Shown here piece after piece: positions 1 to 64,000 of a stretch of DNA of 64,000 nt (its first letter is position 1; every line of letters starts with the position of its first letter). The stretch comes from Salminus brasiliensis (lineage: Eukaryota > Chordata > Actinopteri > Characiformes > Bryconidae), in assembly GCF_030463535.1 (NCBI RefSeq), contig NC_132879.1, positions 36,380,425 to 36,444,424 on the forward strand, written 5' to 3'. A program made the translations under genes and the position numbers. The notes beneath the pieces were generated by a model. The model made no database searches and was not told where the DNA came from. It saw nothing but the letters and a program-made list of their open reading frames with translations.

Positions 1-419
1 TCTGAAGAGCAAGCGCAGCTTAGCAAACGTCTAAAGGAGCTGCAGAGGAGACACAGTGAATTCCGTCGACTGTTGCTGGGCAACCAGATGGCCTCTACAC
101 CTGTACCCTCCTCTTTGTTCATCCCAGGGCCTGAGTCCAGCTTCTTAAACCTGCAGGTGAATTGCAAACCAAGAGGAATCATTATGAGAAAGATATATTT
201 CTGTTTTATATATTTTATTCTCACTTCTAATTCCCACCCTTGTCCCTGTGCCAGGAGGAACAGCACCAGAGGGAGCTGTTAGTGTTGCGGAAAAGACTGG
301 AGGAGCTAGAGAGTATTCAGCAGCAGCAGTTGGAGGAGCTGACTGCTCCCCTGGATCAGGACAGAGTGAAAGAGAGAGAAAGACTTCTAGGACCTCAGAA
401 TGGCCTGCCTGACCTCTAA
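1..419 (+). CDS. 3' end of an unidentified coiled-coil protein (partial)
   Basis: Two coding exons at the left edge. The first runs in frame 1 from the window edge to 156 (52 codons) and ends at a GT donor; the second starts after the AG at 253-254 and ends at the TAA at 417-419. The residues are rich in E, Q, R, K and L with heptad-like spacing, broken by a proline- and serine-rich patch (residues 37-47 of the visible part), and the protein ends in GLPDL. The style recalls centrosomal or cytoskeletal coiled-coil proteins, but I do not recognise the gene. The 98-bp intron has normal splice sites. Only the last 106 residues are visible, so function is not assigned. Confidence 0.7.
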
Positions 420-741
420 ATGGACAGAACTAGAGTCATAAATACTGTGCCAAAGACCCATCAGATGAGGGTCCTAATACTGTGCTGTTTTTGTGTTTTT
501 TGAGGAACGATGATTAATTCTGAGAAATATTTATAAAATTGATTGCATTGTTTATATGTAGCTTTTTTTATGTTGCAGTCTTCCATAGCCAATTTACCTT
601 TTAATATGAATATATGAATTCAGTGTCCATTTAACACCCTTTACTCCTTTTTAAGGTGGGTGTTCACATTATGGTATTCTTTTGTAAAACAGATTCTGAA
701 CTCACAATAATATTTTTCTGATTAATCTGTTGATAATTCAT

Positions 742-747
742 AATAAA
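742..747 (+). terminator. polyadenylation signal of the left-edge gene
   Basis: AATAAA about 320 bases after the stop codon at 417-419, followed by an A-rich stretch. It is the first canonical signal downstream, so 420 to about 770 is the probable 3' UTR. Confidence 0.55.
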
Positions 748-1261
748 AAAAAACATAACTATTTTGATTTTGAACCAGTTTTATGTATTGGCAGAACATG
801 GCTATTATGCTAGTGACTATAAAAGTACTAAGGGAATATCACAAGGCATGTACAAGCTATCTTGAAAGTCAAAGGGCATATGCAACATATGAAATTCCAT
901 GCTATTAATATTATATTTCATAATAGTAATAGCTACTGAACGCCATTTCCGAAAAATGTGAGGTGATGAAAACAAAACTCTTGGCTTCAAGCCAAATCAC
1001 TGTTTTGGGTTAAATGTTATCCTAATTCAAGCTGTGAATGGTGAGAGGCCACCATGTCCTGATTTGTTTGGACAGCGTGTCGGCTGTTTGAACCCTCAGC
1101 CGACAGGCCGGAACCCTGTTGCCTGCCGGCTCTAAGCCCACAACACTGATGTAGGCATTCCCCAGGTTGCCCTTGCTGAGGGAAGTGGATTTACTAACCA
1201 ATCTATTGAAGTGGTTTTTATATGCCATGTGCAATCAAACTATGAACTCTAATTAAAATAA

Positions 1262-1400
1262 CTCTAATTAACCAGCTAGTTTTCACCTTAAGGACCAGTT
1301 TGAACCATCTGAAACCAATTCTTGACCAATTCTTGGTCTTGAGCTGGATTCTTCAGCAGGGGAACTAAGGTTATGCTCTGAATCTGCAGAATAGAAGCAC
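1262..1400. repeat. dispersed repeat, copy 1 (AACCAG/TGGTC-rich)
   Basis: AACCAGCTAG and GGACCAG words lead into a roughly 50-base block (1351-1400) starting TTCAGCAGGGGAACTAAGG. The same block recurs in the same orientation at 2626-2676 with few differences. The two copies lie either side of the CatSper gene promoter. Confidence 0.6.
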
Positions 1401-1521
1401 CTGCTTCCTGCAAGCTCAACGCCTGCAACACCAAAAGTCATCACCAAAAAGTGGCCACTCCAAATGTAATCAGATTTCTGTTAAACTGAGAGAGATGCAA
1501 GATTGATGAACCAAGCCAGTC

Positions 1522-1570
1522 ATACATGTCAAGTATAGGTTTTTAAGAAGAACCTATAATTGACATGTAT
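1522..1570. repeat. 20-bp inverted repeat (hairpin)
   Basis: The arm at 1522-1541 is the reverse complement of 1551-1570 with one mismatch, separated by a 9-base loop. It is too short for a typical miRNA precursor and is more likely the collapsed end of a MITE. Confidence 0.6.
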
Positions 1571-1835
1571 AAATTAGTACAATGTGGGACATTTTGTTGG
1601 ACACCTTTGGTGTGCTTTCTTTACCCTACTCTTGGGCATTTCGGATATCATGTGGTTTTGATCACATATCATCACAGCTTTGGTAAGCTTTACTGACTTC
1701 TATTTGTTTATTCATACACTAAATAAAGTTCAGGTGTCCCACTTTATGGCAGAAAATGGGTTACTGTTGGGAAACTATGCCTAAATCGACGGCTTTACTT
1801 TCTACTCCAGTAGCGTGTGTTGTTCGTAAATCGTG

Positions 1836-1937
1836 CACGTGCTCTATTTTTCTGTCTGTCTTATTATGACGTCGATTATTGTTCCATAGCAACGGAATTC
1901 AACCGGATGGAATGAGAACGTACATGTGATTACGTCA
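1836..1937 (+). promoter_or_regulatory. putative CatSper gene promoter: E-box, two CRE-like sites, X-box-like site
   Basis: Within 102 bases there is CACGTG at 1836-1841, TGACGTCG at 1867-1874, GTTCCATAGCAAC at 1881-1893 (a good right half of the RFX X-box) and TTACGTCA at 1930-1937. CRE sites are used by CREM in spermatids and X-boxes by RFX factors in ciliated cells and testis, so the set suits a sperm flagellum gene. No TATA box is obvious. Function is inferred from motif match and position only. Confidence 0.5.
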
Positions 1938-1949
1938 CAGTTAGTGAAG

Positions 1950-2003
1950 ACGTTTAGTTCATAAACTGATCAGATGAGCTGAGAGTGGAATCAGCGGGAT
2001 TAG
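1950..2003 (+). other. probable non-coding first exon of the CatSper gene
   Basis: The bases before 2004 end in GGGATTAG and are followed by the strong donor GTAAGTG. The matching acceptor (T-rich tract then AACAG) ends at 2832, three bases before the ATG at 2835. The 5' end is not visible and the start is approximate. Confidence 0.5.
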
Positions 2004-2075
2004 GTAAGTGTTAGATCTACATGTAGGAGAGAGATAGTAGGGGATGTATGGTGGAGGTTAAAGACTGTGTGCTGA

Positions 2076-2111
<36 letters not shown>

Positions 2112-2112
2112 T
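2076..2112. repeat. (ATT)n microsatellite
   Basis: About twelve uninterrupted TTA units in the first intron of the CatSper gene. Confidence 0.9.
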
Positions 2113-2289
2113 GAATAACAGACTGAACTAGTTCCCACAGTCCTCACACTTCCACTTCATCCATTTAGCCATGCTTCAGTTAGGACTGACTAAAATTCCT
2201 CACTGGATCCTGGTTCTACAAATGTTAGGAAGTGAAATATCAGTGCTTTAGCTTTGTTGAAATGAGAGCTGGTGCTGAAGAAGCTAAAA

Positions 2290-2680
2290 ACCTAATCTAA
2301 TTCTGCTGAAAAAACAGCCTGACCAGCTCAAACTGGAGCAGTTTAGCTCTTTACCAGCGTAACGTGTGTTTGAGTTTGATGGTTTAACTGGTTTACCAGC
2401 ATGATAAACCTGACCAAGCTAGTCGATAAACCAGCTAAACCATCAACTCTAATTAAAACATGCTGGTCAACAGATAAACTGGTCAGTCAGCCTAACCAGC
2501 TAGTTTACCAGCATAGGCTATGTTTTCACCTGGATGACCAGCTTTTTTTCACCACTTTGACCATCAAGCGACAGTTTAGACTATCAGTACCCAGTAACCA
2601 GTAAAAGCTGGTCTTAAGATGGGTTTTTCAGCAGGGGAACTAAGGCTATGCTCTAAATCTGCAGAATAAAAGCATGTGTC
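2290..2680. repeat. dispersed repeat, copy 2 (ACCAGC/GCTGGT-rich)
   Basis: Many interleaved ACCAGC, AAACTGG and GCTGGTC words, ending in the block at 2626-2676 shared with 1351-1400. The 67-codon open frame it contains is a product of this simple composition. Confidence 0.6.
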
Positions 2681-2834
2681 ATATGAATAATTAGTGCATT
2701 TTATGTAATATAATAATGTACATTAAAATATCAGAAGTTAGACACCTATAAATATTATTAGATGATGAGGAAAATAAGATCATTCAAAAAAATTAAAAAC
2801 ATTTTAAATATTTATTCTTTTTTTTCCAACAGCA

Positions 2835-4125
2835 ATGATGGTCAAAATACTGGCTGTGTTGTTTGCTGTGGCCCTGGTGGTCTCCTGTGGCCTTGAAGCT
2901 CCACAGAGGTCAGCGTGCAGCGGAGTGGATAGGCGTGGCGTGGCGGACATCACTGAGGAGCAGCGTGTTAACAGTAACACTGTGTGTATCTCCTTCTACT
3001 GAAACCATGATTTTACACCCATATGTTTACAATCCAGAACCCAGAACACACACTAGTGCAGGGGAGCCCGAGCCTAGTGCTGGAAGGTTGGAGTCCAGCA
3101 CAGTTTAATGGGTTCTTCACTTCAACACACCCGATTCTTGTAGGTGCAGAGTTGGATAGAGAAGCTAAAACTATCCTCAAGTTAAAATGTTGTTGGTTTG
3201 ACTGGAATAAAATAAGTATCAGGTCCAAACACTCCTCAAGTTCTCTGTTGAACCACAGTGGAGCTTCTCAGTAGATCCTGCATCCATCAACACAGGAACT
3301 GCAGTTTGTTAGGCTTGTCTTATGTTTTTGCTAAACCAACCAATCAGACTGAAATGAAATACAATGAAATGTAAAGAAATGAAATGGAGCTCAGTAGATT
3401 TCCTACAAACGTACGACACACATTCTACACATGTAACTGCACTGGTTACTGCTAGGTGTGTTACAGCAAGTAGCTCTTCAAACTGTGTTTGACTGGGAGA
3501 TTAGAGTTGTAGTGTTTGTGTGTGTGTGTGTCTATCAGTCTTCATAATCATGTTCTTAATGTTAATGGATGCAGAACCATAAAATAAGCATCATGAGAAC
3601 ATCCATCAATAATACCAGCGTTGATCATGAACTGCTTCTGTCTTTCAGAGCGTTTCTCAGTGTATGCTGGGCAGCCAGCTGGTGTTCGACCTCAACGCCA
3701 CACTTCAGGAGAGCAAACTCCTGAACCGCCGCTACTTCGACTGCCCGAAACCAGAGCCAGGCGTGCCCTGCTTCTTCTACAAAGACCGTAAGACCCCACT
3801 CGTACTGCAGACTTCCCTCACCTCCTCTACAAAGTGTGCTAGTTATCTAAGTTTACCTAACTCTCTCTCTCTCACTCTCTCTCTCTCCATCTCTAGTCTT
3901 CTATCCAGTCTTTGGTGTGAAGGAGAATGTCTCTGGAGAACTGGTCAGGTTCCTGGGCAGGTAAGAATTCTAATCATTATTCCATAGATTTCTCATATTA
4001 CTGCTCTTACGCATCATCTGGGTGTAAAAGTCTCAAAACTTTTAACCATTAAAATAAGTAAATCTCCTTCCTTTTTATCCTTTTATCAAACAAACCACAC
4101 TTTAACCTCTATCCCAAACTGTATT

Positions 4126-4168
<43 letters not shown>

Positions 4169-4378
4169 CCTCACAGCTACACCTTTAAGGTAGTAGGTGG
4201 GGGTCCGTATTCCAGAGACAACATCCGTGAATACAGTGAGGAGGAGATCCAGCACTACAACAGCTTCAATGACAGGTTTCTACATCAGATAGACTGAATG
4301 TGACAGTTCAGATTCCACACCACTGACTTACCAACTACAACAGTCTGTCTAACTGCTATGATCAATATTAACTACTGC

Positions 4379-4434
<56 letters not shown>

Positions 4435-4608
4435 TGTGTGTGTGTGGGTGTGTCAGTGCAAGCCTCGAGGAGACTCTTATTTGGACGTTACAGAACATTC
4501 CAGACTCTGTTAACATGACCAAAGAGGGCTTCATTGTGATGCGTGACTCCTTCAGCTGGGTCAGGTGAGAGCTCCCACTGCTAATTTTGTTAAAAAAATA
4601 ATTGTCAG

Positions 4609-4653
<45 letters not shown>

Positions 4654-7600
4654 GAAAAGGAGAAAACTTTTGACTGTTTGACTTTGAGTGGAGTTACATC
4701 AACAGCTCCCTCGTCTGTTATTCCACAATAATGAAATATGTGTGTGTGTGTGTGTACAGATGGGTGTGTCAGAGAAACTCTCCATGTGGGGATCTAACTC
4801 CTCAGGGTCTGCTGGATCCAGACTACTTCTTCCTCATTGAGGTCTCCAACAAGTACGTCCTCTTGATTTTGATTGTAGTTAGGTTTGATTTCTCTTTCAA
4901 TGTAGAAGAAGCCCGACACCTTTAAATCCAGAAACAGCTCAGAGTCATGTCCTTCTCCCTGTGGAGCTTTTATAGCACCTAGAGAGACTCATTCCAATTA
5001 GCACGTCTTCATCTCAGTGAGCTTTACTCAGTGGAGGAGATTCTCCTGAAGTACATGTCTCCTGAAGTCCATAGAGAAATCTGAGGTGTGAATCTGGCTC
5101 AGTTATGGTGGCCTCTCCTCACTACACGTGCTGAACTCAGCTCTGCATCTCACTGAGAACTGACTGTGTTAAGAGGGCTGATTGCCTGATGGCTCGGTGA
5201 TCTTGAAGCATGTGCAGGAGAACCATGCTCTGCACTTGTACTTGAACAGTGATGAAGCAAGAGTGAAGGAGAACTCAACTGCTTTTAGATGCTTAAAGTG
5301 CAGCAAAAACAAACAAGCTCTGTAAAAAGATGGAATCCAGTAAAACAGAGAGACTAGAACTAAAACGTCACCTAGGAGAAGAAAATGACGTTGTAGAAAA
5401 CGAAGCTGCCTTTTAATCGAAGTCTGAAGAGAAACAGGAGTTATGCAGTTTGGTCACTAGAGCTATCTGAGTTAACTTTACCTACCAAGCTCCGCCCCCT
5501 CGCCCCACTGTGTACTTTATTTGAACATCACAGGTATAAGATTGGACTGGAGTGTGCCCCCAAGTGGTGAGAAAGAGCTATGCACGATTTTCAATATCTG
5601 TGTACTTCTGATTTGTGTGTGTGTGTGTGTGTTTGCAGGGGAGTTGACAGGAGCACATCCTGTGAACATACTGCCCTGTTTGAGCTGCATGTTCATGGAC
5701 TTCCTATGATGCCACTGAGAGCCCTGTTCTACGTGGGGGTGAGGGACTTCTTCAGACATTTTACACAATATAATTGATTAGAATAACATGTTTTAGTAGA
5801 AGATCTGAACATTCAGAAGAACAGTCAACACACTCATTACAGACCACACCCTTAAAGACACTCTCTGTGTTTGTAGATGACCATGATCATCATTCTGAGC
5901 ATCCTGATCTTCTACATCCTTCACAAGTGCTGTGGGTCGAGACAACAGAACCACTGCACTGTAGAACATGAGAGCCCTGTAGAAGAAGGTAACTCTGCTA
6001 GAGCTTTTACATCCACTCAGATATTCACTACACACACATACACACCTATACTCTCCGTCTAACACACACACATGCTGAACACTACTGAACACACTCGTTC
6101 TCTGTCTGTTTCTTTTTCTTTCTCTTTGTAGAGGATCAGTGCAGTGTGTTTGAGGACTCTGAGGTTGATGGTCATGCAGTAAAGGATTGGTGGACGAAGA
6201 TCGAGGAGATCTACAGCCTCATCGTGGCCTTCACCCAGAATCCTTTTTTCAGTGGCTTCATCCTGTTGGTGGTTCTGCTGGATACCGTGATGCTGATCAT
6301 CCAGGCCTTCCCCACTGTCAGTGTGAGAGCAGGTGCGGTCAAACACATGTTCACTCTGTCACTTTTTTTTGTGCAAAATCTTAATCCCAGCACTGGTAAC
6401 CTTATAATTATGAGCGCACACCAGTAGTGGATATGAACACACACACACACACACACATACACACACTTATGGATGTGTGTAATATGGAAGCTCTCTAGAC
6501 ATATGCTGGTATTCAGTAGTTCAGTATAGTGTAAAAAAATAAACACACCCACAGCAATGTTATCATACACACTGTACATCTAGATTGTTAAAGGGCTTAT
6601 TTCTACATATTGTTTTGTACGGATGTAATAGGTTGGGTGTTCTCAGCTGTGGATGCCTGTTTCCTGGGCATCTACCTCATGGAGTTCTTGCTGAAGCTGG
6701 TGGTTTTGGGGCACAAGTACTTCCTGAACCCCTGGAATGACATGGGTGAGCTGATCTGTTTCTTATGAGAATAGTCAACATGGTTCTAAAATGGCAGCCA
6801 GGTTCTGCATCCTGAAATTCATGTACAGATGATTTTCAAATCTCAGGAGCGAGTTTTTATATGATAGCATGTTAGAACTTCTTCAGAGTCTTGATTTGTT
6901 CTCTGTTCCAATTTTCCTTTTAGACTTCATCATTGTTGTGATGAGCGTGGTGGACTTTACACTGCCACTGCTACAGTCCTCAGGACTCTTTGGCAGCAAG
7001 CAGACTTCCAGCGTCTTCCGCATGCTGAAGGTCATGAAAGGAGCGCGTGCAATCAGGGCTTTCCGTTTGCTGAAAGCCATCGAGTAAGAAAAATGACAGC
7101 TTTGTTAATGTGGTCAATCAGGCAGTTACGGGTGTCCATATCTGTGGCTTTTACTTTGAATCACTAACTGGTAAAGCTTTGGTAAATGTACCAAAAGGGG
7201 TGTTCAGCTCCTCCCATATATTAACTCGAGGACTCTCTCTCTTCTTCTAGCTCCTTCCATACGCTGCATGTGATCCTGACAACTGCTGTGAAGTCTCTCC
7301 GGTCCATCGGCTCCACAGCATTCATCATGCTCATGATTATATCCATGTTTGCCATTTTTCTCCGGGTGCTGTACAGTGAGTCTGACCCGGAGAGGTTTGG
7401 AAGCATGATGAGCACCATCACCACCTTGTTCCAGGTGCTGACACTAGATGACTGGTCCCTGGTCTTCAGCACCAGCAATTCCAAGGGTAAGGGCTCATGT
7501 CTTACTAGTAGTCAACAAGTCACATGAGAAGATAACTGCTGTCAATTTTCTGTCCAGCTGGAATTTTAAACAAATATTTCTTTGTCCTCTGTTTTCTACA

Positions 7601-9342
7601 TGCAACAGGAGCTTCTCACATCATGGTCTTCCTCGTGCTGTACATCTTAGTGGAGAATCTAATTCTCCTCAAGTAAGTTACCTGGAATAACCTCCCAGTG
7701 TTCCCAGTTCCCTATTCTGTGACCATTACAGTACATAATGATGTCTATGAAGGCATTTTGTCATCTGGCTCTTATTTATAATAGTTAAAAGTCAAGGCAG
7801 TGGGATTTGTGGTGTTATCTTCAAAGCATTTAGCCGGTCATCCCACCATACTGTTGGACTTTAGACCCTCAATGAGCAGCAAAACCTCTTACATCACCAG
7901 TCAGATGGTGTTGATTATCTCTACTCAGTCCATGTTAATGTTTCTTTATTCACTTCTTTTTTCCTGTTCTTCAAGCATCATCCTTGCAGTATTAGTGGAC
8001 AACTTAGGACTCACAATCAACACCACGAATCGGCAGGTACACAGAATTCAGACTCCTGCAATGTAGAAAAAGTCCTAGATGTGTAAAGGTTCAGTATTCT
8101 AACTGTTCTCTGATTTCAGGTCCAGCATACTCAAGTAGATGAAGATGAGTACATCAAGAAGATCGGTAAGTATGTGTAAGACAGCATTCGTTTACCTGAC
8201 AGAAGGGCTGGCTGGTAAAACAATGACTACCACTTTTTGATTGATTTTTCACCTTGTTATTCATGTTTTCTCCTGAAATGGCACAAGAGAGTGGATTAAA
8301 CACCCTCTGTTCAATAGAAGGAGTAATCAGAACATCTTGTTATCAAGTAAATTCAACAAGTTAAATCCATGGATGATCCGCCCTGGAGGTTTCTGTTAAA
8401 AATACAGAATATCTAGACATTAACTTACACTATACATACATTACACATACTAAGCCTAGAGGGAGCTCACAACACAGCAATCATGCTTGTCTCCGTCTTG
8501 GTCTCAAGTTCTTAAATTAAAAAAGGTTTAAATTAGCTTGTTCCTTAATGTTCTGTATTAGTTCTGTGATTTATGGATCTCTGTCACTTCAACAGAACTG
8601 GAGCTGAGTGAGCCTCAGTCAGAAGAGGAGTCGTACCAGGAGGCTCTCAGACAATCTTTTATTGATAAGAAATACAGCAAGAGGTGAGAGACACTGTTTC
8701 AGAAATACTCATATGTTGTTGCCTCAAGCGTAGTAATAGGATCAGGATATGACATCATATTCTTCTAAGAAGTAAAAGACCCAACTATAGTGGATGATCA
8801 TTAACTTACACTGCCTCAAGCTCACACTGCTTTTCTCTGAAGGACTGCTGTTTGTTGTGTTTATAGGAAGACGGAGCTCATGATGAACTACCTGAGCGTA
8901 TTGACCAACATGGAGCAGACCCAGTTCTCAATCGGGTCAGAAGCTTTTTTAATGGAGAAACTGGTGGAATGCAGCTTTAAGGTAATGGGCTTTTCATATT
9001 CATGCCATTGCAATTACAATATGACAAAAATGGATCTTCAATCACGGTTCAATCATAAACCAATGAAATGAGCAGAAAATAAGAGAGTAAAGTTCCTTTT
9101 GATTGTGAATATTGTGCGAACAACATTAACATTTAGAATAGAAATATGTTTCAACCTTATAATAGTAAAAAACACTGTAAACAAATAGAATTCAACACAG
9201 TAATATTCCTGTTAAAATATTGAGATGTGTAAATATACGTAAGGCAGTCCATTAAAAACTGTATTTATCCTTATAAAGGAGTTACTGAGGTTTTTCTTTT
9301 TTTTTCTTTAAGGGAGAGGAAGTAGAGACTGACAGCAGTTGA
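2835..9342 (+). CDS. catsper1: CatSper1-type sperm cation channel subunit with an N-terminal auxiliary-subunit-like ectodomain
   Basis: Pore subunit of the flagellar CatSper calcium channel. Eighteen exons: 2835-2981, 3649-3787, 3897-3960, 4177-4275, 4457-4564, 4760-4852, 5639-5738, 5877-5988, 6132-6332, 6632-6745, 6924-7083, 7251-7486, 7609-7672, 7976-8036, 8120-8165, 8596-8683, 8867-8981, 9313-9342. The sum is 1977 bases and 658 residues with no stop. Only the first donor (2982) is uncertain. Order: signal peptide (1-18), ectodomain to about 244, helix about 246-267, basic cytoplasmic linker, S1 about 326-347, S4 with R425, K428, K431, R434, R437, R440, pore TLDDW at 510-514, and a C-terminal helix region ending GEEVETDSS. 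The residues FGSM...TLDDWS and the tail match CatSper1 better than CatSper2-4. The ectodomain (WVCQRNSPCG, VHGLP) resembles the membrane-proximal end of CatSper gamma/beta/delta/epsilon; gamma is my best guess from memory. There is no His-rich N-terminus as in mammals. Confidence 0.82.
3035..3295. repeat. MITE-like dispersed repeat in CatSper intron
   Basis: The stretch GGAGTCCAGCACAG followed by CAACACACC resembles 45793-45950, where a similar GGAGTCCAGCACAG...CCAGCACACC unit occurs. Two copies of the same words in unrelated places indicate a mobile short element. It lies between the first and second coding exons. Confidence 0.45.
4129..4168. repeat. (TG)n tract against a 3' splice site
   Basis: Uninterrupted TG repeats end about eight bases before the acceptor of the exon at 4177-4275. 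Confidence 0.9.
4380..4450. repeat. (TG)n tract against a 3' splice site
   Basis: About 70 bases of near-pure TG run up to the acceptor of the exon at 4457-4564. Open frames of CV or TH residues here are artefacts of the repeat. Confidence 0.9.
4607..4650. repeat. (TG)n/(GA)n microsatellite
   Basis: Short TG run followed by about sixteen GA units in the intron after the exon ending at 4564. Confidence 0.85.
6427..6470. repeat. (CA)n microsatellite
   Basis: CA repeats in the intron between the S1 exon and the S2 exon of the CatSper gene. Confidence 0.8.
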
Positions 9343-9639
9343 GATCTGATCTACACCCAGCTGTTGATGATGTGGAAAAGTGCAAACACTTTATTTAGTG
9401 GCATGTAAAGGTTTGGACTCTTTTGGGAGGTAATGTCTGCAGGCAAGCATCAGGTAGACGGGCACCCTACATACTCTGGTCGGGCTCAGCCCAGAACAGA
9501 TAATGCAGGAGGACTGCGTGGACCCAACACACGCAAGGTCCACCTTTGTGGTGCTGTGCAAATTCCCATCAGGCAAAGGGCAAGTTCAGAGAGGCCCTTG
9601 GTCTCATAGACCTTGGTGACCCTGGAACCAACCATCTTA

Positions 9640-10810
9640 AAAGTAGATGGTCTAAGAGTTGCCCAGGATGAGAGGTGGCAGTCAAGTGTGGGGATACACA
9701 CAAGTCCCCAGCTGGCAGCTGCATAGTTGGAGTTTATCCCAGTAGATGAGAGGGTCGCCTCAGTGTGACTTCCTGTTGCAGAGAGGAAAGCTCTGAATGT
9801 TGTATGTATGTTCTGCTCCACAGCAGTTTGGAGTATTCGGCCCTGTTTGGATAAAGTGGGTGGAATTCTGCACAGATTTCCATTCACTGCCTCCATTCTT
9901 CTGCTGGGTGACTTCAATGCTCATGTAGGCAACTACTGGGAAACCAGGGGAGGAGTGATCAGAGGGGAACAGCCTGCCTGATCTTAACTTGAGTGGTGGG
10001 ATGTTATTGGACTTCTGTGCTTGTCACAGTTTGACCATAACAAACCCCATGTTTGAACACAAGGTTGCTTAGAAATGTACTTGGGGCAGAGCACCTTGGG
10101 CCAAAGGTCAATGGACAATTTGGGGTCTTGTCATTTGACCTAAGGCCATGTTTCGGACACCTGGGTAAAGAGAGGTTCTGGCCTGTTAACTGATCACTTC
10201 TGGTGGGGAGTTGGATCAGGGCGATGGGAAAACCTGCCAGACGGCCCAGGTAGGCCCAAACAAGAAGTAAGGGACTTCTGTGAAAGGCTGGCAGTGAACT
10301 CTGTCCAAACTGATCTCAACTTCCATCTCCAAGAGAACTCCATAGATGTTCTGGAAGAGGTTGGGACATGGAGTCCAAATGGACCCTGTTCAAGACTTCT
10401 GTCATGGAAGCAGCTGTACATAGCTGTGGCTAAAAGCTTGTTGGTGGCTGTTATGGCGGCAACCAGAGAACCCGTTGGTTGACACTGGCGGTAAAGGATG
10501 CCGTCATGCGGAAGAAGGAGGCTTTCTGAGCTTGGCTCACTCAGGGTACTCCTGATTCCACTGACAGTTTCCAACAAGCAAAAAAGCTGCAGCTTTGGCA
10601 GGGGCAGAAGTGAAATCTAGGGCATGTATGGAGTTTAGAGAGACCATGGACAATTACTTCAGGGTAGTTCCTTAAAGAAGTTCTGGAGAACACTCGACAG
10701 TTCAGAAGGGAAAAGAGGGACACTCTCCCAACAGTGCTCAGTAAGGAGGTGAAGCTCTGAACTCTGAATATGTCGAGTGCTGGAAGGAACACCTTGGTCA
10801 GGAACCCTGG
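9640..10810 (+). mobile_element. decayed non-LTR retrotransposon (LINE), endonuclease and linker part
   Basis: The + strand translation, with many stops and frame changes, gives [11 protein letters not shown] near 9900, the hallmark of the apurinic-type endonuclease of LINEs. Further on are TLGQRSM near 10090, GRWENLPDGPGRPKQ near 10220 and KRDTLPTVLSKE near 10710, all typical of a vertebrate LINE open frame between endonuclease and reverse transcriptase. The reverse transcriptase itself is missing, so the copy is truncated and dead. The larger reverse-strand frames here are shadows. Confidence 0.7.
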
Positions 10811-11049
10811 GTAATGGCCAAATGAACCAGCTTGTAAATACAAGCGGCAAAATGAGTTTTCTCTGTTGAGCAGCTGTGCTCACTCTCAACAATCAAATGA
10901 GAAGCTCTTTTATCTGGCAGAAGCTCTGAGCATCCCCTAGTGGAAGCTGGTGGAACTGGCTTTGTACTGGGATGCCTGGGATTCTTTTCTTGCCCTATTG
11001 CCACCGTGACCCTGCAATGGACTAATCAAATCATAAGATCATACTGATG

Positions 11050-11335
11050 ACCTCAAAAGAGCAGTGCATGTAAGATGGTCCAGGAATCTTACATAACTTT
11101 TCAGTGGTTATCCGGTGTCGACCAGAGGAGGATGGGTTCCCCTTTTGAGTCTTGGTTCCTCTCAAGGTTTCTTCCTCCTGTTCTTAGGGAGTTTTTCCTT
11201 GCCACTGTTGCCATTGGCTTGCTCACTTGGGGCTTGGAACCGGATCTCTGTAAAGTTGTGATGCACAGTAACAGAAACTTTTGCATGCCACTGTACATGG
11301 CGCACTTCACCATGAAATAAAGTGACCTTCCTCTG
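11050..11335 (+). repeat. teleost dispersed repeat
   Basis: It contains GTGTCGACCAGAGGAGGATG and GGTTCCTCTCAAGGTTTC, words I know as a widespread fish repeat. Part of it is found inverted at 13105-13190. It carries an AATAAA at 11316, the first canonical poly(A) signal after the CatSper stop codon. Confidence 0.65.
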
Positions 11336-11689
11336 CTTCTCTGTACATGCTGTATTCTTTGAAATAGTAATAAGTAGATCCAGAAATTATAAAGGTGACA
11401 AGAAGAAAATGTACTTCAGTGTTTACCAGCGTTACCCCCTCGACTTTGTCGATGGTTTCTAATGCGCCCATAGTGAAAATATTGTGCCCGTTTGTGTATC
11501 TATAGTATATCGTCCAACAAGACTACATTCAAAGCAAAGATGTGTTTTTTTTCTGTTTACAAGTTCACAGACCTTTCAGTTGGTAAAGACTGATGTGAGC
11601 CTGTCTATTAATCCCGGGTTTGTCTATATCATGGCTTCTGCAGGCTTTCAAAATGCTTCAAAGGACCATGTAGCGTTAAGTACCCCAGG

Positions 11690-11865
11690 TCATATTTGTG
11701 TAAAATCCTGTAATATTACTCTACTCTCAGTTCACATGCGTCTTTGACTTTAGGTTTTTAGCTAATTGTAGCATTTGTAGAGCATGTCCTTTAGTGGTGG
11801 ATCAAAGTGTGAATTACACTTCCCAACTGTAGAGGGAGTCCAGGAGCAAAAAATTTTAATTCTCA
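11690..11865 (+). repeat. dispersed repeat, related to 33990-34190
   Basis: TTTGTGTAAAATCCTG, then GTCCTTTAG...GGAG(T/C)CCAGGAGCAA, recurs in the same order and orientation at 33990-34190 with moderate divergence. Confidence 0.55.
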
Positions 11866-12024
11866 CATGCTCATTTAACTTTGGACAAAAACATACATCC
11901 TGCCATCTTCAAATCAATGTAAAATTAAACTGCTCACAAATATGCTGTTTACACAGTATGTGTAGGGACTAGTATCACCCACGTCACTAATTTCTTTGGC
12001 TCCAAACTTAAATCAAATACAAGT

Positions 12025-12145
12025 TCTTTATATAGCGCTTTTTACAACTGATGTTATTACAAAGCAGTTTAACAGAAATCCAGTAAAAAGATCAACAAGA
12101 CATGAAACATAAATCTGGAGGAAGAAACCTGGGGAGCAGGGGCGT
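12025..12145. repeat. teleost dispersed repeat fragment
   Basis: TATAGCGCTTTTTACAA, AAAGCAGTTTAACAGAAATCC and GGAGGAAGAAACC are spaced as in a common fish interspersed repeat I recognise. Confidence 0.5.
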
Positions 12146-12149
12146 TGTA

Positions 12150-13080
12150 CTGGAGCACACAGAATTTAGAGGGGCACAGCTGTACCCGTCTACTTGCCTA
12201 ATAATATCAATAGAGACTTAATAATAATAATAATAATAGCAACCAGTGACACTACTAACATTATATTAACTTATCGCTATTATTTTCATTAGTAGTAGTA
12301 ATATTGTTATCACACATGCATAAAATATTTCCTTTCCGGTATGTAAAATTGAAATTTTGTCTTCTTCAATTTATGTTAGTTAGATAATACAGACGTTTTA
12401 TATATTGTACATGTATCGTACATGTATCTCCAGAACAATGATTTTACATTATGGGAAATGTAGTGCCTGTGGTAAATTTGTGCCCTATAGTTCTGCTTAG
12501 CGATCCATGATAAAATTGACTTTTTATTGAGGTACATCAACATTTTACTGGGGCATATGCCCCACTTATGCTTACGTAAAATAAGATACAGTCCCCATAC
12601 CTTCACTTAAACCCATCTTTGTCATTTTGCACCCTGAAAAAGGCAGCCGAGGGACTGATGTCTCCGCAATATTTCTTTATTAACATGAATTATTGTATAC
12701 TAATACTTTCTGCTAATGATCTTCTTTGACACTCATGTTTATGTTCACTTCATATTGATCAAAGAGCCCATTTTGATCATATGCTAGTGTTCAATAATAT
12801 GGGATACCAGGATACCCAACCCACATAATAGTTATTGTAGACACTCTGAAATACTGTCACTGAATTTTAATTAGTGTTTTAGATACACAGGGCAGCTCTG
12901 CTTAAACTACACTGTCCCACTCTGATCTATTGCTCCATTTAATGTTAGCACAGCTGTTTTAGTGTGTAGTTGGTCTGAGCACCTTCACAGCAAACGGTAA
13001 AGAATGCAGTGCTTTTCATATGCAGTGTGTTATCTAGAGTACAGAGGATTGACCACCTAGTCACCTAGAAATGTAATGAA
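12150..13080. other. intergenic, nothing recognised
   Basis: AT-rich sequence with a short AAT microsatellite near 12220. No coding exon or known repeat was recognised. Confidence 0.5.
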
Positions 13081-13104
13081 TTATATTTCTAGGTGATGAA
13101 AACC

Positions 13105-13195
13105 AAACACATACCTTGAGAGGAACCAAGATTCAAAAAGGGAACCCATCCTCCTCTGACCGACACCGGATAGCACAACAGCTAACAGAACCAGC
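13105..13195 (-). repeat. inverted copy of the repeat at 11050-11335
   Basis: CCTTGAGAGGAACCAAGATTC and CCCATCCTCCTCTG are the reverse complement of the block near 11120-11180. Confidence 0.65.
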
Positions 13196-13289
13196 AGTTG
13201 AGGAAATGGTCAGATTAGAGTGAGATAATAATATAATATATATGGAAAATGATTATTATACACAGTGCACTGTTGTATTTAAATAAAAA

Positions 13290-13525
13290 TACAATAAATG
13301 GACAAAAGTATTGTGACACCTGCTCACGGATTGTTTCTTCTGAAATAGAGGTCATTAAAAAAAAGAGTGCACCCTGCTTTTGTTGGTCCAGGAGCATTTT
13401 GGAACATTGTTGTAAGGATTTGATTGCATTTAGTGACATGACCATCCCACCTCATCCCCAACTCCCAAACTGCGCTGCATTACAGTCTCCTGGTAGAAGC
13501 CCTGGTTAGGGCTTTAACGGATGAA
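13290..13525. repeat. teleost DNA-transposon-derived repeat
   Basis: It starts ATGGACAAAAGTATTGTGAC and continues GTTTCTTCTGAAAT and CACCATCCCACCTCATCCCC-like words of a common fish non-autonomous element. No transposase is present. Confidence 0.5.
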
Positions 13526-14105
13526 CTGCTTATTTGTCTCAACGGAGAAGCACTAAGTGCTACTTAGCATTTTTCTAACCTCTTGACCACACAAAACTGT
13601 TTAAGGGCACAGAAAGCTGAGGCTATTTCCCGTGTGAAAAGCTGATTAGGGAGTGTAAAATGGCTGAAAACTGAGCTGTTTCTCTGCTAAGCAATGTTAG
13701 ATTTGATGAACATGTTACCAAGCACATACTCCATTTTATTTATCTGTGTTTTATCATTAGATGTAAAATAGATTTAAATAGAAAGTTCTTTGCATATTTC
13801 ATATTGAGTAAATAAGCACTTACTGAGCATGCGAATGCTGTTACTATGTTTGATAAAAAAGAGCGTTATTCAAAAAGACAATTTTTTTTTTATCGATTAT
13901 GGAAATTGCAGTCCTAACACAAAGTGTCATCAGGAATGGACAGAGAACCACCCACACGTTATTGCTACAATGTATAATTGTTTTATATGTAAAAGGAATA
14001 GAATCTCATTTATCAGAACTCTAGTTTCTAATCAAAAAAATACCAAATATCTAATTAAATATATAATACGTAGTATAGTAGTATATAGTATTTACAAATA
14101 GTGTA

Positions 14106-15417
14106 TATACACACATGAACAAAATTGTTGGTACACCTCAGTTAATGAAAGAAAAACCCACAATGGTCACAGAAATAACTTGAATCTAACAAAATTAATA
14201 ATAAATAAAAATTGCTATTGCTATTAAAATTAACCAATGAAAATCAGACATTGCTTTTCAACCATGCTTCAACAGAAATGATGGTACCCTTAACTTAATG
14301 TTTTGTTGTACAACCATTTGAGGCAATGACTGCAAATTAAACGATTTCTGTAACGGTCAATGACATTTCTGCAGGTAATTTTCTCATAGAAGGCCACTTC
14401 AGGATAGTCCAATGTTTACCTCTTAGCCATTCTTGGGTGTTTTTAGCTGTGTGTTTTGGGTCATTATCCTGTTGCAAAACCCATGACCTGCGACCGAGAC
14501 CCAGTATTTTCTCAAGAATCCCTTGACAGTCTTTGTGCCTTGGCAAAAAGTTTAGTTTTTGTCTCCTCTGTCCATTGGACATTCTCCCAGAAGCTTTGGG
14601 GCTTGTCAACATGTAGTTTGGCAAATTCCAGTCTGGCTTTTCAATTATTTATTTTCAACAATGGTGTCCTCCTTGGTCGTCTCCCATGAAGTCCACTTTA
14701 GCTCAAACAATGACGGGGGGTGTTATCTGATACTGATGTTCCTTGAGCTTGAAGTTCAACTTTAATCTCTTTAGAAGTTTTTCTGGGTTCTTTTGTTACC
14801 ATTCGTATTATCCGTCTCTTCGATTTGTCATCAATATTCCTCCTGCAACCACATCCAGGGAGGTTGGCTACAGTCCCATGGACTTTAAATTTCTGAATAA
14901 TATGTGCAACTGTAGTCACCGGAACATCAAGCTGCTTGGAGATGGTCTTATAACCTTTACCTTTAATATGCTCGTCTATAATTTTCTTTCTAATCTCCTG
15001 AGACAACTCTTCGCTTCCTCTGGTCCATGTTGAGTGTGGTACACGCCATGTCACCAAACAGCACAGTGACTACCTGTAGCCCTATATATAGGCCCACTGA
15101 CTGATTACAAGATTGTAGACACCTGTGATGCTAATTAGTGGACACACCTTGATTTAACATGTCCCTTTGGTCACATTATTTTCAGGGGTACCATTATTTT
15201 TGTCCAGGCCTGTTTAATGAGTTTATTTTTAAAATAATTCTGTTAAAGCATGGTTCAAAATCAATGTCGGATTTTCATTTGTTCATTTTCATAGAATTTC
15301 TTTGTATTTCATTCTATTAAATTATTATTACTTTGGTCAGATTCAAGTTATTTCTGTGATTGTGTTTTTTTTTTTCATTAACCAAGGGGTACCAACAATT
15401 TTGTCCACGTGTGTATA
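14106..15417 (-). mobile_element. Tc1-like DNA transposon with long inverted ends
   Basis: The inverted ends begin TATACACA and share AACAAAATTGTTGGTAC-type sequence. Similarity between the ends continues about 180 bases (14106-14280 against 15235-15417), including a shared AACCATGCTT block. TA dinucleotides flank both ends. The interior encodes a broken Tc1 transposase on the - strand: an N-terminal paired-type DNA-binding domain (15057-14698) with KTISKQLDVP, then after a frame break a piece of the catalytic domain with QQDNDPKHTAKNTQEW (14495-14400 region). The frame change and the altered third catalytic motif make it inactive. Confidence 0.85.
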
Positions 15418-15419
15418 TG

Positions 15420-15741
15420 CACTATTTGTAAATACTTTAAATTTTGTAAATACACATAATTTTATCTATAATATATATAGAATTTTATGTAGAAATATAT
15501 AATATAATATATATAATAGTATATAGTATATTTATTTTAACTTTATATTTATTTATTTAGAAAAATAATCAAATTAAATACGTAATTTTGTTTTTAATGT
15601 TTTATTTTAATGTATTAATTAGTTTATCTAAGAGTATGAGTACTATTTCCTGACTTGTAGCACTTAATTTCTCAGAACTAATCATTTCTCAGTTTCCTAA
15701 TTACATCACAGACCACCACTGTGACATCCCACCAGTGTGTC

Positions 15742-15791
<50 letters not shown>

Positions 15792-16080
15792 CATACGCCT
15801 ACTCAGTACTATCTTTGTTCCAGGCAGATGCATGCTGTTTCCTACAAAGAACAAAAGTAGAGGTTGTTTACAATAGAAGCAACTCTTTACAAGGGTCTCT
15901 GAAGTCGGAGTTGCCAACTTTGCAGTTTTCCACCAAATCAGACACGTTTTAAAAAGCATTCCCGGGTGAAAACTGTCTGGGTGTAAGGTCTTCAGCTCCA
16001 ACTTTCTCTGGCCACTACAGACATCAGTAAATGAGAACTAATTGCAATATGAGTGCATTGATTTACGTAGCTGGGAATCT
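15420..16080. other. AT-rich intergenic stretch with (GA)n
   Basis: Very AT-rich to about 15660, then a (GA)n microsatellite at 15749-15788. No gene seen. Confidence 0.55.
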
Positions 16081-16099
16081 TTATGGTAGAGTGACCAGA

Positions 16100-16440
16100 T
16101 GGAGCACTAGTCCTGATGGAAAAGATGAATGCAGCTAAGTACACCTAGATCCTTCAAGAAAATCTGCTCCAGAGCGCTCTGGACCTCAGACTGCAGCGAA
16201 GGTTTACAGGTTTACAGGATTACTTTCCAGCACAACGATGACCCGAAGCACACAGCCATGAGAGCCAGGGAGTGAATGTCCAAGTATGTGAATGTCCTTG
16301 AGTGGCCCAGTCAGAGTCCAGACCTGACTCCAATTGAACATCTGTGGAAGGAGCTGAAAGTCATGGTGTGCCAAGCTTGTATCTTCTTCTTTAGCCAAAA
16401 GAAGCTGTAATTGCTGCCAAAGATGCATTTAGATATCTGC
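16100..16440 (+). mobile_element. Tc1-like transposase C-terminal fragment (decayed)
   Basis: Conceptual + strand translation with frame breaks gives QHNDDPKHTA near 16230, then [20 protein letters not shown] near 16300-16360. This is the last catalytic motif and C-terminus of a Tc1-family transposase. No ends or N-terminal domain are seen, so this is a relic. Confidence 0.75.
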
Positions 16441-16699
16441 ATGTTTTCGTAATGGAAACGTCCTAACGTAATAAAATGTGGAGATGGTGAAAGAGGGGGT
16501 GCAGACTTTCTGGCTTAACTGTATAGCATCTGATACCTCAGTTTTACATACATCTCTAGGATAGCTAAATACATTCGCTGGACCTGGCAACCCTGTCTGA
16601 CATCTGGCAGACAAACCCCCTGTCTACGAATAGGGGGCCGATCTCCTTCAGTTTGACACTTCTGGGTTTCAGTGGTTCCACTTTCACTCTGCTCTGCTC

Positions 16700-16723
16700 C
16701 TACCCCCCCACCCCCACCCCCCG
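16700..16723 (-). promoter_or_regulatory. G-quadruplex-capable tract upstream of sortilin
   Basis: On the - strand the tract has runs of six, five and seven G separated by single T; the seven-run can supply two G-tracts. It is about 180 bases before the sortilin ATG. Role in transcription is inference. Confidence 0.4.
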
Positions 16724-16901
16724 TCCTAATAGTGTCCAAAGGTGTTTGCAGCATCGTCCTGTCAGTCAGCCGGTATGCTAATGCGTTTCGGTCTCCTCCC
16801 CTGACCGTCTGCTGAAGTCCAGCGGTGAGCTGAGCTTCTCCACAGCTCGACTAGGAGCCAGACCAGCATCTCGGTGACACTCAGCTCTGCTCGGAACAGG
16901 A

Positions 16902-18161
16902 ATGATTTGGGGACTCTCAGCCTTGACCCTGGTCTGTTTAGCGGTCCTCGGTGAAGCGCTCACTTTCTCCCGACCTCTTGCGCATGAACCGCCCAGACAC
17001 ACAAGACGAAGACGAGACAGCTGGGCGATCAAGTCCAACTTCATGGCGTGTAAATCTCCCGTCAGCCCCAAAGAGCTGAAGGTCCTGGACGCAAATACGT
17101 ACGAGGTAAGATGAGGATTATTTAATGTAACTATCTAGAGTCAGATTTGGGATGAATGCTAACGCACGCAGATAGAAGACATTTGGTTTGAGGTAGTGAT
17201 GAAAGTGCTCTTTCAGATAAAACACTGGTTTTTATCAATACTAATATGCTTACGAATCTCCCCATGACCGACGCCCTGTGAGACCCCTGTCTATTTATTT
17301 CTGTCTCTTTTTTAGACAGGGTTTCATGGAGACGATGGCTTTACTTTTAGTCTTACCTGGATAGGGGATGGGACCGGGGTAAGTCGATTTCTCTCACCAA
17401 AGTCTCTTTTATGATGAATGTAACTCAGATAATAAAATGTTAAGGATGTTATGGATTTCATATTATTTAGGTAATATCTGTGCTGCAGTGGTCTATCTCC
17501 AGACCGGCCACACCATCACAGGATTAGGTGATGTTCGAGATGATGGTCGATCTCACAGGCTTCCTGAGGGCTGCTGCTCGGTGCTAAAATAGTAGCTCAT
17601 ACAACCAGCTGTTTTTTTTTTTTTTATCGTTTCTGTGATGTCTCATAAAATTCATAAACTATTCTGGATCTAACTTATATTATTAATTAAATATAGAACT
17701 GTCAGTGTGTAAAGACGCGGGGCAAAGCAGTGTAACAGCCTGTCAGTGTAACGTTGCACTGTCCCAGGGAGCCACGTTTTATCACAGGTTCTTGGCCAAA
17801 AATTCGCCTTAAAAAAGGCTTTGAATTCTCGCTGTTGGTTAGTTATTTTATTCACTGAGATCCTGTGGAAGTTATAACCACATCTTCTGTGGACACTTTG
17901 TGGTTGTCTATGGCTGGTTGTTTCAACGGAACTTAAATCAACACGTGATGCCAAGTTGTCTGAGCATGTAAACTTCTTAACCCTTAACGACCCAGCCAGT
18001 GACTTTTTACAGCTTTTTAATTTCTTATCTTTAAGCTATACTTAAAAGAAAGAACCTGATAAAAAAAAAAAAAACGTGTTCTTAATAAAAAAATAATAAC
18101 CCCCACCAAAAAAAAAAAAAAAAATTTGTTTTCTTTTTTTTACATCTTCAGGCAGTTAACA

Positions 18162-18208
<47 letters not shown>

Positions 18209-21200
18209 GTCTAAATTGTATATTATATTTTAAATATGCTATAAATGTAATTGGGAAGGCTGCACAATCCACAATTCCCTGCCCCGAACCACTCTCACAA
18301 AAGGCATGAACATTTTTTTAAAAAACAAAACATGCAGCCAATGTCATTTTATATTTTAGCACTAAACATGTTGGCAATTAAGGCAAGACATAGCACAGGG
18401 TAAATGACCCAAAGAAAGGGTGTTAACAAAAGACAGACATGCAGTTTGATTTTCAGATGCTGTCAAATTTCATTTCAAAGCTGTCAAGTTTTTATTTCCG
18501 AGCTGACTTCAGTAAACGAACAAGTCTTTTCTCTGACCCCTATCAGGTCATTCTAGTGCTGTCCACAGTCAGTGCTCCGCTGGAGTCCTTTTACGAAGGA
18601 GGCTCCACTCGACTTTACAGGAGGTAGTGGTTTAATTCTGCGTAATCATAAAAAAGATGACATCTTAGACGCAATCTCTCTTTACTAAACATTAAACATT
18701 CATTGATTAATTTACTAAATGTGTTATAACCTGATATTACTATGTTTCCTCACAGTGAAGACTATGGGAAGTCCTTTCATGACATCTCCCATGCAATCAA
18801 CAATTCCTTCATAAAAAAGGATTTTGGCATCTGTGCAGGCTCCGGGAATTCTCAGCAGGTATGCAGCTATTACACTGGATGTATGATATTTATTAAGAAA
18901 TGTCCGCTGTACGCTCATTTTGCTGTTCAAAAAACTGACCTGCAAACATCCAGTCCAGAAATAATCAGAAGTGAAGTGACAGCTTCAGGCAGTTAACCAC
19001 TGGTTAGTGGTGGTGCAATTGGTTACTGCTGACAACGGCCATTCTGTTGTGACACAGTGTTTCCACAGCCCCTAGCCACACTCTAGTGTGAGAGGAGGTG
19101 GGGGTTGTAACAGTAATTTGAAAAGTGATCCTACTTAGATGACTACCTACTGAACATGGCTGCTTAGAAGTGAGAGGGGTGAAATTTGAGTGATCTGGCT
19201 TGAATAGTCTTGTGGTTTAACAGGATTGCAGTGGCATTATTAGTTATGATTTTTTTATGCAACATTCCTTTTCTTTTCTCGCATGTTGGTGTTTTCAAAG
19301 GTGATTCTGATAGCTGAACTGCCAACTACTCACAACCCAGGAGGTGTCATATTTACATCAGTGGACTCAGGGGTGACATTCAAGTTAGTGCAGCTGCCGT
19401 TCCACCCAGCACAGCCGATATCCTTCCATGACCAGAACCAAGAATGCCTGCTGGTCATCGGCACAGACGTGAGTTTAGACTGCAGTCCATCACCCTTCAG
19501 TGAATGATGGTGGGCATCTTTGTTCATAAGACACAACTGAATAAGCAAAGACACATGCAGATATAAAAAAAAAAGCCAAGTAAGCCAAGTTTACTGTAAC
19601 CCAAGGTGAGTGCTTATGATATATTAGAGATTATATATAGAGATTCATCACAATTATTTTCTGTATTTATATTTATATTGTACCCAACACGTACATACAG
19701 TTACATTATAAATATTGAGGTTAAGTATATTGTATAAGTTGTCTCTGCTAGAAAGGTTATAAACTCATCTAGGGTTTTTTTTCCCCTAAAGCTAGATCAG
19801 GAGAACCCAATTAAACAAATAATGCAAAAACATTATATTATTGATATTGAAATATTGAAATTGAAATATCCTCTAGGACCTCTGGGAATATGAGCTCAGG
19901 TAGTCAGGTATTTCAATCAAGAGGACAGTCAATCAGTCAGGTCCTGCCGTGTTTCAAGAACATAAACTTGGGTCCCACTGTCAAAATCTGATCTTCACCA
20001 GACGGATTACAAAAGTGTTCAATGCCTCAAACACATGAGCTTTATGAGAACTTGAGAAAATTAGTTAAAAAACATAAGCCCACCAGGCTGGGAAAACAAT
20101 TTCTAAAGAGGCCTCCACCAGACCAACCTGTGAGGCAGATGATGTACAAATGGAAAAAAATTCAGAAAGAACCTACTAGTCTCCCTTGCTTTGAGTCATG
20201 TCAGTGTTTGTGAGCCCACCATCAGAAAAACCCTCAAGCCAACTCAAGCCAAGCCGGTGTTCTACTCTCCAAAAAGAACACTGCTGCTCATCTTAAGTTT
20301 GTTGAAGTCCACATGGATAAACCAGAAGCTTTGTGGAAGTATGTGTTGTAGACTGTTGGATCCAAAATAAACATTTTTGGCTGAAATGAAAAACGTTATG
20401 TGATTAGTTAGTGAAAAACGATTATTGCATTCCAGCATAAGAATCTCATTACAGCTGTTTAGCATGGGGGTGGTAGTAACATGGTGTTTTGATGGACCTA
20501 TGAATTCTGAATTTTTCAAGCAGATTGTACAGGATAAAGCAGGGTATTTGTTGTAGCTGAGTCTACAAAAAAATGGTTAGAGTAGGAAGAATGAAACATT
20601 TTGGAATGGCTGAAAAACCTCACCAACGTAACTGAGTTTAAGCAATTTTGTGATTTAATTGAAGGCATTGCTGCACCAGATATTGAAAGCAAGAGTTTAC
20701 ATACTTTTTCTAACAAAGGTATTTAATCTTGGATATTAAATAAGCAAATGTAGAATAAGTAAATGTCAAAATGTGTTTAATTGGGTTCTCTTTATCTACT
20801 TTTAGGACTTATGATGAAGATCTGATCGCATTTCAGGTCAAATTTGTAAAGAAGTACAGAAAATATGAAAGCATTAGCAGACTTTTTAGCTGCACAGTAT
20901 GTGTCATGAGACTAATTCTCAAGTTCTTTATAACACTTTTGCAGAGTGGTTTGTGGCTCTCGCAAGACTTTGGCAACAACTGGTCTAAAATCCATGATGG
21001 GGTGTACTCTTTTACATGGTGAGGTTCTGTGTTCCCTTAGTAATGTAATAATTCCGGTCATTCACATATGTGTACAGTTGTATGCAAAACTGTACAGCCC
21101 TGTTCCACTGATACTGTTTTGTTTATTCTAAAAGTCAAAAAAGTAAACTAATCCTTCACAGGAAAAATGGGATTTTCTGCTAATTTCACTGTACAGTGTA

Positions 21201-24200
21201 CACTGTACTGTGACAAATACGTGCCCCTTTACCCTTTTTTTAATTGTGGAGCATATTGCACATATTGAAAGAAAACATAACCTTTATACAGGCCACATTT
21301 TATATATTGGTGTCAATTAAACTAAAGATTTTTAACTATAAAACATACAAAAGTCTCTGCAGAAGACTTGTGCATATGACTGCACTTGTTTTCATTATAC
21401 TTCTGTTCTTTTTTTCCCACAATATGTCATTGGAAAAGTGTTTATTTACATGTTTTTAATTTATTTAATGTTTTACATTTTTTACATGATCTCTCTCCCT
21501 TTTCCACTTTTTTGGTACAGGGGACCTGGTAACACCCTCTTTTTCAGCTACGGTCCTGAAAACACAGGTGAAAAAACTTTAATAAGTTACATAGATGCTA
21601 CATATTTAAAAACTATTAAAGTGAAAATATTTGACAAAGTAAGCATTTATAATTAAATGTTTACTTTTAATCACTAAATAATTGGTATTAAATAATTATA
21701 TTAGGCTATTGTCAATTCAAATGTTGACCAAATAAGGTCTACAACTGTCCCTAATGTATTTTATGTTTCTTCTGTGTTTCTCCTGTTAACCGAGTGTAGT
21801 GGATGCAGATAAACAGGGAGAGCTTTTTCTCAGGCGCACACGAGACCTGGGCAGAACATTTACTACCATTTCTCAGAACATCTTCACCTTCGGCCACATT
21901 GGAGGCTTCTTATTTACCTCTGTCATGGAGAAGCAGGTTGGGAAACAATGCAGACAGCATGTTAAACACATACATGCCCAAATACATGCACACATAAGAA
22001 AGCAACAGTGGGAACACAATGGCTCCCAGGTAATGCCACAGTGCTGAGAGTCCAAGAGTACAATTGACATGGATCAAGAAGGCACATGCCAGCCTTCGTC
22101 CTGTGATAATGAGAGTTGTAGCTACTTGGTAGTAATTGGAAATCACTACATTTCACAATTGGTTAAAAGGGTATAAAGAAGAAAAAAAAAGCAAAAAAGT
22201 AATACATTTAAAAGTTCAAATTACAAAGGAGACAATGCTTTTTTATATGATATAGCTGGTTATTATAAGACAAATCTCATTTACATACATTCACCAAGCA
22301 ATCTGTTAGAAATACTATACTAATTCTGGCACCAACAATCATGTCACGCTCAAAATAATTGAGATCACATTTTTTTTCACTTATTCGGATGGTTGATCTG
22401 AACATTACCTAAAGCTGCTGGTCCTTTTCTGCATGATTTATGCAGTTCACTGCAGCCACATGATTAGCTGATTAGATAATTGCATGAATGAGAATAGTGT
22501 ACATTGCATGCGATAGTGTACAGGTCGTCCCAATAAAATACTTGGTAAGAGTGTATTTGCAGTCGTTAATGCCCATGTTATAAGAAGTGTTTTATCACAA
22601 TACATGGCGGCCAATCAGAATCATAGAAGTAACTTACAAATATCTTAAAGGCACAGTAACACAAATACAAAGAGAAAAAGAGAGACTGGAAAATGGTCAT
22701 GTAAAAAAGAATATATGACTGTTTCTTATACATAAACTCAGCAACATGTCATCAGTACTATAAATAATAATAAAATGCAAGAATAATAAAATGGCATATG
22801 GGCCCTTAAATAAAGGTACTGAAGACCTACCCTTCAGGGTATTACCATAGTGAACTAGGAGACAGACTGGTACTTTTTTTTTAGAGAGAGAATGCTGTAA
22901 AAGCAGCATTGTGCAGCTGTGTTACACAGAGTGTGATGTGTGTTTGTAGGGTTCTCCACGGGTTATCTACGTATCTTCAGACCAGGGAGACAATTTCAAC
23001 AAAGCTCTGCTCCCAACTGCCTCCTCTGAGCAGGTAGGAAAGACTGGCTGGGCGCAGGTAAAAGAGTCACTTTAATACACAAATGAAACATAATCTGATT
23101 TGCTTGTCCTTGAGCTCAAAGTAAGACTGGCAAAGCACGTCATATATTGCCCACTGCGTACACACACACACACACACACAAATGCACGCATGGTTGTGTG
23201 CCTATGAGGATGCAGGCTCCAGCTTTTCCTTAACAAACTGTCCTACTTCATCTTGCTGATGCAACAGAAAAAAGTTGACCAGCCTGCTATGTACACACAC
23301 ACACACACACACACATATTTAAACACACCCACAGACACCTCTATGTGATGCGCTCATTATCATGCCCACATCTTCCTGCCCTCTGTTTGCAGTTCTACTC
23401 TCTGTTGGATGGTGATGAAGACATGATCTTTATACATGTGGATAGCCCTGGAGGTACAAACCATCTCTGTATTTTCTCCACTCTAATTCTTTCTCTGTTG
23501 TGAGACTTTAGATGCTTTCTACAGCGTTTAACATGAGATCGGCCCTACATTTACCATTAACCTCTTCAACTACATGGAATCATTCATTCCTTACTGCCAT
23601 AATGTAGGAATAACCAGCCAGATTGCACTGTTTTTCATGTCCTTTCCGAATAATAAGCTTGAAATGAAAGTCTCTTGTTATATAAAACCCAATTTGAGTA
23701 AGTAAGTGATTTGACAGACAGATTTGTACGACATAAATTATATGTTTCCTTTTAACAAGGTTCAGTTTTGAAGCAGCTTTATGCGGAAATTGGCATTTCT
23801 TCCTCCTGGGCTCCCCCTACAGTTGTGAATTTGCATGAAGGCACATGTTTTACACATGCTTTTCTGGACATGCTTAGAGATACAGAACCCCCATCTAAAG
23901 TGAAAGAAGCATGTGAACTGATGCTATTTTGAGTCTTTTTTCTTAAGCATTGTCCCACTTCACCCCAAGCCCAAGCCACATAGTGTAGTTAGCAGCATGC
24001 TGAGCCTGGAGTAGCAATGTCGGCAACACTACTGTCCCTATTACAAGTCAGTGGAGCATCACAATGATTTTAAAGCTGTTGTTTTAAAATGCCCTAGTCC
24101 AAATGTTTACACAAGCGTAAAGAATTTGCCTCGAACATTATTTGTAATCCTATTATTCTAGTTACTCAAATAATTGTTTCAGCCCTAGTTATATGTCTAT

Positions 24201-27200
24201 AAAGCATTTTTATGTTACATTACCTTCAAGTCAGTTCAAAACAGTCTACTAGACTACTGTGAGCAGGGGAATTATATAGGATAATTTGCTGCAGAATTGG
24301 TATTTAGCCAACCTGTGAAAATTTCTGATTCATACCGAATTAAAATGACACAGATAACTCTCACAGGCAGTTACTTAAATTACACCCCCCCCCAAGTAAA
24401 ACTGATCGAACTTCAATAAGACTTTAGATGTAATAAATATTAACCCCTAAGATTTGAAATACAGGCTTGTTAAATGTTCGGCTCATTTTCAATGACATGA
24501 AAAACAGCTAGGTGCAAATGCAACAGCTAGGTATTCTTAAGTTAAAGGAGTAGAAAATGACACCTTATGCTCCTGGTTATTCAAGGGATTTAACCATTGA
24601 GTGTTGTTGCACACATAGTAATAGTGCTGATGTTATAAAAGTTTCAATTTCACACAACAGTTCAGTACAGTGTTGCTGAGTTCTTGCTTGACAGGTTCTA
24701 CATAATGCTGACACCTCAGACTGCTTCTGCAAATAGCATAAGAGGGCTGACAACTGTCTCTATTGAGTCTGAGCGTATATTATTCATATTTCTGTGAGCC
24801 TTGAGGCTTTTTATGCCGTGGTGGTTAGTTTGAAGATAAGGCGAGGATGGTGTTCTCTTTCGCCTAAAGTGCAGTAGAGGTGGTGTTATGGTCCTGCCAG
24901 AATAGTTGACGCATCAGTATGTGTATCAGGGTTCACCCACATGCCCATGTGAAGAGAAGCGTAACATACATGTCAGACAAAGGAGTGTTTAATAGACCCA
25001 GTAGTATAGAGAGAATGTGGCACTGCATTTGTAATCCCTAACTCTTTATGTTGAGTGATCCTTTGTGGATGGTTAATAATAATATATTCAGTGTCAGTGA
25101 CATATCAACCCCATATCAGTGCAGTAGCAGCAGTGAAACAGCTGAATACACTGAGGTAAATATCTTGAATATGTTCTGTTGATATTACTGACATTAGGAT
25201 TCACTGTTGATATTTTACATCAAGTAGACTTCATATGTTACTTCCATTAAGCAGATTTACCTTATTTCACTGTAGCTTGAACTCTAACCCTAATCCTAAC
25301 CTTAACTTTAAACCTAAACCTTAGTGTAACCCTGGTCCTTACGGTAATCCTTACTCTAATCTTAATCCTAACCTTACATCTCAAACCCTGGTCATAATCT
25401 TAATCTTGACCATAATCCTAACCCTGGCCCTAATGCTAAACCTTGATCTGGATCCTAATTCTAACACCTAACCTTAAACTCAAACCAAAACCTTACTGTA
25501 ACCTGGCTAGTAACCTGGCTAGTAACCTGGCTAGTAACCTGGACAACCTGGACAGTAACCCTGTAGTAACCTAGACAGTAACTTGGACAGTAATCCTGAC
25601 TTTAATCTTTATTCAAACCTTAATCTCAATCCAAAACTAAATTCTAACACTGGCCATAATCCTAATCCTAAATTTAACTTCAACCCAAAACCTAATCCTA
25701 ACCTTAACTTTAATCTCAACCTAATCCATGACCCTAAAGCTGTCCCTGGCCCTAATCCTAAGACTAATGCAGCATGTCTGTAACAGCTTGTTGAGGAAAA
25801 TAAGATGGTGTATATTTTTATTTTTGTGTTTATTTTATCTATTAAGAACCTCTCAAGATAAAGAATCACCCTTTTCGTTGTAATTCTCTCTCCAAGCCTC
25901 TTCTAAAACAGTAAAATAAGTAAAATACTGACCAAATGTGTGTGTGTAGGATTTGACTGTGAATGGTGATGGTACCTTATCTCTAATCTGAAAACAGCTG
26001 TGTCAGCAGTGTGAATGTGTGTGATCTCTCGTGCTCGTAGACAACTCGTATTTCGGGACGATCTATACCTCAGATGACCGTGGCATTCTGTACTCCAAGT
26101 CACTGGAGCGGCACCTGTTTGGCATGGAGAGGAAGAGTGACTTTACCAATGTGACATCACTGAGAGGAGTCTATCTTACCAATGTCCTGGAGGAGGGTAT
26201 GGGCATCTACCAGGCACTACACCCCGAACACAAAAAGGATTCTACGGTTTTACAGGTCTATAGACAGTGTCGTAGACCAAAGCAGTCAAGATGCTTGAAA
26301 TGTAGACCTTCTGCGTTCATTCAGGGGGTTGATTTAGAGTGTTAGTTTGTGCAATTACTTTTGAGCCTGTAAAAGTGGAGGGACTATGTAAACAGTCGGT
26401 CATGAGCAGACATGCATCTTTTATCACTATAACTGTGACTTATAAGGGCGAACTGCTCTCCGACCTTATGCGTAGATTTTAACACCCAGCTAGCCCACTT
26501 TATTTGCTACAGATGGACGAATTACCACGGTCATCACATTTAATAAAGGTGGAGAGTGGAGACCACTAAGGAAGCCAGAGAATGTTGAATGTGGAAAAGA
26601 TGTTAAAAGGGTATGTTCACAGTGTGTGATGGTACCAGACATAGCAAGAGATACTATGGCTCCTGAAGTGGCAATAACAATTGTTGTGTGTGTGTTTCAG
26701 TGTAACTTGCACATCCATGGAGAGCACAGCCACTACATTGGTATTTCCCCCATGGTGCCACTCACCGATTCTGCTGCTGTTGGCCTGATCATCGCCCATG
26801 GTAGTAGTCACACAGTCACACTCTAACCTCAACTCACACTCTAATTAAGGACTTGTATGGGGCGCATAATTCTGTTATCCCACAAACCTGCAGTTTATGG
26901 GACATCTGTCCAGCACTGGTCAGATATGATAGTAACATGCGCTCTCTGTTCTTTGCAGGTAATGTTGGGGACTCTATTTCAGCATCTAAGCCAGATGTGT
27001 ATGTGTCCTCGGATGGAGGTTACAACTGGATATGCACGCTTAGAGGGCCCCACTACTACAGCATACTGGATTCGGGGGGCCTGTTAGTGGCTGTGGAGAC
27101 TCACAAAGACCGGCCAGTTAACGTTATAAAGTAATGCTTGCTTGATGGGATAGTTGTAACACAGTGCCTTTGTCTTTTCTGTATGTCATTATGTTATAGT

Positions 27201-30200
27201 TCTGAGATATCTCCGGTATTTAAAAGCAATAGATTGCTTTCCTGACATTATACATTAATAACAATGATTTTTTTATTGTATTATTTTATTATGTAGTCAT
27301 GTATAGCCTATGTGAGAAACTTTATCTGAATAGGACCAGATTTGAGAACGATACAGTACTACAACTTGTATTAACATCATCAGAGACTAGTATGTGTATG
27401 TATTTGTATAAATAACCAGCAGTTGTGTTAGGAAAGTTAGTAAATCCTCATAGCCTTTATAGACTGCTCTTTTTTTTTCAGGTTCTCCACAGATGAGGGT
27501 CAGTGTTGGAAGACTTATAATTTTACCACGCAGCCTTTCTTTATTGCCGGCCTAGCGTCTGAGCCTGGAAGTAAGACCATGAACATTAGCGTGTTTGGAT
27601 ACCGACCTGATGACGACGATCAACCCATGTGGGTTGCAGTTACCATAGACTTTGAGCAGCTGCTAACCAGAGAGTGTAAGCAAAAATTATGTACAAATAT
27701 TTGTACATCCCTGGTCAAAATATATGTTACTGTGAATAGCTAAGTGAGTGATAGATGACCTGACTTCCAAAAGGCATAAAGTGACAGATGGCACATTTCT
27801 TTAATATTTTAAGCCAAATGTCCTTCTTTTGCAGTTTCAAAATAACAAAAATGAAAACTCTGGGCACCATGTGTGGTCAGTACTAGTAACATCTCCTTTG
27901 GCAAGTATCAAAGCTTATGAACACTTTTTGGAGTCTTTCGCTGCTTGTTTGAGGGATTTTCACCAATTCGTCCCTGTTTTGTGAGATTCTTGGGCTGTCT
28001 TGGGTGCACTTTTGAGATAAATCCACAGGGAAATACCAGGATGACAGAGGAGAGGATTTAGTTTTTTTGTACATGCTCTTTAATATATGTGACCTTATAG
28101 TCTATAGTCTGCTAAATCGTCCTGAAGGTCTTTTCCAGTCAAATGGGAGGTTCCGATCTGCCCCTTCTCTCAGAAAGCTCTCGACTTGATCTCCACTTTT
28201 CCTGTTAGCTAACTGCACTACGAATTGAGGAAACAGCTCACTGTTTTCATACAGCCTTCTCCTGCTTTGTGAGCATTAAGTGTTTTAATCTGCAGATTGT
28301 TATACAGCTGCTTAAAGAAGCCTATGGCTGACGTTTGAGAAGTCAAAGTATTTTTTAAGCTTTAAAACCTTGCCTTTCCTAACAATCATTGTGAACAAGC
28401 CACAGCCCTTACAAGCTAATTAAAGTCTGCAAGTTCAAATCTCTTAGGGTGCTCAAGCATTTGCATGGTGTTCTCTTACCTTTTTCACTCTAAAGTTGTA
28501 CAAAACAAAAATAATACACTAATCTTGCAAAATAATGTTGTCCTAAAAAGTTTTGGAGATCAGTTTAACTTTTTCTTTGTCATTTAACTCAATTCACAGT
28601 AACAGAACTTTTGACTTGGGTGCCCAAACATTTGCATGTGGCTAAGAAGTACTACTTCTCATTGTACTTGCCAAGTAGTTGCACTGCTAGATAACACTGC
28701 TATCTAGTGGTCGGGGTTTAAACACTACACACAATGAACCACTGTCTGCCATCAATCTTTACGTGTACACTTACACAATACTGTGTTGTTGAGAGTCAGT
28801 ACAGTATTACAAAACTACGAGAACCGCCTTTTCAGTTAACATCTAACATATATCCCAGACTTAAATGCAGTTGAACACTATGCAATAAGTTTAGTGTGAT
28901 TCAATGGTAACGTTGTAGTCAACATCATTTACCTCACCTATGAAGTTTTGCCTCATCAGTGTGTGATGCTGTGGCGGGAACACAAACACTGAGAATGCTG
29001 TGAATTGCTAAAGAGCATAAGAGCAAATGTAATGTTTCAGTGCATTTGGATGATTGTGATGTGTCTGTTCATGTCACGTTCAGGTGGAGACGAGGACTAT
29101 GTGGAGTGGCTGGCCCATTCGGACAATGGAGAGACCTCAGAGACTGTTGGGTGTGTCCTAGGCTACAAGGAAACGTTTAGGAAATTGAAAATGATGTCGG
29201 TCTGCAGAAATGGTCGGGGATATGTGGTCAGCAGACAACACACGCCGTGTCCCTGTACCAGGGAAGATTACATGTGGTAGGAAGTCAGGATATCGAGTTG
29301 AGATATCCTGTTTCTCTTTTCCTCTGGTAGTGATGGAAAAATGAAAGTTAGAAATGAGAGCACCATCACACTGAACACCATCACATCTCTTTCTGACAGT
29401 GATTATGGATACTATCGCCATGAAAACAGCTCTGAATGTGTGGCACAGGAGGACTTGATAGACAAGACACTGGAAAACTGCTTAAAGTTAGGAGAGCTTC
29501 ATACAACAGGGTATTGGCCAGTCATCCTACTTTTTATTCCACACATACACACTTGAAGATGCAGCTCCCCATTATGCTTTGATGTGCATTGTGAACAGGT
29601 ATCGTAAGATCCCCAGTGATAAGTGTGAGGGAGGTTTCAGCCCGCCACGCCGAATGGACGAGTCTGAGAAGCATTGTGGGAACTCAAGTAAAGATTCTCC
29701 TTCCAGCCATCACCATCAAAGAACAGTGCGTAATATTACATTACATACATTGATTTCTAAGTGTGTTATGCAAGAGAATGGACTTGGTAGTTTACTAACT
29801 GTGTACCAGCAGGTAGGGAAATCAATAGCAATATAATAAAACTCCCCTCTTACAATGCCCACCTACAATCTCGTGATCCCAGAGACCTTCACAGATACAG
29901 TGTCTCACGCAGAAAACATCACAACATGGAAAGTGGAATGCTTTATGACTTCTGATTCATGTGGATCTCAGATAGGCATGCTAATGAGATTTCCGTCCCT
30001 GTATTTCATACCTATTATCTATTATTATTATTAACATGCATGACTGACAGCGCTCTATCAGTGGAAAACAAAATGTATTTATGTTACCATGGCAACCATA
30101 GATTTCTTTAGCATCTTGAGGTTTTACTAAGGTTCTGGTACCTGTAACCAGGTTAAATATAGATACGAGTCCCATCTGCCGGAGGGGCAGGGTACAAGTG

Positions 30201-31589
30201 GGTGGTGAGCAGCGGACCACCCTGCTACGGCCACTAAATTCTGCGGTGAAGCACAGAGGCGAGGGCCGCTAAACGTGAGGGACAACGGGCTTTCATTAGA
30301 CTTAGGGAACATATTCATAAGACATACTTTGTACATTTCCACTGGGGGCCATGAGGAGCCAGATTGCCTTAATTAGAAAGAAAACTCAGGTTTAGGTTCC
30401 ATGAGTCAAGTTTCCATTAATCAGACTGTGGCAGGTGTGGTGTGGCCGTGAGCTGTGAATATACTGGGGATGTAACTCAATGGTAGTGTGCATGCTTTGC
30501 ATGTATGAGGTCCTGGGTTCAATCCCCAACATCTCCATTTCGGTGGGGCAGTGGTGGCTCAGCGGTTAGAGCTTCGGTTAGAGCTACCCTGATAACAGGG
30601 TTGTGGGTTTGATACCTGGGCTCGGCAAGCTGCCACTCTTGGGCCCTTGAGCAAGGGCCCTTCACCCTCTCTGCTCCCCGGGCACTGGAGTTAACTGCCC
30701 ACCACTCTGGGTGTGTGTGTGCTCACTGCCCCTAGTTCACTAGTGTGTGTGTGTTCACTACCACAGATGGGTGAAATGCAGAGGACACATTTTACTGTAC
30801 ATAGTATGACAGATGACAGATACGTGCACCATTACTAATTCATGGATTATGATCCAGATTAAGAGCCACTCTGTTTTTCTGTTATTTTCTGTTTTCTGTT
30901 ATTGTTAATGACTTTAATGGTATAAAGGGACTAGTGAATAATTAGGGATCAGTAAATAATTTACAATTCGGAGGTTTACAGTGTCTAGAGGTTCACACAG
31001 GGAAAACAGTTTATAAACCATTTATAAATAAGTGATTGATTTACAGGATGAGGTGTGGTTGCAGATTGTGATTAGCGTTTGCGTGGGCATCGTAGTGCTG
31101 GCCGTCATTGTTGCAGTTGCTGTTACAGCCCGGAGAGAGAACTACAGTCAAAGGTAAGGTACAAGTCAAAGTCAGTTGGTGATTTTGTACACTATTGTAG
31201 ACTTGTTTATTTCACTGGCCCTACTCTGCCCCCTACAGGTCAACAGCATACCACTTCTCTGCTCTCCAGCTGCACGAGGACGAGCCCTGCATCGCCCCTG
31301 AAAGTGGACCAAGCAGCAACAGAGTCAGCTACCAAGAAGATTCAGATGACGTGAGTGTCATATTCCAGCATCTTCTCGCTAGCATGCAGTTCAACTAAAT
31401 AAACAAAAACAATTTAAATGTTAAAACAGTGCCCCTTATACGGATGACAAGAACTTCATCAGTCTAGTTTTCCAGACATATCTTACACTGAGGATACATT
31501 GACAAACCATATAAGAAAAAAACACTATTTTCATGTTTTACACTGATATTAATCATGCTTTTTGATCTCTTTAGGAACTCATTGAATGA
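16902..31589 (+). CDS. sort1: sortilin (VPS10-domain sorting receptor)
   Basis: Type I receptor that carries ligands such as lysosomal proteins and pro-neurotrophins between Golgi, surface and endosomes. Twenty-one exons: 16902-17105, 17316-17378, 18547-18623, 18756-18858, 19301-19468, 20945-21018, 21521-21567, 21800-21936, 22950-23033, 23393-23453, 26041-26196, 26513-26610, 26701-26800, 26959-27130, 27482-27675, 29084-29276, 29400-29510, 29599-29725, 31047-31153, 31239-31350, 31575-31589; total 800 residues (human 831). Signal peptide 1-20; furin site TRRRR about residue 39; a ten-bladed VPS10 propeller with Asp-box motifs ([40 protein letters not shown]); a 10CC module; one membrane helix in the exon at 31047; a short tail ending [19 protein letters not shown] and FSTDEGQCW match sortilin rather than SorCS or SORLA. 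Which teleost duplicate (a or b) is undecided. Confidence 0.95.
17379..18546 (+). other. sortilin intron 2 with A-tracts and (AT)n
   Basis: Contains poly(A)-like runs near 18060 and 18110, and an (AT)n microsatellite at 18168-18203. No exon is seen. Confidence 0.7.
20010..20720 (+). mobile_element. decayed Tc1-like transposon in a sortilin intron
   Basis: A transposase-like start ([22 protein letters not shown]) lies at 20022-20213. After frame breaks come [20 protein letters not shown]-like residues near 20265-20330 and FQHKNLI...HGGGSNMVF near 20430-20490. These are the DNA-binding and first catalytic regions of a Tc1-family transposase. Several stops show it is dead. It lies wholly between sortilin exons. 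Confidence 0.75.
21937..22949 (+). other. sortilin intron 8, nothing recognised
   Basis: AT-rich; overlapping short reverse frames at 21873-22156 are chance. No conserved exon seen. Confidence 0.5.
23155..23325. repeat. two (CA)n microsatellites
   Basis: CA tracts at about 23159-23180 and 23293-23314 flank unique sequence in one sortilin intron. Confidence 0.85.
25268..25785. repeat. degenerate telomere-like CCTAA array with a 12-base sub-array
   Basis: About 500 bases of CCTAAYCY-like words (CCTAATCCTAACCTTAAC and variants), close to but not exactly the vertebrate telomere hexamer. Embedded at about 25499-25580 is a tandem array of TAACCTGGCTAG and TAACCTGGACAG, a 12-base unit. The asparagine- and proline-rich frame at 25583-25783 is an artefact of the repeat. 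It lies in sortilin intron 10. Confidence 0.85.
27710..28650 (-). mobile_element. decayed DNA transposon in a sortilin intron, probably Tc1/mariner-like
   Basis: GCTTGTTTGAGGGATTTTCAC followed by TGTGAGATTCTTGGGCTGTC and ATAAATCCACAGG is the order I know from a common fish Tc1-type element read in reverse. The ends carry GGTCAAAATATATGTTAC and GGGTGCCCAAACATTTGCATG words. Family assignment is from memory; the copy has no intact frame. Confidence 0.5.
30035..30295. repeat. dispersed repeat, related to 32425-32765
   Basis: The words TGTAACCAGGTTA, CCATCTGCC, CAAGTGGGTGGTGAGCAG, CCACTAAATTCTG and GCACAGAGGC occur in the same order in both places. Confidence 0.6.
30466..30537 (+). tRNA. tRNA-Ala(TGC)-like sequence, probably decayed
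   Basis: Seventy-two bases, the usual length for tRNA-Ala. The acceptor arms GGGGATG and CATCTCC pair throughout (one G-T), the anticodon stem CATGC/GTATG pairs, and the loop TTTGCAT gives anticodon TGC. The D stem ACTC/GTGT has a T-T clash and the T stem has a C-A clash; box B reads GGTTCAATC, as if a CpG had decayed. No T4 terminator follows closely. It is probably a pseudogene or a SINE-mobilised copy, though it may still transcribe. Confidence 0.6.
30541..30830 (+). mobile_element. tRNA-derived SINE
   Basis: The head GTGGCTCAGCGGTTAGAGC (box A-like) and GGTTGTGGGTTTGATACC (box B-like) is followed by a body with CTCGGCAAGCTGCCACT, GGGCCCTTGAGCAAGG, CTCTGCTCCCCGGGC and GTTCACTACCA. I recognise this as a SINE family common in otophysan fishes. 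A GGTTAGAGCT word is duplicated in the head. It sits three bases after the tRNA-Ala-like sequence. Confidence 0.85.
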
Positions 31590-31799
31590 GCAGCTTCAAG
31601 CTCTGGGTCTTCAAGCTGGTCTTTGTTTATAAGGTTTTTGCACTTGGCTTCCAAACTACTTTCAACCAACAGATCATGACCAAAGCACTGAAACAGGAAA
31701 AGAAGAATTGCTGCAACAATGAGCCAGATTATTTATTGACCAGTATCTGTTTGTGTAGTTTGAAGCCTCTAATGTGACATAGTTGGTATTTATAATATA

Positions 31800-32001
31800 G
31801 AATGGCCACAGGATAGTATATTGAAGCTGTGAAATAATATAATGAGACCTAGAGATAATATATAGAGGCCACAAAATAATATACTGATATAACAAGATAA
31901 AATATTGAGGCCATAAAATGATATGGGGACCACAAGATAATATATACAGGATAATATATTGAGGCAACATAGGACATAAAGTAATATATTGAGGCCACAA
32001 G

Positions 32002-32081
<80 letters not shown>

Positions 32082-32225
32082 CTACAAAATAATATACTGA
32101 GATCATGAGATATTATACAAAGACAACAAAGTAATATATCAAGACCATGTGGTAATATTTTGAGGCTGCAAAATAATATATTAAGACCACTTGAATGTAT
32201 TGAAGCAGCAAGTTAATATATTAAT
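31800..32225. repeat. degenerate 21-base minisatellite with an internal (AT)n expansion
   Basis: Units close to GGCCACAAAATAATATATTGA repeat about twenty times with substitutions and small indels. The AT-rich half of one unit has expanded into (AT)n at about 32003-32080. The reverse frame reads as a seven-residue repeat (WPQYIIL-like), confirming the 21-base period. Confidence 0.85.
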
Positions 32226-32424
32226 CTGAACTACAAGCACTTTTCTGTTGGTCCAAACCTGCGAGCCTGTGGCCATGCCTAAATAAAAAATAACCACCAT
32301 GTGATTTTAGAGACCCCTTATTTTAGTGTGAATAAAGCTCCTTTCACTCAAGGACCACTGGATAGTATATCAGTATGAGTAAAACTGCCTTTTCACATGC
32401 GGTGATTTCTGCTCTGTATATTAC

Positions 32425-32765
32425 CTGCCTCTATCACTGGCAAACAAAATTGGTTTATGTTAACCTGGCAATGCACACAGCCTTGAGACAGAGAACTTGT
32501 ATTGTTTTGATTTCTACTCTCTATTGCAGTTGTGATTTCACAGATCTTTAGGGTTTACTGAGCTTCTGAAATCTGTAACCAGGTTATATATAAATACAAA
32601 AAGATCCCATCTGCCCCCTGTCGCCTCTCTGCTTTGGCAGCCGTCTAAGCACTGTGCTGGTAGGGCAGGGTTCAAGTGGGTGGTGAGCAGATCACCCAGC
32701 TAGTGCCACTAAATTCTGTGGGGGACGCACAGAGGCAACGGGCGCTGGACGTGATAGATGCAGAT
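32425..32765. repeat. dispersed repeat, related to 30035-30295
   Basis: Same ordered words as the copy at 30035-30295, with an extra block around 32620-32665. Confidence 0.6.
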
Positions 32766-33544
32766 ATCAGACCCTCAGTAAACGCTAAAAAACAAGGCTG
32801 TGTCCAGTGCAATGGTAATGTAGACAACAGTAAACTCAAGCTTTAGCTCGCCAGGTTTAGCTTTAGCTTTAGCTCTCCAGGTTGCTCAGACTCACCAGCA
32901 ATACTTGTGAAATACAGCAGACATTTATTGTACTGCCTTTTCACATGCAGTGATTTCAACTCTGTATATTACCTTGCCTTAAAAGCTGCTGCTAGAGAAG
33001 ATCCTCCTGAAATGTCCTTGAGAAGAAGTTTTTCAAGAGAGATCTGTCCTGAATTTTCAATAAACGTAGCTATATTCTGTATGCTCACAGTGTATCAATT
33101 CAAAGGTTCTGTGTAATAAAGCAAATAAGTGTTGAACAATAGACAGCACCACTATTTTCTTCTTACACTTGATGGTAGTGTAGTGGGTTACGCTGAGGAG
33201 GTTTTAAAGGATGAGAGGTAGAGAGTAACACTAATAGACCTGCCTCTGAGCTGCTTCAGCAATGAAAGGGAAGTCTGGAAAGGGACAGTAAAACAGTTGC
33301 CAAGAAAAAGACAAACATGGTTGATTAAATGTGATCAGACAACACAACCTAAACCAGTGCTCCATACTTATGGACCATATTTTCTGCCAGAGAAAAGATA
33401 TATCCTAATTTAGATCTCTTAATTTCATTCATTGCTCCTAGATACAGTTAAGCCCTGTTACCAGAATTGAAGTGAGACTTTCAAAATCTTAGTGATGCTC
33501 CACTGACTTGTAATAGAGAGAGTAGCATCTAAAATTAAAAAAAA

Positions 33545-33975
33545 AAAAAAAAAATATTTGGAGACTTCTTCACTCACCTTGAGTTCTGCTATTGGGCTTA
33601 ACCTAAATGACATTTAGGCATTTTGCTAGTTGTTTTAAATGTTCTTTTCTTGTAAATAATAGTAATAACACTTACTTCAACAATAGGTAGCAAACCTATT
33701 TCCTCACAAGAAACGGCTTAATTACAAATTATTTTTAAAATACATTTCTTTTATTTGTTTGGTTTTATCAATTAAATAGGTTTTTCTATATGGTGTCCCA
33801 TTTTTTACATTGTATAAACTATAGATGTCATACTATTTGGGTCGGGTTTTTATTTATTTATTTTTCTTGCTGGTTTGTATGTATTATCCGAATTTCAGTT
33901 TTACAAAACACAATGACATTCACAATGTAAGTTCTCTATTTTTTAAGAGTACTCCTACAGCTCAGTCATGATGCT
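33545..33975 (-). repeat. duplicated segment, copy A (Tc1-related)
   Basis: GGAGACTTCTTCACTCACCTTGAG, TGCTATTGGGCTTAAC, TGTTTTAAATGTTCTTT and, 250 bases on, TATTTGGGTCG and TACAGCTCAGT match 35153-35795 in the same order. Read in reverse, the left part encodes the remains of a transposase DNA-binding domain. Confidence 0.7.
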
Positions 33976-34349
33976 CACAAGAACTGGTTAATGCTGCATA
34001 ACCCGAGTCAGAATTTGTGTAAAACCCTGTGAAATTACTGTACCGCAGTGACTGTTCTGTATCTTCCAGCTTGTCCAGAAATGCACGTGAAAAGTATGTC
34101 CTTTAGGGGTAGCTTAAAGTGCAAATTCCACTTTCTGGCTGTGGGGGGAGCCCAGGAGCAAGAAATATCAGTTTTTTTGCATAGTGCTGCTTTAAAGTAA
34201 TTGAAATTCAGCTCATGAGAATCAATCCTCAGATTTTCTCACAAATAATGTCTCGCAGGTGGCTTAACTCTTTTCGGTCAGACTGATCTCACCTCAGTCT
34301 CAGCTAAATAAGATTAAGAAAGGAAAAGCGTAGGAGCTCATTAGTTCTT

Positions 34350-34922
34350 TTGCAGCTCTCGTCCACATCACAGAGATCTTTCAGCAGTCTATCAGTGCAG
34401 GAGAAGACCTTATGCATTTCTCAAAGGGAATACTTTTGCTTCTTGATTCCCAGTGCTAACTCGGCTGACACACAAGCCAGTAAGCACATCAAGACAGTGG
34501 TATCCAATTACCCAAAACCTGGGAGCTGGGAGCAAAAAGAAATGAATGTCAAAGTAGACAAACTACTACTGGTCTCCTTGGGTTTTCCCATTGAAAAAGC
34601 CAAACATCAGTTTTCAGCCATCTTTCAGTTGGCGTCAACACTTGTCAAAGAAAAAAACCTACCAGACATGAATAACGACATTCTTCACAGAAACATGGAA
34701 ACCTGCAGGCTTGGATGGGTGGCTTGCTACATTACCAATACTTGTGGTTCTGTGATTTTCTTTTTCAGTCCTCACATACAGAATATGTACAGTAAACTGA
34801 ATTTCACTCGACTGAAATCAGTTTATATCATGGTTTATTTAATACCAAAAGTGAAGTATTATTTTTCCTGTTCCTATTTCACTGATTTTTACCCCAATTT
34901 TAATATGCACCATAAGACATAA
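34350..34922 (+). other. unassigned 190-codon open frame
   Basis: The longest open frame outside recognised genes; starts at a non-ATG codon and contains no domain I recognise. It lies between the two duplicated segments. No splice sites, polyadenylation signal or homology could be seen to support it, and it is probably chance or relic coding. Confidence 0.15.
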
Positions 34923-34964
34923 CCATACCAGTACCCAACACTACTACTACCCAACGTCTGTGTA

Positions 34965-35080
34965 ACTTCATCATCCATTCATCCATCTTCTTATCAATTT
35001 CCTCCTGGTCAGGGTCACAGTTGGTCCGGAGTCTACTCAGAATCATTGGAACAAGGCAGGAACACACATCCCCTTTGAAA
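34965..35080 (-). repeat. LINE 3'-tail type repeat fragment
   Basis: In reverse it reads GGAACA-rich sequence then ACTCCGGACCAACTGTGACC and GGATGAATGGATGA-like words, the tail of a very common teleost LINE or SINE family. Confidence 0.5.
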
Positions 35081-35125
35081 AATCTTATTTGTACAGTCGC
35101 TGACGGTAGATGCTGTACCTCGACG

Positions 35126-35377
35126 TTAACTGTGACCATGTCCCTGTATAACATTTCTGGAGACTTCTTTACTCATCTTGAGGTCTGCTATTGGGCTTAA
35201 CTTGCTAGGACGGTCTGACCTGGCCATTTTGCCATTTGTTTTAAATGTTCTTTCTTTGTAAATGATTTTGCGGACAGCGGAACGGCTGATTTGTAATAGT
35301 TTCGAGATCTTCAACTATCAGTAGCAAACCAAACTATATGTCCTAACTTTTCCTCAGAAGAAATTGCATTTATATTA

Positions 35378-35422
<45 letters not shown>

Positions 35423-35795
35423 TTGGGAGACCAGGGTTCGATTTCTGGTCTGGGTGACTGTGCTGTGCTACACCAATAAGAGTCCTTGGGCAAGACTCCT
35501 AACACTACATTGGTCCACCTCTGTAATACGAGTAACCTTGCAAGTCGCTCTGGATAAGAGTGTCAGCTAAATACCATAAATGTAAATGCTTTTTTTTTAT
35601 ATGGGGTGTCATTTTTTCCCACTGTATAAATAAAGATAACCCCACATTATTTGGGTCGTGTTTATTTTTTTCCTTTGTTTCATTAATTTATGGATGGGTT
35701 TCTATGTATTATCCTAATTCCAATTGTACAAAACATGAAGCCATTCATAATGTAATTTCTGTCTTTTTAACGAGTGCTCTCCCCTACAGCTCAGT
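35126..35795 (-). repeat. duplicated segment, copy B (Tc1-related, with insertions)
   Basis: Matches copy A at 33545-33975. In reverse, 35314-35126 reads ISKLLQISRSAVRKIIY..., the helix-turn-helix start of a Tc1-type transposase. It is interrupted by (AT)n at 35380-35416 and by a SINE-like insertion at 35420-35585. Copy B ends about 100 bases before the start of the fam3c 5' region. Confidence 0.7.
35420..35585 (+). mobile_element. SINE-like insertion (partial)
   Basis: GGGTTCGATTTCTGG (box B-like) near the left end, then AAGTCGCTCTGGATAAGAGTG and GTCAGCTAAATACC, a well-known fish SINE tail. Inserted next to (AT)n inside duplicated copy B. Confidence 0.6.
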
Positions 35796-35889
35796 ACGGA
35801 TTTGATCTCTTCCGTTTGCCTCTAGTGTTATTAAACGGACCCTGCGAGCTGTCAGTTTGGGGTGACCACGCCCCCTACAGGTCTCGTTT

Positions 35890-35894
35890 GCAGC

Positions 35895-35937
<43 letters not shown>

Positions 35938-36188
35938 TCGTGGCATTCAGGTGTTCTCAGTCTGCCGGGTCAGGTTAGACAGGTTGGACGTTTTCTCGAA
36001 CGGTCCTTCATCAGCGTGTCTTTTGCCCGGTTTTAGACTGCATTCGTATTTGAAGCTTTGCTGTTCTCTTCGAGATCCGGACGAGGACTCGCTTTATCGC
36101 TAGTTAACGTTAGCTGAAGCGGTTCGTTATGAGGAAGTGTTGCTAGCTGAGGAAGCCAGGTCTACATAGCTACTCTTAGCGGTTTTGT
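35890..36188 (+). promoter_or_regulatory. fam3c 5' region and non-coding first exon
   Basis: A (CT)n tract at 35899-35932 is followed by CpG-containing sequence and a donor GTAAGT at 36189. The matching acceptor ends at 36905, 28 bases before the ATG. The transcription start is not visible. The gene is probably driven by a CpG-type, TATA-less promoter here; this is inferred from position. Confidence 0.5.
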
Positions 36189-36328
36189 GTAAGTATGCAC
36201 TAAATATCCTTAATATCTACCTGATAAATGCGCCATTCGTGGAGCTAGACAGCGCTAGACAGCGCTAGCTACGTTACGCTGACGGTGTCGTGCTAAAAGT
36301 CAGCTTGCTGGATAGACGGACCAGTAGT

Positions 36329-36457
36329 GTTGGCAAATCCAGGTCCAGAAAGTACAAATCCGCCCCGGGATTGTGTTCCGACTGTGCAAGGCCGCTCAGG
36401 CGGATTGAATAAATGTCCTGGGGTGGATTTTTACTTTCTGGACCTGGATTTGCCAAC
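36329..36457. repeat. 129-base palindromic MITE-like element
   Basis: The arms GTTGGCAAATCCAGGTCCAG and CTGGACCTGGATTTGCCAAC are exact reverse complements and extend with small differences toward the centre. A smaller inverted word (GCCGCTCAGGCGG) lies in the middle. It sits in the first intron of fam3c. Confidence 0.85.
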
Positions 36458-36933
36458 ATAGCAGACAAATCAGACTGCGCTCCTGCTAGCCAAGGCTAGC
36501 GAAGCCAATCTTGAGAGATGTCAGCTGAGAAAACCAACTTAGCTAGCTAGATTATTCATTGTAGCTTTTTGCGTTTAGTTTGGAAGGTAGCTAGATGATA
36601 ATTGAGCAACTTTTTTTGTTCTAACAGCGTTGTTACATAATTTAATGTCAAAACACTAAAACTACTCGTTGTGCTGGTTAGCCCACAGCCTGTATACCGG
36701 TTTGACTGAAGTAGCTAACCAGCCTATCTAGTCAGATCTCACTGTTATTTTTTCTCCGTTTTGAGAGCCAGTGGCACGAAAAACCAACAGCAGTGTATCA
36801 GTTAACCAGCTATTCCGGTAAATTAGCTAGTGGAGAGTACGGTTACTGTTGTTAGCTAGCTAGCTTGCTAAGTTAGCCAGTTGTGCTAACCTGTGTGTGT
36901 TTTAGGTGCAGTGAAATACGAGTTTCCACAACA

Positions 36934-39900
36934 ATGATGAGGACAGGAGGTTAGTGTTGTTTTTGTCTTACCAGTGTGGACTTGCTGCTTAATTGTAAAT
37001 TGGGTGTTGAAGTTGTTGGCTTTACTCTGAGCCTGCATGCCTGTGTTCTCCTACAGGGATCCTGAAGTTGACAGCTTTGGTTTCTGTCTTCGTCCTGGCT
37101 CTGTTCTTGGCCTTTGAGCTCCTGGATATTAACCTGAACTTCAAATTGGCTAATATGTTTGGTAAATAAACCTGATCTGTGATTTATTACGGACCCAACT
37201 TCAAGAATCGTGTACACAGTAAAGGTTGTTATTGAATAATTGTCCTTTTCTCTGCAGAAAGATCTGCACCAGTGGAGGATAGCCGTGAGTATTTTTAACC
37301 TACATTAGTGCAAGTTCATCGTTGATACGTCTACTCACTAATAACGTTCATGGGCAGGAGGAATGTCTACCATGGCTACGATCGCTTAATGAAAGCTGGC
37401 CTCAGCAGGCCAGACTTTTTAAATAGCGGCATGAAAATGGGTATGCCTTTGGACCCTGTTTTCTAGTGGGTTAATTATTTTAGAGTGAAAATATTATGTT
37501 TCTGTGCTGGCAACAGAAACGTTCCCTCTGGGGTTGTAAGTGGGTTATTGCACAATAGGCGTGAAGAGAATATAGGCATTAAGGATATGCAGCTGGTGCA
37601 AGGTGTGGTGCGTAGGTGTTTGCTTTGTCATGTGTAATAGGTCCTGCTTTAGGAGTGTTTAACGTCGCCTTTCTTGCATTTCTGAAACAGGAGAGCTAGG
37701 ATATAGTGTGATTGCACCTTTTATGAGCGGTGAAGAGTAAATAGTGTTTGATTACAGATTAGTGTTCGTCAGGCCTGGTCCCGGGCTTCTACACGTTCAT
37801 TGTTTGACCTCACTTACCTGATCCAGTTGAACATCTAATTCACCAGTGTTTCATGAGTTGGATCAGTTGTGGTACTGCAGTAAAAGTAATAAACTGTATG
37901 AGAATGTAAGAGGAAAAAGTGCTACACATGATTGATTGTGAAACAACAAGGGCATAAACTGTGCATATCTGTATAAATGTGTAATAAGTCTATTCATTCT
38001 CTGTAGCTACAAGGCAAACACGGTACAAATGTGGCCTGTCGAAGCCCTGTCCTGAAGACCATTTCTCCTTCAAAATGGCCAGCGGAGCTGCCAGTGTAGT
38101 TGGCCCCAAAATCTGCCTAGAAGACAATATGTAAGCTTTCTTTTCTGCTATTAAATTATTCTTTTGTAGATATGCTGTTGGATGTACAGTGGCACTTTAT
38201 AAAGTGTGTAGAACGGCAAGATGTTCATTCATTGTGGAACAAGTTCTGTAGCTCAGAGTGCTGGGGTGATTATTGAAATTATGTTTAATTTGGAAATGAG
38301 TTTTGTTCCTTTTTATTGCTGGAAAATCCTGTGATGACCCAGTTCAGACTCTTTTGGCAGAAGGAACCAGAGTTTGCCCTAAAATGTCCTAGAACCTGTG
38401 ACTCCCTAACGCCACTGATTCTAGCAAGGTTTTTGTAAAAAAAAAATTCTAGACCTTTGGAAACAAGATGGTGCAACTGCATCACATATCATCCAATGTA
38501 TTTTATAGAGCAGACATTTCTGTTTTTTCTGTCTGCACCAAACAAAACGAAAGTTTTTTTTATTTTTTTTTATTATTTATTTTGTTAAAACCCAGAATAT
38601 TGGTATTTCACAAAGTTGCGTACTTAACAACTTCCCTGACCCTCTCAAACCTGCATAACGTAGTGCTGATCCCTGCATTGTTTGTGAGCTGCATAAATTT
38701 GGCCCACTTCTTTCTGTATATCCAGATAGATGCAGTTAGCTAGCATTGCAAAACTGAAAGAGGAACTAAACCAGCTGTGCGCTCATGCACTTCTTGTCAG
38801 TAGATGGTTCTGGCATTTTTAAGAATTGAACTTTTCTCCCAATGATTGGACACATCCTTTTTATTGTCCCATGAAGTTTGAGAAGTGTACCATCATTAGA
38901 AGAATGTGTTATTTTTTTGAAGATTTTGAGGTTTTTATTTTTCAGTTTTACGCTTACTCCTTCTGTCCACAGAGTGATGAGTGGGGTTAAGAACAACGTA
39001 GGAAGGGGCATAAACATCGCACTAGTCAATGGTAGGTCTCTGCTTATTTATTACGAAAACCTGGCCTTGAGTGAGTCATCATCACCTAACGGTAGTGGTC
39101 TCAAATTGTTTTTGTTTCAGGAAAGACTGGCGAGGTCATCAAGACGGAGTTCTTTGACATGTGGGCGGGTGGTAAGTATTCGTTTCCTTCTTCGTGCTTA
39201 CTTTCCCACAGCATGCAAATACGCACTCTAACTTGCTTTCAGTGGAACTTCAAAAGTGAAATGTGCAGAACTGCAATGTAGATTTACAATGAACTCCTTT
39301 CCCATACTTGTAGTTAGTTGACTGAAAGAGGCTTCTTCATTCTTCATTTTTTTAAATATATATTTTTGAATACTCACATCTGCATGAAAAATTAGTAGTC
39401 TTAACTCCGCTAAACTTCTATAGTCTGCAGAAAAACCTAATTATGTCTTATATTAAGCCAGTACAACTTTGCTAAAGTTGACATGTTCAAAATACACTCA
39501 AGTCCTGTAGTTGCAGGTACAGCATAGTTGCCACTTACTTTCGTAGAATTTGAAGTTACTAATTAGGTTAGAGGAAAAATTGCACATTGAGGAAAGGAGT
39601 TGATTTACATGATCCAAGGTTGGAAAATATCCAGAACCTCTAACGTAATACCACAGAACGTAAAGATCTCTCTCAGTGGTTCTCAGCTGTGTGCTTGTCA
39701 CTACAACCTTTTCCCAAGAGCAAAAGGAACCGATACAGAGAAGGTTAAACGAGAGGTGATTGTCCTCTGGCTAGTTAATCACTCATGGCATTGTGTGTGT
39801 GTGTATATACACACACACATACAATACATACACAAACGCACACGTCAGCTCTAATTACAGACTATAGTCCATCAGTTTCTCTGCATAACCTCCTTTCACC

Positions 39901-41763
39901 CTGTTTTTCAATGCTCAGGACCCCACAGGACTGACCACCACAGAGCAGCTATTAGTTGGGTGGTGGGTCATTCTCAGCACTGCAGTGACACTGTGTCCAC
40001 TCACTGTCTACTCTATTAGACATTCTTACCTAGTAGATGTAAAGTCAGAGACAGAAGCACATCTATTGCTGCACAGTTTGTGTTTGTCATTCTCTAGTCC
40101 TTCGTCAGTGGTCAGAGGACGCTGCACACTGGATATTTCTGGTTTGTGGACTGTTCTCAGTCCAGCAGTGACTCTGCCGTGTCTGATCCACTTATACCAG
40201 CACACTACTAAACACCCTGCCACCATCATGTCAGTGTCACTGCAGTACTGAGAATGACCCACCACCCAAATAATACCTGCTCTGTGGTTTTCCTGTATGC
40301 AGTGAAACAGATGAACTACAGTCTATTCATTTGTATTTGTGATTTTTAGCTCGACACAGTTTCTGTGTGCTGTTACATTCACATGGAGCATTTGCCTCTT
40401 TCTCGCATGCCATTTTTAATCCTTTACATTTCACAGTAAGGGTTAAGAGTGAAGTCTATCATTTTGGGGTTGACTTACATGAAGACTTCTCCTTTTTACA
40501 CTTGCCCTGTGTCCATATGAGACTCACCCACACTAATAGAACTCTGCTCATCACACGCAACAGAGTGATGTCGCTGCAAATGTGTTGTGAACTTGAGGGA
40601 ATTATTGTAGTATTGTAGAAAAGTAACAACGGCAGTAAAACTGGATTCCACACTGTTATGGTTAAGTTTTAGCAATTCATCCACGGTTCCCGTGCGTCAA
40701 ACTGGTCCTAGTTAGAGCGAGAAAGTAATCGACTATTTAATTAGTTGCCAACTAACTTTGGTTGTCGATTTTAGTCAACTAAGTAGACTAGTTGTTGCAC
40801 CCCTTATAGAATTCAACTTTGTTGAGTTTGAAAGCAACTTTTTTTTTTAAACAGTTCAAATGTAAAATTTAGGGAAAAAACTACTAAATAAATAAATGAT
40901 GCTTTCCAGATGTCAACACACTTATCCAATTTTTGAAGACCATTGAGGATGGAACAGTTGTCATGATGGCCACGTTTGATGACTCTGCTACAAAGTGAGT
41001 CCTTTTCCTGCTTTCGATCAGCCAGACCTAGGGTTGCTTATAAATGTAGCATTTTGGGCTGATATCTGCATAACACTGGTTCAGATACTAGTGAGAAAGA
41101 AGGATTAGTCCAGTCCAATTCTGTAACAGATCTGGCCTGAAACATCCCTGATTATTTCTATTTACTTCTCACTGTAGTTTTACATTTAAACCTATTTGAA
41201 ATGAAATGAATGAAATAAAGAAATGGAGAGAAGTTATAAAAAACAAACAGTAAGACTTTCTTTCATTAGCCTTAAGTACACTAGTTTATTTAGAGTCTTG
41301 TTTTAAAATGTAAAACTATTCTAAAGTCAACTTCATCTTTGAATTTCCTTTGTAATCAAAAGGCTTAACGATGAGGCAAAGAAACTAATAGAAGACTTGG
41401 GCAGTTCACAAATCAACTCACTGGGCTTTAGAGACAACTGGATCTTCGTTGGAGGAAGGGGCATCAAAACAAAGAGTCCTTTTGAGCAGGTGAATTTTTT
41501 TGAGTTACTCTGAGCATTAAACTTTAGCCTAGACAGTTGTGCTGCTGTGATCTTACAAATATCAGTTTATTGAGACCTTGGTCTGATGAAGGTATGATTA
41601 GAATATTTTGTAGGATTTGATCTATGGCAGCGCCATTCAGTTAAATGCTGATAAACCTGTTTAATATCCTCAGTACATCAAGAACAATGCAGAATCTAAC
41701 AAGTATGAAGGATGGCCAGAAGTTCTGGAAATGGAGGGGTGTATTCCTCGAAGACAAGACTGA
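36934..41763 (+). CDS. fam3c: FAM3C (ILEI), secreted cytokine-like protein
   Basis: Secreted factor with a GG-domain fold, linked in mammals to epithelial-mesenchymal transition. Nine coding exons: 36934-36949, 37057-37161, 37258-37284, 38007-38130, 38973-39031, 39121-39171, 40910-40994, 41363-41489, 41674-41763; 227 residues, the same as human FAM3C. The hydrophobic signal or anchor is at about residues 7-25. The four conserved cysteines are present (YKC at 58, KPCPE, KICLEDN, EGCIP). Runs such as [30 protein letters not shown] and KTKSPFEQ are nearly identical to mammalian FAM3C. Two ATGs are adjacent at the start; the first is used here. Identity is secure; whether it is a teleost duplicate copy is not decided. 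Confidence 0.97.
39859..40324. mobile_element. MITE with inverted ends in a fam3c intron
   Basis: The ends AGACTATAGTCCATC and the reverse complement of the right end AGACTGTAGTTCATC match. Inside, GGTGGGTCATTCTCAGCACTG (left) faces CAGTACTGAGAATGACCCACC (right). The central part has no open frame of a transposase. It is a family I associate with otophysan fishes. Confidence 0.85.
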
Positions 41764-42289
41764 ACAAGATGTTCTAATAAGCCATCTTGGACCAAACGAC
41801 CTACGATCTGTGTCCCTAGTAAATGAAAGCTAACAAAATCCAGTAAGATTTTTTGAATTGTTTTCTACTGGTAAACGTTCTCCACTATATAAAAATAGTC
41901 TTGTTTAAACATGCAATATGAACAGCAACTTAAAACTACTGATTAATCAGCCTAAATGATTCATTTGAAATGATTTTAATTGTGCAATTAATTAACCACA
42001 GTGCTGGAGGGTACTTTTTTTTTTTTTTTTTTAACCTTATAACTTACTATTTGTATTTGCAGCATTTCTCAAGGTTTTAAATGTGTGTGCCAGGTCTATC
42101 TCGATGTGACATCCCTGTATGTTTTCCGTTCTTGTACTGTTAATCACAGTTCTAACTATAGCTGTCATTCTGTCTTCATCATAACGGTAGACCTAATATG
42201 GGTCTGTAATTTCATGCTACATAGTCAAACAGAAACAGTGGTTCCAGAAAGACAGGGATGATAAAAGTATTACATGCAGGACACAATGG

Positions 42290-42842
42290 GCCAGATTCAT
42301 AAAGTGTCTCTATGCCAGGCAAAATGTGCAAAACGGCAACAAAGCCCTAGTCATAAAGGCACCATGGCTGCTTTTTTTCTATGGCCTGTTTGCACATTGC
42401 CTTGGTGTCGGCCATTTAAAAACCCACATTATTAAGAATGCATATTTATTACCAATGCAAAGAAAACTTAAAGAATTCTTTTAAGATTTTAAAAGAATAA
42501 CTATGTATGAAGGAAGGAACACATCTAAGAAGACCTTTTCTTTCTTTTGCAAACATTATACTAAAGAACATTCGGTCCACATTCGCATATTATATTATAT
42601 AGTGTATTATATTAGCAATATCAGAAGCAAATATATATGTTTGGTGGGTCTTTTTTTGTCATGTGTATTGTTAGGAATTTCTAATGGAACATGCAAATGA
42701 GAAGTTAGAAAATGGCCACATATCACGCATACAATCAATTACACCGCTGATCCTTGCTTATGAATCAGCAGATGGGCTTCTGCAGTGTTATTTGCTTTTG
42801 CTGTTACGGTAAATCTGGCATAGTGTTTTATGAATCTGGGTC
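42290..42842. mobile_element. MITE with inverted ends
   Basis: The left end CCAGATTCATAAAGTGT and the reverse complement of the right end CCCAGATTCATAAAACACT match, followed on both sides by TATGCCAG. No transposase inside. It lies in the probable 3' UTR of fam3c. Confidence 0.75.
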
Positions 42843-43255
42843 AGTATTTCTTAATTAGTAGAATAACAGCATTGATTAATGCAGCACAAGACATAAACCT
42901 TGTCCACTGAAGGCTGTGTGTGTGGGTATATACAGTACAAATGGTTGTGTGGTGTTAATACAATATAAAGTGATGCTGGCAGGCAGCTACACCCGAGTAT
43001 CATCAGCAACTCCCCTCCCTCCAATACACACATGGGCCTTGACTCCTTTCTTATCAGTTAGATATAATAATGCATATGAGAGTTCTGTAGTGCTGTGGGA
43101 GGTGTTTTGTCACTGGCACTCCCGGTCTTTTGTTTTAATAGGTGCTGCTGCTGCTTTTGAGCTGGTTAGTTACTACGAGTGCTAACAACAAGGTGTATTT
43201 ATGTAGCATCATTCTCAACCTCAAGGAAGTTTGACAGTAGCTTCTATGCACAACA

Positions 43256-43283
43256 CCCCCCCCCCCCCCCCCCCCCCGGGGGG
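43256..43283. repeat. C22 run abutting a G6 run
   Basis: Twenty-two C followed directly by six G. Homopolymer length may be an assembly estimate. Confidence 0.85.
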
Positions 43284-43499
43284 AGATTGCCCACTTTGCT
43301 CTAAGATGTCGCTCCTTAGTAGCTGATCTTAAATGTGCAGTGACCTGCAGCAGATCACCGGACGTTCCTGCAGACGTCCTAGACAGCCGCCGACCGTTTG
43401 CACTCCATGAGTGTTTTTGTGTGTTAACTTATCGATGCTCAGTATCATGCAAGACTGAATAAATATCAGTTCAGTGATTCCATTTATTGTGGTTTAAGC

Positions 43500-45790
43500 A
43501 AATGCAGGACTGTTTAGTAAGGGGACTAGCCCCTTTTTTCCTGATTGATTGGATAGAATAACCGAATATGCTACTGGCTCTTATCTAATACTACAAGGAC
43601 ACTGATACTATTAAGTTGCTTTGCCAAGGAAAGTGTCATTTACTGTAAAAATTGTATGCAATAACAGTCTCAAATCTGCTGCATTACAGGATCTTGCCTG
43701 GGAAGGGATGTCTGTAGCTAACATTTATAAGAACTTTTAAGCAGTGCTCATGCCTTGGTTATTCATTCAGTCTAAGCCTTGTCCATTTTACCTGCGCTAA
43801 ATAACCATGTTCACCACTATGACACAGTATACATTACATACAGGATAAAGACTGATCGACAAATGAGTGACACTTCCAAATGTTTTAATATTATTTTGGG
43901 GTTTGTAAGAAATTTATGAAGGTTGACAATCTTTTTGCTGTTAGGTGTGTTTTCTGTTTTGTTTTGTTTTTTAAGTGACTGAACTTTGGCTGAAGGCTTT
44001 TGTAATGAGCATGTCGTCACTGTCGCCCCAAAACCTCAAAAGAACTCTTCTTGACATTAATTGGAGTTGAAAAACTACAGCATGGTAGATTACAACACTG
44101 CCTGTTCTGTGGCAAACTGGCTGGGCAAAGCCAAGAGTCCTTGGCTAAGACTCAGAACACTGCAAAATGAACATTGAAAGTTTTATGCCCGACAGTGATG
44201 GTATGCAAATATTCCTCCTTTATTCTATTTATTTATTTATTTGAATAAATTCAAATGGGTTGATATTGTAGATGCACTGCAAACGATACAAGACTCACCT
44301 AGCCCAATATTTTGCATCGTATTACCACAGATACCACAGCTTTCTGTAGTAACTGTTCCTGAGACGGTTTGTTTTTTGTCTCACGTCTGAATTAATCTCG
44401 CTCAGTCTATGTGGATCAGCAAACTAGCTCCACAGCATGCACTGCACACTGCCCCCCCCCCCCCCATGCATGTATTCTCCTGTAACTTAAGTAATATTTG
44501 TTAAGTAAATATTTGTTTTCCTTTTTTTTCCCAAGCCGTCTGGGATCTGCGTGAAGCATATAATCAGTAGAGACTTTTCATAGCTGTTCATGTGTCCGGA
44601 TTGATTTTCCCCTGTGAGCAGGCAGAGCCACTGATGGAGAAGACCGAAATGATCATGCTGTGGTACTGCAGTGTCTCCATTCAAACTCTGTGTGTCAAGT
44701 TGTTTCAACACTCCTGCTTTGTAACGTTGTGCAACTTCAACCCTTGTATGATGTGCCCACTCTCGTGCCTTTTGTCTGTCTATTTGTAGGATATAGTGCA
44801 TTTGGAAAGCTGTGTTTGCGTTTTTGTTGATCTGAAGCACCCATGGGTATATTGTCAGTTTCATTAAGAAGCGTGTGTGTGTGTGTGTGTGGTGAAGTGG
44901 TAGATTTGAATCGATTTTTGATTTAAAGGAGAGAACCAATGATGTGCCTTGTTTCACCCTAAACCAGGGGTGTGCACTCTAATGCCTGAAGGTCCGGTGT
45001 GTCTGCTGGTTTATATTACAAACAGGCAAACGCGCACTGGCAATCATGTAAGCTTGTGCTTTGTGAGAATAAAAACTAGCAGCCACCCCTGGATTAACAA
45101 AGATGAAGGTGTCCGACGGAAGCCGATTTTCAGTCCTAACCTTTTTTTGGGGTGATGGGGGTGGATACTGGCTTGTAATCCAAATGGCTATGTATTGTTT
45201 TACTTACTTTGTCTTCATTAAATATTTGTATCAACATCTTGATTGTGTTGTGCTGTTGCAAAGTACTATGCAGGAATTAGCACAATTCTAGCATACACCA
45301 CTAACCACAACTTTTTAATCAGTTTACCCAACTGCCTGCCTCGATACACCCACCTCAGCTCATCTGGTTATTTTTAAGCACATTGTCACCTGGAACACAG
45401 GTGTGTTGCTGACAGAAACCCACAAAATAAAAATCTAGAGCAGCCAAGCTTCACTTTAGAGTTTAGATTTGACTTTTAGTGTTGGGGTCAATGTCTGCAG
45501 TAAGACAGACATCCAAGAGAAGGGTCGGTGACATCTGTGCCTTGAATACAGGTCCTCTGGTAGCCATTCACTGCACGTGAGCTTTAATCTGTGCTCTTGC
45601 ACGCATGCCATAACTCAGTCGTCACGTACCCTCAAGTGCCCTCTGTTATCTGACCTGACTATATTTGAATGTTCTTCCTGCTCCCAACATCTGCCATCCA
45701 ATTAATCAGCAAAAGAACAAGGCCGTCCTGGGTTGACGTGGATGTGTTAAAGAGGGAAAGCACAGAAAGCTGTTTGCTTAAACTGTGTGG
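43500..45790. other. intergenic stretch, small repeats only
   Basis: A short (ATTT)n near 44222, a C-run near 44450, a (TG)n at 44872-44891 and repeat-like words near 44965-45010 (GGGTGTGCACTCTAATGCCT). No gene recognised. Confidence 0.45.
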
Positions 45791-45792
45791 AT

Positions 45793-45952
45793 AGAGAGCT
45801 GGAGTCCAGCACAGTGCTGATTTCCCTGCTCCAGCACACCTACTCAACCTGGCAATTAGGGAGTTCGCTGAATCAGGTGTGGTTGAGAAGGGGAAAAAAA
45901 ACTGCAAGAATCCGGTACTCCAGGATCAGGAGTTCCCCACCCCTGTTGAGCA
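45793..45952. repeat. MITE-like dispersed repeat
   Basis: GGAGTCCAGCACAG and CTGCTCCAGCACACC, then GGTACTCCAGGATCAGGAGT and CCCCACCCCTG, words typical of a short fish element; the first part recurs at 3035-3295. Confidence 0.5.
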
Positions 45953-46689
45953 AGGCTACTGAAATGCAATCTGCCATTACAAAATCCAAGCAGGATTAGT
46001 CCAGTTGGCCACAAGGTGTTACAGTATGTACGCCCAGTATTTCCCTATTCACAGTTCTTGGCCTACATGTCTGGTGCCATTACCTATTTTACATCATATT
46101 TGGGCATAAAAACATTATATAAATAAATAAATAAGCCATGGAGGGCAAATGCAAGCCCTGTATATAACCTTCACTGATACTATCTATACTAATGTATTTA
46201 TGTACATGATTTCAGCAGTCAGCTACCTCCTGAATTAAGCCTCGAGGAACACAACAAAGGAGCATTTGGGGATTTTCTGGCTCTAATGTATTATATAATA
46301 ATATTAGACAGTGGTGGTCCCTCGACCGCTGTTTCACACACCAAACTGCAGCGGCCTTGTTTGAAAAAGGTATATATGAGGTGTATCATTTTAATTTTTT
46401 GTTATGCTTTTGGTGATTTATCTGTAAAGCATGCTGCGAGGCTATATGCAGAAAATATGTACTATTGTATTTGATTATAACTAAGAAAGTTTATAAGGAG
46501 TTCATCACACTCACTACGAAGGACATGGATGGAGCAGCACAGCTAGCTAGTTAGCATGTAACATTAGCTATGCTAATGAAAGAATGACACCTCAGCTTGT
46601 CTTTTACAGTCATTTAACCCCCGTGGGCAACAGAAAACTCACTCTTGTAGACAGAGCAGCAACACTGTCATAACTTTGACCCTATGGAC

Positions 46690-47170
46690 GGGGGCAGCGG
46701 GTCATTACCTGTTCCGAACACTGCTAGCTGCAGGACGCTAAACCGGACTGAGGCACGTTGAAGGAGAGCGGTTGATTATAAAGCCCGCCCACAGAGAGCA
46801 CTGATTGGTCTCTGGTTTGTTCAGTAGCCCTTGCGAGCGAGGCCGATACACAGAGTTCCCGGATGTTGTGTGGAATTTGCGGGCGTAAGGGAGCAGCTAT
46901 CAAATCGCGGGAGAGGTGGGGCGTCTTTCCAAATGTCTACCTGTCTCAGCTAATTAGCAAGACTTTCATGAGCAGAATTTAGTGGAAGAAGAAGGAAACC
47001 CCTAATGTTTACAGAGCGGTGGTCTGAAACATTCCCAGGTAAACACAAGTAGGAGTGCTGCTCGAGCATCAGATTCCTCTTCTGTTTAAGATTAACACTC
47101 CTGGTTCATGATGGTGGAGCAGAGCCAGACCGAGCCTTTATGGGCCCCCCCCATACCACCACCTCAGCAC
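46690..47170. other. GC-richer, CpG-containing patch
   Basis: Richer in CpG and GC than its surroundings, with inverted CCAAT (GATTGGTC near 46802), GCCCGCCC-like words near 46785 and a sequence CATTCCCAG|GTAAAC near 47035 that looks like a splice donor. It could be the promoter and first exon of an unannotated transcript, or the interior of a DNA transposon. No protein reading supports either. Confidence 0.35.
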
Positions 47171-47449
47171 CAGATGCTTCATCATTTCATAAGGAGCGAT
47201 ATTGTGCAATACGCTGAAGCACCTGGGCCTTTATCCCACCATCCTAGCGGTGCCCATCTGCATTAGCCCACCAGTGGCAGCAGCCAACCGCAAGAATTGA
47301 TTAACCTAGTGTTGATGTGACGACTATGAAAGTAAATCAACATAAAAATTAAATAATACCTTTTCGTTTTATTATTCAATGTTATTTTTTATTTATTTAA
47401 ATAATTTATTTTTTATTTAAAATATTTATTTAATAAAAAAATTTTATCA

Positions 47450-47545
47450 TGCTATCTTGGTGCTCTTGGGGGCCCCCTGGTGGCGTCGGAGCCCTAAGCA
47501 GCCGCGCAATTTGAGTATGCCTTGGGCCGGCTCTGTGGTGGAGAA
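47450..47545. repeat. possible DNA transposon end
   Basis: GGGGGCCCCCTGGTGGC, AGCAGCCGCGCAATTTG and TGCCTTGGGCCGGCTCTG resemble the end of a known vertebrate hAT-like repeat. The partner end was not found. Confidence 0.35.
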
Positions 47546-48027
47546 CTGTGGGCCCTCGTCTTTCCGGCTCACCAATCAGTCGCCGTTTTTTTGTTCCTAG
47601 TTCCCAGTACACTTCTACCACCTATACAGTGCTTTTAAGGGCAGGATTCATGTGCACTGGCACAAATCACCCACTTAAACAATGGTCAGCAGCCCTACAC
47701 CTGGAGGTGTGCCTTCCTGCATACTTTAGCTGCAACCCTAAGCACCCACCCCCTTCACAAACCCATGTGAAGCTGAATGAGGGAGGTTGGATTTGTTAGG
47801 CGAGGCCTGCAGGAAGGAGAGTTGATGACCACTGCAGTTAAAAGGCTGTTGAATAAGCAGGACAACCCATCAACTCCATATTATTGCACAAGTTGTGTCT
47901 ATACGGTTGTAAAGGTGTGATAGCCCCATATAAGACCGGTCTCTCTCCAGCACAACTTAAACTGGGCCGAACATACAAGCCCTTTTCTTTCGGATGGGAT
48001 AGCAAATTCAACTTTCATGACAACAGA

Positions 48028-50892
48028 TTTATTACATTTTTTGATACTGAACATAATTTTATGAAACAAATCTAAGAAATCTAACAAAATATAGATACAG
48101 TTGTCATTAACACTGCCATGTATAGACCCAGTCTACACAGAGGTCAACACCAATGTTTTTTTTTTTTTTCTTTTCTTCTTCTTTTGGATATAATCAATTA
48201 TAGTTTGTGGCTTTAGAAATAATGTGCATAGCCAGCATCAGCATCATACTTTCTCAAGTCAATCCTTTTCTGTCCTTCCCAAAAACTGCAGCAGGGTGTT
48301 CTTAAGGTCAGCGGAAAAAGTCCTGTTGTAGCTGGGAAACTATAGAAGTACGGTTAGGATGACTCTAGGGTAGATACTGTTACCACCCTTAAGACATAAC
48401 TAGAAAGAGGGCTGATTTAAAGTTGTAGAATAATCCTAAAGCATCAGCGAAATAAAAGCCACTGAAAGCTGCAGTAATTAAGCAGTGAAATACTGAGAAG
48501 TCTCACATGCATTCTATATGCCAACAGCTTTACTAGTGCCACAACTAAATGTTTACACTGAACAAGGATGATGCAGTAATGGTTATGAACAATGGCACTA
48601 GTTCCTTATCCTGGCCTTGGGGTTGACCTTTGGCTGGTTTACTGTTTAACATTCTTCAACATGTTATTCAAATAATCAAGGCTATCGCAACTGGCTTTAA
48701 AATAATGGGAAAAAACATGTTAGAGTAAAAGGGAAAAATCACATTACATTACAGCAGGCGGGCATTGCTATTACAGGTCCAGGATTGAGAAACACTGAGC
48801 TAGGTGCAAATAACTTGGCACAGAACCTCAGAATCTGATCTTTAGATGGAATGAGCCGATTGAAACTTATTTACTGCAGCCTTCAAAAGAAATTCATGAA
48901 CCTGGTACACTTCAGAGAAAAAACGTGTTTTATGGATTATCACATGGCGGTGAAGCCTGTGTTGTGAAGACCAATATATACTGTGGGTCGAAAAAACGCT
49001 ATCTACACACAGAACCAGTCCAGACACGGGAACAGAATTGAACAGAAAGCAGTATTTTGGTTGCTGAAGATCACATAAATTAGAATCTCTACAATATGTA
49101 AAATAAATGTTGGTTAAAGTGAAAAATAAGATTCTTTAGAACAGTATACAGTAAAAGAAAAGAAGGCATCACATACTTTTGGCTTTGGAAATCAACCTAT
49201 TGAAAACGTCAGATATAGAAAGAGTCGACTGAGGCTTCATAGGCCCGAGGCAGAGAACTTAAGAGCTTACAATGACTGTTACACTGCATTAAAGGTGCAC
49301 AGGTTTCCACATTAAACACACCTTGTTAAGTGCAAAAATAAATAATGCAAAATCCCTATTCTGTAATCCAATGGATTTGGTACCATCTTAAAACTTCATT
49401 GAGATATGATGAACCAAACAAGCCAAAAGTTCCTGAAAAAAATGATGGCCATTGCAAAGCACTAACACAACTGAGCACACTACAGCGGTGGACAGATTCT
49501 GTGGAGAGAATCAAATTGAGTAATTGCTTTAACACCAGTCTGTTCTTAGGGTACACAGCATTGTCCTTGTGGAGATCAAAGAAAGTATCATGTACTTTGG
49601 ACCATTCCAACTGTTGTCTTGTGCCTGCCTGTGGTAGGAAAAATAGTTGTAGTTGAAAGGTACACTGGCTGTGAACATACAGGAAGATGGGAGAAGTTAT
49701 TCACATAATGGACGAAGGCAAAAAATAAATACAGCGCAATGGAGGGGGTGGGGGGCTGGGGCAAAACTCCTTTCCTTTCTATAATAGATAGCGCTGTAAC
49801 TTAAGGCTAAATGTTGTAGCCTTAAAGAAGGGCTTTTTCAGTAGACACACCAATGTGCTAGGTAAACATTTAGAGAATGTACATATGGACAGAGAACCTG
49901 ACGATTATAGGGGGGAGGGCGCGGAAAGACTCAATTCAATGCAAGCAGAAAGCCTAGAAAGGATGCCAACAGAAACCACATGTTTGTTATATGCTGATTT
50001 ATAATGCTCTGCATGCAAAAAAAAGGCTTCACTATCAATGCTAGGTTATCAAATGGTTCAAAATTTAAATAAAACAGCAAAATTTCAAATTTCATTATTG
50101 CACACAATAAGGAAAAGCAGTGACACCATTTCAAAGTTGGAATATTGACCCAGAACCCCTTCAAAAAAAAATAAACCACCACAAAGCACTTGAAAACATT
50201 CAAATATCTGTTGGAATCCGCTAGATTAGATTTTTTTTTTTTTTTTTAGAGAGGGGGGAAAAAAAATTAATTAAAAAAAAAAACAACCAAAAAATCAAAA
50301 AACAAACAAACAAAAAATAAAACATGGGGCACTATTCAATAAAGACAAAAAATTAAATAATACTTTTAAGTTGTGCTTAAATATACAGTGAATGCTTGCA
50401 TAAGTGCTTTTTAAGCAATGTTTGGGTTTGATTTAGGACCTGTTGAGGCATAATTACCAGGATTTACTAAGGATTCATCAACCTGTGCTTTCCTATGTGA
50501 ACATCTTTATATCCAAGTTTCAACGGTCTGCTTTTATGTGAAAGCTCGAAAATGAATTAGGAGGGGAAAAAATAAATCCACAGAAGAATCCTTAATGATC
50601 CAGTAACTGAAAGATCACTGCTACATTAAAACTGTGCATATTTCATACAAAGTTAAAAGGATTAAAAAGACTAACTCCTCTGAGCACTGTTCTGGTTACT
50701 GGTTTGTGTTACGTGCCCCTCGCCTCCTCTTCCTGCATTGGCGGGTGCTGATTGGCAGTATCCAGGTCCAATAAACATGGCAGCATCATTTATTTTTAAC
50801 ACCAAAAGTGGTATTGAGGTTTTGGGGGTTAAGAATGGAAGCGGCAAAAGTGGGTTTGACCAGGCTTTTGTCTGACTTTGAATTAAAAGCCT
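48028..50892 (-). other. probable ppp6r2 3' UTR
   Basis: Follows the stop codon on the - strand. Candidate AATAAA signals (TTTATT on +) lie at about 50789, close to the stop, and at 48028-48033. The stretch contains A/T homopolymers near 50230-50280 and no open frame of note. The distal end is a guess. Confidence 0.4.
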
Positions 50893-51373
50893 TCAGATCG
50901 GTCCATTAGGTGTGATTTCAGAGGGAGCATCAACTCTGGGGACAAAAAAAAAAAGAAGAAAAAAAAAATTGTATTGCATGACAAGAAATTACATTTATTC
51001 ACAAACATTAATACAGCCTTGTTAAGTTCAATTCTATTCTGACATTTGTACGGTACAGAAAAAAACAAAAACAAAAAACATCAGATGCAGTAAGTAAAAC
51101 AGTGTACTGGATAGATGGGAGGATCGATTGGCTATGTATCGGTATCGGATGATTTTCAGCCAAAAAACATGATCGGCTGATTATTTTGCTGAACCTGAGA
51201 GCTCGTCAGATCATGTTTATCATAATTTTTGCAGATGTTGCAGATTTTTGCAAGGTCACAGGACCCTCATTCAACTGCTAGTCGGTAATACATACTTTAC
51301 TCACAGCTGCAGAACCCCATTATAGGCGGAGCTAAAAGTCGCTCTTTACAGAACCCATCTGATGTTTATTTTG

Positions 51374-51411
<38 letters not shown>

Positions 51412-54400
51412 CATTACATTGTATCTGGCTCGAATTTTTTTTTTCGAATAATCTTTACATTGTATCTGGCTCGAATTTGTACAATATGTAAAACTAACAC
51501 ACTATGTGGGGGAAGCAGAATAAAGACTAAATACCACTAAACCCTCTCAAGAGTACATCCCTCATCCAGTTAGTATAGTGAGTATCAGCAGAGCTAGCCA
51601 ATACAAACAAGTACACTTAACTATGCAGTGCTGTTCTGCACAGGAATTGAAAACATTTAGGTAGACTTGCACATTTTAAAGAGGTTTTCAAATGACCCAT
51701 ACCTCTTGTCTGTCACAGTGGTGTTTTCTGAATCTCCTTTGGGTGCCTCAGCATCTGTAGGTGTTGCTGACTCTGTGACCTTCGGGGGCCCGTCTGCAAT
51801 AGTGAGCTTCTCCATAGCCGCAGCAGGCACCTCACTACAAGGCCACAAGAAGGCAAGTTAGTTTAGCAGACTAACAACAAGCTACCGAAAACAGCAGGAT
51901 CAGGAGGTTTTTTCTTTAAATTATAAAATGCTTATAATACACTGGTATAGTTTTTATATTGCTGTACCTCGGGGTTGCATCTCTCTGATTAGTAGGTGCT
52001 TTGGGAGAGCCCTCAGTCTTGTCATTGCCCATTTCTTCTTCACTGTCAGAGCCTCCAGAAGAGCTGCTGTCTGAAGCTACGAGAGGAGCCTTCCGACCTC
52101 CACACACTTCCCACTCCCCTGTGCCTGGAGAGGAGCTTCCGTTATTAACAATTACTAACCAACTTTTTAAAGACACAGGGGGAAAAAAAAAAAAACTTAA
52201 ATGCTTACATTTCTTTTCTTGATTCTTTTCTGGTTGACTCTCTGAATTAGTGGACTCTGAGCTGGGGGGACAGATATTCAGTAGTTACTGATTTGGTATG
52301 CATTTCTTGCTTTATTTATTTTCATGCTCATTTCTTTTTGTGCCTTTAACAACAAATCTGTTTTTAGTTAACAAAGCCTCTAATGTTACCCAAACAAAAA
52401 CTGTAATCTTGCACAAAACAAAAACAGTCTGGAAGCATTTTAATGTGAAAACTGAGGGTTTAGAGATAATACTGAATTGTTTATATCAAGAGCCAAAACT
52501 CATTATGCACTGTAGAACCAGACCCTGTTACTAGAATAGGTTACCTGCAGAAAGGCTGAAACTCTGTGAAAGTGGCCCAACCACTGCCTCGCTGCTCCTC
52601 GTTTCCCTGCTCGGAGCCAGAGGTCCAGGCACTTGAGGAGCCATCCTCTGCCTCACCAAAACTCGCTGTCCAGCCAGGATCTACACCATACAGACAGAAA
52701 CATAAGTACTGCCCTTTGTGCTCAGAACTGGATGTGGAATTAGTGCAACCTGAAGTCTGAGAAGTGCCCATGATAGCTCAGCAGCAAAAGCATGCTTCAT
52801 AACGAACGCATTTGCAGGGGAAAGGCTTTGAGAAAGACTTACTCTGTGGAGTCTGTGGTGACCCCTTGCTGGTTGCTGTTTCTGTGGAGGGCTGAACGGC
52901 TCCTTCCTCATCTTCCTCCTCCTCTGAGGCCGACCCGCGGCCCCTCTGCCCGTTTCTCACAGGACCCTTAGGTGAGCTGTCTGAGGACAAAGACACCCCA
53001 AACCTGGGAGACCGTACAAACAAGATTAGCCATCTAAATCTTGGGTATACATGTTTTCCAGTAGATGAATATATAATTTGCATTAACTTTACCTATAATT
53101 TGAATTAACTTATTTTTAGAACAATAATGAATTACCTAGATCGAGATTTCACTTGAGTTGCATAGTTTATCTCTTTATCCTCCCAAATGTCTTCTTCCTC
53201 TTCACAGTCATCAAACTGCTGTATTCTCTCTTTACAACATGCCTCGAAAGCAGCAGCATTGGCCTACAATTACAATTGCATTTTCAATCACACTAAACAC
53301 AGGTCATCAAGAACTGAACATATGCATGTTTGACACATTCATCCAGACACTTACACTGTTATCATCCGCATCTATATTGAAGTTAATCTCAGCAATGCGA
53401 TCAAAAGTAGCACTGAAAAATAAATAATAGTAGTAAACAAGAACCCATCTCTGTATTAATGCTCATGTTTTTGAAAAAAAACAAACAAACAAAAAAAAAA
53501 AACTTACTTGATGTTTTCATCATGTTCACTGAACTCTTCATCATTAAAGCCAAACTGATCTACAAAGTTGGCGGTCATCTGTTGGATCTGATATTCAGAG
53601 AATGCCTAGAAGGAAAATATGAAAATGATGAATGGGAAACAGGAAACAAAGAAAATAGCTTGAACGGTCAGTTATACAAAATTCTTATGACATTCCAAAT
53701 CACATGGTTCTCAGAAACAAAAGAAATACTGGTCAATAACTTTATTTAAAAAAACAAAACAACCAAACAAAAACAAAAGACACACTGACTGGTTTACCTG
53801 TTGGATAGATAGATCATTGGGGAAGGGGCTCTCCATGTCATCATCCTCACTTGAAGAATGCAGGTTATGCGTGCTCACCTATAACCACACAAGACAACAG
53901 TAGTAAAATGACTGAAAGGCTATAGCAGCCGATTTGTTCTGCCCAGAGGTTGTTTCAGGGCAGTTGTGTGATGCATCACTTAAATCAATTAAACACAAGT
54001 GAACCATCACAAAAAGATCTGGGAAAAAATTATATATATTTCGGAAGTACGGCTTGTAAAGTGAACTTGGAAACAGTTGTCTTTTAGGGTAAATTATGTA
54101 AGCATGTTTGTGTGTGTTTTTACCAAGTCCACAGTGTTTCTCCTGTTTGTTTCTCTCAGAGTTTGTCCAACAAAACTCTCCCAACGCCCTCTGCAGTCCT
54201 CAGGCAGTTCTGCAAATAACCAAAAATAAAATTGGTCACAACACTATTTTGTGGATCATCTTTATCAATATATGATTTAAGTGCAGACTTTTAGCTATAA
54301 CTGAATCGGTTTAATGAACTATTTAAGAATCACAGCCATTTTTAATATGTTTCTCCATTTTAAAAGTTTAAAAGTAAAAACAAACAAAAAAAAATCTAAT

Positions 54401-57155
54401 AATTATTTTAAATACCTGTATGCAAATCTTTTGCAGTTTATGATTGCCTAAAATATCAAAACAGCCAACAAAAAGTGTAGTTTTTCCTCTTTTAAGATGC
54501 TTTGCTAAAGCTTTACTGCAGCTGCTTTTAGTTGCCGCTTGTTTGTGGGTCTTTCTGAATTCGATTTTGTCTTCAGTAAGAGAACAGCTGATCAGTTGGG
54601 TTGAGGTCAGGTGACTAAACGGGCCACACAAGAACATTTCTTAGCATTAAGATGTTCTTGCATTGCTTTTGCAGTAAGGTTTTGGTCATTATCCATCTGT
54701 ACAGTGAGGAATCGTCAGTATTGCAGCATTTGACTAAATCTGAGCAGAAGGTACAGCTCTGTACACTTCAAAATTCTTCCTGCTATTTCTATTGGCAGTC
54801 ACATCACCAGCAAACAGTGACCCAGTTCCACTAGCAGCCCTCGTCATACCAGTGCTCCAGCACATTTGACAGATGATGTCGAAGGCTTTAAAGAATAAAC
54901 CCCTTATTTTTCTTCGCCACAATCATTTTAATCTTGGTTTCTTTCTGTTCAAAGAAGCAGGCTAGGTGTCAGTCTAATCTGGCCTTCCTGTTCTTGAATG
55001 TTACCAGTGGTTTGCACCTTGCACCCTTAGCATTTAAATTCATAAAGGTGTCTCTTGATTGTATATGATAGGCTTACACCCTTGAGACTGTGTTGTTGAC
55101 TTGTTAGTTTAGTTTTTTTAACTAAAGAAACAATTCTGTGATCATCTACTTTAGTTATCTTTCATGATCTTCCAGCTCTTTAACATTGACATTGCTAAGC
55201 TCACCAATGTATGCCTTTTTTTCTGGCACTAAATTGAAAGATCTTGAAGTTTCTTTGATTTAGTGCAAATGGAAGAACTATGTTGATAAATACAAATAAA
55301 TAAATAAATAAATAAAACAAACTACGTCCAGAATGATTCATACAATATTGTTAAATTCCTTGAATTAAAGCTGAAAGTATACACTTCAATTGCTTCTTTT
55401 CAAAACTATTGTGGTGCAGTACAAAGACAAAATGACCAATTCTGTCACTGTCTATAAAGATGAGCAACTAAGTATCAAAAGGTGTGATTTATACAGATGA
55501 ATCAAGTCTTGCAACACATGTACACGTATGTAAACCTACCTTTAATAAGATCACTAATTTGAGACTGCACCTGTCCCTTCTCCAGGTTCTGAACCACAGT
55601 GTTGGCAATTCTAGTCAGATGGCCCATGTTTCCTCTCCTGGTGCCACCTTCAGCCCTACAGACAAGTACACAATTAATACACAACAGGAGTGGAAGGGGG
55701 TTAATAAAAATTACTATGGTGATTCATGCAACTCGTACTGAATTTTGTCGTTCTCCTCCCAGGCATCCAGGATCCTTTGCACTAAGCGGCACTGCTGGAT
55801 AAGCTGGAAAACAAATATATATATATTTGTATATATATAAATGAAGATAATCAAATATTGAAAGAGAAAAATGACAACAGTACAATAATTCTACCCAATT
55901 TATTTATCAAAAATATTTTGATAAACGATAGGGTGGGAATACCTAGGCATCTCACAATTCAATTTTAATTCAGAGTGATGCAATAAACACTTTTTTTTAA
56001 TTATACATGGATTGTTTTCTTCCACATGGGTAAATACAAATTTTCACAAGAAATACAACTTCAGTTTTTTAGATATAAGGTCAGAGTATCTATTTACACA
56101 ATTCTCTAGATCACATGTGGTCTTGGTACAGAGAGAGCTAAGATTGAGATATTGAGCATTTGATATAAAACAGGGGTTTTATTTTAGGAATTTAAAAACT
56201 GAAAAGTGTCCTTAGGCTCAGAGAGTTAAACAAAGTGGAAGTGTTGTGGCCAGTCAACTGGAAGATTTTGCAGACCTAGTATGTCTCACCCTCCCTAGTA
56301 GCTTTGACACAGTGGACAACTTGAGCGCTTGCAGAGGGGCCAGATTTAGCATGTGGGCATAGCATTTCACATGTAGGAATTTGCCCAGCGTTATCATTCA
56401 CTAAATCTAAATCTCTCTGTGATCTGCTGTTCCTCTGTTACACTCTTTAACAGCTCAGCCAGATCTGCAGCTGTGTGGCTCTCATTCATTGCTCTTATTT
56501 TAGAGCAAATGAGATGCTAGCGATGATGAAATACGCATTTATAGTGCCTAAAGACTCTGCTGCAATGGATATCCATGCATCACATTACAGCTATCCAACC
56601 CAGTAAAGTACCTTTGAGACAGGATTCTGTGTTTTAATTCAAAAGTATGCTAACAGCATCAAAGCTCTGGTTCTCAACGTATAAATACGGACGCAAACCT
56701 ATGGCAATAAGAGTTGCAAAAGAGTTTGCAATTCGCTTCGCCTGGTTGTACTTAGAAGACCATCGAGCAAACAATGTGTGAACGCTTCCACCCACATTGG
56801 AAAGGTTGAAGAGAATTACAAACTCTTTATTGCCAAGGATTTTCTTCTGTATTCAGTGGAAAGCTTCTCCACCTTGTGTCTGTAATGTGCATGCCACAGA
56901 CTGTCCGGGCACTGCACTTCCTTTTGCATTCTGTCAACATTATGTTACCAATTAACATTTAGAATTTTTTTACATTTGTGAATCGACGTGTCGTAATTGG
57001 AATGCATTTAAGAATCTTTTTACTCCCACCCCTACTCCATACTATACATACTTTTTACATGTAAGGTTATACTCGTTTACTGTTATCCAAATATTATTAA
57101 AAGAAAGGATTGTTATAAGACAAACAGGTCACTAGTCTATATTTACCAGTTGTCC

Positions 57156-57201
<46 letters not shown>

Positions 57202-60200
57202 CAGTTACTTACATTTACCACCAAGGCATCTTGGATGGGTGAATGTGCTGGGTCTGTGCTGCTATTCTGACCTGAAGTCCCCTCCTCTTTTTGGCTGTCT
57301 GAGCCTGGATCAGGCTTCTCATCATGATTCTGAAGAGTTGGGGTCTGGAGACCAGTGTGAGCAGAGTGGTTTAGAATTGATGCCACACAAAGCTCCACTT
57401 GGAAGTGCAAGAAGTTATTCCAGGTGTATTTAAAGAATAAATCCTGTAAGCAGAAAGGGAAAAATGCAAGTAAGTACTTTTTTAAAATAGCATTACATTT
57501 TCCTCAAAAGAAAGTCTCACAAACACCACAGCCTCTTTTCAAAAGGAGTCACATGTCACTAACTGAATTTTGCATGAAAGATCACTGTATACCAAGTTAG
57601 GAAGGAGTAGCGTGGGATAAATACAAAATGAGACTACAGCAGACTTCATTATATAACAAACAGAAACAAGGTCTTGTGTTGTGAAGTGGCTACAAAGGAA
57701 ATGCTTAACCCTCACCAGCAGCAGGTCCATGATGTTGAGCCTGCAGAGCTCCTGGCAGATGCTGTGGTCGCTGGTCTGCAGCAGGGAGGCCACCAGTCTG
57801 GCCACATGAAGGCGGGCGTTCCCCAGCGGTTGCTCCAGAACGCCAACGGTTGTGAGTATTGCACTTTTCTGCTCAATACCATATGGGAAATACACAGGAA
57901 TAAAGTGGATGTTCTTTTAAGAGATTTAAAAACAGTGGACAGTCCAGAAAGAACCACAATTTCATAATGCAAAATCCAAATGCACAATGGAAACATTACT
58001 TAGCGCCTTAGTTCTGAACATTAAAACCCAACTTGCTTTGAAATACATACACTTTATGAAGATAATGCACAATACCCCAAGTACCTTAGGAGGGTCCAGT
58101 AGGAGTTGCTGGAAGTCTTTCAGATGAGGCTCAATAGCACGTAAAATACTGCCACTGACAGTGTAAGACCTTTCACATCCCTGAGAATACAATTCCATTA
58201 GACCCTCCAGCCTGAAACAGAACAACAAAGTCCCCATTTTTTCCACCTGGTAGTATGAGGGAGCGAACTAATGTAAATAAAGAGAAGACATGTAGAAAGG
58301 TGCTGTCAGTGTTTAATGTGGACTAATGCTGGTTGTATCACTTACCCTGACCTCCTTGACTCCAGTAATGTAAGAAGCACTTGAGTTCCATTGACAACAG
58401 AAGCTTCACTCTTCTCCCCCTCAAACATGCTTTTCAAAAGCTGCGCCACATTCTCTTCTCTAAATATAAATAAAGAAATAAACCTGTAATGCTATACTTG
58501 CTTTATAACACAGTGCCTGGGATTTCATTATTACTTTTCAATGAATCAACATTCTGCCTGATCGATATTATCAATAACAATCTGCATTGGCTGAAATAGT
58601 AGATGTACAATTAAAACAATTAAACATTTTGTGTACATATATTCAGTACTCTGAAATAGTTTTAAGGTCCTGGGATTAAAATAAAAAACCTCCTTATTTG
58701 TGAAGTGCTTCTTCATTTAATTAGCAAATACTGTATGTGTGTAAATACAATACATAAATAAAAGTGTTTTACGTGCGTTGCTGTGGTCAATAAAACACTT
58801 TCAAAGCTCTACTGGGGAAGCCCAATATTATTTATAGTACAATATTATTACAATATTACAGTATTTATAGTATTATTTATAAATTCAACATCTGTTTTGG
58901 TCAATCAATGCTAAATCAATCAAAGTTGCTGGAAGTCAATGTTAAATCAGGTGAGCTGGTGATGGAATTGGTGATAGAAGAAAAAAAAACAAAACAAATG
59001 CTGTTAAATAGGTAACATTCTTTTTAAACATTAGGGAGCTCCATAAATACCATGTGTTCAAATATAACAATAGTTCACTTCTGCACAGTGATTTTACAGC
59101 TTAATTTTTTTGTCGGTTTCCATTATTCTTGGAAACCGACAAACAAACTTACGACTCTAGGACTGCCAGTAAAGGGTCCGGCTCCATAGTCTCTGGCATC
59201 TGATTGGCCTGGTCTCTACTGAGACGAATGATGTCGCAAAGAGTCTGGGACGCATTCGATTGTCTCTGCAGCAAACAAGACACATTTAAAATATTTAGTG
59301 ATGAAACATAATGACTATAACAGAATGCATTTACTGGGTTTCAGTTTAAAATGCAATACTACAGAAAGTATTCCTTATGTAATATCTGAAGATCCCCAAA
59401 AAAAAACCCACACACAGAAAAAAAACCCACAAAACAAAACTTATATCAATCCAGATAAGAAGTAAACCAGTAATCGTCTCACCTCTTCATCTCTCCCTGT
59501 GTGCATGAGCTCAGTCAGCCTCTGGATCAGCCGCTCCTCATTCAGCCACTGTAGACAGAACATCCTTCTTTAAGCTCTGGGCCCATGCCACATTAAGCTT
59601 TTCTTCAAAAGGCAAAACACTGGAACCAGATGCTTAAGAGGTCACTTTAAGTTCACCAAGTTTAATTTTGGCATCACCAAGTGCATTCAGCAGCCCCCCG
59701 CCCCCCATTAAAAAACAAAACAAAACAAAAACCAAACAAACAATAAAAGCAGTAGGTGATCCAGAAAAGAGGGAGAGGAGAAGTGTGATTTAGTGAGACT
59801 GTGCTCCAATCACCTCCGCCAAAAACTTATGTAATATGTAATTGCCTAACAACAGGTCAGAAGGAAACTGGACAGGAGAAACTGTTGTAAACAGTTAAAA
59901 TAAGGTTGAATCTAAACATCCTTGCCACAGCAACAACTACAAAACCACAATATAGAAGATGTGCAATTCAAGCAGACAACCTTTTATAAATTAATTACCA
60001 AAGTGACTAGGTTTCTATATATGTAGTGCTATAAACGTTATTTGCTTCGACATGTCAATGTTTTTACTCACCAAAGCACCTGACACCATTTGTATTTGAT
60101 TTAAAGCATTACATGGTTTAAAATCTCAGCAGATAATATGGGTAACTTTAATCTTCTGTGCACATTTCACACCACACATTGCCACAAGTAATACGCTTCT

Positions 60201-63200
60201 ATATTAATCAATGTAGTCTTTCACATCACTGAGAAGTGCACATTAACAACACTGGTCATGCACATCACTGCATTGTGTAGGCAGAAACAGTACAAAATGC
60301 ATTATGCTTGTTAAACGTACAATCTAACACACACATTAACAAGTGCTTAGAGATGATTCCTGTAATGTAAAATCAAATTATATGTACTGTGTAGTATTAA
60401 AATTTCAATAATTACTAATTATGAAACCATTGTACAGGTCATTTACACATCAGAGAAAATATAAGAAACAAAATGAAAAGCTAGACATGTGACCAGCCTA
60501 ATACAGTGTTTATGCTCTTACATTGAGAACCTCTTGTCTGAGAGGGGCCGGCTCCACGCAACTGATGAGGCGCAGGAGTAGGTCCATCATGGCTGATGCA
60601 TCTATGTGGTTTAGCACCAGACTGATAAAGTTGTGTTTTTTCCTTAGGAAGGAAATCACCTGGGGGAACATACATGTAATCACAAAAACGCTAGCCACTA
60701 CTTGTGAGTTGTGAAGCACTTTTGTTTTGATAGCTCCTGCAAGCTTATGGACTAGTCAACTAGTACACAAATACAACCAGTAGTGTGTGCTGTGGGTAGC
60801 TAACTGGATGATACAAGTGAGTTTAGTAATGAAAAAGTACTGAAAGAAGAAAAACAGTAAGAAGACAGATTTACTATTAAACACAATGCTCAAAGTACTT
60901 TAGAGTGGACATTCTACAATGAAACCAGGTCAATAAGAGACATAATGCTTTCCTATCCACCGGTCACCAAGGTTCTGTGGCAGGTAGAAAACCACTTGTG
61001 TTTCTAGGGGCAAAATGGAGACGCAAAATAAAGCCAGAATGACCTCCTCAAAAGACACCGTTCTCCCTCTTACAAGTCAGGGTATCATCAAAATGATTCT
61101 AAAGCTGTTATTTTAGAGCAAAGTCACTACATAATGCAACATCACAGGGTAGACATCTGTGCCGCACAGAATTACACTAAAGTGATGTGAGGAGAAAGAG
61201 AGAGAGATCTACCCAACCCAACAGAGCATGGCCAGTTGTGCATTTTTGGGCTAACTAACAACTTGATCAAGGATCCAGACATCCAGCATGGTTACATCTT
61301 GTTATTTTTCAGACACTGGAACTTCAAAACAATAGTACTATTTCTAGTTAAAAAGTAACTTATACAAAACGTATTGAACACCTACCTGCTCTGTTTTGCG
61401 AGCTATCAGGTTACCAATGGTCTTGCTGAAGAAGGAGGCCAGTAGGGGGTTAAGGGGTGGGTCTTGCTCAAGAAAACCATAGAGCTTCTCCAGCAGAGAT
61501 TCATCTCCACCCAGCTTGTCATTAATGAGGGACACATCGGAAGTGAGGAGTTCACAGGCGATATTTGGAAACCTAAATGATTTAAAGAAAAATCAGTGTT
61601 CCCTTAAGCATCAGCAAAAGCTGCACCTTCCCAAATTATGAAACATTCTTTCCTGGAAAAATCTGTCCTAAGCAGTATTACACTAAACTAAGCCATTACA
61701 TTTAGAACACCACACTTCCTGCTGTGTCCTGTATGAAAAACAACATGTGCAAATGTACGCAATGATTTGAGTGACCACCCCTGGAGGTGAACTGACTGGC
61801 ACAGTGTTTAAATATAACTTGCAAAGGAAGTTTAGTCTAACAGCAGGATTCACTTTTTTTCATACATTCATACCCTATCAAACTACCAACGCAATATACA
61901 GCATTACTGGAGCCAGGGAGTAGCGTTAGCTGGCCAGGTAGCGCAGATGGTACTGCATGTATGTGGCTTCCGTACCATATCTTCCTGCCTTATTGTAAAA
62001 TATACGAAAATCGATTAAATCGAGTCACAGACTAAGTAAACACTTATTTAGCTGCAATCACACATGATGAGAAGACAAAACCACATATCAGAGAGCACAG
62101 TCAAGTCAAATAAATGGTCTTAGGAGTGTTTTCATGCACATTTAGACTGATTCAGATTTTTTAACTATAAGCCATAGTATTACTGAATGGAGAGGGAGTA
62201 GAATATTCTAACAAATGGTACCAATGTGTTCCTGCAACCATCCCTGCAATGTCTAAGACGTTAATTCTAAAAACAGAGTGGCCTGTTAGCCTCAAAAATA
62301 CAGAATATAATTGCACATAGCAATTTACTTACATGAATTAAAAATGCCTTCATCTTCAACTAAAAAGTCACTGTTGTGGACATGCATGTTTTTTTTCTGT
62401 AGACAGTGCTGAGTATATGCATTTACATGGTTTAAACCCCAAATTAAATTATGCTGATAAAAATGCCAACAGTACAAAACATTCTTGCACCCTCCCAAGA
62501 CATTTTCTTCACAAAGTCCTGACTGAGTGCTTTCTGAATACGTCACTCTGTCCACTCCACTGACTGACTGAATTCAGGAATTAATTATTTTAAACTTGCA
62601 ATGTTCAGTTTCATCTGCTCTGAAAGGAGACCACACAATGTGCACTTTTAAAAGTACTCTTACTCTGTGCACGATGCAAAAGCTCTTGCTAATTTTACTA
62701 AGGTCTCTAAAGTTGACTAGCTTGTTAGGGCTACGACTTGTTCACGATCATTGTTAGTAAAGGTCATGTGATGCAAATTTCAAGATTTATAACTACTTCT
62801 CAAATCTCATCCCAACAAGCAGATCATGAGCTGCCGATATCGACAAAGCAGGAAAAGGCTAAACAAAGTCGTTTCCTAAGTTCATAATGTAATTAAGAAA
62901 TGGCAGTTAACGGGAGCAGTGGATGTCAGGATGAGGTCTGTAAGACCAGGACTGGAAAAAGCAAATCTAAACCTCCGTTTGACTGAAAAAGACCTTAAGA
63001 CCTAGCAGACTCTGGAGTGGTGGTACCTTGTTCTAATGTGCAGGAACATCTGCACAAATATAAGAATCATTAAAGGGTCATCCAAAGAAAACCCTGCCTT
63101 CATCCTCACCACAGAGTTCAGTGTCAGAGGTTTTCAAAGGGAACAAAACAAATTCTGTGGCCTCAAAGCTCTAATGTTGGAGGAAAAGGGATGCAGAATT

Positions 63201-63763
63201 TCATGGAAAGAACACTTGGCAAATTTTTAATTGGGGGGGAGGGGGTGCAGCCAGAAAAGCAAACATCACATCTGTAAAACATTCTGGGGGAAAATGGCTT
63301 GTACAGCAGAGTAACGAACCTAACAACACCTTACAATTCACAATACAAAGGCATACACTTAAGGTTTTGCCATGGCACTCCATGGACAACAGAAGGTGCA
63401 AAAATAAGAAGACATTACAAACAATATTTATATTTTTCTTCTTTGAATCATAGGCTTCTTTCTTTCTCCAGTGCAATTTTTACACCTCACAAGCTGCACA
63501 AACAGTAAATTATTTCAAGGCTGTACAATGCCTTACTTGAAGCGCGTTTTTTCTTCCAGGTCAGAAGAGGGCTCCTCAGTGATGAGGTTGACTAACTCCT
63601 GCATGCAGTGTTCCTGGGAAAGGAAGAGCAGCAGTCTTCGGTTCTGGGCCTTGCACTCCTGCAACACGTCTTCCTCCTCCATCAGCTCCCGCAGAGTCAC
63701 GTCCTCCCTGTCCAGCAACTGGTCGATATGGGAGGTGGTATGCAGGTCAAACTTCCAGAACAT
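50893..63763 (-). CDS. ppp6r2: protein phosphatase 6 regulatory subunit 2 (SAPS domain)
   Basis: Scaffold that targets the PP6 catalytic subunit. Twenty-two exons on the - strand: 63763-63537, 61572-61386, 60659-60522, 59548-59483, 59265-59153, 58459-58346, 58211-58085, 57868-57716, 57443-57213, 55803-55739, 55655-55540, 54209-54124, 53878-53798, 53605-53508, 53412-53355, 53263-53136, 53003-52843, 52680-52545, 52261-52209, 52124-51968, 51834-51703, 50935-50893; total 889 residues, no stops. Start [15 protein letters not shown] in a good Kozak context (GCCGCCACC). The helical-repeat SAPS domain (about 1-520) includes [38 protein letters not shown] and [23 protein letters not shown] and [14 protein letters not shown] follow, then an acidic, serine-rich disordered tail ending ITPNGPI. 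The run [15 protein letters not shown] and TFTEFQPFC favour R2 over R3. The a/b duplicate is undecided. Confidence 0.95.
51376..51409. repeat. (AT)n microsatellite
   Basis: Uninterrupted AT repeat in the last intron of ppp6r2. Confidence 0.9.
54400..55300 (-). mobile_element. decayed Tc1/mariner-type transposon in a ppp6r2 intron
   Basis: On the - strand the reading gives [20 protein letters not shown] near 54700-54640, then with changes a C-terminal helix-rich part ([20 protein letters not shown]) near 54560-54490. This is the second catalytic motif and C-terminus of a Tc1-type transposase. The upstream part (to about 55300) carries words of the same element, such as GACCCAGTTCCAC on +. Stops and lost motifs show inactivity. 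Confidence 0.65.
56180..56930 (-). mobile_element. decayed hAT (ZBED-type) transposase in a ppp6r2 intron
   Basis: On the - strand, broken frames give [14 protein letters not shown] near 56700, [20 protein letters not shown] near 56490-56430, and [20 protein letters not shown] followed by [10 protein letters not shown] near 56370-56280. The order and motifs match the central part of a hAT-family transposase. The copy is interrupted by stops and lacks visible ends. Confidence 0.75.
57156..57199. repeat. long poly(A)/poly(T) run
   Basis: About 43 A on the + strand, 14 bases from the ppp6r2 exon ending at 57213, on its intron side. Its length may be imprecise. Confidence 0.9.
59109..59143 (-). 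promoter_or_regulatory. 13-bp perfect hairpin just after a ppp6r2 5' splice site
   Basis: TTTGTCGGTTTCC (59109-59121) and GGAAACCGACAAA (59131-59143) pair perfectly around a 9-base loop. On the transcribed strand it begins at about position 10 of the intron following the exon ending at 59153, just beyond the U1-binding bases. Any effect on splicing is inference. Confidence 0.6.
61573..63536 (-). other. ppp6r2 first coding intron, nothing recognised
   Basis: About 2 kb of AT-rich sequence with normal splice ends. Short open frames at 62325-62555, 63036-63230 and 63201-63508 have no support. Confidence 0.5.
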
Positions 63764-63791
63764 GGTGGCGGCTGCAGGAGGAAGCACAGAC
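63764..63791 (-). other. 5' UTR part of the ppp6r2 first coding exon
   Basis: An acceptor (TATTTCCAG on the - strand) ends at 63792, so the exon with the ATG starts at 63791 and at least one further non-coding exon lies beyond 63800, possibly outside the window. Confidence 0.65.
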
Positions 63792-64000
63792 CTGGAAATA
63801 GAGCATGAGCAGGTTTAAACATGAACATATTAGCCATCTGAAAAATGTAACCAATCATTTTACAATTTCAAAAGTGATTAATAATAAAGTAATTTGAAGA
63901 TATTTACACATGCATATAATTGTCAGTTTAGGGTCATTTATACCTCTACGGCGCTCTTAGTTTTTAATAAGCTTGATTAGCACAAGTACAGTACTATGCT

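Follow-up and report, generated by a model that had tools for sequence, protein, structure and literature searches.

Part of the calcium channel complex of sperm appears to have been joined into one gene in Salminus brasiliensis. The gene lies in a stretch of 64,000 nucleotides of contig NC_132879.1, called the window here, and it is very probably a real, selected fusion, in which a signal peptide, the stem and membrane helix of the auxiliary subunit CATSPERG and a linker are followed by a complete CatSper1. The fusion has been amplified, and its product would most likely act as a calcium channel of the sperm flagellum. In mouse and human, sperm depend for hyperactivation and male fertility on the CatSper calcium channel, which has four large extracellular subunits. 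With the two parts joined, and the joined gene repeated in tandem dozens of times, the assembly of this channel would be altered.

The gene model and its two halves

The fused gene occupies 2835-9342 on the + strand and was modelled with 18 exons and 17 introns, all GT-AG and with matching phases. Its coding sequence is 1977 bp including the stop, the total given in the earlier note, and the product is 658 amino acids long. According to the same note, the frame stays open from a signal peptide, across about 225 residues of ectodomain and an extra membrane helix, into a six-helix channel, and the gene model bears this out. In the list below, exons 2 to 8 were assigned from the gene model and the alignment to mouse CATSPERG, exons 9 to 17 from the gene model and the CatSper1 alignment, and exon 18 from the gene model. 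Donor scores, here and later, were computed with an approximate matrix.

1948..2003, +, probable non-coding first exon; 5' end uncertain; strong donor TAG/GTAAGT at 2004 (score 7.0)
2835..2981, +, exon 1, signal peptide MMVKILAVLFAVALVVSC; alternative end 2908; conserved among copies
3649..3787, +, exon 2, CATSPERG stem begins; 81 genome matches
3897..3960, +, exon 3, stem
4177..4275, +, exon 4, stem
4457..4564, +, exon 5, stem
4760..4852, +, exon 6, stem
5639..5738, +, exon 7, stem
5877..5988, +, exon 8, CATSPERG membrane helix and start of the cytoplasmic linker; mouse CATSPERG alignment reaches residue 266
5989..6131, +, fusion intron, phase 1, 143 bp; read-through stop TAA in frame at 6060
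6132..6332, +, exon 9, remaining linker and S1 of the CatSper1 channel
6632..6745, +, exon 10, S2
6924..7083, +, exon 11, S3-S4, with S4 = SSVFRMLKVMKGARAIRAFRLLKAI
7251..7486, +, exon 12, S5 and pore, motif TLDDW; 82 genome matches
7609..7672, +, exon 13, first part of S6
7976..8036, +, exon 14, second part of S6
8120..8165, +, exon 15, C-terminal tail
8596..8683, +, exon 16, C-terminal tail
8867..8981, +, exon 17, C-terminal tail
9313..9342, +, exon 18, final residues and stop TGA; also modelled in six copies on contig C2

Around the probable non-coding first exon, 1948-2009 is 80.6% identical to a copy in the plus-strand array on contig C3, and the sequence upstream of it at 1783-1893 is also conserved (70.2% identity with the same copy). 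Exon 1 has a weak donor at 2982 (0.2), and an alternative donor at 2909 (2.1), used with an acceptor at 3651, is also in frame. Low donor scores were seen as well in introns 2, 4 and 14 of the model (-0.11, -2.29 and -0.1, respectively). Loci L018 and L011 have similar last exons, as judged by eye.

The N-terminal part had been read in the earlier note as the stalk of an auxiliary subunit without its propeller head. This held and could be made specific to CATSPERG, and a lack of similarity to CatSper auxiliary subunits, which was to count against the idea, is excluded. In a Pfam search of the product, residues 78-265 matched CATSPERG_C (PF22846) with E=1.3e-51, and there was no match to the propeller head, PF15064. 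Residues 54-266 align to residues 878-1083 of mouse CATSPERG, which make up its stem and membrane helix, with 86 identities in 206 aligned residues (41.7%), and CATSPERG was the only PDB relative of this part (E about 4e-48). The stem, the membrane helix and the six ectodomain cysteines (6/6 conserved in the aligned ectodomain) are common to the fused protein and mouse CATSPERG (7eeb chain F, 9ubw chain F). The fused protein differs in that no part of it matches the propeller or any other region that precedes the stem, and in that it runs in frame into a channel, whereas mouse CATSPERG ends in a short tail. By homology, the N-terminal half is a headless CATSPERG stem with its membrane helix.

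The C-terminal half is, judged by its sequence, CatSper1. An Ion_trans domain (E=1.2e-33) was found in the same frame as CATSPERG_C, and the best PDB match of the channel half was CATSPER1 (7eeb_A, 1.5e-62), with CaV3.2 as the next family (1.1e-38). The CatSper1 pore is marked by the Asp of a T-x-D-x-W motif together with a basic S4, which can also be seen in the mouse alignment. TLDDW and a basic S4 were present in five subfamily representatives, and the likeness to mouse CATSPER1 (7eeb chain A, 9ubw chain A) takes in the six helices, the charged S4 and the TLDDW pore. The long His-rich N-terminus that passages of one paper describe for mammalian CatSper1 (PMC11289002) is absent and is replaced by the signal peptide, gamma stem and helix.

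Copies of the fused gene and selection on them

The genome search shows that the fused gene forms a large tandem family, in which about 79 copies with both stem and pore are spread over several arrays. There were 82 matches to CatSper1-type pore exons, 81 of them open, and in 79 cases a stem exon precedes the pore exon by 3.5-4.4 kb on the same strand. Stem exon 2 gave 81 matches, of which 79 are at fusion loci. No separate CATSPERG gene emerged from the remaining two, of which one is a partial duplicate (C3:29674761) and the other spans 23 residues (C3:29509420). Nor did an intact unfused CatSper1 emerge, and the three pore exons without an upstream exon 2 are those of L021, which lacks exons 1-4, of L013, which has decayed, and of C7:14779148, which has two stops. 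Two other subfamilies also match CATSPERG_C (4.1e-48 and 9.3e-51) plus Ion_trans. The subfamilies on contigs C1, C2 and C3 are 3-22% from the window copy in coding sequence, and copy spacing is fairly regular (medians of 21.5 kb, 15.0 kb and about 17.9 kb).

Exons 1-17 are open in 22 of 25 modelled loci, for which the exon picker favoured open exons. When exon boundaries were instead transferred to 24 fetched loci by alignment alone, 391 of 400 placed exons (408 possible) differed in length from the window exon by a multiple of three. The other nine are four exons of L013, exon 17 of L032, which is out of frame, and exon 7 of L014, L017, L018 and L019. The projected start of exon 7 in these last four loci is not on an AG.

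Both halves are under constraint between subfamilies, as indicated by dN/dS in six between-subfamily pairs, which was 0.24-0.43 for the stem and 0.16-0.22 for the channel. Weak constraint was found for the linker (0.41-1.38), the gamma helix (0.45-1.31) and exon 1 (0.35-0.73). Within the recent C3 plus-strand array, where six copies are 98.5-99.7% identical, the channel half gave a near-neutral 0.88 from few changes, and therefore many copies may be surplus. This, with the broken copies L013, L021, L032 and C7:14779148, could also mean that most of the copies are repeats, decaying or neutral, which unequal crossing-over has carried along, and that only one or a few, for example the window copy, work. 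We regard that as an unlikely but serious alternative, as 81/82 pore exons and 80/81 matches to stem exon 2 reach full length (at least 45 residues) and are stop-free, and between-subfamily dN/dS is well below 1 in both halves.

A second alternative accepts the fused protein but has it cut in the linker, after which a separate gamma stem and CatSper1 would reassemble as in mouse. The linker is fast-evolving and acidic, as a cut-tolerant loop could be, and gamma and CATSPER1 are partners anyway, but no observation here demands cleavage and we think it rather improbable. It is very unlikely that the arrays are an assembly artefact, either unmerged haplotypes or misassembly. Tandem repeats of high similarity are difficult to assemble, and the six C3 plus-strand copies are of this kind, but the spacings are distinct, the copies differ and the subfamilies diverge from the window copy to the extent given above. 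The fusion itself is also independent of the arrays.

The joining intron

The two halves are joined by a phase-1 GT-AG intron of 143 bases (5989-6131), just as had been described before. The intron had also been said to contain neither a stop nor a poly(A) signal. The second part stands, with no AATAAA or ATTAAA in the intron, but the first does not, since reading on from exon 8 meets a TAA at 6060. On the approximate matrix, the donor AAG/GTAACT scores 4.44, which is above the 99th percentile (4.04) of the 3905 GT dinucleotides in the window, and the acceptor tract is pure pyrimidine. The exon 8 donor, the exon 9 acceptor and both exon lengths modulo 3 were kept in 24/24 fetched loci when boundaries were transferred by a plain alignment that imposed no frame rule. 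These loci belong to subfamilies that differ by up to about 22% in coding sequence. A chance in-frame alignment of the halves was ruled out because of the E-values of the two Pfam matches and the dozens of loci in the same genome with the same fused structure.

We give hardly any weight to the explanation that two adjacent genes, a truncated CATSPERG and a CatSper1, are separately transcribed and that the fusion is a gene-model artefact: exon 8 read-through ends at the TAA, exon 8 opens with an ATG so that a shorter product from Met251 is possible, and an AATAAA lies at 6538 in the next intron after the join, but the joining intron has no such signal, exon 9 has no in-frame ATG upstream before a stop at 6086, and the splice sites and phase of the join are kept in every fetched locus despite an intron 8 of 69 to 863 bp. 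A first exon of the channel's own found no support, because among donors of at least 3 bits in 4853-6130 only that of exon 8, which bears the gamma helix, fits.

A possible channel and its relation to known complexes

In the fusion that we favor, the stem would lie outside the cell, its helix would cross the membrane inward and a linker of about 58 residues would lead into S1. From hydropathy and homology, the protein would have seven membrane helices and an outside N-terminus. The BK/Slo channels that contain an S0 share this layout, and they too have an extra helix ahead of S1. The extra helix of the fused gene differs from the Slo S0, which is short and has no origin in a separate auxiliary subunit bearing a stem of 200 residues. 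In the mouse, propeller contacts connect neighboring CatSper complexes. Since the gamma propeller is absent from the fused protein, such contacts between complexes could not come from the fused subunit.

Passages of two papers pair beta, gamma, delta and epsilon in the mouse with CATSPER4, 1, 3 and 2, respectively (PMC10055175; PMC11514763). The fusion therefore unites natural neighbors, and the gamma-CATSPER1 pairing would become permanent and fixed one to one. The pairing observed by cryo-EM gains independent support from evolution through a natural fusion of one pore subunit with its own neighbor's stem. The fusion also shows which part of gamma was worth keeping, namely the stem and helix and not the propeller.

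Multiplication also extends to the pore exons of CatSper2, 3 and 4, for which there were 12, 74 and 59 alike matches. They were identified through one representative pore exon each, which had as best match CatSper2 (4e-23), CatSper3 (0.0013, a weak match over 41 aa) and CatSper4 (3.2e-20), respectively. An exon-by-exon genome search of limited sensitivity gave no credible match to the gamma propeller (PF15064), none at E<=1 to CATSPERB_C or the CATSPERD propeller, and one chance-like match with stops to CATSPERD-E_C (E=0.88). Control genomes were silent for all of these and gave no match for the stem family either. Viral contigs scanned for stem relatives yielded four pattern matches, of which none was confirmed. 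The mammalian complex is similar in having the same gamma-CATSPER1 pair, and CatSper2, 3 and 4-like pore exons are in this genome; it differs in that here the gamma stem is covalent, propeller subunits were not detected and all four pore genes are multiplied.

The fusion would most likely supply the sperm flagellum with a calcium channel, either in large dosage or as several variants. More tentatively, and with some doubt on our part, the whole sperm channel may have been rebuilt, so that the canopy of four propellers is gone, only the gamma stem is left, welded to CatSper1, and four pore genes stand in arrays. Such a channel could be made at very high dosage or in many combinations of variants, and sperm competition or selfish amplification may have driven the change. 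If the propellers are truly missing, the species is a natural test of the role of the canopy. Among the matches listed, the titles and abstract openings of open-access papers held no description of a CatSper pore-auxiliary fusion or of CatSper arrays. Passages of a 2008 survey state that CatSper was retained without further duplication and suggest that extra duplicates would be excessive and degenerate (PMC2572835). The amplification seen here runs counter to that suggestion. In the window, the sole Rfam match at gathering thresholds was a tRNA.

Gene model and identity of the two halves

The fused gene (window 2835-9342, + strand) was rebuilt from the raw sequence as 18 exons with 17 GT-AG introns, all of matching phase. 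The coding sequence is 1977 bp and encodes 658 residues plus a stop, which bears out the continuous fused frame claimed in the earlier note. For exon 1, either of two donors (2982 or 2909) may be used, and both are in frame. The joining intron, between exon 8 (gamma helix) and exon 9 (S1 of the channel), had also been placed correctly (5989-6131, phase 1, 143 bp) and, as stated there, has no poly(A) signal (AATAAA or ATTAAA); there is an AATAAA at 6538, one intron beyond. The statement that this intron has no stop was wrong, as read-through of exon 8 reaches a TAA at 6060. No in-frame ATG was found ahead of exon 9 before the upstream stop at 6086. When donors of at least 3 bits within 4853-6130 were scanned, scored with an approximate matrix, the sole coding first exon able to feed exon 9 in phase was exon 8 itself, from Met251.

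In the fused protein, Pfam matched CATSPERG_C at residues 78-265 (E=1.3e-51) and Ion_trans at residues 325-557 (E=1.2e-33); both families were also found in one protein in two further subfamilies of copies. In the PDB, residues 1-287 matched CATSPERG only (two distinct sequences, E about 4e-48, E limit 10). The proposed auxiliary-subunit stalk is, by both searches, that of CATSPERG. Residues 54-266 align to mouse CATSPERG 878-1083, the stem plus membrane helix, with 86 of 206 residues identical and all six cysteines of the aligned part retained. The channel part had CATSPER1 as its best PDB match (1.5e-62), with CaV3.2 behind (1.1e-38), and qualifies as the CatSper1 type that had been suggested. 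Pfam found no propeller in the protein, in agreement with the description of a stalk without its head. Since the CATSPERG stem is recognized and the propeller is not, the protein, judged by sequence, is not a CATSPERG but the carrier of part of one.

No CatSper pore-auxiliary fusion or CatSper array was described among the matches listed in our literature searches. A 2008 survey reports that the CatSper complex was retained without further duplication and is apparently missing in teleosts (PMC2572835), and a 2019 study reports that three ray-finned fishes retaining CatSper have sNHE and sAC (PMC6660944). CatSper1 length is described as highly variable in a 2024 survey covering more than 500 vertebrates (PMC11289002).

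Copies of the fused gene and their constraint

The whole genome, window included (1,066,335,885 bases, 103 contigs), was searched with exon 12 (S5 and pore) of the window protein. All 84 candidates were scored, giving 82 matches, 81 of them without a stop.

Exon 12 matches in the genome (C, contig)
C3:29.41-30.65 Mb: 53, array
C3, within the large array, reverse strand: 4
C3:28.08-28.29 Mb: 14
C3:25.72 Mb: 1
C2:37.57-37.66 Mb: 6
C1:28.95-28.96 Mb: 2
C7:14.78 Mb: 1, contains stops
Window itself: 1

Exon 2, the start of the stem, gave 81 matches (81 of 81 candidates scored) and lies upstream of the pore exon, on the same strand and 3502-4374 bp away, in 79/82 cases; an earlier stem-family search (150 of 242 candidates scored) gave the same 79/82. 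The three pore exons without it belong to L021 (exons 1-4 missing), L013 (decayed) and the C7 match with stops, and the two exon 2 matches without a downstream pore exon are a partial duplicate and a match of 23 residues. With this pairing, neither a separate CATSPERG gene nor an intact unfused CatSper1 was found at the sensitivity of the exon 2 search (81 matches paired with pore exons) and the exon 12 search (82 matches paired with exon 2), respectively.

Three irregularities were seen on C3. The 23-residue exon 2-like match (C3:29509420-29509488) lies in a 1701-residue open frame inside the large array. L015 (C3:29.673-29.683 Mb) is a stem-only partial duplicate, with exons 2-8 in the stretch read, and directly precedes another copy beginning at exon 1. 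In plus-strand copies L001-L009, L013 and L015, an additional stretch resembling exon 5 lies between exon 6 and exon 7.

Models of exons 1-17 were built for the window and for 24 of 41 other loci, 25 in all; the remaining 17 were short, partial, flanking or belonged to other genes. The frame was open throughout in 22 of the 25, the exceptions being L032 (off frame in exon 17), L021 (missing exons 1-4) and L013 (decayed). For L011 and L012, exon 8 was placed separately. Since the first exon picker demanded lengths agreeing modulo three and penalized stops, and was therefore biased toward open exons, placement was repeated by plain pairwise alignment without either rule. This placed 400 of 408 possible exons in the 24 loci; the length difference from the window was a multiple of three for 391 and GT was kept in 397. 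The join was preserved in all 24 (exon 8 GT, exon 9 AG, both lengths modulo three), regardless of exon 8 length (103, 112 or 139 bp), while intron 8 ranged from 69 to 863 bp.

Among 17 sequences, window included, coding identity to the window ranged over 96.8-97.1% across six C2 copies and over 79.7-79.9% across seven minus-strand copies on C3; it was 82.9% in two C1 copies and 77.7% in one C3 plus-strand copy. dN/dS was calculated for 12 pairs, six of them between subfamilies.

Between-subfamily dN/dS (six pairs)
Exon 1: 0.35-0.73
Stem (residues 50-246): 0.24-0.43
Gamma helix: 0.45-1.31
Linker: 0.41-1.38
Channel: 0.16-0.22
C-terminal tail: 0.21-0.54
Whole: 0.30-0.37

The window and L025, a C2 array copy, gave 0.34 for the stem, 0.11 for the channel and 0.95 for the linker. 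In the recent C3 plus-strand array (six copies, few changes), the values were 0.34 for the stem, 0.88 for channel and tail and 1.47 for helix and linker; recent copies may be partly redundant. The fused gene is a single open frame with homology in both halves, recurs in the genome and is constrained between subfamilies. Its large copy number may reflect a need for dosage or variation, or a selfish spread.

Predicted place in the CatSper complex

Mouse structures are described as pairing beta with CATSPER4, gamma with CATSPER1, delta with CATSPER3 and epsilon with CATSPER2 (PMC10055175), so the fusion unites neighbors of the complex. A review places the auxiliary-pore contacts at S0 and S2 and lists the auxiliary domains, in order, as NTD (absent from delta), propeller, Ig-like, stem and helix (PMC11514763). 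The stem is predicted to be extracellular, with the gamma helix running inward, the linker cytoplasmic and S1-S6 following in the usual order. The fused subunit would take the CATSPER1 place in the tetramer, with the gamma stem fixed alongside. The canopy roof of mouse sperm is reported to consist mainly of propellers, and neighboring dimers to be linked through gamma-gamma contacts (PMC9205950). Lacking a propeller match, the fused protein would be unable to form a gamma-gamma bridge between neighboring complexes.

Other CatSper subunits and other genes in the window

Genome searches for the CATSPERG propeller found nothing at E<=0.001; a limit of E<=10 brought up just two matches, unconnected and with stops. 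Neither CATSPERB_C nor the CATSPERD propeller had any at E<=1, and CATSPERD-E_C had one, with stops (E=0.88). Since these searches read single exons and matched in 0 of 14 control genomes, stem family included, the propeller and the beta, delta and epsilon families are best called not detected rather than absent. At the fusion loci, the same type of search did recover the gamma stem, which shows only that a family about 42% identical to mouse is visible.

Mouse CatSper2, 3 and 4 pore queries were taken from the PDB alignments. CatSper2 gave 12 matches, 11 at E 1e-6 or better, and a CatSper2-like exon of the same genome also gave 12 (11 of 58-59 residues, one of 36). CatSper3 gave 75, of which 74 were alike, each weak (E 0.0027-0.0089), in tandem arrays with a median spacing of about 10.5 kb; each of the 74 crosses one TAG, which precedes the exon in L040, the copy read. 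CatSper4 gave 63, of which 59 were alike over the same 26 residues (E 0.0024-0.0051, one 0.029) and four lay elsewhere, on a different part of the query.

Pore exon matches
CatSper2-like (12; two read, L038 and L039): ten at C1:67.77-68.85 Mb; others at C1:10.86 Mb and C13:20.25 Mb
CatSper3-like (74): 28 at C20:28.59-28.88 Mb; 17 at C20:22.27-22.45 Mb; 29 at C3:24.87-25.17 Mb
CatSper4-like (59): 47 at C8:28.74-29.42 Mb; 3 at C8:33.96-34.19 Mb; 9 on C18

One locus of each was compared with the PDB. The CatSper2-like locus matched CatSper2 (4e-23; next family 3.1e-13), the CatSper4-like locus matched CatSper4 (3.2e-20; next family 2.4e-10), and L040 matched CatSper3 (0.0013 over 41 residues), where no second family reached E<=0.1. 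L038 and L039 have TGDNW, compared to TLDHW in mouse CatSper2. L041, the sole CatSper4-like copy read, has TQNGW, with Asn for the selectivity Asp of mouse TQDGW.

Other genes were also seen in the window.
1-419 (+): by eye, apparent final exons of a gene for a coiled-coil protein; two open frames without a Pfam match
26025-27740 (+): exons of a sortilin/VPS10 gene (PF15902, PF15901)
30466-30537 (+): tRNA gene (Rfam)
57542-57916 (-): exon of a SAPS-domain (PPP6R-type) gene (PF04499)
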